IMG/VR virus record: IMGVR_UViG_3300032296_001978
Coordinates: 1 to 38,329 of that record
Reading direction: 5' to 3' (one strand)
Source of the DNA: a virus
DNA length: 38,329 bases
The notes under the pieces are model-generated. The model worked only from the letters and a program-made list of their open reading frames with translations. It was not told the DNA's origin and ran no database searches. Positions 1 through 38,329 of this stretch are shown piece after piece. The first letter of the stretch is position 1, and each line of letters begins with the position of its first letter. The translations under genes were made by a program, and so were the position numbers.

Positions 1-123
1 CAGATTTCCACGGGGCAGACTGGTCTGAAGGCGGAAAACGCTGTCCTCACCCGGCTTGCCACGGGTTGCCTTGATGTCATATCCCTTCTCGCGCAGACGC
101 TTGAGTGCGTTCTTGAACGAATG
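1..123. repeat. Terminal direct repeat, left copy
   Basis: The first 123 bases are identical to 38207-38329. A coding frame on the minus strand continues from position 1 into 38206 without a stop or shift. This shows that the two ends overlap on a circular or circularly permuted molecule of 38,206 bp. The exact length probably reflects an assembler overlap rather than a biological terminal repeat. Confidence 0.95.
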
Positions 124-234
124 CTCGTCCATCTTCCCGACTCGGTATGCCTCCGGCTTTGTCACGCCTTCTGGCCGGTCCTTGAGGATTTGCAGCAGTT
201 TGGTCTGTGCGTTTGGTTGCTCGTGGTGGTTCAT
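1..234 (-). CDS. Winged-helix protein, N-terminal part (gene crosses the contig ends)
   Basis: The ATG at 234 follows a GGAGA ribosome site and overlaps the stop of the upstream gene by 4 bases (ATGA). The 78 codons here join in frame to 38206-37865, giving a protein of 191 residues. The N-terminal part (about residues 8-65) reads as a helix-turn-helix with a wing, and the part encoded at the other end contains a second similar fold. It belongs to the early rightward operon between the nin-like cluster and the Q-like gene, so a DNA-binding role is likely. The function is not known, and no enzymatic motif is visible. Confidence 0.8.
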   Translation of the reverse strand, partial: MNHHEQPNAQTKLLQILKDRPEGVTKPEAYRVGKMDEHSFKNALKRLREKGYDIKATRGKPGEDSVFRLQTSLPRGNL

Positions 235-446
235 GCTCGTTCTCCTGTCTGTTGGTGTTTGCAGCCTTGGCAGGCTTGATCGGTTGGGTTCAACTTCGTG
301 TACTGGCAGTCGGTGGTGTTTCGGTGTGGCACTTGGACGATTCGCGGCAACCTCGTACCGGCTTCTGGCTTGGACATGGGCCAGTAGCCGTCCTGTGCGT
401 GGTGCCAGTCGCGGAATGGTGGGCGGTTGTGGCAGCCGTGGCTCAT
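231..446 (-). CDS. Small cysteine/histidine-rich phage protein
   Basis: This is a 71-residue protein. The ATG is preceded by GGAGG and overlaps the previous stop by 4 bases. The C-terminal part has the spacing C-x(10)-C-x2-C-x-H (CQY...ACQGCKH), and an HH pair lies earlier, so it probably binds zinc. Short proteins with this tail occur in early operons of proteobacterial phages. It lies in a tightly overlapped operon with NinG and NinB. No function can be assigned. Confidence 0.75.
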   Translation of the reverse strand: MSHGCHNRPPFRDWHHAQDGYWPMSKPEAGTRLPRIVQVPHRNTTDCQYTKLNPTDQACQGCKHQQTGERA

Positions 447-661
447 AACTCGCCTCCGCTCATAGCCCAGTTTTTTGCCTTCTCAAGCAGGAACACGGCC
501 TCGGCGCATGTCATTCGAGATGAGCGAACAACCAAAACGCCGTCTTCGTCATATCCAACGATCAAGGCGTCCGCCATGCCAAGCGATAGGGCACTGTTCA
601 GTGCTTGATCTGGGGTGAAGTTTGTGGACGCCGGTAGCGCAATCACTTTCATGTTGTTCAC
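443..661 (-). CDS. Hypothetical phage protein, 72 aa
   Basis: The chosen start is the GTG at 661, which has GGAGG seven bases upstream and overlaps the NinG stop as GTGA. An ATG three codons later is an alternative. The protein is soluble and mixed alpha/beta, with no recognisable motif or membrane segment. It is translationally coupled on both sides within the early rightward operon. Function unknown. Confidence 0.75.
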   Translation of the reverse strand: MNNMKVIALPASTNFTPDQALNSALSLGMADALIVGYDEDGVLVVRSSRMTCAEAVFLLEKAKNWAMSGGEL

Positions 662-1236
662 TTCTTGCCTCCAATCCTTCGTGCCTCTGCCCGGTAGTGG
701 CGGGCAATCTCAATCAGTCCCTCGCGGGTGTACTTGCGCACTGTCTGGTCGGCCTCGATGGCTTCGACGGCTTCCAGACCGATGCGCTGGATCAACCCCT
801 TGCGGTACTCGACGTGGTTGCCGCCCAAGTAGTTGTTGCAGTGGCGGCACTGTGAATTGCAATTTCCCTCAACGAATCGCATGTGCGGTGCGCTGCCGAC
901 ACTTCTGTAGTGCCCGGCATCATGTGAGTTCGGCTCACTGCTCAATGGTCGGCCACAAGAAATGCAGGGCTTCCCAGCGTCCCGCGCCCGGATGTATGCG
1001 TTAAACGCGGCCTGCGCCTTCTTGACCAGTTGCGGGTATGTCTCCATCGCCTTGAGCTTTTCGCGGATCACCTTGCGCTCTTTGGCCTGCTCCTTGGCTG
1101 CTTTCTTGTCGTTCAGCTTCTTGGCATGTGTGATGGCGCACGATGGACCGCACACCTTCATCAACGGTCGCAGGCGCATGTACTCACCCTTGCAGACGGC
1201 GCACTTGGCGGTCTTTGGCTTGAAGGCGAGACTCAT
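658..1236 (-). CDS. ninG: NinG/Rap-like recombination nuclease
   Basis: The 192-residue protein matches the lambda NinG family, known as Rap, which cuts branched recombination intermediates such as Holliday junctions and D-loops. The N-terminus has the zinc-binding pattern CAVC...CGPSC. A basic helical stretch follows, then a second Cys cluster (CISCGRP) and an HNH-like segment with HDAGHY, NCNSQCRHCN and a histidine in GNHVEY. The length is usual for the family. The ATG follows GAGGTG and overlaps the upstream stop. With RecT and YqaJ on the other early operon, it would complete the phage recombination set. The family call is firm; the activity is inferred from the family. Confidence 0.93.
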   Translation of the reverse strand: MSLAFKPKTAKCAVCKGEYMRLRPLMKVCGPSCAITHAKKLNDKKAAKEQAKERKVIREKLKAMETYPQLVKKAQAAFNAYIRARDAGKPCISCGRPLSSEPNSHDAGHYRSVGSAPHMRFVEGNCNSQCRHCNNYLGGNHVEYRKGLIQRIGLEAVEAIEADQTVRKYTREGLIEIARHYRAEARRIGGKK

Positions 1237-1421
1237 CGCGGCACCTCACCGTGGAAATACACCATCGGCAGCGGATCAAGCCATTCGGCCTTCACCAAGT
1301 AAATCGGGCCAAGCCATAAATCCTCGATGGATGCAACCTTGACGGTCTTTCCCGACTCCAAAGCCAGCACACGCAAATCTCCGTGCTGGTACAAATGGCC
1401 TTGTTTTGCTTCGATCAGCAT
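1233..1421 (-). CDS. Hypothetical phage protein between ninB and ninG
   Basis: A 62-residue protein whose ATG follows a strong GGAGG. It overlaps the end of ninB by 7 bases and the start of ninG by 4. The sequence is rich in hydrophobic and acidic residues, suggesting a small beta-rich fold, with no cysteines or membrane helix. Its fixed place between two recombination genes suggests an accessory role, but I do not recognise the family. Confidence 0.75.
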   Translation of the reverse strand: MLIEAKQGHLYQHGDLRVLALESGKTVKVASIEDLWLGPIYLVKAEWLDPLPMVYFHGEVPR

Positions 1422-1840
1422 GTCGCGGCCTCCTTCGGTGCCAAGTCATAGAACGTCACGCCCAACTCAGTGGCGGCATATGCCTCGACCTGATCGCAAA
1501 ACAAACTGAACTCGACGGTAGAAAGTCCGGTGCTGCTCTTTCCGATAAGCTCCCCATTGGGAAGCTCTTCGTAGCCGATGAACATCCTTTTCATTTGCTC
1601 ATGCCACACCTCGGCACTGAACTTCCGCCCGTTCACAGTCGCCTGCTCGGCAATCTGGGCCAGCACACCCCGGCCCCAATACCGCTTGTTTTGCTTGGTG
1701 GTGCGCTTCATGCGCTTGACCGACAGCACCCACTTGCCGCCAGCCTGAAGGACCGCTTGCAGGAAAGGGAAAAGCTCACCCTTGATCGCGGCCCATGCCT
1801 GCTGGCGGTTGTGCAGTTCGATGGTCAGGCTCTCGCTCAT
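1415..1840 (-). CDS. ninB: NinB recombination protein
   Basis: The 141-residue product resembles lambda NinB (Orf), a recombination mediator that binds single-stranded DNA and SSB and can replace RecFOR in the phage Red pathway. The segment with KRMKRTTKQNKRYWG and the later EVWHEQMKRMF region are typical of the family, and the length agrees. The ATG at 1840 has GGAGG upstream and overlaps the preceding stop by 4 bases. An in-frame upstream extension exists but lacks a ribosome site, so I trimmed it. It is co-transcribed with ninG. Confidence 0.92.
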   Translation of the reverse strand: MSESLTIELHNRQQAWAAIKGELFPFLQAVLQAGGKWVLSVKRMKRTTKQNKRYWGRGVLAQIAEQATVNGRKFSAEVWHEQMKRMFIGYEELPNGELIGKSSTGLSTVEFSLFCDQVEAYAATELGVTFYDLAPKEAATC

Positions 1841-2052
1841 GCCGCCACCTCCGCAAACAGATCCATCTGATCCAGTTCCTCTCTGGTTGCGCTGCGCTTG
1901 TATGCCGATCCCGGACGGACAAGGCCCAGCCTCTTGGCGGCCAGCGGCATCAGGTTCGAGCGGCGGGCGCATTTCGGCCCAACGGGCATATCCCCGATGA
2001 ACACGGCGGCTTCACGCATCTCGCGCTTGCACAGGGCGCAGCGGTAGGTCAT
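1837..2052 (-). CDS. Small zinc-ribbon-like phage protein
   Basis: A 71-residue protein with an N-terminal CALC pair and a later PKCARR cysteine, suggesting a partial zinc-binding site. The C-terminal half is charged. The ATG at 2052 is chosen because AGGTGAG lies upstream and it overlaps the previous stop as ATGA; an upstream in-frame start would intrude further into that gene. Function unknown. It belongs to the early operon between a winged-helix protein and NinB. Confidence 0.75.
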   Translation of the reverse strand: MTYRCALCKREMREAAVFIGDMPVGPKCARRSNLMPLAAKRLGLVRPGSAYKRSATREELDQMDLFAEVAA

Positions 2053-2417
2053 GCACTCACCTTTTGTTGACCCACGCCACACGCGCACTTGCCACATCCG
2101 GCGCAACCGGCTTGTGCTTCTCGCAACTCTACAACGGCGGCAGGAACTCCCATGCGGGACGCAACATGCACCGGCATAGCTTGTGCTTCGCCATCTCGCC
2201 GGATTTCTTGGGCCGCCAGTTCTGGCAGGTCGCGCAGTTCTTTTCCATTGGTCAACCAGTAGCGACGGCCAAGGCGCAAGACTTCGCCCTTTCCATCAAC
2301 GAGCTTTGATAGGACTTGGCGGCAGGTGGAGAACTCCCATCCGGTGATTTCGTAGAACTCACGGAAGGACAGCGGGCCAAGGGCCAGAAGCTGGCGGGCG
2401 GCGTGGATCTTGGTCAC
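2049..2417 (-). CDS. Winged-helix DNA-binding protein with Cys-rich tail
   Basis: The best start is the GTG at 2417: GGAGGG lies seven bases upstream and the codon overlaps the stop of the previous gene as GTGA, the pattern used throughout this operon. This gives 122 residues. Residues about 1-60 form a helix-turn-helix with a wing (LSFREFYEITGWEFSTCRQVLSKL, then RLGRRYWL). The C-terminus has a cluster of four cysteines (AGCAGCGKCACG) that could bind a metal. It is probably a regulator or accessory replication factor, but the target is unknown. Confidence 0.72.
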   Translation of the reverse strand: MTKIHAARQLLALGPLSFREFYEITGWEFSTCRQVLSKLVDGKGEVLRLGRRYWLTNGKELRDLPELAAQEIRRDGEAQAMPVHVASRMGVPAAVVELREAQAGCAGCGKCACGVGQQKVSA

Positions 2418-2950
2418 AGTGAAGCCCTCCATGCCCAACGCTTGGCGCACCTCTCAAGAATCTCAGCGGCGCTTGATGGCTCCGTGTCTTTCGGTGGGCG
2501 GCGATTTATGCCGTGCATGAACCCGATTTCGTCAGCAAGGATTCGCCCTGCTGGCGGCTTTCCGGTTTCCTCGCACCAGTTCTCGTTGCACTCGCTCCCG
2601 GTGATGCGATAGATCGTCCAGCCGTTGGCCTCAAGGATTTCTTGGCGCTTGGCGTCGCGGGCCTTGTCCTGGTGGTAGGCCGCACCATCGCACTCGATAC
2701 CGACCTTGGCGACCGGGTTGGCAAAGTCGATGAAGAATCCGTTGGCCGGGTACTGCGGGTACAGGATCAAATCCGCTTCACGACTATCGGCCCAGAAGTT
2801 TTCCTCGATGGGCGTCATAAAAATCATGTGCTGCCCCATGTCCCATTGATACGGGTCGCAGGCCCACTCGTTTTTCGGAGTGGCAAGAATCCACTTACCC
2901 ACCCTCGCGTAGTGGCGGCGAATGGCGTTCCATTTGTTTTGGGCGCTCAT
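2414..2950 (-). CDS. VSR/DUF559-type restriction-fold endonuclease
   Basis: The 178-residue protein has the core of the very-short-patch-repair/DUF559 branch of PD-(D/E)XK nucleases: FFIDFA, then VGIECDGAAYH and KARDAKRQEILEANGW followed by a strand ending in YRITGSE. The acidic residues in these motifs are the likely metal ligands. Usual functions in the family include mismatch-linked nicking, mobile-element associated nicking, or unknown. It overlaps the P-like gene by 4 bases and sits in the nin-like region, so a role in replication or recombination DNA processing is plausible. The substrate is not known. Confidence 0.8.
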   Translation of the reverse strand: MSAQNKWNAIRRHYARVGKWILATPKNEWACDPYQWDMGQHMIFMTPIEENFWADSREADLILYPQYPANGFFIDFANPVAKVGIECDGAAYHQDKARDAKRQEILEANGWTIYRITGSECNENWCEETGKPPAGRILADEIGFMHGINRRPPKDTEPSSAAEILERCAKRWAWRASL

Positions 2951-3420
2951 TGCTCGATCACCGGAAGGTTCAGGCGAAGTGCTTCACGGTAGAAGCGACG
3001 CACTGTCGGGTTCAGCTTCTCTCCAGCCTCGTCTCGGGCCTTCAAGGCTTTTGCCCATGCCTTGTGGTCAATCTTGTGGCTGTTGGCGACTGACTGCTTC
3101 TTGACGTTCACCAACTTCGACAGCTCGGCGGCAACTCGCGCTGGATCTGCCTTCGGCGCTTCCAGTTGCTTGTTGGCTGGCCTTGGAGCCTTCAGGCCAA
3201 TGGCGCGAAACTCAAGCACTGTCGGAGGGTTTCCCGCGGGCAAGTTCTGCAAAGCGAATGCGATGGATTCGGGCGACGACTGAAAGCCAGAGAGCTCGTG
3301 TGCCCAATCGGTCTTGACGTCAGCGATGGAGAGTCCGCGCCAGCGGTCCATGAAGTCCCGACCGTAGGTCATGGTCAACTTCTCGAAAATTCGATCAATC
3401 CATGCGATTGGCAGGCTCAT
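2947..3420 (-). CDS. Lambda P-like replication protein (helicase loader candidate)
   Basis: The 157-residue protein starts at the ATG at 3420, with GGAG seven bases upstream, directly after the O-like gene. An opening such as WIDRIFEKLTMTYGRDFMDRWRG and the FALQNLPAGNPPTVLEFRAIG segment are typical of P-like replication proteins in proteobacterial phages. In lambda, P captures the host DnaB helicase and brings it to O at the origin. Position next to the O-like gene supports the same role here. It is shorter than lambda P, so some of its C-terminal function may differ. Confidence 0.78.
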   Translation of the reverse strand: MSLPIAWIDRIFEKLTMTYGRDFMDRWRGLSIADVKTDWAHELSGFQSSPESIAFALQNLPAGNPPTVLEFRAIGLKAPRPANKQLEAPKADPARVAAELSKLVNVKKQSVANSHKIDHKAWAKALKARDEAGEKLNPTVRRFYREALRLNLPVIEQ

Positions 3421-3421
3421 G

Positions 3422-4201
3422 TCAATACTCCAGTGCCGGGTTGACCGGCGTGATGTCGATGAAGTCGTGAACAGGCTTTCGGCCCATGAACTCGGCGGCG
3501 CGGTCGCGGTGCAGTTGCTCGGTTCGTTCAGCAAAGCTGACCCGACTCGATGTCTGCCGCTCATCAGGCTTGAGCCAAGCGGCCTCCAGACCTTGCGAAC
3601 CACGGCGGCACCAGACCTGCAAAAAATCCTCAAGGGTCATCCCGGCCTTGGCGCATTCCTGGCGGGCGCTCGCCAACACGGTTTCGGTGACCGGGGCCTT
3701 CTTGGCTTTGCGAAGGGTCAGCCAGTCATCCCATGTCTGCTGCTCAACGTCATCAGGCTTGCAGACCTTCGGGGCGGCGTCGCGCTTGCGCGGCGCTTCT
3801 TCCTTCCCTTCCTCTTCCTTTCCTTTCCCTTCCCTTCCTTCCTTCCCTTCCGCTTTCACGCGTGACGACGCGTCAAAGTTGCGTGCAGGGCGCGTGCTTT
3901 CAGACTCGCGGTTGTTGATGACTTGGTGTGTTTTGAAGGTGGGAATCTCGGCGTAACGCTTGCCTTCGACCTCGTAGAGGACGATCAAGCCAGCTTGAAT
4001 CAACTCGTCAGCAAGCTCAACCACGTTGCAGTTGTCACCCGGCAGATAACGCATCTTCAAAGTGACTGGCTTCCAATCAAGGCGACCTTCACGGTCAGCC
4101 TCACACCACAGAGCGATGTAGAACACGCGTGCAAGTGGCGTCAGAGACACGATGTCTTCAGATGTGAAGAACTCGGGCTTAATGGTTCGGATGCGCGCCA
4201 C
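3422..4201 (-). CDS. Lambda O-like replication initiator
   Basis: I place the start at the GTG at 4201, one base after the upstream stop and preceded by GGAG; this gives the family-typical opening ARIRTIKPEFFTSEDIVSL. Residues about 1-100 form a winged-helix DNA-binding domain. A long Lys/Glu/Gly linker follows (about residues 115-135), then a C-terminal helical domain that would contact the P-like helicase loader. The product is 259 residues. As in lambda, the origin may lie inside this gene, where the linker is encoded by a 56-base polypyrimidine/polypurine tract. Initiator function is inferred from fold and neighbours. Confidence 0.8.
   Translation of the reverse strand: MARIRTIKPEFFTSEDIVSLTPLARVFYIALWCEADREGRLDWKPVTLKMRYLPGDNCNVVELADELIQAGLIVLYEVEGKRYAEIPTFKTHQVINNRESESTRPARNFDASSRVKAEGKEGREGKGKEEEGKEEAPRKRDAAPKVCKPDDVEQQTWDDWLTLRKAKKAPVTETVLASARQECAKAGMTLEDFLQVWCRRGSQGLEAAWLKPDERQTSSRVSFAERTEQLHRDRAAEFMGRKPVHDFIDITPVNPALEY
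3794..3849. repeat. 56-base polypyrimidine tract inside the O-like gene; candidate origin element
   Basis: Fifty-six consecutive pyrimidines on the plus strand (purines on the coding strand), built from CTTCC/CTTTCC units. Just beyond it, 3850-3880 holds two ACGCGT sites arranged as an imperfect palindrome. Lambdoid origins lie within O and combine repeats with an easily melted stretch. That this is the origin is inference. Confidence 0.45.
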
Positions 4202-4202
4202 G

Positions 4203-4454
4203 TTACGCTCCGATCCAGCCCGGCCTGACCGAACCATTGGACGAAGCCCGCGAGAACAGACCGGCCCGCTTGATGTAGCCGTCTTTCTGAAGCTGGCGGA
4301 AGATGTGACCCCATTGGCGGGAGTCTTGGAACTCAATCCCAGCGGCACGGGCCAGATCGACCATGAGGCACGGGGACCAAGGTTCAGCCCGGAGGCTTCG
4401 GCGCTTCTTGATCTGCTTGACTGCGAAGCTGTAGGCGTCGTCAGGAATACTCAT
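4203..4454 (-). CDS. Small phage protein, likely winged helix
   Basis: An 83-residue protein starting at the ATG at 4454, which follows GAAAGGA. It includes a likely helix-turn-helix (LMVDLARAAGIEFQDSRQWGHIFRQLQKDGYI) ending in a wing-like glycine/arginine turn. It lies between the Cro-type repressor and the O-like gene, the position where lambdoid phages encode CII or other early regulators. Whether it is a CII analogue cannot be decided from the sequence. It ends one base before the O-like start. Confidence 0.72.
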   Translation of the reverse strand: MSIPDDAYSFAVKQIKKRRSLRAEPWSPCLMVDLARAAGIEFQDSRQWGHIFRQLQKDGYIKRAGLFSRASSNGSVRPGWIGA

Positions 4455-4467
4455 TTGCGTAGTCCTT

Positions 4468-4659
4468 TCAGGTGATGTACGGGCGCACATCAGTGCGAAT
4501 GGGGATGACCGGTGTACCGATGGGCTGCACACTGGCCTCATGAAGAAAAGCCCCGCCACCGCACGAACCTGCCTGACCTATCGCGCAGGGGGAGGAATGC
4601 GCGATGTGGCGTTGTTCCGTGCAGCCGTTCGCGGCCATGTGGTGGCGGGGGAAAAGCAT
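4468..4659 (-). CDS. Possible small early protein, 63 aa
   Basis: An open frame that begins four bases after the Cro stop and ends inside the ribosome site of the next gene, as expected for an operon member. The ATG lacks a clear ribosome site, and the composition (many His, Cys, Gly and Pro) is unusual. It could be a short zinc-binding protein or simply leader sequence. I keep it with low confidence because it fits the spacing of the operon exactly. Confidence 0.4.
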   Translation of the reverse strand: MLFPRHHMAANGCTEQRHIAHSSPCAIGQAGSCGGGAFLHEASVQPIGTPVIPIRTDVRPYIT

Positions 4660-4662
4660 GGG

Positions 4663-4902
4663 TCAGGCCGCTTTGGCGGTCTTTTTGGAGCGCACAAGCG
4701 ACCAGTTCACGCGGTCGTTGAGGTCTTCAAGGGGGATGCCAGTTGCGGCGGAAACCTCGGGGGCACGCTCGGCGGAAACCCGGCCAGCCTTGAGCCAGTG
4801 CTCAACGTGTTGCCGGAGGACGCCATTGCCGACCGCTTCGGCCAACTTGGCCGGGGTTTCAAACTTCTGAACGGCACGCTGGATGCCGGTTACTTGGCTC
4901 AT
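4663..4902 (-). CDS. Cro/YdaS-type repressor
   Basis: The 79-residue protein has one helix-turn-helix (LAEAVGNGVLRQHVEHWLKAGRVSAERAPEVSAATGIPLEDLN), typical of YdaS/Cro proteins of proteobacterial prophages. The ATG at 4902 follows GAGGTGA. It is the first gene of the early rightward operon and is divergent from the CI-type repressor, with three operators between them. By analogy to Cro it would bind those operators and switch off the repressor promoter, favouring lytic growth. Confidence 0.88.
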   Translation of the reverse strand: MSQVTGIQRAVQKFETPAKLAEAVGNGVLRQHVEHWLKAGRVSAERAPEVSAATGIPLEDLNDRVNWSLVRSKKTAKAA

Positions 4903-4915
4903 AGATCACCTCAAA

Positions 4916-4978
4916 GCAAACTTGTTTGCACTGTATCACGCAAACTAACTTGCTGCAAGGGGATGCAAAATCCTTTGC
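4916..4978. promoter_or_regulatory. Right operator region: three 14-bp repressor sites
   Basis: Three related palindromes lie between the divergent repressor genes: GCAAACTTGTTTGC (4916-4929), GCAAACTAACTTGC (4940-4953) and GCAAAATCCTTTGC (4965-4978). Their starts are 24 and 25 bases apart, close to the lambda OR spacing. The shared half site is GCAAA. Two further copies lie at 6735 and 6768. The repetition is seen directly; binding by the CI and Cro proteins is inferred. Confidence 0.88.
4930..4958 (-). promoter_or_regulatory. Candidate PR promoter for the cro operon
   Basis: Reading the minus strand, a weak -35 TTGCAG (4953-4958) and a -10 TACAGT (4930-4935) are 17 bases apart. The -10 is preceded by TGA, making an extended -10. 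The middle operator occupies the spacer and the cro-proximal operator follows the -10, so repressor binding would block it. Confidence 0.55.
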
Positions 4979-4979
4979 C

Positions 4980-5684
4980 ATGAGAACCATTGGCGAACAG
5001 GCCAGGGAGTTCAGGCTTTCACGAGACTGGACAACCCTTGAGATGGCCCGGGAGGTGTCAAAACACCACCCGGACGGCCCTGTATCGCGCCAAGTAATAG
5101 AACAGCTTGAGAAAGCCGGAGCACGTAGGCCGCGATACATGACGGCCTTGGCAAAGGCCATGGGCACGACTGTTGAGTGCCTTGAGAGCGGACGTTTCGT
5201 TGTCGGAGAGTCAGATCAACACATCAAGTCGCACGAAGACGACGAGGCAGAGGGTGTCAAGATTCTTCAGTTCGACACAGGCGGCGCCATGGGCCACGGT
5301 GTCGTGCTTAGAGATCAGCCAGGAGTCATCAAGTCGTGGACCGTCAGCGACTCATGGCTACAGCAGAACGTGCACCGAATCACAGGGGCCAAGAACCTTA
5401 GCATCGTGACCGGCTTTGGGCCGTCCATGCAGCCGCTGTTCAATCCGGGCGATCCTTTGCTGGTTGACCGTGGCGTCATGCGGGTGGACGTGGACGGGGT
5501 GTATTTCTTCCGCGTCGGTCAAGAGGGCTTCGTCAAGCAGCTTCAGCGGATACCAACGGCCAACGGCCTAGTGATCCGGGCCAAGAGCTACAACACGCTC
5601 TATGACCCGTTCGACATCACCGAGGGCATGGACTTCGAGGTTTTCGGTCGCGTGGTCAAGGTGTGGAAGGGTGAGGAGTTTTGA
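4980..5684 (+). CDS. CI-type repressor with S24 peptidase-like domain
   Basis: The chosen ATG at 4980 gives 234 residues. The N-terminal third is a helix-turn-helix domain (IGEQAREFRLSRDWTTLEMAREVS ... VSRQVIEQLEKAG). The C-terminal half is a LexA/CI-type S24 domain with the catalytic Ser149 in GPSMQP and Lys186 in FVKQLQR. No obvious Ala-Gly cleavage pair is visible between the domains, where GGAMGHG is found, so self-cleavage in the SOS response is possible but uncertain. It faces away from cro across three operators and should hold the lysogenic state. The in-frame TTG at 4926 was rejected because it would run through the operators. Confidence 0.9.
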   Translation: MRTIGEQAREFRLSRDWTTLEMAREVSKHHPDGPVSRQVIEQLEKAGARRPRYMTALAKAMGTTVECLESGRFVVGESDQHIKSHEDDEAEGVKILQFDTGGAMGHGVVLRDQPGVIKSWTVSDSWLQQNVHRITGAKNLSIVTGFGPSMQPLFNPGDPLLVDRGVMRVDVDGVYFFRVGQEGFVKQLQRIPTANGLVIRAKSYNTLYDPFDITEGMDFEVFGRVVKVWKGEEF

Positions 5685-6619
5685 GCAAAGTGAGAGACAA
5701 TGGCGGCATGAGCGCTAGTGTTCATTTCTCCATCAAGTATGACGGTCCAGCCCTGGCTAATCACCAGATGGATGTGCGCGAGCTTGCTCCCGCGCTGATC
5801 GCACTAAGCGAGCTACTGGAGCAATCCAACAAGGCCGCCTTCCCTGATGCCGCAGAGGTCCGCGTCAACGTCCAAGGGAACTTTAAGGGTGGATCATTTG
5901 GTGTTGACCTGATTGCTGTACAGAACATCGCCCAGCAGCTTGTGGCGATGTTTTCCGGACCGGAGGCCACCGCTGCTGCCAATCTGCTGGCGATTCTTGG
6001 CGGGATTGGACTTCTTGGACATGACGGATTGATAGGCGTCATCAAATGGTTGCGCGGCAGAAAGCCAAGCTCCATTCGATTTGAAGGTGACAAGACGGTT
6101 TTTGAGATCATCGAAGCTGAAGCCATCGAGACTTTTGAGACCGATCTGGTGGCCGGAAAGTTGTACCAGAGCAGGGTCGTCCGACAGTCTCTCGCTAAGG
6201 TAATAAAGCCACTTGAGCGCGATGGTGTTGATGTGTTCGCAACGGGCCTTGGCGGAGAAACCCAAGCGGTTGTCACCAAGGCTGATGTGGCCGCTTTTAT
6301 GTCGGCTGCCAGCGAGGCGGACATTGTGTCCGACACAACGGCTGAGGGTGTTCTGCTTCAGATCGAGTCAGCCGTCTTCAAGGATGACAACAAGTGGAGA
6401 TTCCACGATGGATCATCCGCGTTCTTTGCGGAAATAACTGACCAAGAGTTTCTAGGCCGTGTCAACGCTGGGGAAGAGAGATTTGGCAAGGGCGACGTAC
6501 TGATCGTTGACCTTCGGCGAATCCAGTCTGTGTCGGACACCGGCCTGAAGCTCGAATACAAGGTGGTCAAGGTGCGCGAACACAAAGCGCCGCTTCAAGC
6601 TGGCCTTGCTCTAAGGTAG
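5681..6619 (+). CDS. Immunity-region protein of unknown function
   Basis: The 312-residue frame starts at a TTG with AGGAG six bases upstream, overlapping the repressor stop by 4 bases. The ATG at 5708 is the alternative and begins MSASVHFSIKYDG. The protein has an alpha/beta N-terminus, a hydrophobic Gly/Ala-rich segment at about 105-130 (LAILGGIGLLGHDGLIGVIKWL) that could be a membrane or buried helix, and a beta-rich C-terminus. It is coupled to the repressor, as lambda rexA is to cI, and is followed by a terminator, so it should be made in lysogens. A role in superinfection exclusion or lysogenic conversion is inference only. Confidence 0.8.
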   Translation: MSKVRDNGGMSASVHFSIKYDGPALANHQMDVRELAPALIALSELLEQSNKAAFPDAAEVRVNVQGNFKGGSFGVDLIAVQNIAQQLVAMFSGPEATAAANLLAILGGIGLLGHDGLIGVIKWLRGRKPSSIRFEGDKTVFEIIEAEAIETFETDLVAGKLYQSRVVRQSLAKVIKPLERDGVDVFATGLGGETQAVVTKADVAAFMSAASEADIVSDTTAEGVLLQIESAVFKDDNKWRFHDGSSAFFAEITDQEFLGRVNAGEERFGKGDVLIVDLRRIQSVSDTGLKLEYKVVKVREHKAPLQAGLALR

Positions 6620-6645
6620 CAGACTAACCGTAGCCTCCCACATAC

Positions 6646-6670
6646 AGCCCGCCGCGTGCGGGCTTTTTTT
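6646..6670 (+). terminator. Intrinsic terminator after the repressor operon
   Basis: A 7-bp perfect stem (AGCCCGC/GCGGGCT, 6646-6652 with 6658-6664) with a 5-base loop runs straight into seven T residues. It closes the repressor transcript before the leftward early promoter. Confidence 0.9.
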
Positions 6671-6734
6671 CGCCTTCACTCATCCATGAATCATGACCGC
6701 CTGTCGGCTGGATGGGACAACCTCACCCGAAAAA

Positions 6735-6786
6735 GCAAACTTTTTTGCTTGCACATCTTGCCTTGATGCAAATTTGTTTGCATACT
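6735..6786 (+). promoter_or_regulatory. Left operators and candidate PL promoter
   Basis: Two copies of the repressor operator, GCAAACTTTTTTGC (6735-6748) and GCAAATTTGTTTGC (6768-6781), flank or overlap a plausible promoter: -35 TTGCCT (6758-6763), 17-base spacer, -10 CATACT (6781-6786). The second operator fills the spacer, so the repressor would shut the promoter off. This is the counterpart of lambda PL/OL and drives the plus-strand early operon. Confidence 0.75.
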
Positions 6787-7073
6787 AGAGCCATCGCATC
6801 ACACACCGCATCGCCGGTAGCGAGTCGGCTCCTTAAAAACTCAGTCCCCCGGTTCTCGAAAGCAGACAGGGGGCGCATGACGAGCGATACAGCGTCCTGG
6901 GCGGTCACTGCCTTAAGTGTGGCAAACGCATCTAGGCGGGTTGGGTGATCGGCTAGTAGGTGCGTGAATAGGTTGGAGCCTGCACCAGCAGGGAGATGCC
7001 AACCAACGCCTCGAAAGGGGCGCAAACCAAAGCGTCCATGTCGGGCGCTTCGTTTTGCAACCAAGGAGAGAAC
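6787..7073 (+). promoter_or_regulatory. Leftward early leader with boxA-like sequence and hairpins
   Basis: No convincing gene lies here. GGCTCCTTAAAAA (6827-6839) resembles the boxA antitermination element. Three hairpins follow: CCCCC/GGGGG (6846-6850 with 6869-6873), a nested hairpin at 6971-7004 with outer GGTTGG/CCAACC and inner CCTGC/GCAGG, and an 8-bp stem at 7030-7050 followed by CGTTTT that could be a weak terminator. The layout fits a nut- or put-type antitermination leader; this is inferred. Confidence 0.4.
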
Positions 7074-7313
7074 ATGAACCTTCACACCCCTGAACGCCTG
7101 TCCAACGAGTCGCAGGCAGCCTACCGCGAGCGCCGGGCAGCGTCTGCGATGGCAGTCAAAGCAATGACCACGGTCAAGGCTGGGAAATCGACTGGCCGCG
7201 AACTGCACCGTGATGCGTTGCGCCAATCCGGCGGCATGGCAAAGATCGCAGGAAGTTACGGGCGCGGACTGCGCAACTGGATCAACCGCCGACAGGCTCA
7301 AGGCGGGCACTGA
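7074..7313 (+). CDS. Small basic protein, N-type antiterminator candidate
   Basis: A 79-residue, strongly basic protein whose ATG follows AAGGAGAG. It is the first gene of the leftward early operon, the place of lambda N. Its N-terminal part reads YRERRAASAMAVK, which matches the lambda N arginine-rich motif at RERRA and at the lysine seven residues on. The C-terminus carries further Arg clusters (YGRGLRNWINRRQ). N proteins diverge quickly, so this resemblance is suggestive only. It may instead be one of the small basic proteins of unknown function common in phages. Confidence 0.7.
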   Translation: MNLHTPERLSNESQAAYRERRAASAMAVKAMTTVKAGKSTGRELHRDALRQSGGMAKIAGSYGRGLRNWINRRQAQGGH

Positions 7314-7333
7314 CCACCCGGCCCCAGCAATGG

Positions 7334-7445
7334 GGCCATCAACCAACCAAGCTCACTGAAAGCTGTCTACCCAAGTCCCGGCAGCTATGTGTCGCCTGTG
7401 CGCAGGGCGGATGAAATTGGGATCGAGCTTGGTTGGTTGATGGCC
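7334..7445 (+). ncRNA. Perfect 21-bp inverted repeat (large stem-loop)
   Basis: Positions 7334-7354 and 7425-7445 are exact reverse complements with a 70-base interval. The interval itself contains AGCTG/CAGCT and a bulged CGCCTG/CAGGGCG hairpin. In RNA it would form a long double-stranded stem, suitable for RNase III. It lies between the N-like gene and the tmRNA gene and is not coding. A processing site, a small RNA or a structured leader are all possible. Confidence 0.7.
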
Positions 7446-7580
7446 TGAACCGGCAGCGCATCGGCACCGCTGCATTCATCAACCCAAGCCTGTGGACCTC
7501 AACCCTGCCTCATGGGAGCGGTCAGGCCATCACCAATCACCCAATGGCTTTCGTCGGCCAGCAGTGAAACATGGTTGTAG

Positions 7581-7865
7581 AGGGTCGCCCGAACCCTTAG
7601 AAGTTGAGATGTAAATGCGTTGGACGCGGGTTCGATTCCCGCCACCTCCACCAATGGGGGGGTGTACTGGTTTCGACAGCGCATGGCAGTCAATACCGAC
7701 AACCCGGCAAGCGGAGCCGTAAACCAAGCAAAGCAAGAACTGCCAATGACAGCTCTTACCTGAAGGTCGCTTGATCCTTCGGCGCAGCCTGATACGCGGC
7801 AACAGAACAGGCCCGGCCAGCTTGGTTAGCTGGCGCCAATCCTCCCCCCTGCCCTTCGTGGGCTT
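7581..7865 (+). ncRNA. ssrA: Circularly permuted (two-piece) tmRNA gene
   Basis: The 3' acceptor part comes first: GGAC followed by a T-arm (GCGGG/CCCGC around TTCGATT), then CACCTCC, A and CCA ending at 7653. A 4-base spacer follows, and the 5' part begins at 7658 with GGGGGTG, pairing 7 bp with CACCTCC. The third pair is G-U (7660 with 7647), the alanyl-tRNA synthetase identity element. A D-like segment TTTCGAC follows. Helix P2 can form between 7678-7684 and 7615-7621 (7 bp) and between 7690-7694 and 7603-7607. The tag frame is at 7742-7774, with its stop in the loop of a 7-bp P5 stem (7760-7766 with 7776-7782). Further hairpins lie at 7705-7719, 7816-7834 and 7851-7863. The mature piece ends are approximate. 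It would rescue stalled ribosomes together with SmpB. Confidence 0.9.
7742..7774 (+). CDS. tmRNA tag peptide reading frame (ANDSSYLKVA)
   Basis: The resume codon GCC at 7742 opens ten codons reading A-N-D-S-S-Y-L-K-V-A followed by TGA. The opening AND matches the E. coli tag ANDENYALAA. The base four before the resume codon is A, as required in known tmRNAs. The end KVA differs from the usual hydrophobic-Ala-Ala degron. The frame lacks a start codon, as expected, because translation resumes here. Confidence 0.85.
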   Translation, partial: ANDSSYLKVA

Positions 7866-7894
7866 GCCAGCACTTCGCGGTGACTGGCTTTTTT
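7866..7894 (+). terminator. Intrinsic terminator after the tmRNA gene
   Basis: A stem formed by GCCAG (7866-7870) with CTGGC (7884-7888), continued by CAC/GTG with one bulged A, and a TTCGCG loop, is followed by six T residues (7889-7894). It would end a tmRNA transcript just before the next gene. Confidence 0.82.
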
Positions 7895-7910
7895 ATTCCA
7901 AGGAGCTGAC

Positions 7911-8174
7911 ATGCACGCAGATCCCATTGTTGACGCTGGCCGCTACTTCGATGCGGTCTATGCCGAGTCAGACGCAATCGCACGATCCGACTATCTGGAA
8001 TCGCAAGCGGTGAACAAGATCACGCACGCCATTCGATTGGCCTCACGCGCTGGCCTCCTGTCACCCGCCAACGTGCGCCAAGTGCTGGAGACGCTGGCCT
8101 GCGAAATGAAGCTGTCCGGCTACTGCGACGCGGACATCGAAATGACTGAAACCCTTTCGGAGTCCATCGGCTGA
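7911..8174 (+). CDS. Hypothetical early phage protein, 87 aa
   Basis: The ATG follows AAGGAG with good spacing, 16 bases after the terminator T-run. The product is a soluble, mainly helical, acidic protein of 87 residues with no cysteine motif. Homologue-like small proteins accompany RecT in phage early operons, but I do not recognise the family. It is the first gene after the tmRNA and probably needs antitermination through the terminator or its own promoter. Confidence 0.75.
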   Translation: MHADPIVDAGRYFDAVYAESDAIARSDYLESQAVNKITHAIRLASRAGLLSPANVRQVLETLACEMKLSGYCDADIEMTETLSESIG

Positions 8175-8186
8175 CAGGAGGACGAG

Positions 8187-8348
8187 ATGAACACCACACG
8201 ACTGAAGCAAGCCCGCCGCCTGTTCTTCCACGAAATGGCACCGGCACACATCGCACGTCACAACGCCCGCCAATGGGCGCGGTCACTTCGCCAGCTTGGT
8301 GACGGCTGGCTGCTGGCTAAACCGCTGGAGGTCCGCCATGTTCAGTGA
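8187..8348 (+). CDS. Small basic protein, 53 aa
   Basis: ATG with AGGAGGA upstream; the frame encodes 53 residues rich in Arg, Ala and His and predicted helical. It overlaps the start of the next small gene by 11 bases. The strong ribosome site and operon spacing support it as real. Function unknown. Confidence 0.6.
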   Translation: MNTTRLKQARRLFFHEMAPAHIARHNARQWARSLRQLGDGWLLAKPLEVRHVQ

Positions 8349-8436
8349 TGACCGACTCGCCAACTTCGCTATCGGTGCCGTCATCGCCTGCATGGCCGCC
8401 CCGACCATTCTGGCCGCCCTTCTGGACTGGATCTGA
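8338..8436 (+). CDS. Single-pass membrane micro-protein, 32 aa
   Basis: A 32-residue frame beginning MFSDDRLANF and continuing as one hydrophobic helix (AIGAVIACMAAPTILAALL). GGAG lies about ten bases before the ATG. It overlaps the preceding gene and ends two bases before the next ATG. It is a typical phage early membrane peptide; its target is unknown. Confidence 0.55.
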   Translation: MFSDDRLANFAIGAVIACMAAPTILAALLDWI

Positions 8437-8438
8437 CC

Positions 8439-8660
8439 ATGAGCAAAGACAAACAAGATTTGAAGCGCCTCGCAAGAGAAGCGGAACTTGAGGTCATTGA
8501 GTACCCAGGTGGACGAATTCTGGTTGTCGGCGGATTGGTGAATGTCCATTGGTGGCCGAACAGCAAGCGACGCACGGCATACGTTGAAGGCGCTCCATCA
8601 GGTCGCCAGTACAGCAGCGCAAAAAACGTCATCAACCTTGCGACGAAGGGCAAGCCATGA
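8439..8660 (+). CDS. Hypothetical phage protein, 73 aa
   Basis: A basic, beta-rich protein of 73 residues beginning with a charged helix (MSKDKQDLKRLAREAELEVIEYPGG). The middle part, GGRILVVGGLVNVHWWPNSKRRTAYVEGA, looks like a small strand-rich fold. It overlaps the next gene by 4 bases. Similar short proteins occur in proteobacterial phages; function not known. Confidence 0.72.
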   Translation: MSKDKQDLKRLAREAELEVIEYPGGRILVVGGLVNVHWWPNSKRRTAYVEGAPSGRQYSSAKNVINLATKGKP

Positions 8661-8905
8661 GCATCACCAACGAACCGTACCTCTTGCGCGTTGACGGAAA
8701 CGACCTGACCGACTCCCGCGCAGTCATCGTCGGCGGCGAAGTTGAGCAGATCAACCGCCACTCGCTGGACATCGAGATTGAAAGCACTCCGCAGCCTTAC
8801 CACTTGGCCGCTCTGGTCAATTGGCTCTACGTCTGCGCCATCCTGATCCTTATCGCCATCGCTTCAGTCCCCGAGCTTCGGGCGGCTGTCGTGGATCTTT
8901 TCTGA
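8657..8905 (+). CDS. Small membrane protein, 82 aa
   Basis: An 82-residue protein with a soluble strand-rich N-terminus of about 50 residues and one clear membrane helix near the end (LAALVNWLYVCAILILIAIASV). It overlaps the preceding gene as ATGA and lies 18 bases before recT. It is probably anchored in the inner membrane with the N-terminal domain on one side. Function unknown. Confidence 0.7.
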   Translation: MSITNEPYLLRVDGNDLTDSRAVIVGGEVEQINRHSLDIEIESTPQPYHLAALVNWLYVCAILILIAIASVPELRAAVVDLF

Positions 8906-8923
8906 ACACCTGAGGGGGAAACC

Positions 8924-9853
8924 ATGAGTACAGCAATACAGACCATCTCCAACTACGTGTATGGGGCAGAGTCCTCGTTCAACAGTGTGTTGGTGGATCG
9001 GTCGCTGAACTTCGAGCGTGAAGCCGGGTTCGCAATCCAGATCCTGACGGCCAATGACTATGTGTCAAAGCTGGCAGCGGGTGACAAGCAATCGGTGGTC
9101 AACGCGGTGACGAACATCGCGGCCATTGGTATCAGCCTTAACCCCGCCAAGAAGCAGGCGTATCTGGTCCCGCGCAAGGGAAAGATTTGCCTTGACATCA
9201 GTTACATGGGCCTGATCGACCTTGCCATTCAGTCCGGGTCCATCTTGTGGGCGCAGGCGGATCTTGTCCACGCCAATGACGCATTCACCCTCAACGGGTT
9301 TGACCGTCCGCCGACCCACTCATACAACCCGTTTTCCAAGGACCGGGGCGAGATCGTCGGCGCGTTCGTAGTGGTCAAGACGCACAGCGGCGACTACCTC
9401 ACGGACACCATGAGCCGGGAGGAAATCGACGCCATCAAGAACCGATCCGAGTCGGTGAAGGCTGGCAAGCAATCCCCGTGGGATACGGACTATGGCGAGA
9501 TGGCAAAGAAGACCGTGGTCAAGCGGGCTTACAAGTATTGGCCGAAGTCAGACCGACTCGATCAAGCCATCCACCACATGAACACGGACGGCGGCGAAGG
9601 GCTTGCATCGCTTGCAGCACCACGCGCCGAGGCCATCGATCCGCAACCCGTCATCGACGGGCTGCGCAACACAAAGACCGTCGAAGACCTGAAAGCCTAT
9701 TGGGCCGAGAACAACGGAAAGCTGGCGAACGACCTGAACGCGCACGACGCGCTGAAGGCGGTATACAAGGCCCAGCTTGCCCGCATCCGTGCGCAGCAGG
9801 CCAAGGATGAAGCAACTGATGTGGAGGACAAAAATGCCGTGGCTGAATCATGA
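8924..9853 (+). CDS. recT: RecT single-strand annealing protein
   Basis: A 309-residue RecT family recombinase. It would bind the 3' single-stranded tails made by the neighbouring exonuclease and anneal them to complementary DNA. Family features are the N-terminal region with AIGISLNPAKKQAYLVPRKGKICLDISYMGLIDLA, the GAFVVVK strand, and the later MAKKTVVKRAYKYWPKS. The length fits the family. The C-terminal 60 residues are charged and variable, as in other RecT proteins that contact SSB. The ATG follows GAGGGGG. It overlaps the exonuclease gene by 20 bases, a typical pairing. Confidence 0.95.
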   Translation: MSTAIQTISNYVYGAESSFNSVLVDRSLNFEREAGFAIQILTANDYVSKLAAGDKQSVVNAVTNIAAIGISLNPAKKQAYLVPRKGKICLDISYMGLIDLAIQSGSILWAQADLVHANDAFTLNGFDRPPTHSYNPFSKDRGEIVGAFVVVKTHSGDYLTDTMSREEIDAIKNRSESVKAGKQSPWDTDYGEMAKKTVVKRAYKYWPKSDRLDQAIHHMNTDGGEGLASLAAPRAEAIDPQPVIDGLRNTKTVEDLKAYWAENNGKLANDLNAHDALKAVYKAQLARIRAQQAKDEATDVEDKNAVAES

Positions 9854-10475
9854 ACAAGGCAGCGAGTCCTGGCTGAACGCACGACGCGGCGTCATCACCG
9901 GCAGTCGTTTCAAAGATGCCCGCGACAAGCTCAAGAGCAGCAAGCCTTCCGCCAAGTGCATTCAGTACGCGATGGATCTTGCTCGTGAACGTGTCGGCGG
10001 CAAAGCGCCTGAGAAGTTCCAGAACGCAGCCATGAGGACCGGCACTGAGCAGGAGCCGTTCGCCCGTGCGATGTACGAGGCAAGGACAGGGCACATCGTT
10101 GATGAAGTTGGGTTCTATCTAAGCGATGACTCACGGTTTGGCCTATCGCCAGACGGTCTCGTTGATGACGTTGGCGTGGTCGAGATCAAAACGATGGTTT
10201 CCAGCGAAACCCTGTTCACGGCAATCGCAGATCACGACATCAGCGAGTACATCGATCAGTGCCTAGGGTATCTCTGGCTACTTGGTCGCCAATGGGTTGA
10301 CCTTGTGCTGTGGTGCCCGGACTTGGGTCACATGGTCATCCATCGCATCACCCGCGACGAAGACGCCATCGAGGCGCTGGAGGCCGATCTGATCGCCTTC
10401 AGTCACCTCGTCAACGACTACGAAATAAAGTTGCGCGAAGCCATCCGCGCCAATCAACAGGAAGTCACAGCATGA
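9834..10475 (+). CDS. YqaJ-type phage exonuclease
   Basis: The ATG at 9834 with GGAGG upstream gives 213 residues. It matches the YqaJ/lambda Exo-like PD-(D/E)XK nuclease family: WLNARRGVITGSRF at the start, the helix with RTGTEQEPFARAMYEARTG, then GLSPDGLVDDVGVVEIKTM containing the D, ExK catalytic residues, and YIDQCLGYLWLLGRQWVDLVLW. It would degrade 5' strands from double-strand ends to give RecT its substrate. It is coupled to recT upstream and to the helicase downstream by short overlaps. Confidence 0.95.
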   Translation: MPWLNHEQGSESWLNARRGVITGSRFKDARDKLKSSKPSAKCIQYAMDLARERVGGKAPEKFQNAAMRTGTEQEPFARAMYEARTGHIVDEVGFYLSDDSRFGLSPDGLVDDVGVVEIKTMVSSETLFTAIADHDISEYIDQCLGYLWLLGRQWVDLVLWCPDLGHMVIHRITRDEDAIEALEADLIAFSHLVNDYEIKLREAIRANQQEVTA

Positions 10476-11860
10476 CCGACTATTCATCGTTCGTCACGCA
10501 CAAGTTGAAGTCAGTGCCTCCGGTTGGCATCACCAAAGACGTGCCACTGATTGACGGACTGTTCCCGCATCAAGTTGACCTTGTGCGATGGGCCTTGCGC
10601 CGTGGCCGTGCTGCGATCTTCGCGGACACCGGTCTAGGCAAGACCAGAATGCAAGTCGCATGGGCTGACGTGGTGCATCGTGAGACTGGCGGCGATCTTC
10701 TGATCCTTGCCCCGCTCGCAGTGGCACAGCAGACGGTTGCCGAAGCCGCTGAATGTGGCGTGACCATCAGCCATGCACACGACGCAAGCGACGTGAAACC
10801 TGGCATCAACATCACCAACTATGACCGACTGCACAAGTTCGATGCATCGCGGTTTGTTGGGGTTGTCCTGGATGAATCCAGCGTCATCAAGCACCACACC
10901 AGCAAGACGCTGCAAGCCTTGCTTGATGCGTTCGCACGGACACCTTACCGGCTGTGTGCGACGGCAACGCCAGCACCGAACGACTGGACGGAGCTTGGCA
11001 CCCATGCCGAGTTCTTGGGCATTCGGTCACGCGCTGAAATGCTCGCTGAGTTCTTTGTGCATGACGGCGGAGACACGCAGACATGGCGCATCAAAGGCCA
11101 TGCGCGGCAAATCTTCTGGCGCTGGGTGGCTTCGTGGGGTGTGATGCTTCGCAGCCCCGCTGACCTTGGATATGACGCATCGGCATACAAGCTGCCGCCG
11201 CTGACCGTCCATCAGCATACGGTCGAGAGCGACCACGACCAACAGGAAACCGGCTTTCTGTTTGCGATGGAGGCCAGCGACCTGATGGAACGCCGCAACG
11301 CCAGGAAGGCAAGTCTTGAACAGCGCGTGAAGGCTTGCGCCGAACGTGTCAACTCAAGCAATGAGCCGTGGGTGATTTGGTGCGACCTGAATGCCGAAGG
11401 CGAAGCACTGCGAGCAGCTATTCCTGATGCCGTCGAGATTCGCGGCGCAGACGATGAGGAAACCAAAGAACAACGCCTTCAAGACTTCGCCGCTGGCCGC
11501 ATCCGGGTTCTGGTCACAAAGGCCAGTATCGCGGGATGGGGCTTGAACTGGCAGCACTGCCGGAACGTGGCATTCGTTGGAGTCACGGACTCATGGGAAG
11601 CCTACTACCAAGCCGTGCGCCGCTGCTATCGCTTCGGCCAGAAGCGTGATGTTCACGTCCATATCTTCGCCAGCGAGCAGGAGGGGTCCATCGTGGCGAA
11701 CCTCAAGCGCAAGGAAGAAGACGCCCGCCAGATGGCTGATGCGCTGGCCGTCGAAGTCCTCGATTCCGTCAAGTCTGAACTGTTCGGCCAGTCTCGCGAG
11801 AGCAACGACTACGCAGCACACAAACCGATCAACCTTCCATCCTTTCTGGTGGCCGCATGA
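10472..11860 (+). CDS. SNF2/SF2-type DNA helicase
   Basis: A 462-residue superfamily 2 helicase starting at the ATG at 10472, overlapping the exonuclease stop. Motifs in order: a Q-motif-like PHQVDLVRW (near residue 34), Walker A TGLGKT (53-58), motif II DES (134-136, where DEAH-like boxes vary), motif III ATATPAPN (163-170), and motif VI QAVRRCYRFGQ (380-390). The pattern is that of SNF2-type translocases, which move on double-stranded DNA. It overlaps a DNA methyltransferase by 4 bases. Possible roles are replication/recombination remodelling or action with the methylase. The family is clear; the substrate is unknown. Confidence 0.9.
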   Translation: MTDYSSFVTHKLKSVPPVGITKDVPLIDGLFPHQVDLVRWALRRGRAAIFADTGLGKTRMQVAWADVVHRETGGDLLILAPLAVAQQTVAEAAECGVTISHAHDASDVKPGINITNYDRLHKFDASRFVGVVLDESSVIKHHTSKTLQALLDAFARTPYRLCATATPAPNDWTELGTHAEFLGIRSRAEMLAEFFVHDGGDTQTWRIKGHARQIFWRWVASWGVMLRSPADLGYDASAYKLPPLTVHQHTVESDHDQQETGFLFAMEASDLMERRNARKASLEQRVKACAERVNSSNEPWVIWCDLNAEGEALRAAIPDAVEIRGADDEETKEQRLQDFAAGRIRVLVTKASIAGWGLNWQHCRNVAFVGVTDSWEAYYQAVRRCYRFGQKRDVHVHIFASEQEGSIVANLKRKEEDARQMADALAVEVLDSVKSELFGQSRESNDYAAHKPINLPSFLVAA

Positions 11861-12735
11861 AATGCATTGACCAAACCAACGGCGAGAACTTTTCTCTTTT
11901 CCACGGCGACTGTGTGGAGGTCATCAGCGGCCTGCCTGCCGCATCGGTGGATTACTCGATCTTCTCGCCGCCTTTCGCCAGCCTCTACACGTACAGCAAC
12001 AGCCCGCGAGACATGGGGAATGTGCGGGACGATGCGGAGTTCTTCGAGCACTTCGACTATCTGGTTGCCGAACTTCGCCGCGTCATGAAGCCGGGGCACA
12101 ACGTCAGTTTCCACTGCATGTTGATGCCGACCAGCAAAGAGCGGGACGGATACATCGGATTGAAAGACTTTCGCGGCGATCTGATCCGGGCATTCCAGAA
12201 GCACGGATTCATCTACGCAAGCGAGGTCTGCATCTGGAAAGACCCGGTGACTTCCATGCAGCGCACAAAGGCGCTGGGCCTGCTGCACAAGACAGTCCGC
12301 ACCAACGCATGCATGAGCCGACAGGGCATCCCTGACTACCTTGTGACCATGCGGGCTCCCGGCGAGATGGTGGACAAGGTGACGCACACGCCAGAGCAGT
12401 ACCCGGTGGACAAGTGGCAGAAGGTTGCCAGCCCGGTATGGATGGACATTGACCCATCAGACACCCTGCAATACCGGAGCGCCCGCGAGCACGACGACGA
12501 GCGACACATCTGCCCGCTTCAGCTTGAGGTCATCCGGCGCGGAATCGACCTTTGGACAAATCCAGGCGACGTGGTGCTGTCACCGTTCACCGGCATCGGA
12601 TCTGAAGGCTTTGTGGCCTTGGAGATGGGTCGCAAGTTCGTCGGCGCGGAGCTGAAAGAAAGCTACTACCGGCAGGCCGCATTGAACATGGCCGCCGCCG
12701 AGAAAGAAAAGACTCAAGACCTATTCGCTGCATGA
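11857..12735 (+). CDS. DNA N4-cytosine/N6-adenine methyltransferase
   Basis: A 292-residue methylase of the beta order: catalytic SPPF at residues 37-40 precedes the S-adenosylmethionine motif SPFTGIGSEG at 242-251, followed by GRKFVGAEL. SPPF with Ser is more usual in N4-cytosine enzymes, but N6-adenine activity cannot be excluded. No target domain or restriction partner can be identified, so it is an orphan methylase. Likely roles are protection from host restriction or marking of replicated phage DNA. It is coupled to the helicase before it and to a small gene after it. Confidence 0.93.
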   Translation: MKCIDQTNGENFSLFHGDCVEVISGLPAASVDYSIFSPPFASLYTYSNSPRDMGNVRDDAEFFEHFDYLVAELRRVMKPGHNVSFHCMLMPTSKERDGYIGLKDFRGDLIRAFQKHGFIYASEVCIWKDPVTSMQRTKALGLLHKTVRTNACMSRQGIPDYLVTMRAPGEMVDKVTHTPEQYPVDKWQKVASPVWMDIDPSDTLQYRSAREHDDERHICPLQLEVIRRGIDLWTNPGDVVLSPFTGIGSEGFVALEMGRKFVGAELKESYYRQAALNMAAAEKEKTQDLFAA

Positions 12736-13100
12736 CCACCATGACCAAGACCAAAGCCCAAGACCAGTACGACGTATCCCTGATGTCGATCACGCCTGAG
12801 CCTTACGAGAAGTTCGCCAACAAGATCGTCACGTCGAAATATGACGATCTGTTTTCCAAGCTGGGCGAGAACCAGCGTCTGAAGTGTCAGCCTGAAGCGG
12901 CTGGCCGGGTTGCCGCGCAACTCAAGAACTGGCTCATAGCACACGGGCACAAGAACGTCATCACGAAGTCGCGCACGAACTGCGGAGATGGCTTCGGCGG
13001 TGTGTGGTGGATTGAAGCCAAGGAGTCCGAAGCGACCCAGGTGTTTAAGACCCGGATCGCGCCTAAGGCTTCGTGGCCGTCGATCCGCAAAGCCGCATAA
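12732..13100 (+). CDS. Hypothetical phage protein, 122 aa
   Basis: The ATG overlaps the methylase stop by 4 bases; a second ATG lies three codons on. The 122-residue basic protein has a helical first half and a strand-rich second half (GDGFGGVWWIEAKE). No catalytic motif is seen. Its coupling to the methylase and helicase suggests a shared module, but the function is unknown. Confidence 0.75.
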   Translation: MTTMTKTKAQDQYDVSLMSITPEPYEKFANKIVTSKYDDLFSKLGENQRLKCQPEAAGRVAAQLKNWLIAHGHKNVITKSRTNCGDGFGGVWWIEAKESEATQVFKTRIAPKASWPSIRKAA

Positions 13101-13153
13101 CCAACAACGCGGCACTGTCAAGGCAGTGCCATCAAGAAAGCAAGGGGATGAGC

Positions 13154-13639
13154 ATGGACACGGAAGCAATCTATCAAGCAATCGGAGCGTATGGCGCATC
13201 AAAGGCGGCGCGTGAACCGTTTGAAACCGATGAGAACATGGCCGAAATCAAGCGCCTGCTGAACGAAGCGGACGAGGAACACAAGTCACTGCTTGCTGAG
13301 AACGAACGCCTCGTTGATGAGATCAATGAGGCCCGCAAGGAAATCAGCGAGCAAGCGCGGCTGAACGGAATGGGCGCGGAGCGTGAGGCGCGACTAATGG
13401 CAGAGAACGCCGAACTCAAAGCCAAGCTGACCGAGAAAGCCTCTCTGCTGCGCGGCTGCTATGCGCGGATCAACACCTTAGAGCGGACCCTTACCCACAT
13501 CCACGGCGTAGCACTGGCGGAAGATCATCGTGACCTGCCGGGTATCGCCAAAGACGCCAAAGACGCACTGGAGAAGAAGCATCGCACCGTCACCTATGTC
13601 TGCCCGGTGTGTGTGGCCAGTCTGGAGAGGCAGGAATGA
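13154..13639 (+). CDS. Coiled-coil phage protein, 161 aa
   Basis: The ATG at 13154 is preferred because AAGGGG lies seven bases upstream; the ATG at 13148 is too close to it. Residues about 25-105 form a long charged coiled coil (heptads of Leu/Ala with Glu, Lys and Arg). The C-terminus ends with a CPVC pair that may bind zinc. Proteins like this are frequent in phage early accessory regions and have no known activity. Confidence 0.75.
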   Translation: MDTEAIYQAIGAYGASKAAREPFETDENMAEIKRLLNEADEEHKSLLAENERLVDEINEARKEISEQARLNGMGAEREARLMAENAELKAKLTEKASLLRGCYARINTLERTLTHIHGVALAEDHRDLPGIAKDAKDALEKKHRTVTYVCPVCVASLERQE

Positions 13640-13881
13640 CCCGAGACGAGTTTGAAGCCTTAGCGAAAAAAGCGGGCTTGGCGAAACACGGGCTTGGCTG
13701 GACAGCTTGGGAATCACAACTGGAGCGTTTTGCCGAACTCGTTGCGGACCAAGAGCGCGAAGCCTGCGCGTTAATTTGCGATCAGCGAAAGATACTCACG
13801 CCCGAGTGGCAGATGGATCAGCACTACAACCAGGCCACGAGCCACTGCGCAAAGGCCATACGTTTGCGAGGGCGCACATGA
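13636..13881 (+). CDS. Small conserved phage protein, 81 aa
   Basis: The ATG overlaps the previous stop as ATGA. The 81-residue protein opens MTRDEFEALAKKAGL and contains RFAELVADQEREACALICDQ, a pattern seen often in small accessory proteins of proteobacterial phages. It is helical and acidic. The function is not known. Confidence 0.78.
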   Translation: MTRDEFEALAKKAGLAKHGLGWTAWESQLERFAELVADQEREACALICDQRKILTPEWQMDQHYNQATSHCAKAIRLRGRT

Positions 13882-14279
13882 AAACCTGCATCCACTGCCA
13901 ACAGTCAAAACCGCTGGACGCCTTCCGCAAATCCGCCCAAATGATCGGTGGGCGCGAAAACGGCTGCAAGGACTGCCACAACGAGCGCCGACGCGCCCGG
14001 TATCAGGCGGACCCATCGGCCACGCTATTGACGAACCGCAAGTGGTTTCAGGCGAACCGCGAAAAGCTCAACGCTTACCACCGCGAATGGCGCAACCGGC
14101 CGGATGTGAACCGGCGAACCACCAGGCGCCGAGAAGAAATCGCCGGGCTGGCCGACAGTTACGTCAAGCAACTGCTGGCAGGAGGTGTGCTGAGTCACTC
14201 CGACATTCCGCAGCCGCTGGTAGAGGCCCAGCGCGAACTACTGAAGATCAAGAGGTACATCCGTGAACACAGCATCTGA
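13878..14279 (+). CDS. Zinc-binding protein related to phage HNH/endonuclease VII N-terminus
   Basis: A 133-residue basic protein. It opens with CIHCQQSKPLDAF and then GCKDCHNERRRARY, a two-CxxC zinc knuckle resembling the N-terminal part of recombination endonuclease VII-type and HNH-like phage proteins. The remainder lacks a convincing HNH catalytic histidine set, so it is more likely a DNA-binding protein than an active nuclease. The ATG at 13878 overlaps the preceding stop. It overlaps the next gene by 17 bases. Confidence 0.75.
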   Translation: MKTCIHCQQSKPLDAFRKSAQMIGGRENGCKDCHNERRRARYQADPSATLLTNRKWFQANREKLNAYHREWRNRPDVNRRTTRRREEIAGLADSYVKQLLAGGVLSHSDIPQPLVEAQRELLKIKRYIREHSI

Positions 14280-14472
14280 ACTGCGGGCCGAACTCGCGCA
14301 TGTATTCGCCCAACTCAAAGCCGGTGAAATCAAACCAGGCGAGGCGGCAGAGCTTGCAAACCTTGCCGGGAAGATGATCGCCAGCGCCAAGGTGCAGGTC
14401 GAGTATTACGCTTTGCGCAAAGAGTCGCCTGAGATTGGCTTTCTCAAGGAGAAGAAGCATGAAGGCACTTGA
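14263..14472 (+). CDS. Small conserved phage protein, 69 aa
   Basis: A GTG start inside the end of the previous gene gives 69 residues. The sequence ELRAELAHVFAQLKAGEIKPGEAAELANLAGKMIASAKVQVEYYALRKESPEI is a recurring small phage family, helical throughout. It may form a dimeric helical bundle. No function is known. It overlaps the following gene by 14 bases. Confidence 0.75.
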   Translation: MNTASELRAELAHVFAQLKAGEIKPGEAAELANLAGKMIASAKVQVEYYALRKESPEIGFLKEKKHEGT

Positions 14473-15271
14473 ACTAGCGGACAAAAAAGGTAAGTGGACA
14501 AGCTCTGACTGTATGGACGCAGCCGCCGAACTTCGCCGACTCGCAGCGGTTGAGTCCGACTGCGCCCAATATCTCAAGGAAGGCGAGACCCCGGCAGAGC
14601 GCATCAAGCGGGCTCTTGGTGATGCTGATTCGCTGATGAGCATTTATCGGGACGTGGTTGCAGAGCGTGACGCACTGAAAGAGCAGATGCGAGAAGTTGC
14701 AATGCTGTTGCTCGACAACGACCGATCCGGCATCAAGGCATGGGCGGCTGGCTTAGTCCTCGGTGAATCAGACGGTCAATGGTCTGTCCGCACTGTCGTG
14801 GCCGACCAGCGGAACGAGATTGACGCACTGAAGGCAGAGCTTGAAGGCCGCTACCAGTCAATCATCGAGATGGGCAACATGCTCACCGAGATTGTCAATC
14901 TGATTCGGGGCGAGCCTGAAGAAGGAACCAGCCATTCGACACACGATGCCGTTGAACTGGTGCGTGGACTTGCCATGCACAACGATCTGTATGCGACGGC
15001 AGTCGAACTTGAGTTGGCGAAGCTGAAGGCAGAACTTGAAGACGCAAAGCAAGCGGCAAAAACCTGGGAGAACGAGGCCGAGCGTAGATCAGACCGCTAC
15101 ACCAAGTGCGCGGCAGAGCTTGAGCGCATCAAGGCGCTGGAGCCGACCTACTGGCAAGTAACACAGGGCACAAGGTCTTTTGTTATGACCGCTGCCGAAT
15201 TCAACAGGGCCACATTCGATTACGGCTCGTTTGTAGCCCTCTACGCACTAGGGAGCAAGACATATGAATGA
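14459..15271 (+). CDS. Coiled-coil accessory protein sharing modules with a later gene
   Basis: A 270-residue acidic protein, almost wholly helical with several coiled-coil stretches. Its first codons and its last part match gene 15581-15859: both start MKALE, both contain AELERIKALEP, and both end LYALGSKT. A 33-base identity (15113-15145 with 15707-15739) and a 25-base identity (15239-15263 with 15833-15857) prove recent duplication. The long middle part is present only here. It resembles the ea-type accessory proteins of lambdoid phages in general form. Function unknown. Confidence 0.75.
   Translation: MKALELADKKGKWTSSDCMDAAAELRRLAAVESDCAQYLKEGETPAERIKRALGDADSLMSIYRDVVAERDALKEQMREVAMLLLDNDRSGIKAWAAGLVLGESDGQWSVRTVVADQRNEIDALKAELEGRYQSIIEMGNMLTEIVNLIRGEPEEGTSHSTHDAVELVRGLAMHNDLYATAVELELAKLKAELEDAKQAAKTWENEAERRSDRYTKCAAELERIKALEPTYWQVTQGTRSFVMTAAEFNRATFDYGSFVALYALGSKTYE
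15239..15263 (+). repeat. 25-base direct repeat at a gene junction, copy 1
   Basis: Identical to 15833-15857. It encodes the end of one protein (LYALGSK) and contains the GGGAGC ribosome site of the next gene. Related shorter forms, GGAGCAAGACAT, lie before the starts at 15581 and 16074. Confidence 0.92.
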
Positions 15272-15584
15272 CGCAGAAATCAGCAGGAAGCTGGCGCTGG
15301 CGATTGGGTGGAAGGAATCCGACATCATCGACTACCCAGGTCAGGACTATGTGGGCATACGAACGAGGATCGTGGCGCCTTGCGTCCGCTTGTTCTCGTT
15401 CAAGTTTCCAAACGTCATCTGGCCGATTGCCGAGCGATTCAACTGCTTTCCCGAAAAGTACAGAGCCAACCGCTATCCCGGCGCTGATGAAATCCTGTGG
15501 TCAGCTAGAGGTGTGGTTTCGGACACCGCAGCCAAGTCCGTGGCGCTGGCCGTCATCAAAGCGCATGAAGGGAGCAAGACATGA
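15264..15584 (+). CDS. Hypothetical phage protein, 106 aa
   Basis: The ATG follows a GGGAGC ribosome site in the repeated junction sequence. The 106-residue protein is mixed alpha/beta (MNDAEISRKLALAIGWKESDI at the start, then a Trp/Phe-rich core). It ends with the EGSKT tail created by the same junction repeat. It lies between the two related coiled-coil genes and looks like an inserted cassette. Function unknown. Confidence 0.78.
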   Translation: MNDAEISRKLALAIGWKESDIIDYPGQDYVGIRTRIVAPCVRLFSFKFPNVIWPIAERFNCFPEKYRANRYPGADEILWSARGVVSDTAAKSVALAVIKAHEGSKT

Positions 15585-15859
15585 AGGCACTTGAACAGGC
15601 AGAAGGGCGCGGATCGAACCCCTACTACGCCGGAAACTTTGATGGCGAAAGCGATGAATTGCGTGATCTTCGGCTGACGCTAGTGGCCGAGCGTGACGCA
15701 CTGAAGGCAGAGCTTGAGCGCATCAAGGCGCTGGAGCCGGTGATGATTTACCACGGCGCTTGCACCATCGACTGCGGGGAGCACGGACACCACCACACTG
15801 AGATGCTGAAGATGATCCACGCCGGAACCAAACTCTACGCACTAGGGAGCAAGACATGA
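15581..15859 (+). CDS. Short paralogue of the 14459-15271 protein
   Basis: A 92-residue protein with the same start (MKALE), the same AELERIKALEP segment and the same LYALGSKT end as the 270-residue protein upstream, but with the long coiled-coil part missing and a His/Cys-rich stretch (CTIDCGEHGHHH) that may bind metal. The shared DNA shows that it arose by duplication and shuffling. Its stop overlaps the next ATG. Confidence 0.78.
   Translation: MKALEQAEGRGSNPYYAGNFDGESDELRDLRLTLVAERDALKAELERIKALEPVMIYHGACTIDCGEHGHHHTEMLKMIHAGTKLYALGSKT
15833..15857 (+). repeat. 25-base direct repeat at a gene junction, copy 2
   Basis: Identical to 15239-15263 and again placed across a stop/start junction, supplying the ribosome site for the gene at 15856. 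Recurrence of the same joint supports cassette exchange by homologous recombination at start sites. Confidence 0.92.
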
Positions 15860-16077
15860 AACGGATTACCACTGAAGAAGCAGTGCTTGCACTTAGGGCG
15901 CGTCGCACCGCACACCCGGCCAGTGCTATTGCCAATGATCTGGGGGTGACAAGCAGAGCCGTGGCCACCGCGCTACGCGCAGCCGTCAAGGACGGGCGAG
16001 TGATCTGTCGGTTCAAGAAGGGAGCCGCCTTGTACCGGTTCGTCAGGCTGGCCAAACAACCCAGGAGCAAGACATGA
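15856..16077 (+). CDS. Small helix-turn-helix protein, 73 aa
   Basis: A 73-residue basic protein with a winged-helix-like pattern: EAVLALRARRTAHPASAIANDLGVTSRAVATALRAAVKDGRVICRF. The helix pair and the following wing are clear. It probably binds DNA, perhaps regulating the accessory genes. It ends QPRSKT, again at the GGAGCAAGACATGA junction. Confidence 0.75.
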   Translation: MKRITTEEAVLALRARRTAHPASAIANDLGVTSRAVATALRAAVKDGRVICRFKKGAALYRFVRLAKQPRSKT

Positions 16078-16625
16078 CGGACAACATCAAACTGCCGCCG
16101 ATGCCTCTGGCGTTCTTCGATGAATTCGGAAATGGAGCCGATGACCGCGTTCAGGACTACGCCAGCGAGGCTGTGCGCCTGAATGCGCAGGCTGTGCCGG
16201 ATGGGTGGGTGATGGTCCCAATCAGGCCGACGCTTGACATGATCGATGCTGGCGCAGATTGCGATCCAGAGCGAGAGAGCGTTTGGGACGCCATGCTCTC
16301 CGCAGCACCAGCGGCGCCAGCAGCACCACAGCCAGCACATCCTCTCGACTTAAGTGTCATGGAATTGGCCGAAAGTGTCGGACTGATCGGACCAGCAAGC
16401 CGGACGGACGATCTGCACGAGGCCATCCAGCGATTCCACGATCTGATCGTGGCAAATGCATCCATCAAGGCTGCGCTGCACTTCGCAGACGGTTTGGCAC
16501 AGCCAGCACGGCAGCCGCTGACAGATGAGCAGATCAAAGACATCCACTGGTCAAAGCCCATGGATGAATTTCAGTTCGCCCGAGCCATCGAGCAGGCACA
16601 CGGAATAGGAGTCAAGAATGACTGA
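16074..16625 (+). CDS. Ea-type accessory phage protein, 183 aa
   Basis: An acidic protein of 183 residues. The segment VPDGWVMVPIRPTLDMIDAGADCDPERESVWDAMLSAAP is characteristic of a large group of phage accessory proteins in which a common WVMVP...W..ML.AAP module is joined to varied flanks. An Ala/Pro-rich hinge (about 80-92) separates it from a helical C-terminal part with ARQPLTDEQIKDIHW, another recurrent module. No activity is known. The modular build suggests recombination with other phages. Confidence 0.8.
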   Translation: MTDNIKLPPMPLAFFDEFGNGADDRVQDYASEAVRLNAQAVPDGWVMVPIRPTLDMIDAGADCDPERESVWDAMLSAAPAAPAAPQPAHPLDLSVMELAESVGLIGPASRTDDLHEAIQRFHDLIVANASIKAALHFADGLAQPARQPLTDEQIKDIHWSKPMDEFQFARAIEQAHGIGVKND

Positions 16626-16845
16626 TGCACTGAAGCCGCTCGCCAGAGAGTCCCGGAGGGCTATTTTTGCGTGCCCGGAAGGAGGTAATGCCGTGATTGA
16701 GTTTCCGTCCCCGCTCACAGCGGAGACGCTTGACATGCTGTCCGAGTTGACGGCGCTGATGTTTCGCAGCATGCGACGTGACGCCGAAACACGGCATGCA
16801 CAAGAGCGAGCCGATGCAGAGTGCCGCAGTTGGTTTGCCGATTAA
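16618..16845 (+). CDS. Hypothetical phage protein, 75 aa
   Basis: A 75-residue helical protein whose ATG overlaps the end of the previous gene by 8 bases. It has no membrane helix or metal motif. The middle (SPLTAETLDMLSELTALMFRSM) is amphipathic. It fits the series of small accessory genes; function not known. Confidence 0.7.
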   Translation: MTDALKPLARESRRAIFACPEGGNAVIEFPSPLTAETLDMLSELTALMFRSMRRDAETRHAQERADAECRSWFAD

Positions 16846-16864
16846 CAGCAAAAATGGAACATCA

Positions 16865-17140
16865 ATGACTGACACCACAGACAAGCAGGCATCCGGCGCA
16901 CTCAGGCAGGCCATGAACCGAAGCTACGAGGTCGCCAAGCTGGCGGTACTGGCATCTTTCACTCTGTTGGCTTCCTGCGAAAAGCAGCAGCCATGCATAG
17001 AAACAGCGACACAAACAGTCGTCACTTATCCCTATCTCGCCCTGCAAGCTCTTGGGCCTGCGTATGCGGGAACCGCCTTGATCCCTGTCTATTCGGAGCA
17101 AACTGTTTGCGTGAGACGGGCGGCTCCACCAAAGGAATGA
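16865..17140 (+). CDS. Small lipoprotein-like protein
   Basis: From the ATG at 16865 the product is 91 residues. An internal ATG at 16913 would give MNRSYEVAKLAVLASFTLLASC, a very good lipoprotein signal with the lipobox LASC, so the exported form may start there. The mature part is short with several prolines and two further cysteines. An envelope-located small lipoprotein in an early operon could affect superinfection or the host envelope, but this is inference. Confidence 0.65.
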   Translation: MTDTTDKQASGALRQAMNRSYEVAKLAVLASFTLLASCEKQQPCIETATQTVVTYPYLALQALGPAYAGTALIPVYSEQTVCVRRAAPPKE

Positions 17141-17144
17141 CACC

Positions 17145-17372
17145 ATGACATCAAAAATTGCATGTAGCCCACTGACAGGGCGAATCTACAGCGGGCGCGT
17201 TGACGTAAAGCGAGGCGTCTTTGTGGGCGAAAAGAAAGATGTGACAAGTGACGTGATGGGGGCACTCATTGAGAAAGCGAACTACCACGGCGGAACCTTC
17301 GAGATTCGTGGCGGTGGCAGAAAATGGGATGTGACGGTTGTTGAGGCCACGCCGGAAGGACTGACACCATGA
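17145..17372 (+). CDS. DUF7446-like phage protein
   Basis: A 75-residue protein opening MTSKIACSPLTGRIYSGRV and continuing GVFVGEKKDVTSDVMGALIEKANYHGGTFEI. This pattern is typical of a widespread small phage family (DUF7446). The fold is small alpha/beta. It overlaps the next gene by 4 bases. The function of the family is unknown. Confidence 0.8.
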   Translation: MTSKIACSPLTGRIYSGRVDVKRGVFVGEKKDVTSDVMGALIEKANYHGGTFEIRGGGRKWDVTVVEATPEGLTP

Positions 17373-17692
17373 ATGACAGAGAGCTACTTGAACTGGCGGC
17401 GCGGGCTGCGGGGTATGACGTTGCAAGGCACTCAGACGATGGCGCATCGCTGCTGCTGTTTGGCGTACAGGAGCCATGGAACCCGCTAACAGACGATGGC
17501 GACGCTCTCCGGCTGGCTGTGAAAGTTGGAATATTGATAGCACCACCAGCGTACAATGGCGGTTGGCAAGCAACTGCCTCTGCAAAAGCGGATGAAACGG
17601 CCTGGATTGATGACACGTCAGGATCGCATGAAGAATCAACCCGCCGAGCCATCGTCCGCGCATCCGCCGAGATTGGGAAGGCTATGCAGTAA
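17369..17692 (+). CDS. Phage accessory protein with WNPL module
   Basis: A 107-residue acidic protein with ELLELAARAAGY at the start and the motif WNPLTDDGDALRLAVKVGILI, recurrent in small phage proteins of the ABA-sandwich type. The end (ESTRRAIVRASAEIGKAM) is also typical. It is the last gene of the leftward early operon and is followed by the convergent terminator. Function unknown. Confidence 0.82.
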   Translation: MNDRELLELAARAAGYDVARHSDDGASLLLFGVQEPWNPLTDDGDALRLAVKVGILIAPPAYNGGWQATASAKADETAWIDDTSGSHEESTRRAIVRASAEIGKAMQ

Positions 17693-17731
17693 AAAGAAAG
17701 CCGCCGCGTACCGTGAGGCAGAGGCGGCGGG
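17690..17731 (-). terminator. Terminator between convergent early and late operons
   Basis: CCGCCGC (17701-17707) pairs with GCGGCGG (17724-17730). On the minus strand the hairpin is followed by CTTTCTTTTT, giving a good intrinsic terminator for the late operon. On the plus strand the following sequence is less T-rich, so activity in that direction is doubtful. Confidence 0.75.
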
Positions 17732-17735
17732 CGTC

Positions 17736-18221
17736 TTATTCGTTCACCGGGAAGATGACGCTTGACCCGGTAGGCTGAGTGGACACGATCACGGGCGGCT
17801 TGCTGGCGGCTTCGATGCCCTGCGATGCGATGCCCGACACAGTGCCCATCGTCAGGCCGTAGCGGCTGGTTTCGGCTTCGATGTTCGCCAGGTTGACTCG
17901 GGTGCCTTGCTGGATCGAATAGAGGTTGGTCACAGCGGGCACCAAGATGCTGGCCCATGCCAAGGCTTTATCCTGAGGCGGCTGGATACGCACCACAGAG
18001 TCGCCAGTCTTCGCGCCCTTCATGATCCAGTACGCCATTGCCATGCCCTTGGCTTGAGCGTCACCAGTAGCGGCCAGAGCAGTGATTTGCCCCTCGATGC
18101 GGTCCTGTGCATCGTTTTGCGCCTTGGCCTGCGCAGTGATGGCTTCGTAATACTTGTCCTGGCTGGTAGCGCACCCGGCCAGAGCCACAGCCGCGACGGC
18201 GGCAATCATCAGTCGTTTCAT
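17736..18221 (-). CDS. Phage lipoprotein, last gene of the late operon
   Basis: A 161-residue protein with a lipoprotein signal peptide (MKRLMIAAVAAVALAGC; lipobox LAGC, Cys17). The mature part is Ala/Gln-rich and helical, then Gly/Ser-rich near the end. It lies after the lysis genes. Late lipoproteins of this sort may act in lysis, in envelope changes or as superinfection blockers. The exact role is unknown. Confidence 0.8.
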   Translation of the reverse strand: MKRLMIAAVAAVALAGCATSQDKYYEAITAQAKAQNDAQDRIEGQITALAATGDAQAKGMAMAYWIMKGAKTGDSVVRIQPPQDKALAWASILVPAVTNLYSIQQGTRVNLANIEAETSRYGLTMGTVSGIASQGIEAASKPPVIVSTQPTGSSVIFPVNE

Positions 18222-18223
18222 GG

Positions 18224-18487
18224 TCAGTCTCCAGCGGGTTCGTAGGTCATCTCAAAAATGTCAGGCTTGCACGGGTACAGCTCACCTTTGACTCCCTGAA
18301 TGATGTAGTCGCCGATTTCTCCACGATGGTTACCCTCCAGGGTCTTAATCGTCACAGATCCATCGTGTTCAGGAAAAGCGATCTGATCGCTACATGCTTT
18401 GTAGAACCAATCAGGGGAATGCCCTGCTGGAGCATCTGGCGCCCATTTGAACGCTTCGATGACAACGGGTTTTTTGCGGTACTTCAT
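18224..18487 (-). CDS. Conserved small phage protein (MKYRKKPVVIEAF family)
   Basis: An 87-residue protein with the opening MKYRKKPVVIEAFKW and the later TLEGNHRGEIGDYIIQGVKGELYPCKPDIFEMTYEP. This is a widely distributed phage family with a compact beta-rich fold. The function is not established. It lies between the spanin genes and the terminal lipoprotein, and overlaps the spanin stop by 4 bases. Confidence 0.88.
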   Translation of the reverse strand: MKYRKKPVVIEAFKWAPDAPAGHSPDWFYKACSDQIAFPEHDGSVTIKTLEGNHRGEIGDYIIQGVKGELYPCKPDIFEMTYEPAGD

Positions 18488-19008
18488 GGGTTCCCTTTCA
18501 TGGTTTGAACTTGCAACTTCATGGCGTCTTCAAAGGTTCGAGGCCATGCTCCCGAGAGAGCATGAGCAGCCGCACTCGCTCCTGCCGCCGTTTCTCCAAC
18601 TCGGACAAGTCTTCCTGCACACCATTCAATATCTCGTTCGGCAGAGGTGGCATAGTCACTGAGGGCCGACTTGGAAGCGTTGGCGAGATCGGTTGCACTT
18701 GCGGCTTGACCGCGCAGCCTTGCAAGCTGAGACACAGCACGGTCAGCAGCAGCACGGGCGGCAGATACGTCCGCTTGGTACTTGCGTTCGGTTTCATCGA
18801 CGCGCTCCTGTAGTCGCTGGGTTTCTTCACGCGCTGCACGTTCGGCCAGTGCGATGGCGGTTGCCTGATACGCCTTTTCGTTGGCAATGTCGGACTTGAG
18901 CGAATGCACACGCCACGTTTGAGCGCCACCCCATGCGAACAGACCGGCACAGATAAGCGCATACAGCCAACCAGGTATCAGGTCCAGAAGGTCAAGGATC
19001 GGCTTCAT
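18484..19008 (-). CDS. Inner-membrane spanin (Rz-like)
   Basis: The ATG at 19008 overlaps the preceding stop. The 174-residue product has one N-terminal membrane helix (WLYALICAGLFAWGGAQTW) and then a long periplasmic coiled coil rich in Ala, Glu and Arg, as in i-spanins. With the o-spanin encoded inside it in another frame it would span the periplasm and fuse the two membranes in the last step of lysis. The position after endolysin supports the call. Confidence 0.9.
   Translation of the reverse strand: MKPILDLLDLIPGWLYALICAGLFAWGGAQTWRVHSLKSDIANEKAYQATAIALAERAAREETQRLQERVDETERKYQADVSAARAAADRAVSQLARLRGQAASATDLANASKSALSDYATSAERDIEWCAGRLVRVGETAAGASAAAHALSGAWPRTFEDAMKLQVQTMKGNP
18519..18797 (-). 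CDS. Outer-membrane spanin (Rz1-like), nested in Rz
   Basis: A 92-residue frame wholly inside the Rz gene in another frame. From the ATG at 18797 it has a lipoprotein signal (LPPVLLLTVLCLSLQGC; lipobox LQGC) and a proline-rich mature start (VQPISPTLPSRPSVTMPPLP), the mark of o-spanins, then a charged helix. It is longer than lambda Rz1. The nested arrangement is the classic one. Confidence 0.88.
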   Translation of the reverse strand: MKPNASTKRTYLPPVLLLTVLCLSLQGCAVKPQVQPISPTLPSRPSVTMPPLPNEILNGVQEDLSELEKRRQERVRLLMLSREHGLEPLKTP

Positions 19009-19157
19009 GCGTATCCACTCCCCTCGCCTAAGTCCTGCTTGGCATAGGCCGCGAGTTTTGGATAACGCCTCGCCCACGACCAGCCGTTAGCCTTGTGCGG
19101 CTTGCAAAACAAACAGCCGCATCGTGCGTTCTTCGGTTTCTTGCGTTTGTGATTCAC
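19005..19157 (-). CDS. Small basic Cys-rich phage protein, 50 aa
   Basis: The GTG at 19157 overlaps the stop of the upstream membrane peptide as GTGA and gives 50 residues. The opening HKRKKPKNARCGCLFCKPHKANG matches a recurrent small protein found beside spanin genes in phages; the CGCLFCKPH part suggests metal binding. It ends 4 bases into the Rz start. Function unknown. Confidence 0.72.
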   Translation of the reverse strand: MNHKRKKPKNARCGCLFCKPHKANGWSWARRYPKLAAYAKQDLGEGSGYA

Positions 19158-19270
19158 CACGCACCCCACGCCAGCAGGCCAAGCGCCACACCACCAGCAA
19201 GCGCACAAGCGGCAAGGAACACGGCAGCGCCGCCCATGCCGATCAGTAGCCACACGGATTCACGTTCCAT
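19154..19270 (-). CDS. Membrane micro-protein in the lysis cassette, 38 aa
   Basis: A 38-residue frame from the ATG at 19270 begins MERESVWLLIGMGG and is one hydrophobic stretch (AAVFLAACALAGGVALGLLAW). GGAGG lies upstream. It sits between the endolysin and the small Cys-rich protein, with coupled overlaps. It could be a pinholin-like or regulatory lysis peptide, but there is no direct evidence. Confidence 0.6.
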   Translation of the reverse strand: MERESVWLLIGMGGAAVFLAACALAGGVALGLLAWGAW

Positions 19271-19272
19271 CG

Positions 19273-19749
19273 TCAAGCCTCCAGTAAGTCGGCAATGCGC
19301 CGCGCCCAGCCGCGTGAAAAATGCGGCCACGTCTTTAGGTCGGTCATGAAGCGCAACCGCTGCGCCTGCATCCGACGAATCAGCAGATCAGGATGGAATG
19401 CCCGAGCGCGTGAGATGGTGTCAGGCCCAACAACACCGTCAGGCTTTGCTTCTACAGCCCTTTGCAGCCACTTCACGGACTGACTCACACCGGAGTTGAC
19501 AGCCCCGTCAAACACGGCATAGCGGATGGCAGGCGGCAGGTCATCACATCGGCAGGCGTCCCAGTAGCTGCGCCGATAGATGGTCTTTGCCAGATCCACA
19601 GGCAGGTCACGCATGTGCCCGGTGTAGCCATTCGCACGGGCGACGGCTTCAGTGACTCCCCACATGGTCCGGCCACCCGGATCGGCGGCATGGTCAGACC
19701 AACCGCCCTCATGCCCAAGCAACAGATGAAAGCATTGATCGAAGGTCAC
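19273..19749 (-). CDS. Endolysin, GH108-type N-acetylmuramidase
   Basis: The GTG at 19749 overlaps the previous stop (GTGA), follows GGGGGTGA and gives 158 residues. The first half has the GH108 pattern FHLLLGHEGGWSDHAADPGGRTMWGVT with the catalytic Glu14 in HEGG. The second half (VKWLQRAVEAKPDGVVGPDTI) is a peptidoglycan-binding type 3 segment. No signal peptide is present, so it needs a holin for release. It cuts the glycan backbone of peptidoglycan at lysis. Confidence 0.93.
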   Translation of the reverse strand: MTFDQCFHLLLGHEGGWSDHAADPGGRTMWGVTEAVARANGYTGHMRDLPVDLAKTIYRRSYWDACRCDDLPPAIRYAVFDGAVNSGVSQSVKWLQRAVEAKPDGVVGPDTISRARAFHPDLLIRRMQAQRLRFMTDLKTWPHFSRGWARRIADLLEA

Positions 19750-20162
19750 GATGTCACCCCCTTGCGCTTGAGTTCCTGCTGCCCCTCTTCCGTGAGGATG
19801 TCGCCAAGCTCTGCCCCTTGACTGACCCACTGACGAAAGTAGGCGTTTTGCCGTCTGCGCACTTCGTAGGCCCGCGCCAATTGCTTGGAGATGTAGACGC
19901 CAGAGCGCCACACCGTAAAGCTGACAATGCTCATCGTCACGGCGGCGAAGGTGCCGAACAGCGCCCCGATGTAGAGGTTGCCCATCAACCCACACACAGC
20001 CATGCCGACACCCGATGCGGTAACTGCAGGCAGCAGCAGAGCCTTGATGTAGTGCGGTGCCTTGGTGATGTAGTTGGCAACACAATGGTGATGCCCAGCG
20101 ATCCATAGACCGCCGACCACGAACACGGCGCGAAGGCTCCAGATCATCAGTTCAGCGGCCAT
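19746..20162 (-). CDS. Multi-pass membrane protein, lysis cassette
   Basis: The ATG at 20162 has GGGGG seven bases upstream and gives 138 residues. Hydrophobic stretches lie near residues 5-25, 40-60 and 65-85, followed by a charged cytoplasmic tail (YEVRRRQNAYFRQW ... ELKRKGVTS). Direct overlap with the endolysin gene suggests a holin, antiholin or holin-associated protein. Which of the two membrane genes is the holin cannot be settled from sequence. Confidence 0.75.
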   Translation of the reverse strand: MAAELMIWSLRAVFVVGGLWIAGHHHCVANYITKAPHYIKALLLPAVTASGVGMAVCGLMGNLYIGALFGTFAAVTMSIVSFTVWRSGVYISKQLARAYEVRRRQNAYFRQWVSQGAELGDILTEEGQQELKRKGVTS

Positions 20163-20553
20163 CTGCAACCCCCTTTCCGCGCTGGTTGACGATGTTCATC
20201 ACCACCGGCACAAGCCACGGCCACGCGGCAGACAAGCCAAAGGCCATCACGTAATCGTTGGCCCACACGCTGCCGAGATAGTGACCAGCAAGCGCAGCGG
20301 CCCACGGTGCAGCAATCCCGCCGATCACGACAGAAATGCCGCCATTGACCAGCGCGATTGCCCTGGTTGACGGCTTGCGGTAGGCATACACCACAGTCGC
20401 GCCGAACGCGCCGAGCGCCCAAGGCACCGGGTCTGCGCCAAGCTGCAAGGCAGTCACCCCGGCAGCGCCCACGGTAGCCACACTGGCGAGAGCATTCTTC
20501 CCGGTGAACGCCAACCCCAAGCCGATCAGAAACTTTCGCCACAGAGTCATCAT
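20152..20553 (-). CDS. Putative holin
   Basis: A 133-residue protein with about three to four hydrophobic segments (VATVGAAGVTALQLGA, ALGAFGATVVYAY, LVNGGISVVIGGIAAPWAAALA, FGLSAAWPWLVPVVMNIV) and a short basic end. Two adjacent ATG codons (20553 and 20550) could give a dual start, as in lambda S, although the spacing is only one codon. It lies two genes before the endolysin. Holin function is inferred from context. Confidence 0.65.
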   Translation of the reverse strand: MMTLWRKFLIGLGLAFTGKNALASVATVGAAGVTALQLGADPVPWALGAFGATVVYAYRKPSTRAIALVNGGISVVIGGIAAPWAAALAGHYLGSVWANDYVMAFGLSAAWPWLVPVVMNIVNQRGKGVADGR

Positions 20554-20969
20554 CGGCCCTTCATGTCAATCGCCAGCATCAATAGGTCTTCCGGCGTCAC
20601 CCTGTCGGTCGGGTGTTTTCCGGTCATCATGTGGTGCGTCAGTTCGTAGCAGTACGCAGCCTTGCTGTCCCGAGCCTTGATGCCGACGAAGGCCAACAAA
20701 CTGAACCAGTCATAGCGCCCGCCTTCCAGCGAGTCGAAAACGTCAAGCGCCTTCCGATCGTTGCCGCCTACGTCGATCAGCACCCAGTTTTCAGGCGTCC
20801 AATCGTCGGTTTTGATGACGCCATCGGTAGCAGTGCTGTGATACAGAGTGTTGCCGATCACGATGCCGGAATGGCTGTAGCGGGTGACGAGTCGCGCCTT
20901 GATGATCCAGTTCGCCAGCCGGTGATTCCATGCATCAGACGCGGGCTTAGTGCGGAGGGCCAGCTTCAT
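20550..20969 (-). CDS. Permuted NlpC/P60-like (YiiX-type) hydrolase
   Basis: The ATG at 20969 gives 139 residues. The order of motifs is permuted for the papain-like NlpC/P60 fold: His33 in YSHSGIVIG comes before Cys107 in AYCYELTHHMM. The LYHST and FDSLEGGRYDWFSLLAFV segments fit the YiiX-like branch. Members act as cysteine peptidases, amidases or acyltransferases. Its place between tail fibre genes and lysis genes suggests cell-wall cleavage at entry or exit. It overlaps the tail-fibre assembly gene by one base. Confidence 0.75.
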   Translation of the reverse strand: MKLALRTKPASDAWNHRLANWIIKARLVTRYSHSGIVIGNTLYHSTATDGVIKTDDWTPENWVLIDVGGNDRKALDVFDSLEGGRYDWFSLLAFVGIKARDSKAAYCYELTHHMMTGKHPTDRVTPEDLLMLAIDMKGR

Positions 20970-21499
20970 CAGGGCACCAGGTAGAAGTTTTCTTGCAGCT
21001 TCGCTACCCAAGCCGCCTTAATCTCCGGCGTCATCAACTCATGCGAAGCCTGCGCGATGGACTGCGCCGCAAGTTCGTAACTCAGCGTCTGCATGTACTG
21101 CTGTGCAGCGAAGATCGCCGGGTCAGTCATCAGGCTAGTGAGTTGAGCCACAGTCCATTCGCCAGATCGAACCCTGCTCATGTTGTCAGCAGCCATCCAT
21201 GCAATCAGTTCCGACTGCACTGCGGCGCGTTTCTGATAGCGGCGTTGGTCAAGTTCAAACTGGGTTGGCGGTTCAGGCTCCGGCTCCGGCTCCGGCTCAG
21301 GGGTTGGTGGTGGCGGCACAAGATCAAAACTCGACCCATTCCATTTGGCTCGGTAACCCCCTGTAACCTCTGGTGCGGCGACATCGACGGCACGGGCTGG
21401 CATGAGCCACACACCGGGCTCCAGCGGGGACTCATCGGCCACCGTCATGCCGACGAAGTAGCCATGGGGATCAAGCTGACAAACAGGCTTCGTAGTCAT
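20969..21499 (-). CDS. Tail fibre assembly-like protein with Pro-Glu hinge
   Basis: The ATG at 21499 gives 176 residues. The N-terminal part (YFVGMTVADESPLEPGVWLMPARAVDVAAPEV ... AKWNGSSFDLV) is like those of tail fibre assembly (Tfa) proteins, which fold or cap the fibre tip. Then comes a PPPPTPEPEPEPEPEPP hinge, encoded by a tandem hexanucleotide, and a helical C-terminal domain. The place after the collar-domain fibre supports the call. Whether it stays on the virion is unknown. Confidence 0.78.
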   Translation of the reverse strand: MTTKPVCQLDPHGYFVGMTVADESPLEPGVWLMPARAVDVAAPEVTGGYRAKWNGSSFDLVPPPPTPEPEPEPEPEPPTQFELDQRRYQKRAAVQSELIAWMAADNMSRVRSGEWTVAQLTSLMTDPAIFAAQQYMQTLSYELAAQSIAQASHELMTPEIKAAWVAKLQENFYLVP

Positions 21500-21507
21500 G
21501 GTGACCC

Positions 21508-22398
21508 TCAGAATTTGATGCAAGCAAGAAGGGCGATGTTGCGGGGACGGGTCTCTGTGCCGCCAGTTGATCCAGTGCGAATGGAAGACGTTTGGTCGGC
21601 GGTACCGACTCTGGACCACACACTCGAATCTGAGAAGGTCGTGGCCGGGTTTCCGTAGACTGCGGCTTTTTCGTGGGTATGAGCCTGAATCTCCCCAGCC
21701 TGCGCGGAACCAAATCCCCGACCTGAGTCAATACCACGCCCGTCATCCCAGCCGCGCAGGAACTCTCCACGGAGGTCGGGCAAATTGAACGTAGTTGATC
21801 CGTTCCCTACGCCAAAGGTTGTACCGATAGCTGCAAAAAGCGCCGCATAGCTTGTGCGAGAAACTGCCGCGCCATTGGCCTTCAGCCATCCGGTCGGAGC
21901 CGTATTGCGAGCAAAAAACAGAATTGAGCCGGTGATACCAAGCAGTCCGGGTATCTCCTGCGCCTGCGGAACCTGCGCCCCACTTGCACCAGCAGGCACA
22001 GACAGCGGTCCGGTCATCGTGTCGCCGGAACGCTTCACGCCGCCGATATCAACCCAATCAGCAGATACTCCGGGTTGACTTGTGGTCACGTTCGCAAGGT
22101 TGTTCAGCAGCGCCCACACGCGGGAGTTGTGCCACACAGTCGCAGGCACATTCAATGCCCCGCTCAGGCTTGCCCATGCGCCCTTGAAGTTCGCTGATCC
22201 GACAGCAATCAGCGCGGAATCTTCCGCCGTCTGGGCGTTGGTGAATGTATCTTCCGCAAGCTGGTTGATTGCGGGGACCATCTGATTGACTTCCCAATCC
22301 CAGACGGCACGGCCTCGGGTGCCGTAGGTTGTTCGGTCAGATGGATCGGGGAGCGCCGTCCCAAGGTCGGGGACTGGTGTAGGGGTTACGGTTGCCAT
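21508..22398 (-). CDS. Tail fibre with phage tail collar domain
   Basis: A 296-residue protein. The N-terminal 100 residues should attach to the tail (MATVTPTPVPDLGTALPDPSD ... FTNAQTAEDSALIAVGSANFKGAW). A tail collar domain lies at about 150-215 (GSILFFARNTAPTGWLKANGA ... FNLPDLRGEFLRGWDDGRG), followed by a C-terminal tip with GEIQAHTHEK and RPRNIALLACIKF, typical of short tail fibres that bind receptors. It is probably the main host-range determinant here. Confidence 0.92.
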   Translation of the reverse strand: MATVTPTPVPDLGTALPDPSDRTTYGTRGRAVWDWEVNQMVPAINQLAEDTFTNAQTAEDSALIAVGSANFKGAWASLSGALNVPATVWHNSRVWALLNNLANVTTSQPGVSADWVDIGGVKRSGDTMTGPLSVPAGASGAQVPQAQEIPGLLGITGSILFFARNTAPTGWLKANGAAVSRTSYAALFAAIGTTFGVGNGSTTFNLPDLRGEFLRGWDDGRGIDSGRGFGSAQAGEIQAHTHEKAAVYGNPATTFSDSSVWSRVGTADQTSSIRTGSTGGTETRPRNIALLACIKF

Positions 22399-23354
22399 CA
22401 GATGTAGCCTTCCACTTCAATATTCACAAGGGCGGTCGTTGGAGATGTCTTTCGGATGGATGACGGCTTCAGAAGACCCCATGTCTTCAAGAAGCGATCT
22501 TCCGGCAATTGCGAAGGAACGAAAACCGCCCCGCTGTCCAATAGCTTTCTGATCGTGCGGTCCACGTTGTTGGCTTCACCGACGGCCATGAATGCCGTTC
22601 CGCGTAGGTCTTTGCCTTTTTCACCGGGGTATCTGACGGTGTTGCCCCACTTGTCAGTGACGCTGTAGCCGTAGTCCCTGTAAATGGCCTCAAAACCGAT
22701 TTCGCCGGTCCCGAAAAACTCGTAAGACCCAAAGCCCATAAGGCCGACACCGACAGGGTTTGTGTCGTCGCTAGTCATGGTGATACGAACCTCACAATCC
22801 GGGTACACCGGCAGGCCAGTAAATGAAAGCGTGTCGCCCTGCGATGGCGCTTCAAAATACAGACCCCAGTGCGGATCGGTTCCGGCCAGTTCCTCGGTGC
22901 CGATGGTGTTGTCATAGACCAGTGTCCCGGCTGGTTCGTCCCACACTTCGACGCGGATCGTGTCCACGTTCTCAAGCGCGAAAAACTCGATCACGTTGAA
23001 CACACCGGGACGGACAACAAACACAGCGGGGGATGTGCTGCGCGTCTTTGTCGCGGCCTTTGAATCAGCCCATGCCCATTTGTTGGTAGGCCCTTCATCA
23101 AACCAGCGGATCGGGTCAAGGTCCGGGCGTGTGGTGCTGACCCCTCCCACGGTGTCGCGGTAGACACGATGGGTAGCACTCACAATCACCCGCTTCTGGT
23201 TCGGGTAGTTGGTCCCGCTCACCCATTCGACCTCACCAGTCGTGCCATCGCCCATAACCCGCGTGGTATCAGGTTCTGCGACTGGTGATGTGATGTAGTT
23301 GGATGAGGTGATCGTGATCGGCACCAGCGCGTAAAACCCCTGCGTCACCGTCAT
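22398..23354 (-). CDS. Tail tip/baseplate protein
   Basis: A 318-residue beta-rich protein directly after the tape measure gene and before the fibre. It begins MTVTQGFYALVPITITSSNYITSPVAEPD, contains jelly-roll-like strand patterns (VFNVIEFFALENVDTIRVEVWD; CEVRITMTSDDTNPVGVG) and ends with helical and strand parts. Its location argues for a distal tail or baseplate component. No lambda M, L, K, I or J equivalent is present, so this protein may form most of the tail tip. Family name not recognised. Confidence 0.75.
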   Translation of the reverse strand: MTVTQGFYALVPITITSSNYITSPVAEPDTTRVMGDGTTGEVEWVSGTNYPNQKRVIVSATHRVYRDTVGGVSTTRPDLDPIRWFDEGPTNKWAWADSKAATKTRSTSPAVFVVRPGVFNVIEFFALENVDTIRVEVWDEPAGTLVYDNTIGTEELAGTDPHWGLYFEAPSQGDTLSFTGLPVYPDCEVRITMTSDDTNPVGVGLMGFGSYEFFGTGEIGFEAIYRDYGYSVTDKWGNTVRYPGEKGKDLRGTAFMAVGEANNVDRTIRKLLDSGAVFVPSQLPEDRFLKTWGLLKPSSIRKTSPTTALVNIEVEGYI

Positions 23355-26300
23355 GCCGTGACCTCCTGATTTCTCATCACGTTGTAACCACTGGTCAGAC
23401 GCGCCATGCCGGTTTCCAGCCGATCAATGGACGATGCCATCATGGCTGTAAGGCTCTTGAGTTCGCCGACCTGATGGGCTAGTTGCGGGTCCGATCCGGT
23501 GTTGGTTGGGTTGAACTTCGCCGGGACGATGGCCTCACCCTTGTGCACCATCGCAAGCATGTCTTGCGGGACGTAGTTCGTACCCACCGCGAACTGTGGG
23601 ATCTGAAGACCATAGTTCTGCGACAGAATGCGGCGGGTTTCGGTCAGGCTGGCAAGAGTCGAACCTTGCACGGCGCGAAGGTCGCCAAGACTTCCGGCGG
23701 TGGACTCGGCAATTTCCAAGACCTTGCGCGAGAGTTCCGGTAGCATCTTTGCCGCTTCCTGATCGCCTGCGCGGGCTTGTGCCGTCGCCATTGCAAACTG
23801 CGCCTGGTAGAACGAACGGCCAGCGGCTGTGTCTCCCAGAATCTCGCCACGAATGCGGCGGATTTCATCGGTCAGTGAGTCGGCTACGTCCTGCCATGCC
23901 CGCTTGAATTCTTCAGCGGCCCGGCGCTGCGCCTCTGCTGCATCTTCTGCGGCTCTTGCGGCTGCGTTGTAGTTCGATGCGACTGACTTGTATGCCGGGA
24001 CGCGCACAGAGCCAACCGCACCGGCAATACCGCCGATGGCCTGTTGAATGCCTGCGATTGCTTGACGGAATCCGGGATCAGCAAAGATCGCATTCAGTGT
24101 CGCGGCGGCCCTCTGTGCCGTTGCCACTACGTTGGCAATGGCCTGCTGGCTGATCGCTTGCGAGATCGGAACACCAGCCAGCACAGCGGTAAACACCGGC
24201 TGGATGATCTGAGCTTGGAAGGCTTGGGCAATCTGACCAGCCACCGGGCTAACGATGGTGCTGTAGATGCCGCCGATCACCATGTCGCTGAGAGCCTCGC
24301 CCACCTGAGCCTGAGACATGCGGCCAAGCATTCCTTGGACGATGATGTCCGTCATGCCCTCGGCAGTGATTCCCGCCTTTTGCATGGCCTCATTGATCTG
24401 GCCGATGAACTGTTCGAACTGCTCTTTCGTGTAGTTCAGTCCGGTGGCGGCGTTGAACATCTGCATCTGAAGCTGAGTCATCGCGTCATTGACGCGCTTC
24501 ATCTGTTCTTCAGCGGACTCTGCCCCTTTGAAGTTGATATTCAGTGAGCCGGTAAACGCCTTGATGGCCTCGTCGCTATAGCCCATCGCACGGGCCATGC
24601 CTGCGGCCCCGTCCTGCACGTTTCGGGCCATTGCTATCAGTTCAGAGCTTTGGCCGGTGATGTCCGCGCCTACGGTCCCCTTGTCGCTTCGGAAAAGCCC
24701 GCCCTTTTCGAACTTGTATTCGTTGGCAGTGATTCCGCCTTGATTGAAGTTCAGTTGAGTTCCTACCTCTTTCAGCTTCCGACCGAAAAGAGGCTTCCAG
24801 AGTGCGATTGCGGCGATGGCGATCCACCCCCAAACTGGGATGGCAGACAAGACAGACTGAGCGCCAGCCATTACGCCGCCTGTTGCAGCGGTGGTGCCTC
24901 CAGTTGCAACAGAACCGGTTCCGACCGCAGTTGCGCCGGTAGTCGTTGCAGATACACCAAATCCGGTTCCTGTCGCGGTAGCTCCAAAACCGGACCCAGC
25001 GGCAGACACGCCAAATCCAGTTCCTGTCGCGGTCCCCAATGTGCTACCGGCAGCAGCCGCACCAGCACCAGCGCCAGCGCCGATGTAGTTGCCGATAGCA
25101 TTCTTGGCGTAGTTGCCAGCCACATTCGTGACGAGATCGCCGACTATGCTGCCGCCACCAGTGCCGCCGCCAAGGAAACTACTAATTACACCGCTCCATT
25201 GGGTTGAGGCGAGAGCCGACATGATGGCGCTGCTGATCGCCTTTGCAATCTCACGGGCAACCATCGTTTTGAAGATGTTGACGATGGAGTCGCCCAGGTT
25301 CTCCCCGAAGCTCTTTCCATTCTCAAAGCCACGCATCAGCGCGTCAGTGAGCATGTCCTCCATCTTCTGGGCGGTTTGCTGCCATGCGTCCTGCGTCTTC
25401 TTTGCGGCTTCGACGGCCTCTTTCTGCATGGCACCGCCGATGCGAGCCTGAGCAAGCTCTTTCAGAGACTTCGCCTGATCCCGGTAAATCTTGGCGATCT
25501 CGGGATCAATGCTGTCCATGATGGCCGCGAATCGCTCTTTTTCTGCCGCAGCATCAGAAATGCGTGCAGCCTCAAGCTGAGCCAGAGCAATGCCAGTCAG
25601 GCCGTATGCCTCGTTGGCTTGCTTCTGCGCCTTCACTTGATCTTGGATGGCACTGGCTTCTTTTTGGTGAGACTCGATAAGATCGGCGTAGCGATCAGCG
25701 GCCTCGCCCATAGCCTTCTGCTCAAGCTCGAAGTTCTCTTGAACCAGCTTGTTCCGCTGTGCAACGACATCAAGATCATTCTTCCTGATCTTGGCGTACT
25801 CACGTTCAGCGGCAGCGAGTGCTTTCGATTGGTCAGCAGCGGACCCAAGTGCTCGCTTCAGCCGGGATGCATCAGCATTCGCCGAACTGGCCGTGTTGCT
25901 GGTTGTCTCCCATGCGGAGTTGATGGCAGCACCGGCATCGGACCATACTTTCTTGATGTCCTCTCCGGCCATCTTGCCGATCTGCCGTGCCCGCTCAAAC
26001 TCTCCGCTGAACATGGCTTCAACCTGTCCCATGACAGAGCCGATGATCCGACCCAGAGTCTGGAACACCGTAACCACGCCGACGACAACGGAGTACACGC
26101 CCTTCATGGCTGGCGTGAGTACTCGCACCATCATGTCAGCCACGCTTCCAGAGCCGCCCGTCACCTTGTCCAGACTGCCCACCAACACCAGAGCATCGTT
26201 GCTCAGTTGCTGCATGGCCGCGCCCACGGTCAACGGGATGGACTCGCCCTCTTGGCGGAGCTTGTCCAGCGACTGGATAAGCGCACCACCAACGACATCG

Positions 26301-26944
26301 GCAGTCAGCTTGCCGTCTTGGGCCATCTGGCGAAGCTCACCGGTCGCCACGCCCATAGACTGGGCCAGTGCCTTCATGAATCGTGGGTTTGCTTCGGCAA
26401 TCGAGTTGAACTCATCGCCCCGCAGCGCACCGGCCCCCATAGCTTGGGCAAACTGCATCGTGGCGGCGGCGGCCTCTGCCGTGTTCGCGCCCGATACCTT
26501 CAGCGAAGTGGCGAAGGCCTCAGTGATGGCCGCGACTTCTTCCGTGCTACCGCCGATGGCCTTGATGGGGTCATTCAGCTTTGTGTAGAGACTCGCCACC
26601 GATCCCAGTTCTACAGCGTTGCGCTGTGCGATCTGGTAGATGTCTTTCTGAGCCTGCGCGAAGTCCTGCCCGGACCCGACAGCCAGCTTCAGACGCGCAT
26701 CCATGAGCGTGACAGCATCGGCCATCTTCAGGTACTGTGATGCAATGGCCGTCAGACCAAGACCAGCCAATGCGCCCTTGAGCATGGACACAGACGATTC
26801 CAGCGCCTTGAACTTGCCCGAAGTCTTGTCGGCTGCGTCGGCTGTCTTGTTCGCCGCCTTTTCGGTAGCGGCAAGCTCACGCTGTCCAGCCTTGAGGCCT
26901 TGCGTGTCGATTGCGATACCGATTGTGGTGATGTCTACGGCCAT
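23351..26944 (-). CDS. Tape measure protein
   Basis: A 1197-residue protein. The N-terminal 300 residues form a tape measure domain (GLKAGQRELAATEKAANKTADAADKTSGKF, then the helical AVTLMDARLKLAV ... GDEFNSIAEANPRFMKALAQSMGV). A long charged coiled coil covers about 370-520. A hydrophobic and Gly-rich stretch at about 560-740 includes tandem GTGFGVS-like repeats and a membrane-like helix (IPVWGWIAIAAIALW). The C-terminal part is Ala/Gln-rich. It sets tail length and is ejected at infection. The length predicts a tail in the range of other long-tailed siphoviruses. Confidence 0.95.
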   Translation of the reverse strand: MAVDITTIGIAIDTQGLKAGQRELAATEKAANKTADAADKTSGKFKALESSVSMLKGALAGLGLTAIASQYLKMADAVTLMDARLKLAVGSGQDFAQAQKDIYQIAQRNAVELGSVASLYTKLNDPIKAIGGSTEEVAAITEAFATSLKVSGANTAEAAAATMQFAQAMGAGALRGDEFNSIAEANPRFMKALAQSMGVATGELRQMAQDGKLTADVVGGALIQSLDKLRQEGESIPLTVGAAMQQLSNDALVLVGSLDKVTGGSGSVADMMVRVLTPAMKGVYSVVVGVVTVFQTLGRIIGSVMGQVEAMFSGEFERARQIGKMAGEDIKKVWSDAGAAINSAWETTSNTASSANADASRLKRALGSAADQSKALAAAEREYAKIRKNDLDVVAQRNKLVQENFELEQKAMGEAADRYADLIESHQKEASAIQDQVKAQKQANEAYGLTGIALAQLEAARISDAAAEKERFAAIMDSIDPEIAKIYRDQAKSLKELAQARIGGAMQKEAVEAAKKTQDAWQQTAQKMEDMLTDALMRGFENGKSFGENLGDSIVNIFKTMVAREIAKAISSAIMSALASTQWSGVISSFLGGGTGGGSIVGDLVTNVAGNYAKNAIGNYIGAGAGAGAAAAGSTLGTATGTGFGVSAAGSGFGATATGTGFGVSATTTGATAVGTGSVATGGTTAATGGVMAGAQSVLSAIPVWGWIAIAAIALWKPLFGRKLKEVGTQLNFNQGGITANEYKFEKGGLFRSDKGTVGADITGQSSELIAMARNVQDGAAGMARAMGYSDEAIKAFTGSLNINFKGAESAEEQMKRVNDAMTQLQMQMFNAATGLNYTKEQFEQFIGQINEAMQKAGITAEGMTDIIVQGMLGRMSQAQVGEALSDMVIGGIYSTIVSPVAGQIAQAFQAQIIQPVFTAVLAGVPISQAISQQAIANVVATAQRAAATLNAIFADPGFRQAIAGIQQAIGGIAGAVGSVRVPAYKSVASNYNAAARAAEDAAEAQRRAAEEFKRAWQDVADSLTDEIRRIRGEILGDTAAGRSFYQAQFAMATAQARAGDQEAAKMLPELSRKVLEIAESTAGSLGDLRAVQGSTLASLTETRRILSQNYGLQIPQFAVGTNYVPQDMLAMVHKGEAIVPAKFNPTNTGSDPQLAHQVGELKSLTAMMASSIDRLETGMARLTSGYNVMRNQEVTA
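24951..25033. repeat. Tandem Gly-rich repeat inside the tape measure gene
   Basis: A 29-base unit at 24951-24979 recurs with three changes at 25005-25033, with a degenerate copy between. It encodes repeated GTATGTGFGVS-type peptides. It follows the hydrophobic part of the tape measure protein and may have expanded by slippage. Confidence 0.75.
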
Positions 26945-26945
26945 G

Positions 26946-27365
26946 TCAGCCCCTCAAAACGCTTCGGATGTGCTTCGCAATGGACTTGCGGCGCTCCGGG
27001 TCTGTGTATTCCTGCCAAGGCGGCGGGCAGTCTTGATTGCGTGACTTCGCAATCTGCACGGCGTACTCAAGCGACAACCGGCGAAGGGTTCGGAACTCCC
27101 ACCCGCTCAGGTCAAGCGAGCATGTCCGCGCCCATGTCTCCAACTCGGTGAAGCTGACGGCCCCTTCTCCCATCCCTGCCGGGACCGTTGGGCCGACTTC
27201 CATCAGGTAGTCAATCAGGTAGTCGCCGCCATCAATGGGAGGCAGCGGCGGTTCCTTGTCTTTCTCTAGGCATAGCTCCATGCGGCTAGGCCCCTTGTCG
27301 GGCTTTGCCAGAAGCCATGCCAACTGCCGGACGTAAAGGGTCAGTTCTTCACTGACCCGCTGGTG
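26946..27365 (-). CDS. Tail assembly chaperone extension (T part of GT), made by -1 frameshift
   Basis: This frame has no good start of its own. It is open from 27376 on the minus strand and overlaps the end of the upstream chaperone gene. After a -1 slip at the heptamer 27365-27371 the ribosome would read CAC at 27365 and add 139 residues, giving a fusion of about 268 residues, close to lambda gpGT (279). The sequence from 27323 includes LPPIDGGDYLIDYLMEVGPTVPAG and WEFRTLRRLSLEYAVQIAKS, typical of phage tail chaperone/minor tail T proteins. The fusion binds the tape measure and tail tube proteins during assembly. Confidence 0.82.
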   Translation of the reverse strand, partial: HQRVSEELTLYVRQLAWLLAKPDKGPSRMELCLEKDKEPPLPPIDGGDYLIDYLMEVGPTVPAGMGEGAVSFTELETWARTCSLDLSGWEFRTLRRLSLEYAVQIAKSRNQDCPPPWQEYTDPERRKSIAKHIRSVLRG

Positions 27366-27751
27366 AAATTTCCAAGGTCATCCGAAAACTCGATGATCTG
27401 ATCCACCCAGTGCGGGTTTCGCTTCAGGGCAGATTTCAGGAGGTCTTCGGAGTAAGGCTGTTTCACGCCATCCCAGCCGGTCACACGAACGGCAGCGGCT
27501 GATACGTTCTGTTCCTTGACTTCCTCAAGGGTCTTCGGCTCTACGGTCTTGCCGCGCCGTGCAGCCATCTGCTGATCCCGCATGGCATCACGCATCAGGC
27601 GCGAAGTGAACTTCGTCACCGAATCCGCATGACGACCCAACACGATCAAGGTGATGCCGGTGTCCGTGATCCCGTCTTCGTGCTTGAGCATCAAGGGCTG
27701 GCCCTGCTCAGACTTGCCAACGGAATCGAATGCGGTGATGTCAATGGTCAT
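27341..27751 (-). CDS. Tail assembly chaperone (G part)
   Basis: A 136-residue protein just before the tape measure region, where lambda has gene G. It has an N-terminal strand-rich part (MTIDITAFDSVGKSEQGQPLMLKHEDG ... GITLIVLGRHADSVTKF) and a C-terminal helical part (SEDLLKSALKRNPHWVDQIIEFSDDLGNF). Most ribosomes would stop at 27341; a minority shift into the T frame. It is not part of the virion in related phages. Confidence 0.85.
   Translation of the reverse strand: MTIDITAFDSVGKSEQGQPLMLKHEDGITDTGITLIVLGRHADSVTKFTSRLMRDAMRDQQMAARRGKTVEPKTLEEVKEQNVSAAAVRVTGWDGVKQPYSEDLLKSALKRNPHWVDQIIEFSDDLGNFTSGSVKN
27365..27371 (-). promoter_or_regulatory. Slippery heptamer A AAT TTC for programmed -1 frameshift
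   Basis: On the minus strand AAATTTC lies in the frame X-XXY-YYZ relative to the 136-residue chaperone gene, eight codons before its stop. The -1 frame is open through this point and continues to 26946. Both tRNAs could re-pair after the slip (AAT to AAA, TTC to TTT). Confidence 0.78.
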
Positions 27752-27774
27752 TGCTTCTCTCTGGTCTTGATGGG

Positions 27775-27806
27775 AAAGAAAAAGGGCCAGCCACCGGCCA
27801 GCCCTT
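27775..27806 (-). terminator. Intrinsic terminator after the major tail protein gene
   Basis: On the minus strand an 11-bp stem with two G-T pairs (27782-27792 with 27796-27806) and a 3-base loop runs into TTTTTCTTT. It lies 12 bases past the tail tube gene stop and would lower expression of the downstream tail genes. Confidence 0.85.
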
Positions 27807-27818
27807 GGGTGTCACTGC

Positions 27819-28280
27819 TTAGGGTGCAGCAACTTCGACGATGCCCACGCCTGCGCTGTTGGTCGTGATGCTCAGGGTCACGGTGGCAGAGCGCAGCGTG
27901 TCCACGCCGTTGGCGGCTTTCTTGAAGCTCATGACCTTGGCTTGGAAGTAGTCGATTGCGCCGCCCTGGTATTCAACCTTGAAGCTGTAGTCGTCGTCCG
28001 AGTTGAGCGCGGTCTTCAGCAGGGTTTGCCCAGCGTCGTCGTCGTCGATGGCCAGTTGAAGCGTCTTGGTCCCCTCGTTGAAGCTGCCTTTGTATTTGGC
28101 GGTGCCTCGGGTGTCGATGGGGTTGTGGGTGATTTCCGCGTACTCGCGGCCATGCTCGCCTGCGTCGGTGATTTCGCCGATGTTGGTGAACGTCAGCGCG
28201 GCGTAACCGGTGCTGTTGAAGGTGGCGGGGATGGAAGCGGAAATGCCGAGAGTGGTCCCGGCAACGGACTCGATAGCCAT
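27819..28280 (-). CDS. Major tail tube protein
   Basis: The ATG at 28280 follows AAGGAAA and gives 153 residues. The protein is beta-rich and of tail tube type: MAIESVAGTTLGISASIPATFNSTGYAAL then ITHNPIDTRGTAKYKGSFNEGTKTLQLAIDDDDAGQTLLKTAL and a C-terminal strand pair. It lies between the tail terminator-like gene and the chaperones and has its own flanking terminators, fitting a highly expressed structural protein. Confidence 0.9.
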   Translation of the reverse strand: MAIESVAGTTLGISASIPATFNSTGYAALTFTNIGEITDAGEHGREYAEITHNPIDTRGTAKYKGSFNEGTKTLQLAIDDDDAGQTLLKTALNSDDDYSFKVEYQGGAIDYFQAKVMSFKKAANGVDTLRSATVTLSITTNSAGVGIVEVAAP

Positions 28281-28300
28281 AGTGGTTTCCTTTCGGGAAT

Positions 28301-28322
28301 AAAAAACCCCGCTCAAGGCGGG
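28301..28322 (-). terminator. Intrinsic terminator before the major tail protein gene
   Basis: On the minus strand CCCGC and GCGGG (28308-28312 with 28318-28322) form a 5-bp GC stem followed by GTTTTTT. It lies in the gap between the tail terminator-like gene and the tail tube gene, only about 20 bases before the next start codon. Confidence 0.82.
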
Positions 28323-28346
28323 CTGGTCATTTGCCGGGGGGCAAAC

Positions 28347-28745
28347 TCAGTGAATGCAGATGAAGCGGATGCTCACCGGCACGATGTAGCGGCCCTCATC
28401 GGTGAATGAAGGCGCGATTGATGGTGTGGCTTCCACTCGCACGGAGTAGCCGCCAGAAGTCAGGACAGTGCCAGCAGCAAACCGGCTTCGGATCGCAGAT
28501 GCACGGGCTTGCGCGTCTACCGGACCGTAGCCCTGCGGGTAACTCAGCAGCACCTGAAAGATTCCGCGATCAATGATGGTCTGTTGCTGGTGATCCGGGT
28601 TCACCGGGTCCAGTGGCAGCAGTTTGACGCGCTGGTATGGCGTGCCTTCGGTCGGCTCAAACTGCACGTTTTCCCATGCCGTATGAATCGCTGGCGTCAT
28701 GCCTGCAAGATGCATTTCAAGTGCAGAGCGGATGTGTTCAAGCAT
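28347..28745 (-). CDS. Tail terminator-like protein
   Basis: A 132-residue protein with a helix-strand pattern as in the lambda gpU/DUF4128 group: ALEMHLAGMTPAIHTAWENVQFEPTEGTPYQRVKLLPL, then a strand-rich GIFQVLLSYPQGYGPVDAQARASAIRSRF. Such proteins cap the tail tube and join it to the head. It lies between the gp10-like connector and the tail tube gene, as usual. Confidence 0.82.
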   Translation of the reverse strand: MLEHIRSALEMHLAGMTPAIHTAWENVQFEPTEGTPYQRVKLLPLDPVNPDHQQQTIIDRGIFQVLLSYPQGYGPVDAQARASAIRSRFAAGTVLTSGGYSVRVEATPSIAPSFTDEGRYIVPVSIRFICIH

Positions 28746-29151
28746 TTCTCACCGCCTCCGCAGCTTTGGCGACTTTTTGTCGCCACTCCATAACCGTCAG
28801 TCGAACCATGCCCGATGGCGCTTGCTGTGACCAGCCGTATTCAAGGCGCTTTGCATAGGGCAGCGAGTTGGCAAGGTAGATCGTTTGCCCAGCCTTCCAT
28901 GCGCTCAGGCCCGTTTGAATGCGGGTGATGGATGAACCGCCAGAGCGATCAGCCGCGCCATCTGTGCGGACATTCGGCACACCTGCGCCGTACATCCAAT
29001 TGCCCTTGAATCGCCCGGTATCGACCGGTGATTTCTGCACCAGAGATGCACCCATCGCCAAAGCGGATGACCGGACAACCGTATCAGCCTTGTCGCCAGC
29101 TTTCGCCAACAGCGCAGCGAAGTCGCGCCGGAACTTCGCGTTCTGGCTCAC
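28738..29151 (-). CDS. Neck/tail completion protein (HK97 gp10-like)
   Basis: A 137-residue basic protein with the pattern SLVQKSPVDTGRFKGNWMYG and YLANSLPYAKRLEYGWSQQAPSGMVRLTV, diagnostic of the HK97 gp10-like head-tail joining family. It overlaps the genes on both sides by 4 to 8 bases. It completes the neck or the tail end during assembly. Confidence 0.9.
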   Translation of the reverse strand: MSQNAKFRRDFAALLAKAGDKADTVVRSSALAMGASLVQKSPVDTGRFKGNWMYGAGVPNVRTDGAADRSGGSSITRIQTGLSAWKAGQTIYLANSLPYAKRLEYGWSQQAPSGMVRLTVMEWRQKVAKAAEAVRNA

Positions 29152-29510
29152 TTCCTCACCTGCACTTTGTAGATGACATCCACGCCACCGGGGGATACAG
29201 GCTCACAGGACATGACCTTGTGATCAACCCCACCGATGGAAACCAGATCATCAACCTTCGGCACGTAGGGCAAGGAAGCGCCGGAAATGATCACCTTCCG
29301 ATCGCCCTTGAGAATCTTTGACCCGTCAATCTCCATGTTCTTGAAGGCAAGAACGGCGGCGGGAATGTTGGTGTGATTCGTCACCGTCGAACCGCTGGAG
29401 CCGGTCGCTGGGTTGTACCCCGTGGCCGTCACCTGACGCACGACAACGCGCTGCCCCTTGTCAATCAGCAGCTTTTCGGCTGTAACCTGGAGCGATCCGT
29501 AAAAGCTCAT
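29148..29510 (-). CDS. Head-tail joining (head closure) protein
   Basis: A 120-residue protein with a small beta-barrel pattern (VVVRQVTATGYNPATGSSG, DRKVIISGASLPYVPKVDDLVSIGGVDHKVMSCEPVSPGG). The order connector, this gene, gp10-like, terminator-like is that of siphovirus neck modules, so it is the likely head-closure stopper. It overlaps the connector stop by 4 bases. Confidence 0.8.
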   Translation of the reverse strand: MSFYGSLQVTAEKLLIDKGQRVVVRQVTATGYNPATGSSGSTVTNHTNIPAAVLAFKNMEIDGSKILKGDRKVIISGASLPYVPKVDDLVSIGGVDHKVMSCEPVSPGGVDVIYKVQVRK

Positions 29511-29998
29511 GAGCGCACCAGCGAACGATTCAGACCACCCACGCCAAAGAACGGGCGCAGCATGGCATTTACGGCGGTGTACTGCGTTCCGGTCGGGCCG
29601 AACTCGCTGTATTCCACTTCGATCACATCCACCTTTTCGCGGGTCACGGTGCGGCCAGTGTCAGCAGACAGCGCAGCGGTCGAAGCCTTTAGCGCAAGCT
29701 CACAGCAGGCCCGGACCACCTCAGCAGGCACCCCGACCACCTCGAAGCCGTCAACGATGACGCCAGAGCGCGGCCAGTCCAGAGCCTGCACACCAGTTGC
29801 ACGCACACCAGCCCACCGGGCGCGATATTCCTGCACCATGTAATCGGTAGACCGACGAAGCGCCGATTCCTTTGCAGACTCAGCCAAAGCGGCCCATGCG
29901 GCATTCCCTCGCGCTGCGTGGTATTCGTCGGCCTGCGTGACGCTTGCGTAGCTGTCAGCATTTGCAAGGCCGGTGCCATCTTCTGGTGTCAGTGCCAT
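29507..29998 (-). CDS. Head-tail connector (DnaT-like adaptor family)
   Basis: The ATG at 29998 gives 163 residues; the upstream in-frame start lacks support. The opening MALTPEDGTGLANADSYASVTQADEYHAARG and the helical ALRRSTDYMVQEYRARWAGVRA ... QALDWPRSG are typical of phage proteins annotated as DnaT-like; structurally they correspond to adaptor proteins that bind under the portal. The old name DnaT-like is misleading. Its place after the capsid gene agrees with an adaptor role. Confidence 0.82.
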   Translation of the reverse strand: MALTPEDGTGLANADSYASVTQADEYHAARGNAAWAALAESAKESALRRSTDYMVQEYRARWAGVRATGVQALDWPRSGVIVDGFEVVGVPAEVVRACCELALKASTAALSADTGRTVTREKVDVIEVEYSEFGPTGTQYTAVNAMLRPFFGVGGLNRSLVRS

Positions 29999-30053
29999 GT
30001 GTACCCCTTCGCTTTCCAATGCACCCGAATGGATGCATCAGGAAACGTCCCGA

Positions 30054-30233
30054 TTACTCGGGCTGTTCCTCGGTTTGTTGCTCTGCCTTGGGCTTGCGGC
30101 CACGCTTGGGCGCTTCGGCCTCGGGCTGTTCCTCGGCGGGCTTGAACACGGCGTCAATGATCTTAAAGCCCTGCGCCCTCAGTTCTGCTTTGCGCTCCGG
30201 CGTCACCGGATGCGGTTCGTAGATGATCTTCAT
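30054..30233 (-). CDS. Small charged protein downstream of capsid gene, 58 aa
   Basis: The ATG at 30233 gives 58 residues. The first half (IIYEPHPVTPERKAELRAQGFKIIDAVF) may fold; the second half is a low-complexity run of Glu, Pro, Lys and Arg with a KRGRKPK AT-hook-like motif. It may help package DNA or decorate the head, or bind nucleic acid; no evidence decides. It follows a terminator after the capsid gene. Confidence 0.7.
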   Translation of the reverse strand: MKIIYEPHPVTPERKAELRAQGFKIIDAVFKPAEEQPEAEAPKRGRKPKAEQQTEEQPE

Positions 30234-30245
30234 GATGTTCTCCAG

Positions 30246-30272
30246 AAAAAGGCAGGGGCCGTAGCCCCCGCC
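30246..30272 (-). terminator. Intrinsic terminator after the major capsid gene
   Basis: On the minus strand a 9-bp stem with one G-T pair (30251-30259 with 30264-30272), a TACG loop and then five T residues. It lies just past the capsid stop. Confidence 0.87.
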
Positions 30273-30278
30273 CATTCA

Positions 30279-31247
30279 TCACTTGGCCGCGTCGGCGATG
30301 GTGATCACGCCTGCGGTTTGCTTGATGCTGGTGGCAACCTTGTCCCAGTTGGAGCCGGTAGCGATCTCGGCATCGGTCGGGGACTTGCCTCCGTTTGTTT
30401 CGTCCCAGGTGTAGCCCTTGAGCTTCAGACCGAAGGTGTAGTCCACCTGCATCGTGGTTTCGATGCGGGTCTGGCCGTTGCTGGTTTCGATGTTGCTGAT
30501 CACGTCACCACCGTCATAGACGATGGCGGCGGAGTCGGCCAGCGACAGCACACGCAGCTTGTTCGGCGTACCGGTCACATACAGAGCCGGGGCGTCGGTG
30601 ACGATGACGGGTTTGCCCAGCACGTTGACAACCAGCACGTTGCCCTGTTGGAACAGTTGCTGTGCGTTGGTCAGGTTCAGGCCGATCAGCTTGTGGTAGG
30701 CCTGGCCGTTCATGACCTGAGCCACCAGAGCGCCGGAGGCATCGCCGAACTTCGCGTGAGCGTCGTTCATGGCGGTGTAGCTCAGGCCCAGAGTGGCGCT
30801 CACGTCATTGGTGGCGCTGGCTTGGTTGCTGATTGCAGCGCACAGGGCGGCAATGGCCGTGTTCAACTGGTCAGCCAGCAGAGCTTCGGCGAAGTTGCGA
30901 GAAGCAACCTCGATGCCTTCGGCGGTCGGCTTGTTGAGCCACGTCAGTTGGCCGGGTTCGAAGCGGATCGGACCGAAGCCGCCCGCGATCTTCACACCCG
31001 ACTGCTTGAGCTGGCTCAGATCGGTGGCGCTGGCCGATGCTTGGGCGGCGTAGCGGTCAACACGGCGCTGTGCCGAGTGAATGGCGGCGAAGAACGATTC
31101 CTGCATGAAATCGCCATCGAAGCCAGCAGTGGTCAGGCGGATTGCGCCGTTGGATGCGGCGTTGAACTTGTCAACCATCTGCGCCAGCGTCTCGATGGTC
31201 GCGGGCATCACGTATTGGTTGAAGACTTGCATTTGAGAGAGAGACAT
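30279..31247 (-). CDS. Major capsid protein
   Basis: A 322-residue protein with AAGGAAA before the ATG. It opens MSLSQMQVFNQYVMPATIETLAQMVDKFNAAS and contains ATLGLSYTAMNDAHAKFGDASGALVAQVMNGQAYHKLIGL and GKPVIVTDAPAL, patterns seen in HK97-fold coat proteins of proteobacterial siphoviruses. It follows the scaffold gene and its length suits a coat subunit without an N-terminal delta domain. A strong terminator follows. Confidence 0.9.
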   Translation of the reverse strand: MSLSQMQVFNQYVMPATIETLAQMVDKFNAASNGAIRLTTAGFDGDFMQESFFAAIHSAQRRVDRYAAQASASATDLSQLKQSGVKIAGGFGPIRFEPGQLTWLNKPTAEGIEVASRNFAEALLADQLNTAIAALCAAISNQASATNDVSATLGLSYTAMNDAHAKFGDASGALVAQVMNGQAYHKLIGLNLTNAQQLFQQGNVLVVNVLGKPVIVTDAPALYVTGTPNKLRVLSLADSAAIVYDGGDVISNIETSNGQTRIETTMQVDYTFGLKLKGYTWDETNGGKSPTDAEIATGSNWDKVATSIKQTAGVITIADAAK

Positions 31248-31269
31248 GATCGTTTCCTTTCAGGTGTGA

Positions 31270-31893
31270 TCAGGTTTTAGCGAGTTCGGGGAACTTCGCG
31301 GCCAGTGCAGCCACGCGGGCGGATTTGTCTCCGCCCAAGTCACCCGTAGGTTTGTTGCTGCCAGTGGACCCGCCAGCAGCACCGCCGCCGGAGTTGTTCG
31401 GAGCCGACACGAAGAACTTGCCTTCATCGCCTTTTGCCCACTCACTGACAAAATCAGGAAGTGCCTTGTCGCCGACCTTTGCGACTTTCTGGTCGCCGTC
31501 AGCAACGATCTGCACTTGACCCGCGAGCATCGCCTTTACCGCCTTCAGGTGTGCTGGATTGGTCACACCAGCTTTCGCCAGCGCATCCGTCAGCCCGTTG
31601 TCCACCAGCAGGCGCTGAGTGAAACCTTCCGCGTCCTGCAATTGCTTGCGGGCCGTTTCAGCTTCCTTCGTGGCCGTCTTGACCGTCTTCTGTGCCTCGT
31701 TGAGTTGCCCGGTCAGTTCCTCGATACGGCTTTCCAGCTTCTCGACATCTTCCGGGTTGATGGTCTTGCCCTTGCGGGCTTCCTTCAGTTCGCCCAACAG
31801 TTCCTTGTTCTTTGCAACAAGGGCCGATGTGGCTTCCTCAACGGCAGCTTTGATGGCCTCTTTCGCCTCAGGCGAATTCAAGTCGATGCTCAT
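31270..31893 (-). CDS. Capsid scaffold protein
   Basis: A 207-residue protein, mainly one long coiled coil at about 15-95 (VAKNKELLGELKEARKGKTINPEDVEKLESRIEELTGQLNEAQ). A helical region and a Gly/Asn/Ser-rich linker follow, then a short basic helix (KSARVAALAAKFPEL) that would contact the coat. This is the usual build of GP20-type scaffolds. It directly precedes the capsid gene. Confidence 0.9.
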   Translation of the reverse strand: MSIDLNSPEAKEAIKAAVEEATSALVAKNKELLGELKEARKGKTINPEDVEKLESRIEELTGQLNEAQKTVKTATKEAETARKQLQDAEGFTQRLLVDNGLTDALAKAGVTNPAHLKAVKAMLAGQVQIVADGDQKVAKVGDKALPDFVSEWAKGDEGKFFVSAPNNSGGGAAGGSTGSNKPTGDLGGDKSARVAALAAKFPELAKT

Positions 31894-31932
31894 GGGTTGT
31901 GTCCTCTGGACTGGTTAGCGGGCCACAGGCCC

Positions 31933-31968
31933 AAAGAAAAAGCCCGCCAGGCACTGCCGGACGGGCTT
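31933..31968 (-). terminator. Intrinsic terminator upstream of the scaffold gene
   Basis: On the minus strand AAGCCCG (31962-31968) pairs with CGGGCTT (31940-31946), enclosing a smaller CCGGCA/TGCCTGG hairpin, followed by TTTCTTT. It lies between the small zinc protein gene and the scaffold gene. Confidence 0.82.
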
Positions 31969-31990
31969 CGTATGGAATCGTTCGATCTGC

Positions 31991-32230
31991 TTACAGGGTC
32001 ACTCTCTCACCATTGAGCAAGCAACCCACACAGATCAGGTTCTTTGTACCGCCTGATGTCTTCCCTCGGTCGAACATCAAGCCGGTTTTCGTTTCGATGA
32101 ACTCTCTGCCGCCGCAGCGGTGGCACTCAACAAGGGCCACTGGTTTCGGCTCTGCCTTGACACGCTCACGGACCCGCCGCACCTGTGTATCAGGCGCTGG
32201 CGTTCCGTTTATGACGGTCAGATTGGGCAT
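31991..32230 (-). CDS. Small zinc-ribbon protein in the head module, 79 aa
   Basis: A 79-residue basic protein with a zinc ribbon: CHRCGG at about 36-41 and CVGC near residue 67. The N-terminal part (VRRVRERVKAEPKP) is basic. It could bind nucleic acid. It lies between the head morphogenesis and scaffold genes, and a terminator follows it. Its role is unknown. Confidence 0.78.
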   Translation of the reverse strand: MPNLTVINGTPAPDTQVRRVRERVKAEPKPVALVECHRCGGREFIETKTGLMFDRGKTSGGTKNLICVGCLLNGERVTL

Positions 32231-32234
32231 CAGT

Positions 32235-33344
32235 TCATTCTAGGCCAGCACGCTTAAATGCGGCCATGTCCCTTTCCCTCAGTTGGGGGAGCGTCAGATA
32301 CTCGCCGCGCTGGCTGTATAGGTCTTCCAGCTTCAAACCGCCCTCATCAAGCAACCGCGCCCGCGCAGGTCCGAGAATCTCGATCTTCCGCTGGCTCGAC
32401 TGCTGCCTGATCCATTCGGCATAGGTCGTTTCAGCAGGTACTTGCCCGTCAAGACTTGCCCGTGTGCTGGCCTGATTCGCCTCACCTTCCAGGTCAATGC
32501 CAAGCTCTTTCCAAGACTTCAGCACCGGAACCTGTGAAGACCGGCAGCGCCAGTGTGCACGTCCCGGACCACCCAGCCACGGCAGTGAATGCCCTATCGG
32601 CTTATGTGTCACCGGGTGATATTGCTTCCCGTCCCTGACCCGGCATGTCTCGCTGGTGCGTAGGTCAAGGGTCGATGACCAGACCACCGCCTTAACCAGA
32701 TCATCATTCGCCTTCATGACCTCATCTTGCGCCACGCCTGCCGTATGGCTGACTGCCGTCCTGACGATGGCCTCAACATCGCGGCGCGAGCGTTCAAGCA
32801 AGCCATCGGCATAGCCTTTGGCCTTAGTTCCCATCACATCACGAATGATCTGGTCGGTTGTCCGACCTTCTACAAACCCCTGTGCGATTGCCTGCCTGAT
32901 CTTCCGTGCCGTCAGTTGGTCAAGGTCTTTGAGTGCACCTTTAAGCAATACACCCTGAAACGGCCTTGCCATCGCAGCGGCGTACACCTGTGCACCCGTG
33001 ACACTCGCCACGCTCACAGACACCGGCAATACATCCTTGATCGCCAATTCCTGCCATTGCGCCTCATACCCGGCGAACTCCTTTAGCTCTGCCGTCAGTT
33101 CCTCGCCAAGCGTGGCATACGCCTCATTGATGACTTTGCGGACCGACACCAGCAAAGACTCCAGCCGTTCGGCCTTGAATGTCCCTGCGCTGATGCCTTC
33201 CAAAGCCTTGCGTAGCTCATCGGCCAAGCGGGCATCCGAACGATTCAAAACGCCGATCATCCGGCGCACTACGTTGTTCGTGTACCTGCTCAGGTTGACG
33301 GCATGGGAAATGCTCGCGTCCCTCAGTTCCTCATTGGCCGACAT
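32235..33344 (-). CDS. Head morphogenesis protein (SPP1 gp7-like)
   Basis: A 369-residue protein overlapping the portal end by 14 bases. The C-terminal half has the family pattern VARTAVSHTAGVAQDEVMKAN ... VWSSTLDLRTSETCRVRDGKQYHPVTHKPIGHSLPWLGGPGRAHWRCRSSQVPV, a possible zinc-binding Cys/His group. The N-terminal half is helical. In SPP1, gp7 is a minor head protein that binds the portal and affects DNA release. Confidence 0.92.
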   Translation of the reverse strand: MSANEELRDASISHAVNLSRYTNNVVRRMIGVLNRSDARLADELRKALEGISAGTFKAERLESLLVSVRKVINEAYATLGEELTAELKEFAGYEAQWQELAIKDVLPVSVSVASVTGAQVYAAAMARPFQGVLLKGALKDLDQLTARKIRQAIAQGFVEGRTTDQIIRDVMGTKAKGYADGLLERSRRDVEAIVRTAVSHTAGVAQDEVMKANDDLVKAVVWSSTLDLRTSETCRVRDGKQYHPVTHKPIGHSLPWLGGPGRAHWRCRSSQVPVLKSWKELGIDLEGEANQASTRASLDGQVPAETTYAEWIRQQSSQRKIEILGPARARLLDEGGLKLEDLYSQRGEYLTLPQLRERDMAAFKRAGLE

Positions 33345-34740
33345 TTCCGGCGTCTCCGGTCATGCCAAGCGTCGGACCCTCTTCCTGAAGCTCTGATTCC
33401 TCAGTTTCAAACGTCTTGCCGTTCTGCACGACTTCGCCCGTCTGAAGGTTCCAGAAAAGCGTGCGCTTGCTGATCGCTCCTGACTGCCAGGCAGAAACCA
33501 ACGCGGTGATTTCCTGCGCTGTCATCTTGACCGGCAGGAAGTCGGTGTTCAGCTTGAAAGAGACATCGCCAGCAATCCCGGCCCATTCGGCCATGATCTG
33601 CATGACCTTCGTCATCGCTTGCGAAACCAGATTCGATTGCGCGGCAAGAACTGAGGTTTCACCCGAGTGGCGCAGTTGCAGGGCTTCAGCAGCCTCTACG
33701 CCCGATTTCTCAGGTGCAAGCATCCGAGCACCAATGGCGGCCATCTGCCCTTCTTTGCGATCAAGCAGCTTTTCCAGTGCGCCCAAGCCCTGCCCGGTGA
33801 ACTCCAGGTATTGCGCGGTCGCTTCCGGGTGCGGGCTGACGATGGCCGTAGCCGATCCGATGCGGATAGCCTCACCGTCTGCCAACTGCACACCAGCGAT
33901 GAACGGAGTGGGTAGGCCGGTGAAGTGCGCCCCGTGTTCCAAGTCTGCACTGGTCCGGTAGTGGCTCAGGTTCAGGTCAACCAGATCAAGCAACGGCGGG
34001 GATTCGACATCGAAGCCCAACGACTCGGAACCGATCATCACAAACGGGATGAAGTTCATCGCCGCGCCATTTCGCATCGGCAAGACTTCCTCGAACAACT
34101 CCATGCCGCGTTCACCAGATCGGTAGATGCGCTGCACATACACGCCATCAACCAGCATCAGAGCGCGAATCTGCGGCTTTGACTCCGTGGAGAACTCGCC
34201 CCGAACTTCGTAGCTCTCAGACAAGACAACCAGAGTCGGCATCATCTGATTGTTGATGCGCTCAATGCGCCAGTTGATGATGCTTTCGGCCTTGTACTGC
34301 GTGGCGTATGGGCGAAGGTTCATCGCCAGCGCACCGGCAAGGCTGGCCGGTTGTTCGGCAACCCTCGGATACTCCACCAGCACACCAACACGCCCGACAG
34401 TCTCAACCTCTTGAAGAACCGAACGCGCGAAGCCTCGCGCCGTGATCCCGGTCAAGGTGATGTCATCCAGCCACGATTGCATTGCAGTCGGTACGATGAT
34501 GTCCGGGTCTTTGCGAAACACCATCCCCACCAGACCGTCAAGCGTGCGCCCGGTAGCGCCGTAGAAGTTCGCCCGGCTCTTGTAGGCGCTGTACTCTTTT
34601 TCGTCCTGCCTGCTCAGTTCGGGAAGATACTCCCGGCCCGCTTTATGGACGGAATCCTGCCCAGCCACGACATCGCGGCAACGCTTCCACTTGGGGAGCG
34701 CAGCAACGTACTCAGCGCGTGTGTGATCTGGTTTGTCCAT
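33331..34740 (-). CDS. Portal protein (DUF4055 type)
   Basis: A 469-residue protein opening MDKPDHTRAEYVAALPKWKRCRDVVAGQDSVHKAGREYLPEL, with ANFYGATGRTLDGLVGMVFRKDP and later LVDLNLSHYRTSADLEHGAHFTGLPTPFIAG and MLAPEKSGVEAAEALQLRHSGETSVLAAQS. These are typical of the DUF4055 family, the portal proteins of many proteobacterial phages. It lies after terL and forms the 12-fold ring for DNA packaging and exit. Confidence 0.93.
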   Translation of the reverse strand: MDKPDHTRAEYVAALPKWKRCRDVVAGQDSVHKAGREYLPELSRQDEKEYSAYKSRANFYGATGRTLDGLVGMVFRKDPDIIVPTAMQSWLDDITLTGITARGFARSVLQEVETVGRVGVLVEYPRVAEQPASLAGALAMNLRPYATQYKAESIINWRIERINNQMMPTLVVLSESYEVRGEFSTESKPQIRALMLVDGVYVQRIYRSGERGMELFEEVLPMRNGAAMNFIPFVMIGSESLGFDVESPPLLDLVDLNLSHYRTSADLEHGAHFTGLPTPFIAGVQLADGEAIRIGSATAIVSPHPEATAQYLEFTGQGLGALEKLLDRKEGQMAAIGARMLAPEKSGVEAAEALQLRHSGETSVLAAQSNLVSQAMTKVMQIMAEWAGIAGDVSFKLNTDFLPVKMTAQEITALVSAWQSGAISKRTLFWNLQTGEVVQNGKTFETEESELQEEGPTLGMTGDAGNVGQ

Positions 34741-34744
34741 AGGC

Positions 34745-35980
34745 TCAACGGCCTACGACTTGTAGGCGCGTGATGTTGCGGGACTTGATCGGGAACTTGT
34801 ACGCGATGAAATAACCCGCCGCGTCAATGATGTGATCAAGTCCAGCCGTCTTGTCTGGCTCGCCGTGCTTGTCGTATGCCTGCTTTTCCAAGGCTTCGAC
34901 AAGTGCGGGGCATGTGTCAGGGTTGACCCGGTATCTCCGGGGCTCCAATAGCTGATTGACCGCCAGGACTCGATCCTTGACAGCCGGGTTAGCAGGGTTC
35001 GTGCAGACAGTGAACTTCGCCGCACGCAACAATGAAATGTCCGACTCGCTGGCGTTTTGGCTCTTGCGGTTCTTGCCCGATGCGTCAGGGTAGATAAACA
35101 CCGGATGGCCGGGGTATCGCTTTTGAATCAGCGCGATCATCGCCGGGGTGTCGAAAACATCCGTCAGCTCATCGACCGCGTGCGGCTCACCATCCCGGAG
35201 AACATGAACACTCGCGGCCATCTTCGTGACGTTGAAGTCAAGACCGATGTGCAATGCCTCGTTCGGCTTGATCGTTTCCCGGCTGGCGTTCAGCACTCGG
35301 TCATAGACCGGATACACACTGCCAGCCGTCAGGTTCACGAACTCACCATCAAGGTAAGCCGACAACAGGTTACTCGGGTATGTGTTCCTAAGGCTGTCAA
35401 TGTACCCATCCGGCAGATTGGCCGAATTCGACATCGTAGACGCACGGATCAGCCGATACCCTGGGGCTTGATTCTTCACCCATCGCTCATAGACGAACCG
35501 GAAGCCCTCTGGCGTTGTCGCCACTCCTACCGTATTCGCGTTGCCGTCCGGCTTCTTTTGCCGGTTACGGCTGATGATCTTGTTCCAGACATCCCGCGCC
35601 TTATCGGTCGGCAGGGTGTCCAATTCGTCAACCAGCGAATCAGCCACCTCATAGCCGACGATTCGCTCTGGCGTGTCCATCGTCCGAAACAGAAGCGTCC
35701 CGAACGGTCCGAATTCAATCTCCGCGTTGGTCTTGTTGATCTTGTGAGGCACATTCAGGCCGTCAAGAATCTCGGCGAAGCGCGGGAAGCCGATTGTCCG
35801 CACCAGATCGTAGGTCGGCAGGTAGTACGCAACCGACTGCCTCGGATACTTCAGCTTCAGGCGAACCGCTCGCCATACCGCCGCGTGAGTCTTTCCGGCC
35901 CCGAATCCCGCCACCATTGCCGGGAATTGGTCATCAGCCTCTACAAAGTCCCACTGAGGCCCGGTGAGCTTGACCTTCAC
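34745..35980 (-). CDS. terL: Terminase large subunit
   Basis: A 411-residue packaging motor. Walker A is GFGAGKT (25-31), Walker B LVDELD (116-121) and coupling motif ATTPEG (154-159). The nuclease domain has Asp248 in GLDFN, Asp299 in YPDASG and Asp386 in DHIIDAAGYF, the usual three metal-binding acids. The start is the GTG at 35980, overlapping the terS stop as GTGA. The packaging type (cos or headful) cannot be decided by eye. Confidence 0.96.
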   Translation of the reverse strand: MKVKLTGPQWDFVEADDQFPAMVAGFGAGKTHAAVWRAVRLKLKYPRQSVAYYLPTYDLVRTIGFPRFAEILDGLNVPHKINKTNAEIEFGPFGTLLFRTMDTPERIVGYEVADSLVDELDTLPTDKARDVWNKIISRNRQKKPDGNANTVGVATTPEGFRFVYERWVKNQAPGYRLIRASTMSNSANLPDGYIDSLRNTYPSNLLSAYLDGEFVNLTAGSVYPVYDRVLNASRETIKPNEALHIGLDFNVTKMAASVHVLRDGEPHAVDELTDVFDTPAMIALIQKRYPGHPVFIYPDASGKNRKSQNASESDISLLRAAKFTVCTNPANPAVKDRVLAVNQLLEPRRYRVNPDTCPALVEALEKQAYDKHGEPDKTAGLDHIIDAAGYFIAYKFPIKSRNITRLQVVGR

Positions 35981-36267
35981 GATTCGCGCACGAACGTGAT
36001 TGAAGGCGGCATCAGCGGCGCCCCGCCTTCTCCAGTCACCTGAAGCGGCAGCAGCTTGGGATAGATGTCTTTCCAGAATGCCCGTTCATTCAACGGGTCT
36101 TCCTTTGCCCATTCGGCCAGACGTTCAGCACCACCCAGCGCATCGGCTGCGCGTTCGATGGCCTCTTTGACAAGTCGGGTGCTTTTGTTGACGGCTCCCT
36201 TGGGGCGTCCTTTTCCTGCTGCTGGCGGCTTTCTCTTTCCAGTAGCTGACAATTCTTTACTGTCCAT
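35977..36267 (-). CDS. Terminase small subunit
   Basis: I place the start at the ATG at 36267, which follows GAGGGGG; an in-frame upstream extension to 36483 lies in the non-coding region and looks artificial. The product is 96 residues: a basic Lys/Arg/Gly-rich start (KRKPPAAGKGRPKGAVNKSTRLVKEAIERA), a helical middle, and a C-terminal part that could contact TerL. Such short small subunits recognise the packaging site. The call relies on its place before terL and on the GRPKGAVNK-type opening seen in this family. Confidence 0.85.
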   Translation of the reverse strand: MDSKELSATGKRKPPAAGKGRPKGAVNKSTRLVKEAIERAADALGGAERLAEWAKEDPLNERAFWKDIYPKLLPLQVTGEGGAPLMPPSITFVRES

Positions 36268-36607
36268 GATTCCCCCTCGCCTCTGGATTGGGAATGCCCA
36301 GCCGCTGGCCGGGGGTGGTGATTGGCTCCATCCGTCTACCCGATGGGCTGGGGCCTGCGGTATCGCGTTGCCGCTGACCTCTGCACGCGAGACAGACGGA
36401 GAAATGCCTGGCAGTTTTCCCGCTGCCCGCCCCGATTCGGCATCAGGGTCGTTCCGGGTCAGAAATGAGAAAAGCCACCGCAATGGGTGGCTTCAAATGG
36501 GGACGGCTCCGCCTCGAAAGGCTCCCGGATCGGAACCGGGTTAAGCGTCGCGGACGCTGGAGCAAATTCACTCAGGGGGCAGCGCACAGCCTGAGCGTGG
36601 TTGAATT
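36268..36607 (-). promoter_or_regulatory. Non-coding region before the late operon: late promoter and/or packaging site candidate
   Basis: There is no supported gene between the Q-like gene and terS. On the minus strand the region has hairpins GCGTC/GACGC and CCCGG/CCGGG (within 36530-36560) and then a terminator at 36466-36493. In lambda the segment after Q holds the late promoter, the Q site and a terminator that Q overrides, and cos lies before the terminase genes. A weak -35/-10-like pair (TTGCTC and TTAACC) can be drawn near 36540-36570, but I do not trust it. Confidence 0.5.
36466..36493 (-). terminator. Terminator in the late leader (tR'-like)
   Basis: On the minus strand an 8-bp perfect stem (36486-36493 with 36472-36479) and 6-base loop is followed by a short T-run (TTTTCTC). 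It lies between the Q-like gene and terS and would stop late transcription unless antitermination occurs. Confidence 0.75.
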
Positions 36608-37180
36608 CTACCTCGTTCTCAGGTATTTGTGCAATATGGCATCGGCCTCATGCATTTTTGCGTCTAAGACGGACAGAAGCCGATGGGCTAGGTATCGCTC
36701 CTGATCTGTTTCTCCCAGCTTGTGTCGGCTCTTTCCTGATCCTCCGCACAGGCGGCAGATGTTAGCGGCCTTGCCGTCATACCCGCCAATTGCCCCGGTG
36801 CCGTTGCATCGGTGACAGTTCGGATCAAGGAAGGCGGACAGCACCTTGCCGGAAATGATACCGATCACCTGCTCATCAAGTTTGATTCCCCATGCCCTTG
36901 CAGAGTCGATAGCGAACCGGACCAATGCCACGCGAGTGCCTGTCAGGCTTTTTAGGTGTGACAGGGTAAGCAATGCGTCGGTCGTGCTTTTGATCTTCCG
37001 CGCCTCTTGGGCAACTTGATCGAACTCGGCTGCAAGCCGATACAGCTTGATTCCAAGCGAATCGGACCAACCGGCTGCAATCAGGATGTCAGGATCACCC
37101 TTTCGGTGTTCCTCTACCTTGAGATTGCTTGACGATGTAGCGCGGCGGTAACGCTCTGCAATGGTCGGGGCGTCGGTCAT
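36608..37180 (-). CDS. Candidate late antiterminator Q (zinc-motif protein)
   Basis: A 190-residue protein. The centre holds two CxxC-GxG knuckles (CHRCNGTG and CRLCGGSGKSRHK, about 124-155), as in the zinc finger of the phage 82/21-type Q antiterminators and in DnaJ. The rest is helical. It is the last gene of the early rightward operon and is followed at once by a non-coding leader with a terminator, then the late operon, exactly the place of Q. The function is inferred from position plus the zinc motif; overall sequence similarity cannot be tested here. Confidence 0.72.
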   Translation of the reverse strand: MTDAPTIAERYRRATSSSNLKVEEHRKGDPDILIAAGWSDSLGIKLYRLAAEFDQVAQEARKIKSTTDALLTLSHLKSLTGTRVALVRFAIDSARAWGIKLDEQVIGIISGKVLSAFLDPNCHRCNGTGAIGGYDGKAANICRLCGGSGKSRHKLGETDQERYLAHRLLSVLDAKMHEADAILHKYLRTR

Positions 37181-37197
37181 GCTGCCTCTTTCTGTTT

Positions 37198-37380
37198 TCA
37201 GCGTTTCCCGGCCTGCTCGGCCAGTTCGATGGCGATCTGTCGAAGGATTCGGGTGTCATCGGCCCCCATCTCGTTGGCTCCACGCCGGTCCATTTCCGCG
37301 TCAAGCCACTTTTCGGCGGGCGTCCTTTCGTCCTTTCGGAAAAGGTCTGAGGCGTCTACGTAAGTCATGCTGTCGCGCAT
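37198..37380 (-). CDS. Hypothetical phage protein, 60 aa
   Basis: The ATG at 37380 follows AGGAG and overlaps the previous gene by 16 bases. The 60-residue acidic helical protein has no motif. An internal ATG at 37368 overlaps the previous stop and is a possible start. It lies just before the Q-like gene. Function unknown. Confidence 0.7.
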   Translation of the reverse strand: MRDSMTYVDASDLFRKDERTPAEKWLDAEMDRRGANEMGADDTRILRQIAIELAEQAGKR

Positions 37381-37865
37381 TGCTGCTCCTTTGGTTTTCC
37401 AATCATCTTGTCCAGGTCGATGGTGGCGTACCCGGACCTAATGCGGGCTATGGTCAGTTGGATGGCCCGCTCGTACTCGGCGCGGCTGATGCTGGATCGC
37501 TGGAGGTCGTGCATCTCGATCAGCTCGCGCAGGTTCTTCAACCCTTCGCCGGTCAGACCCATGCGCCCGGTTCGCTGGAAACGGCCTGCGGCGTCGATCA
37601 GTGCAGCCTCTGCACGGTGGGCGACTTCCATCACCTCAGGGCCGACACCCTGCCCTGCAATGGTTTGGGCAAGGTTGTTGACGGCGGCTAGGTCTTGCCA
37701 GTGTTTTAGGGTGGCGCAGCCGCTGGTGAAGGCGTCCAGGCTGGAAAGCTCACGCATCAGAAGCTGGTCAAGGTCTTTTCGCGGGGCGATGGCAGCGCCA
37801 GAAATCGCGTGTTCGATAGGGTTGGTTTTGGCCCATACCTTGCGGATACAGCGTTTGCGGCTCAT
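37365..37865 (-). CDS. Hypothetical phage early protein, 166 aa
   Basis: A 166-residue protein with a basic first part (MSRKRCIRKVWAKTNPIEHAISGAAIAPRKDLDQLLMRELSSLDAF) and a wholly helical remainder. Proteins with this opening occur in early operons of beta- and gammaproteobacterial prophages. No catalytic motif is seen. The ATG overlaps the stop of the winged-helix gene as TGATG. Function unknown. Confidence 0.78.
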   Translation of the reverse strand: MSRKRCIRKVWAKTNPIEHAISGAAIAPRKDLDQLLMRELSSLDAFTSGCATLKHWQDLAAVNNLAQTIAGQGVGPEVMEVAHRAEAALIDAAGRFQRTGRMGLTGEGLKNLRELIEMHDLQRSSISRAEYERAIQLTIARIRSGYATIDLDKMIGKPKEQQCATA

Positions 37866-38329
37866 CAGAACCCCCTCGATTTGATGGCGTTGGTCTGATC
37901 GACACCTGGGCGGTATGGTGCGGTCCAGTAGTTCGCCATGACCAATGGTTCCTTGACTGTCCCGGCGCAGATGGGATTGCGCGATGTCTCTGGGGCGCGG
38001 TAACGCTCACGGGCGGCCCAGTAGGCGACAGGCTTGCCAGGTGCTGTGTTGGTGATGAAACCGTTTTGCTGAAGGTTGAGCAGGAAGTTCTGAACGCGCT
38101 GGCGGTCGATCTTCAGGCTGGTGGCGATCGTGCTGCTCGATGGCGGGCTGGCTTGGCGCTTGATGAAGTTGTAGACACGCTCACGGTCATCGCTGGCATT
38201 GCGGACCAGATTTCCACGGGGCAGACTGGTCTGAAGGCGGAAAACGCTGTCCTCACCCGGCTTGCCACGGGTTGCCTTGATGTCATATCCCTTCTCGCGC
38301 AGACGCTTGAGTGCGTTCTTGAACGAATG
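37865..38329 (-). CDS. Winged-helix protein, C-terminal part (gene crosses the contig ends)
   Basis: This is the continuation of the gene that starts at 234. The 38206-37865 part adds 113 residues: a second helix-turn-helix with wing (RVYNFIKRQASPPSSSTIATSLKIDRQRVQNFLLNLQQNGFITNT) and a tail with AYWAARERYRAPETSRNP. Bases 38207-38329 repeat positions 1-123. Two winged-helix domains in tandem suggest DNA binding, perhaps in early regulation. The family is not recognised. Confidence 0.8.
   Translation of the reverse strand, partial: HSFKNALKRLREKGYDIKATRGKPGEDSVFRLQTSLPRGNLVRNASDDRERVYNFIKRQASPPSSSTIATSLKIDRQRVQNFLLNLQQNGFITNTAPGKPVAYWAARERYRAPETSRNPICAGTVKEPLVMANYWTAPYRPGVDQTNAIKSRGF
38207..38329. 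repeat. Terminal direct repeat, right copy
   Basis: Exact copy of 1-123. It should be counted once in the 38,206-bp genome. Confidence 0.95.

Follow-up and report, generated by a model that had tools for sequence, protein, structure and literature searches.

A circularly permuted tmRNA gene preceded by a conserved 22-nt leader in a lambda-like phage

A 2022 survey found tmRNA in 402 of 18,146 phage genomes and described 133 unique phage tmRNA structures, including 53 two-piece forms, of which 50 came from marine or aquatic samples (PMC9004378). A 2025 tmRNA database counts 79 unique phage sequences, whatever their form (PMC11915505). Permuted tmRNA genes are also carried, in some cases unannotated, by published Stenotrophomonas, Xanthomonas, Bordetella and Alcaligenes phages. 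An initial sequence-only reading of the DNA studied here had stated that it knew of no well described case in a lambda-like phage; these counts and published genomes do not support the suggestion that phage examples are poorly described. Stenotrophomonas phage Marzo (L005) and Xanthomonas phage Rb1 (L002) each carry a permuted tmRNA. The gammaproteobacterial hosts Xanthomonas and Stenotrophomonas have a one-piece tmRNA. Two-piece phage tmRNAs are already known, and the window (the whole 38,329-nt stretch of viral DNA analysed here) adds one, in a small phage-only subgroup. What is new is a supported clade with two further phage loci (L290 and L202), together with unusual tag ends and a 22-nt leader common to L351 and L350 too. 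A compact cI-type phage joins the known carriers of two-piece tmRNA, which are predominantly marine and aquatic phages.

ARAGORN called a permuted tmRNA at 7561-7865 on the + strand, with the tag ANDSSYLKVA followed by a stop. Two Rfam covariance models matched above their cut-offs, RF04321 (tmRNA_permuted) at 7597-7774 with 109.7 bits against 47 and RF01850 (beta_tmRNA) at 7562-7838 with 97.6 bits against 84. Both ARAGORN and a letter-by-letter reading place the 3' tRNA part and CCA ahead of the 5' tRNA part and the tag frame. The alanine-identity features are all present, namely a 7-bp acceptor, G3-U70, A73 and an encoded CCA. On the evidence of its sequence, the locus holds an entire tmRNA (ssrA) gene, circularly permuted and of the structural type seen in Betaproteobacteria. 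Its parts are as follows.

7545-7566, + strand: conserved leader of 22 nt, TGGCTTTCGTCGGCCAGCAGTG, adjoining the acceptor piece on its 5' side (IMG/VR pattern search; five-phage alignment)
7573-7578, + strand: outer P2, 5' strand GGUUGU, partner 7699-7704 (fold; compensatory changes in L290 and L202)
7580-7598, + strand: acceptor-piece hairpin GAGGGU/ACCCUU (fold)
7603-7622, + strand: inner P2, 5' strands GUUGA (7603-7607), UGU (7610-7612) and AUGCGUUG (7615-7622) (fold)
7626-7642, + strand: T-arm GCGGG-UUCGAUU-CCCGC (RF04321 and RF01850 alignments; variable pair standard in 111 of 111 viral cores)
7643-7653, + strand: 3' acceptor strand CACCUCC, discriminator A and encoded CCA, pairing with 7658-7664 and including G3-U70 (sequence)
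7654-7657, + strand: intervening sequence ATGG, 4 nt, between CCA and the 5' acceptor strand, removal expected
7658-7664, + strand: 5' acceptor strand GGGGGUG, start of the coding piece, seven pairs with 7643-7649
7665-7676, + strand: D-loop-like segment TACTGGTTTCGA / UACUGGUUUCGA (Rfam alignment; sequence)
7677-7704, + strand: P2 3' strands CAGCGCAU (7677-7684), GCA (7686-7688), UCAAU (7690-7694) and ACAACC (7699-7704) (fold; covariation)
7742-7774, + strand: tag frame ANDSSYLKVA, resume codon GCC, stop TGA (ARAGORN; sequence)
7787-7812, + strand: helix GCCUG/CAGGC enclosing the loop motif CGGCAACAGAA, a possible pseudoknot region (sequence, by eye)
7816-7834, + strand: P5-type hairpin GCCAGC-UUGGUUA-GCUGGC (sequence)
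7866-7894, + strand: intrinsic-terminator-like hairpin with a bulge, then TTTTTT (sequence)

The sequence-only reading had already proposed this order of parts, a 7-bp acceptor with G-U at the third pair, and possible P2 and P5 pairings, and it had named Rfam models, ARAGORN in permuted mode and conservation in related phages as checks. The order is borne out by the letter-by-letter read-back, the permuted call with its intact tag frame and both covariance models, and the acceptor is seen in the sequence just as described. The P2 becomes a helix of 6+5+3+8 bp in the minimum-energy fold and is backed by covariation; a P5-type hairpin is read at 7816-7834. ARAGORN, Rfam and the phage gene content agree on a circularly permuted, two-piece tmRNA in a lambda-like phage. 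The locus itself was correctly placed, but its start was not: the outer P2 strand GGUUGU occupies 7573-7578, which puts the beginning of the gene ~8 nt further 5' than position 7581. The bulged hairpin at 7866-7894 had been missed by an ungapped terminator scan. A loop of the CGGCAACAGAA type recurs in L290 and L351 in the five-phage alignment. The 4-nt insert matches the 3-4 nt inserts of Accumulibacter-type and other betaproteobacterial genes, which were retrieved with a pattern permitting inserts of 2-32 nt.

All 20 of 20 pairs of the acceptor, T-arm and inner P2 form in the window. At least about 200 IMG/VR contigs carry the permuted signature, some of them perhaps prophages with host flank, and covariation was scored on 111 distinct 66-base cores from viral contigs, counting only those pairs that the search pattern had not fixed. 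Across these relatives the paired positions covary strongly: freely varying pairs were standard in 952 of 999 cells, as compared to a mean of 596 and a maximum of 628 with shuffled partners, an excess that is inflated in that the shuffle ignores relatedness. Variable T-arm and acceptor pairs occur as four to six pair types with zero exceptions, and the 8-bp section of the inner P2 covaries as well. The outer P2, first located by eye in the sequences of the nearest clade, changes in a compensatory manner from GGUUGU/ACAACC in the window to GAUCGU/ACGAUC in L290 and AGCCGU/ACGGCU in L202. The minimum-energy fold of 7572-7838 combines the acceptor stem, the T-stem and the four P2 sections. Its energy is no more than expected from base composition (z = -0.6), so fold energy was dropped as evidence, and homology and covariation rather than stability carry the case.

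The window ends are identical over 123 bases (1-123 = 38207-38329) and the two ends are adjacent in a sister phage, so the window represents a complete circularised genome. A host-flank artefact is thereby ruled out. Two repressor-type genes are encoded.

4926-5684: cI-type repressor with an S24 peptidase domain
4663-4902: small repressor-like gene, divergent, in the cro position

Other genes include a replication initiator, NinB, NinG, RecT, a RecE-like exonuclease, a helicase and a DNA methyltransferase, along with structural and lysis genes (terminase, portal, head, tail, spanin and endolysin). The genome has cI- and cro-like genes, yet no match to tyrosine integrase (PF00589) or resolvase (PF00239) was found in its complete sequence. 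The nearest match to the terminase is in Caulobacter phage DMCA, at 68%. In L312, a genome belonging to the same family as an Accumulibacter genome, one region encodes capsid and head-morphogenesis proteins in common with the window (58% and 54%), which may be taken as only a hint of the host. ARAGORN also called a tRNA-Thr (cgt) at 37443-37530, inside an opposite-strand coding stretch and probably spurious.

Within this genome, the rightward early region contains the tmRNA, which is placed between the repressor side and recT and ends in its own terminator (7866-7894). The sister L009 carries the same gene with 1 of 327 bases different (position 7591, in the loop of the acceptor-piece hairpin) and a different immunity region. 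This identity alone is not evidence of selection, because recT, the helicase and the methyltransferase are equally unchanged. ARAGORN found no tmRNA in the sequence stretch available for each of the RecT relatives L010-L049, and the tmRNA is therefore regarded as accessory cargo.

Phylogenetic analysis of 175 permuted tmRNAs places the window with L290 (support 100/90) and then L202 (95/99), with deeper branches lacking resolution, and supports these three sequences as a phage-only clade. These nearest relatives are phage-borne and their tag frames are open. Grouping the window with 23 bacterial sequences was not rejected by an AU test (p 0.22), so that the gene may have come from a bacterial donor. 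The best DNA match among 399 genomes of Burkholderiales, the order of Accumulibacter, covered 59 of 244 bases, in the T-arm/acceptor segment only, and argues against a recent capture from a sampled host, although the true host may lie outside the 399. These data also bear on whether the gene could be left over from integration into a host ssrA or from imprecise excision out of one, serving as an att site or captured gene without a role in the phage. Integration favours ssrA and prophage ssrA fragments are known (PMC9004378), and the AU test leaves a grouping with bacterial sequences unrejected. Yet both pieces and the terminator are present, the circularised genome is complete and matches neither integrase nor resolvase, the window groups with phage tmRNAs, and the best Burkholderiales match is limited to those 59 bases. 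We consider a remnant very unlikely. The narrower case of an attachment-site remnant, a terminal gene part beside an integrase, was likewise rejected: the gene is complete and neither PF00589 nor PF00239 is matched.

We estimate a probability of about 0.78 that the locus, an accessory gene adjoining those for RecT/RecE, encodes a working two-piece tmRNA, which would be processed, charged by the host, delivered by host SmpB and active in ribosome rescue. What the data show is the sequence anatomy and its conservation; established tmRNA biology suggests how transcription, processing, charging and rescue would proceed. A single precursor RNA would be transcribed from the locus, and RNase P and 3' trimming would excise the 4-nt insert between CCA and G7658, by analogy with known permuted tmRNAs. 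The acceptor piece and coding piece would stay joined through the acceptor stem and P2, and host AlaRS would alanylate the RNA through G3-U70. Host SmpB would then deliver the charged tmRNA to ribosomes stalled on broken mRNAs. The ribosome would resume on GCC, add ANDSSYLKVA, stop at TGA and be freed during phage growth. Function would depend on the host because the phage genome has no SmpB match. Of the functions suggested by the sequence-only reading, keeping ribosomes free during phage growth is the default interpretation, and replacement of the host ssrA has no support in these data.

The missing SmpB match would also suit a decoy function, in which the RNA sequesters SmpB or obstructs the tmRNA of the host; such a function has been proposed for the tRNA-domain-only RNA of mycobacteriophage DS6A. 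A phage-encoded RNA consisting of only the tRNA-like domain does exist, and a similar molecule inhibits tmRNA (PMC4131195; PMC11915505). Nonetheless, the window keeps a full tag frame, resume and stop codons, P2 and the 3' hairpins, none of which a decoy needs, and open tag frames are kept in the nearest relatives. Such a role appears very unlikely.

The tag itself is unusual. Among the matches listed, 171 of 197 viral permuted calls have a tag ending in -AA before the stop, vs just 5 of 197 ending in -VA (the window, L009, L290, L155 and L185). Other leader-bearing phages end in -LKAA (L351), -TANA (L202) and -ALAV (L350, in a 35-residue frame identified by visual reading). Two permuted tmRNAs were missed by ARAGORN, at L350:4600-5100 (-) and L352:9380-9880 (+). 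A divergent tag acting as a changed or phage-specific degron, which the sequence-only reading had suggested, is possible and at least consistent with these endings. The RNA might then be a working tmRNA kept chiefly for its changed tag, so that the proteins it marks would fare differently from those tagged by host ssrA, through slower breakdown or another protease. The rarity of -VA and the endings of the leader-bearing relatives favour this idea, but L351 has the leader yet an ordinary -AA, so that the ending is not fixed in the group, and altering the end does not prevent rapid degradation for some E. coli ssrA variants. We regard the changed tag as an improbable main purpose as compared to ribosome rescue. 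The divergent tag would let mass spectrometry tell phage-made tagging from that of the host.

The 22-nt leader is the second distinctive feature of the group. The exact pattern GCTTTCGTCGGCCNGCAGTG has six occurrences in IMG/VR, and 6/6 lie immediately 5' of a permuted tmRNA. Besides the window's sister (L007), the carriers are L290, L202, L351, L350 and L352; with L350 and L352 resembling near copies, the six occurrences amount to five distinct sequences. A looser pattern gave four extra chance-like IMG/VR matches, 0/4 adjoining a tmRNA. In 300 Burkholderiales genomes there were two one-mismatch matches, neither with a tmRNA, and phage and plasmid collections gave zero tmRNA-linked matches. 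In the alignment of five phages, the leader is conserved to the same degree as the T-arm. It can fold as a 5-bp hairpin, closed by U-A in the window and by G-C in three relatives; L290 has an unpaired A-A at this position.

The leader sits where the Rfam beta consensus and Accumulibacter genes carry a TATAAT- or CATAAT-like box, and it is possibly a promoter or an RNA processing element. No sigma-70-like promoter was found within 6500-9000. A sigma-54 reading, attempted by eye, was rejected on the unsuitable GG-GC spacing. In L350 a tRNA-Met gene ends just 5' of the leader-bearing tmRNA, which favours a leader acting within a shared transcript. More speculatively, the group may represent a phage-owned permuted tmRNA lineage, in which the leader is a dedicated cis signal moving with the tmRNA between unlike phages and the altered tag ends change protein fate; we regard this as a tentative possibility. 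If true, the cis signal would be a phage-timed promoter or a processing hairpin. The leader offers a concrete handle on the expression or maturation of a phage tmRNA, and the small phage-only clade provides a setting for testing what such an RNA does.

Compared with known systems, the window gene resembles the betaproteobacterial permuted tmRNA (RF01850/RF04321, e.g., Accumulibacter ssrA) in part order, 7-bp acceptor, G3-U70, T-arm, D-like segment and P2, and shares with Accumulibacter-type ssrA an insert of 3-4 nt and a tag beginning ANDxxx. It differs in its tag (ANDSSYLKVA vs ANDERFALAA), in a divergent P2 and coding region, in being phage-carried and in having the leader in place of the TATAAT/CATAAT-like box. 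Like methylophage Melnitz (PMC9004378), the window has a complete phage-encoded permuted tmRNA in the early region, but that marine myophage has an ssrA of alphaproteobacterial type plus a glutamine riboswitch, whereas the window has a beta-type gene in a small lambda-like genome.

The Stenotrophomonas, Xanthomonas, Bordetella and Alcaligenes phages (L005, L002, L004 and L003) share the permuted gene and a full tag frame. Unlike the window, they have long inserts (107 nt in L002, 125 in L005), -AA tags and no leader, and their genes lie mostly within tRNA clusters of larger phages. Closest are L290, L202, L351 and L350/L352, with which the window shares the leader, the acceptor-piece hairpin and alignable tag regions. 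Even here the inserts of L290 (80 nt) and L202 (94 nt) differ from that of the window, as do the 35-aa tag and upstream tRNA-Met gene of L350/L352. Window proteins tested against the L290 and L202 loci (L350-L352 were left out) gave one match, in L202. A phrog_3243 protein, of unknown function, is near the tmRNA in both the window (5681-6619) and L202 (286-1296, - strand) at 30% identity, and this proximity may be due to chance.
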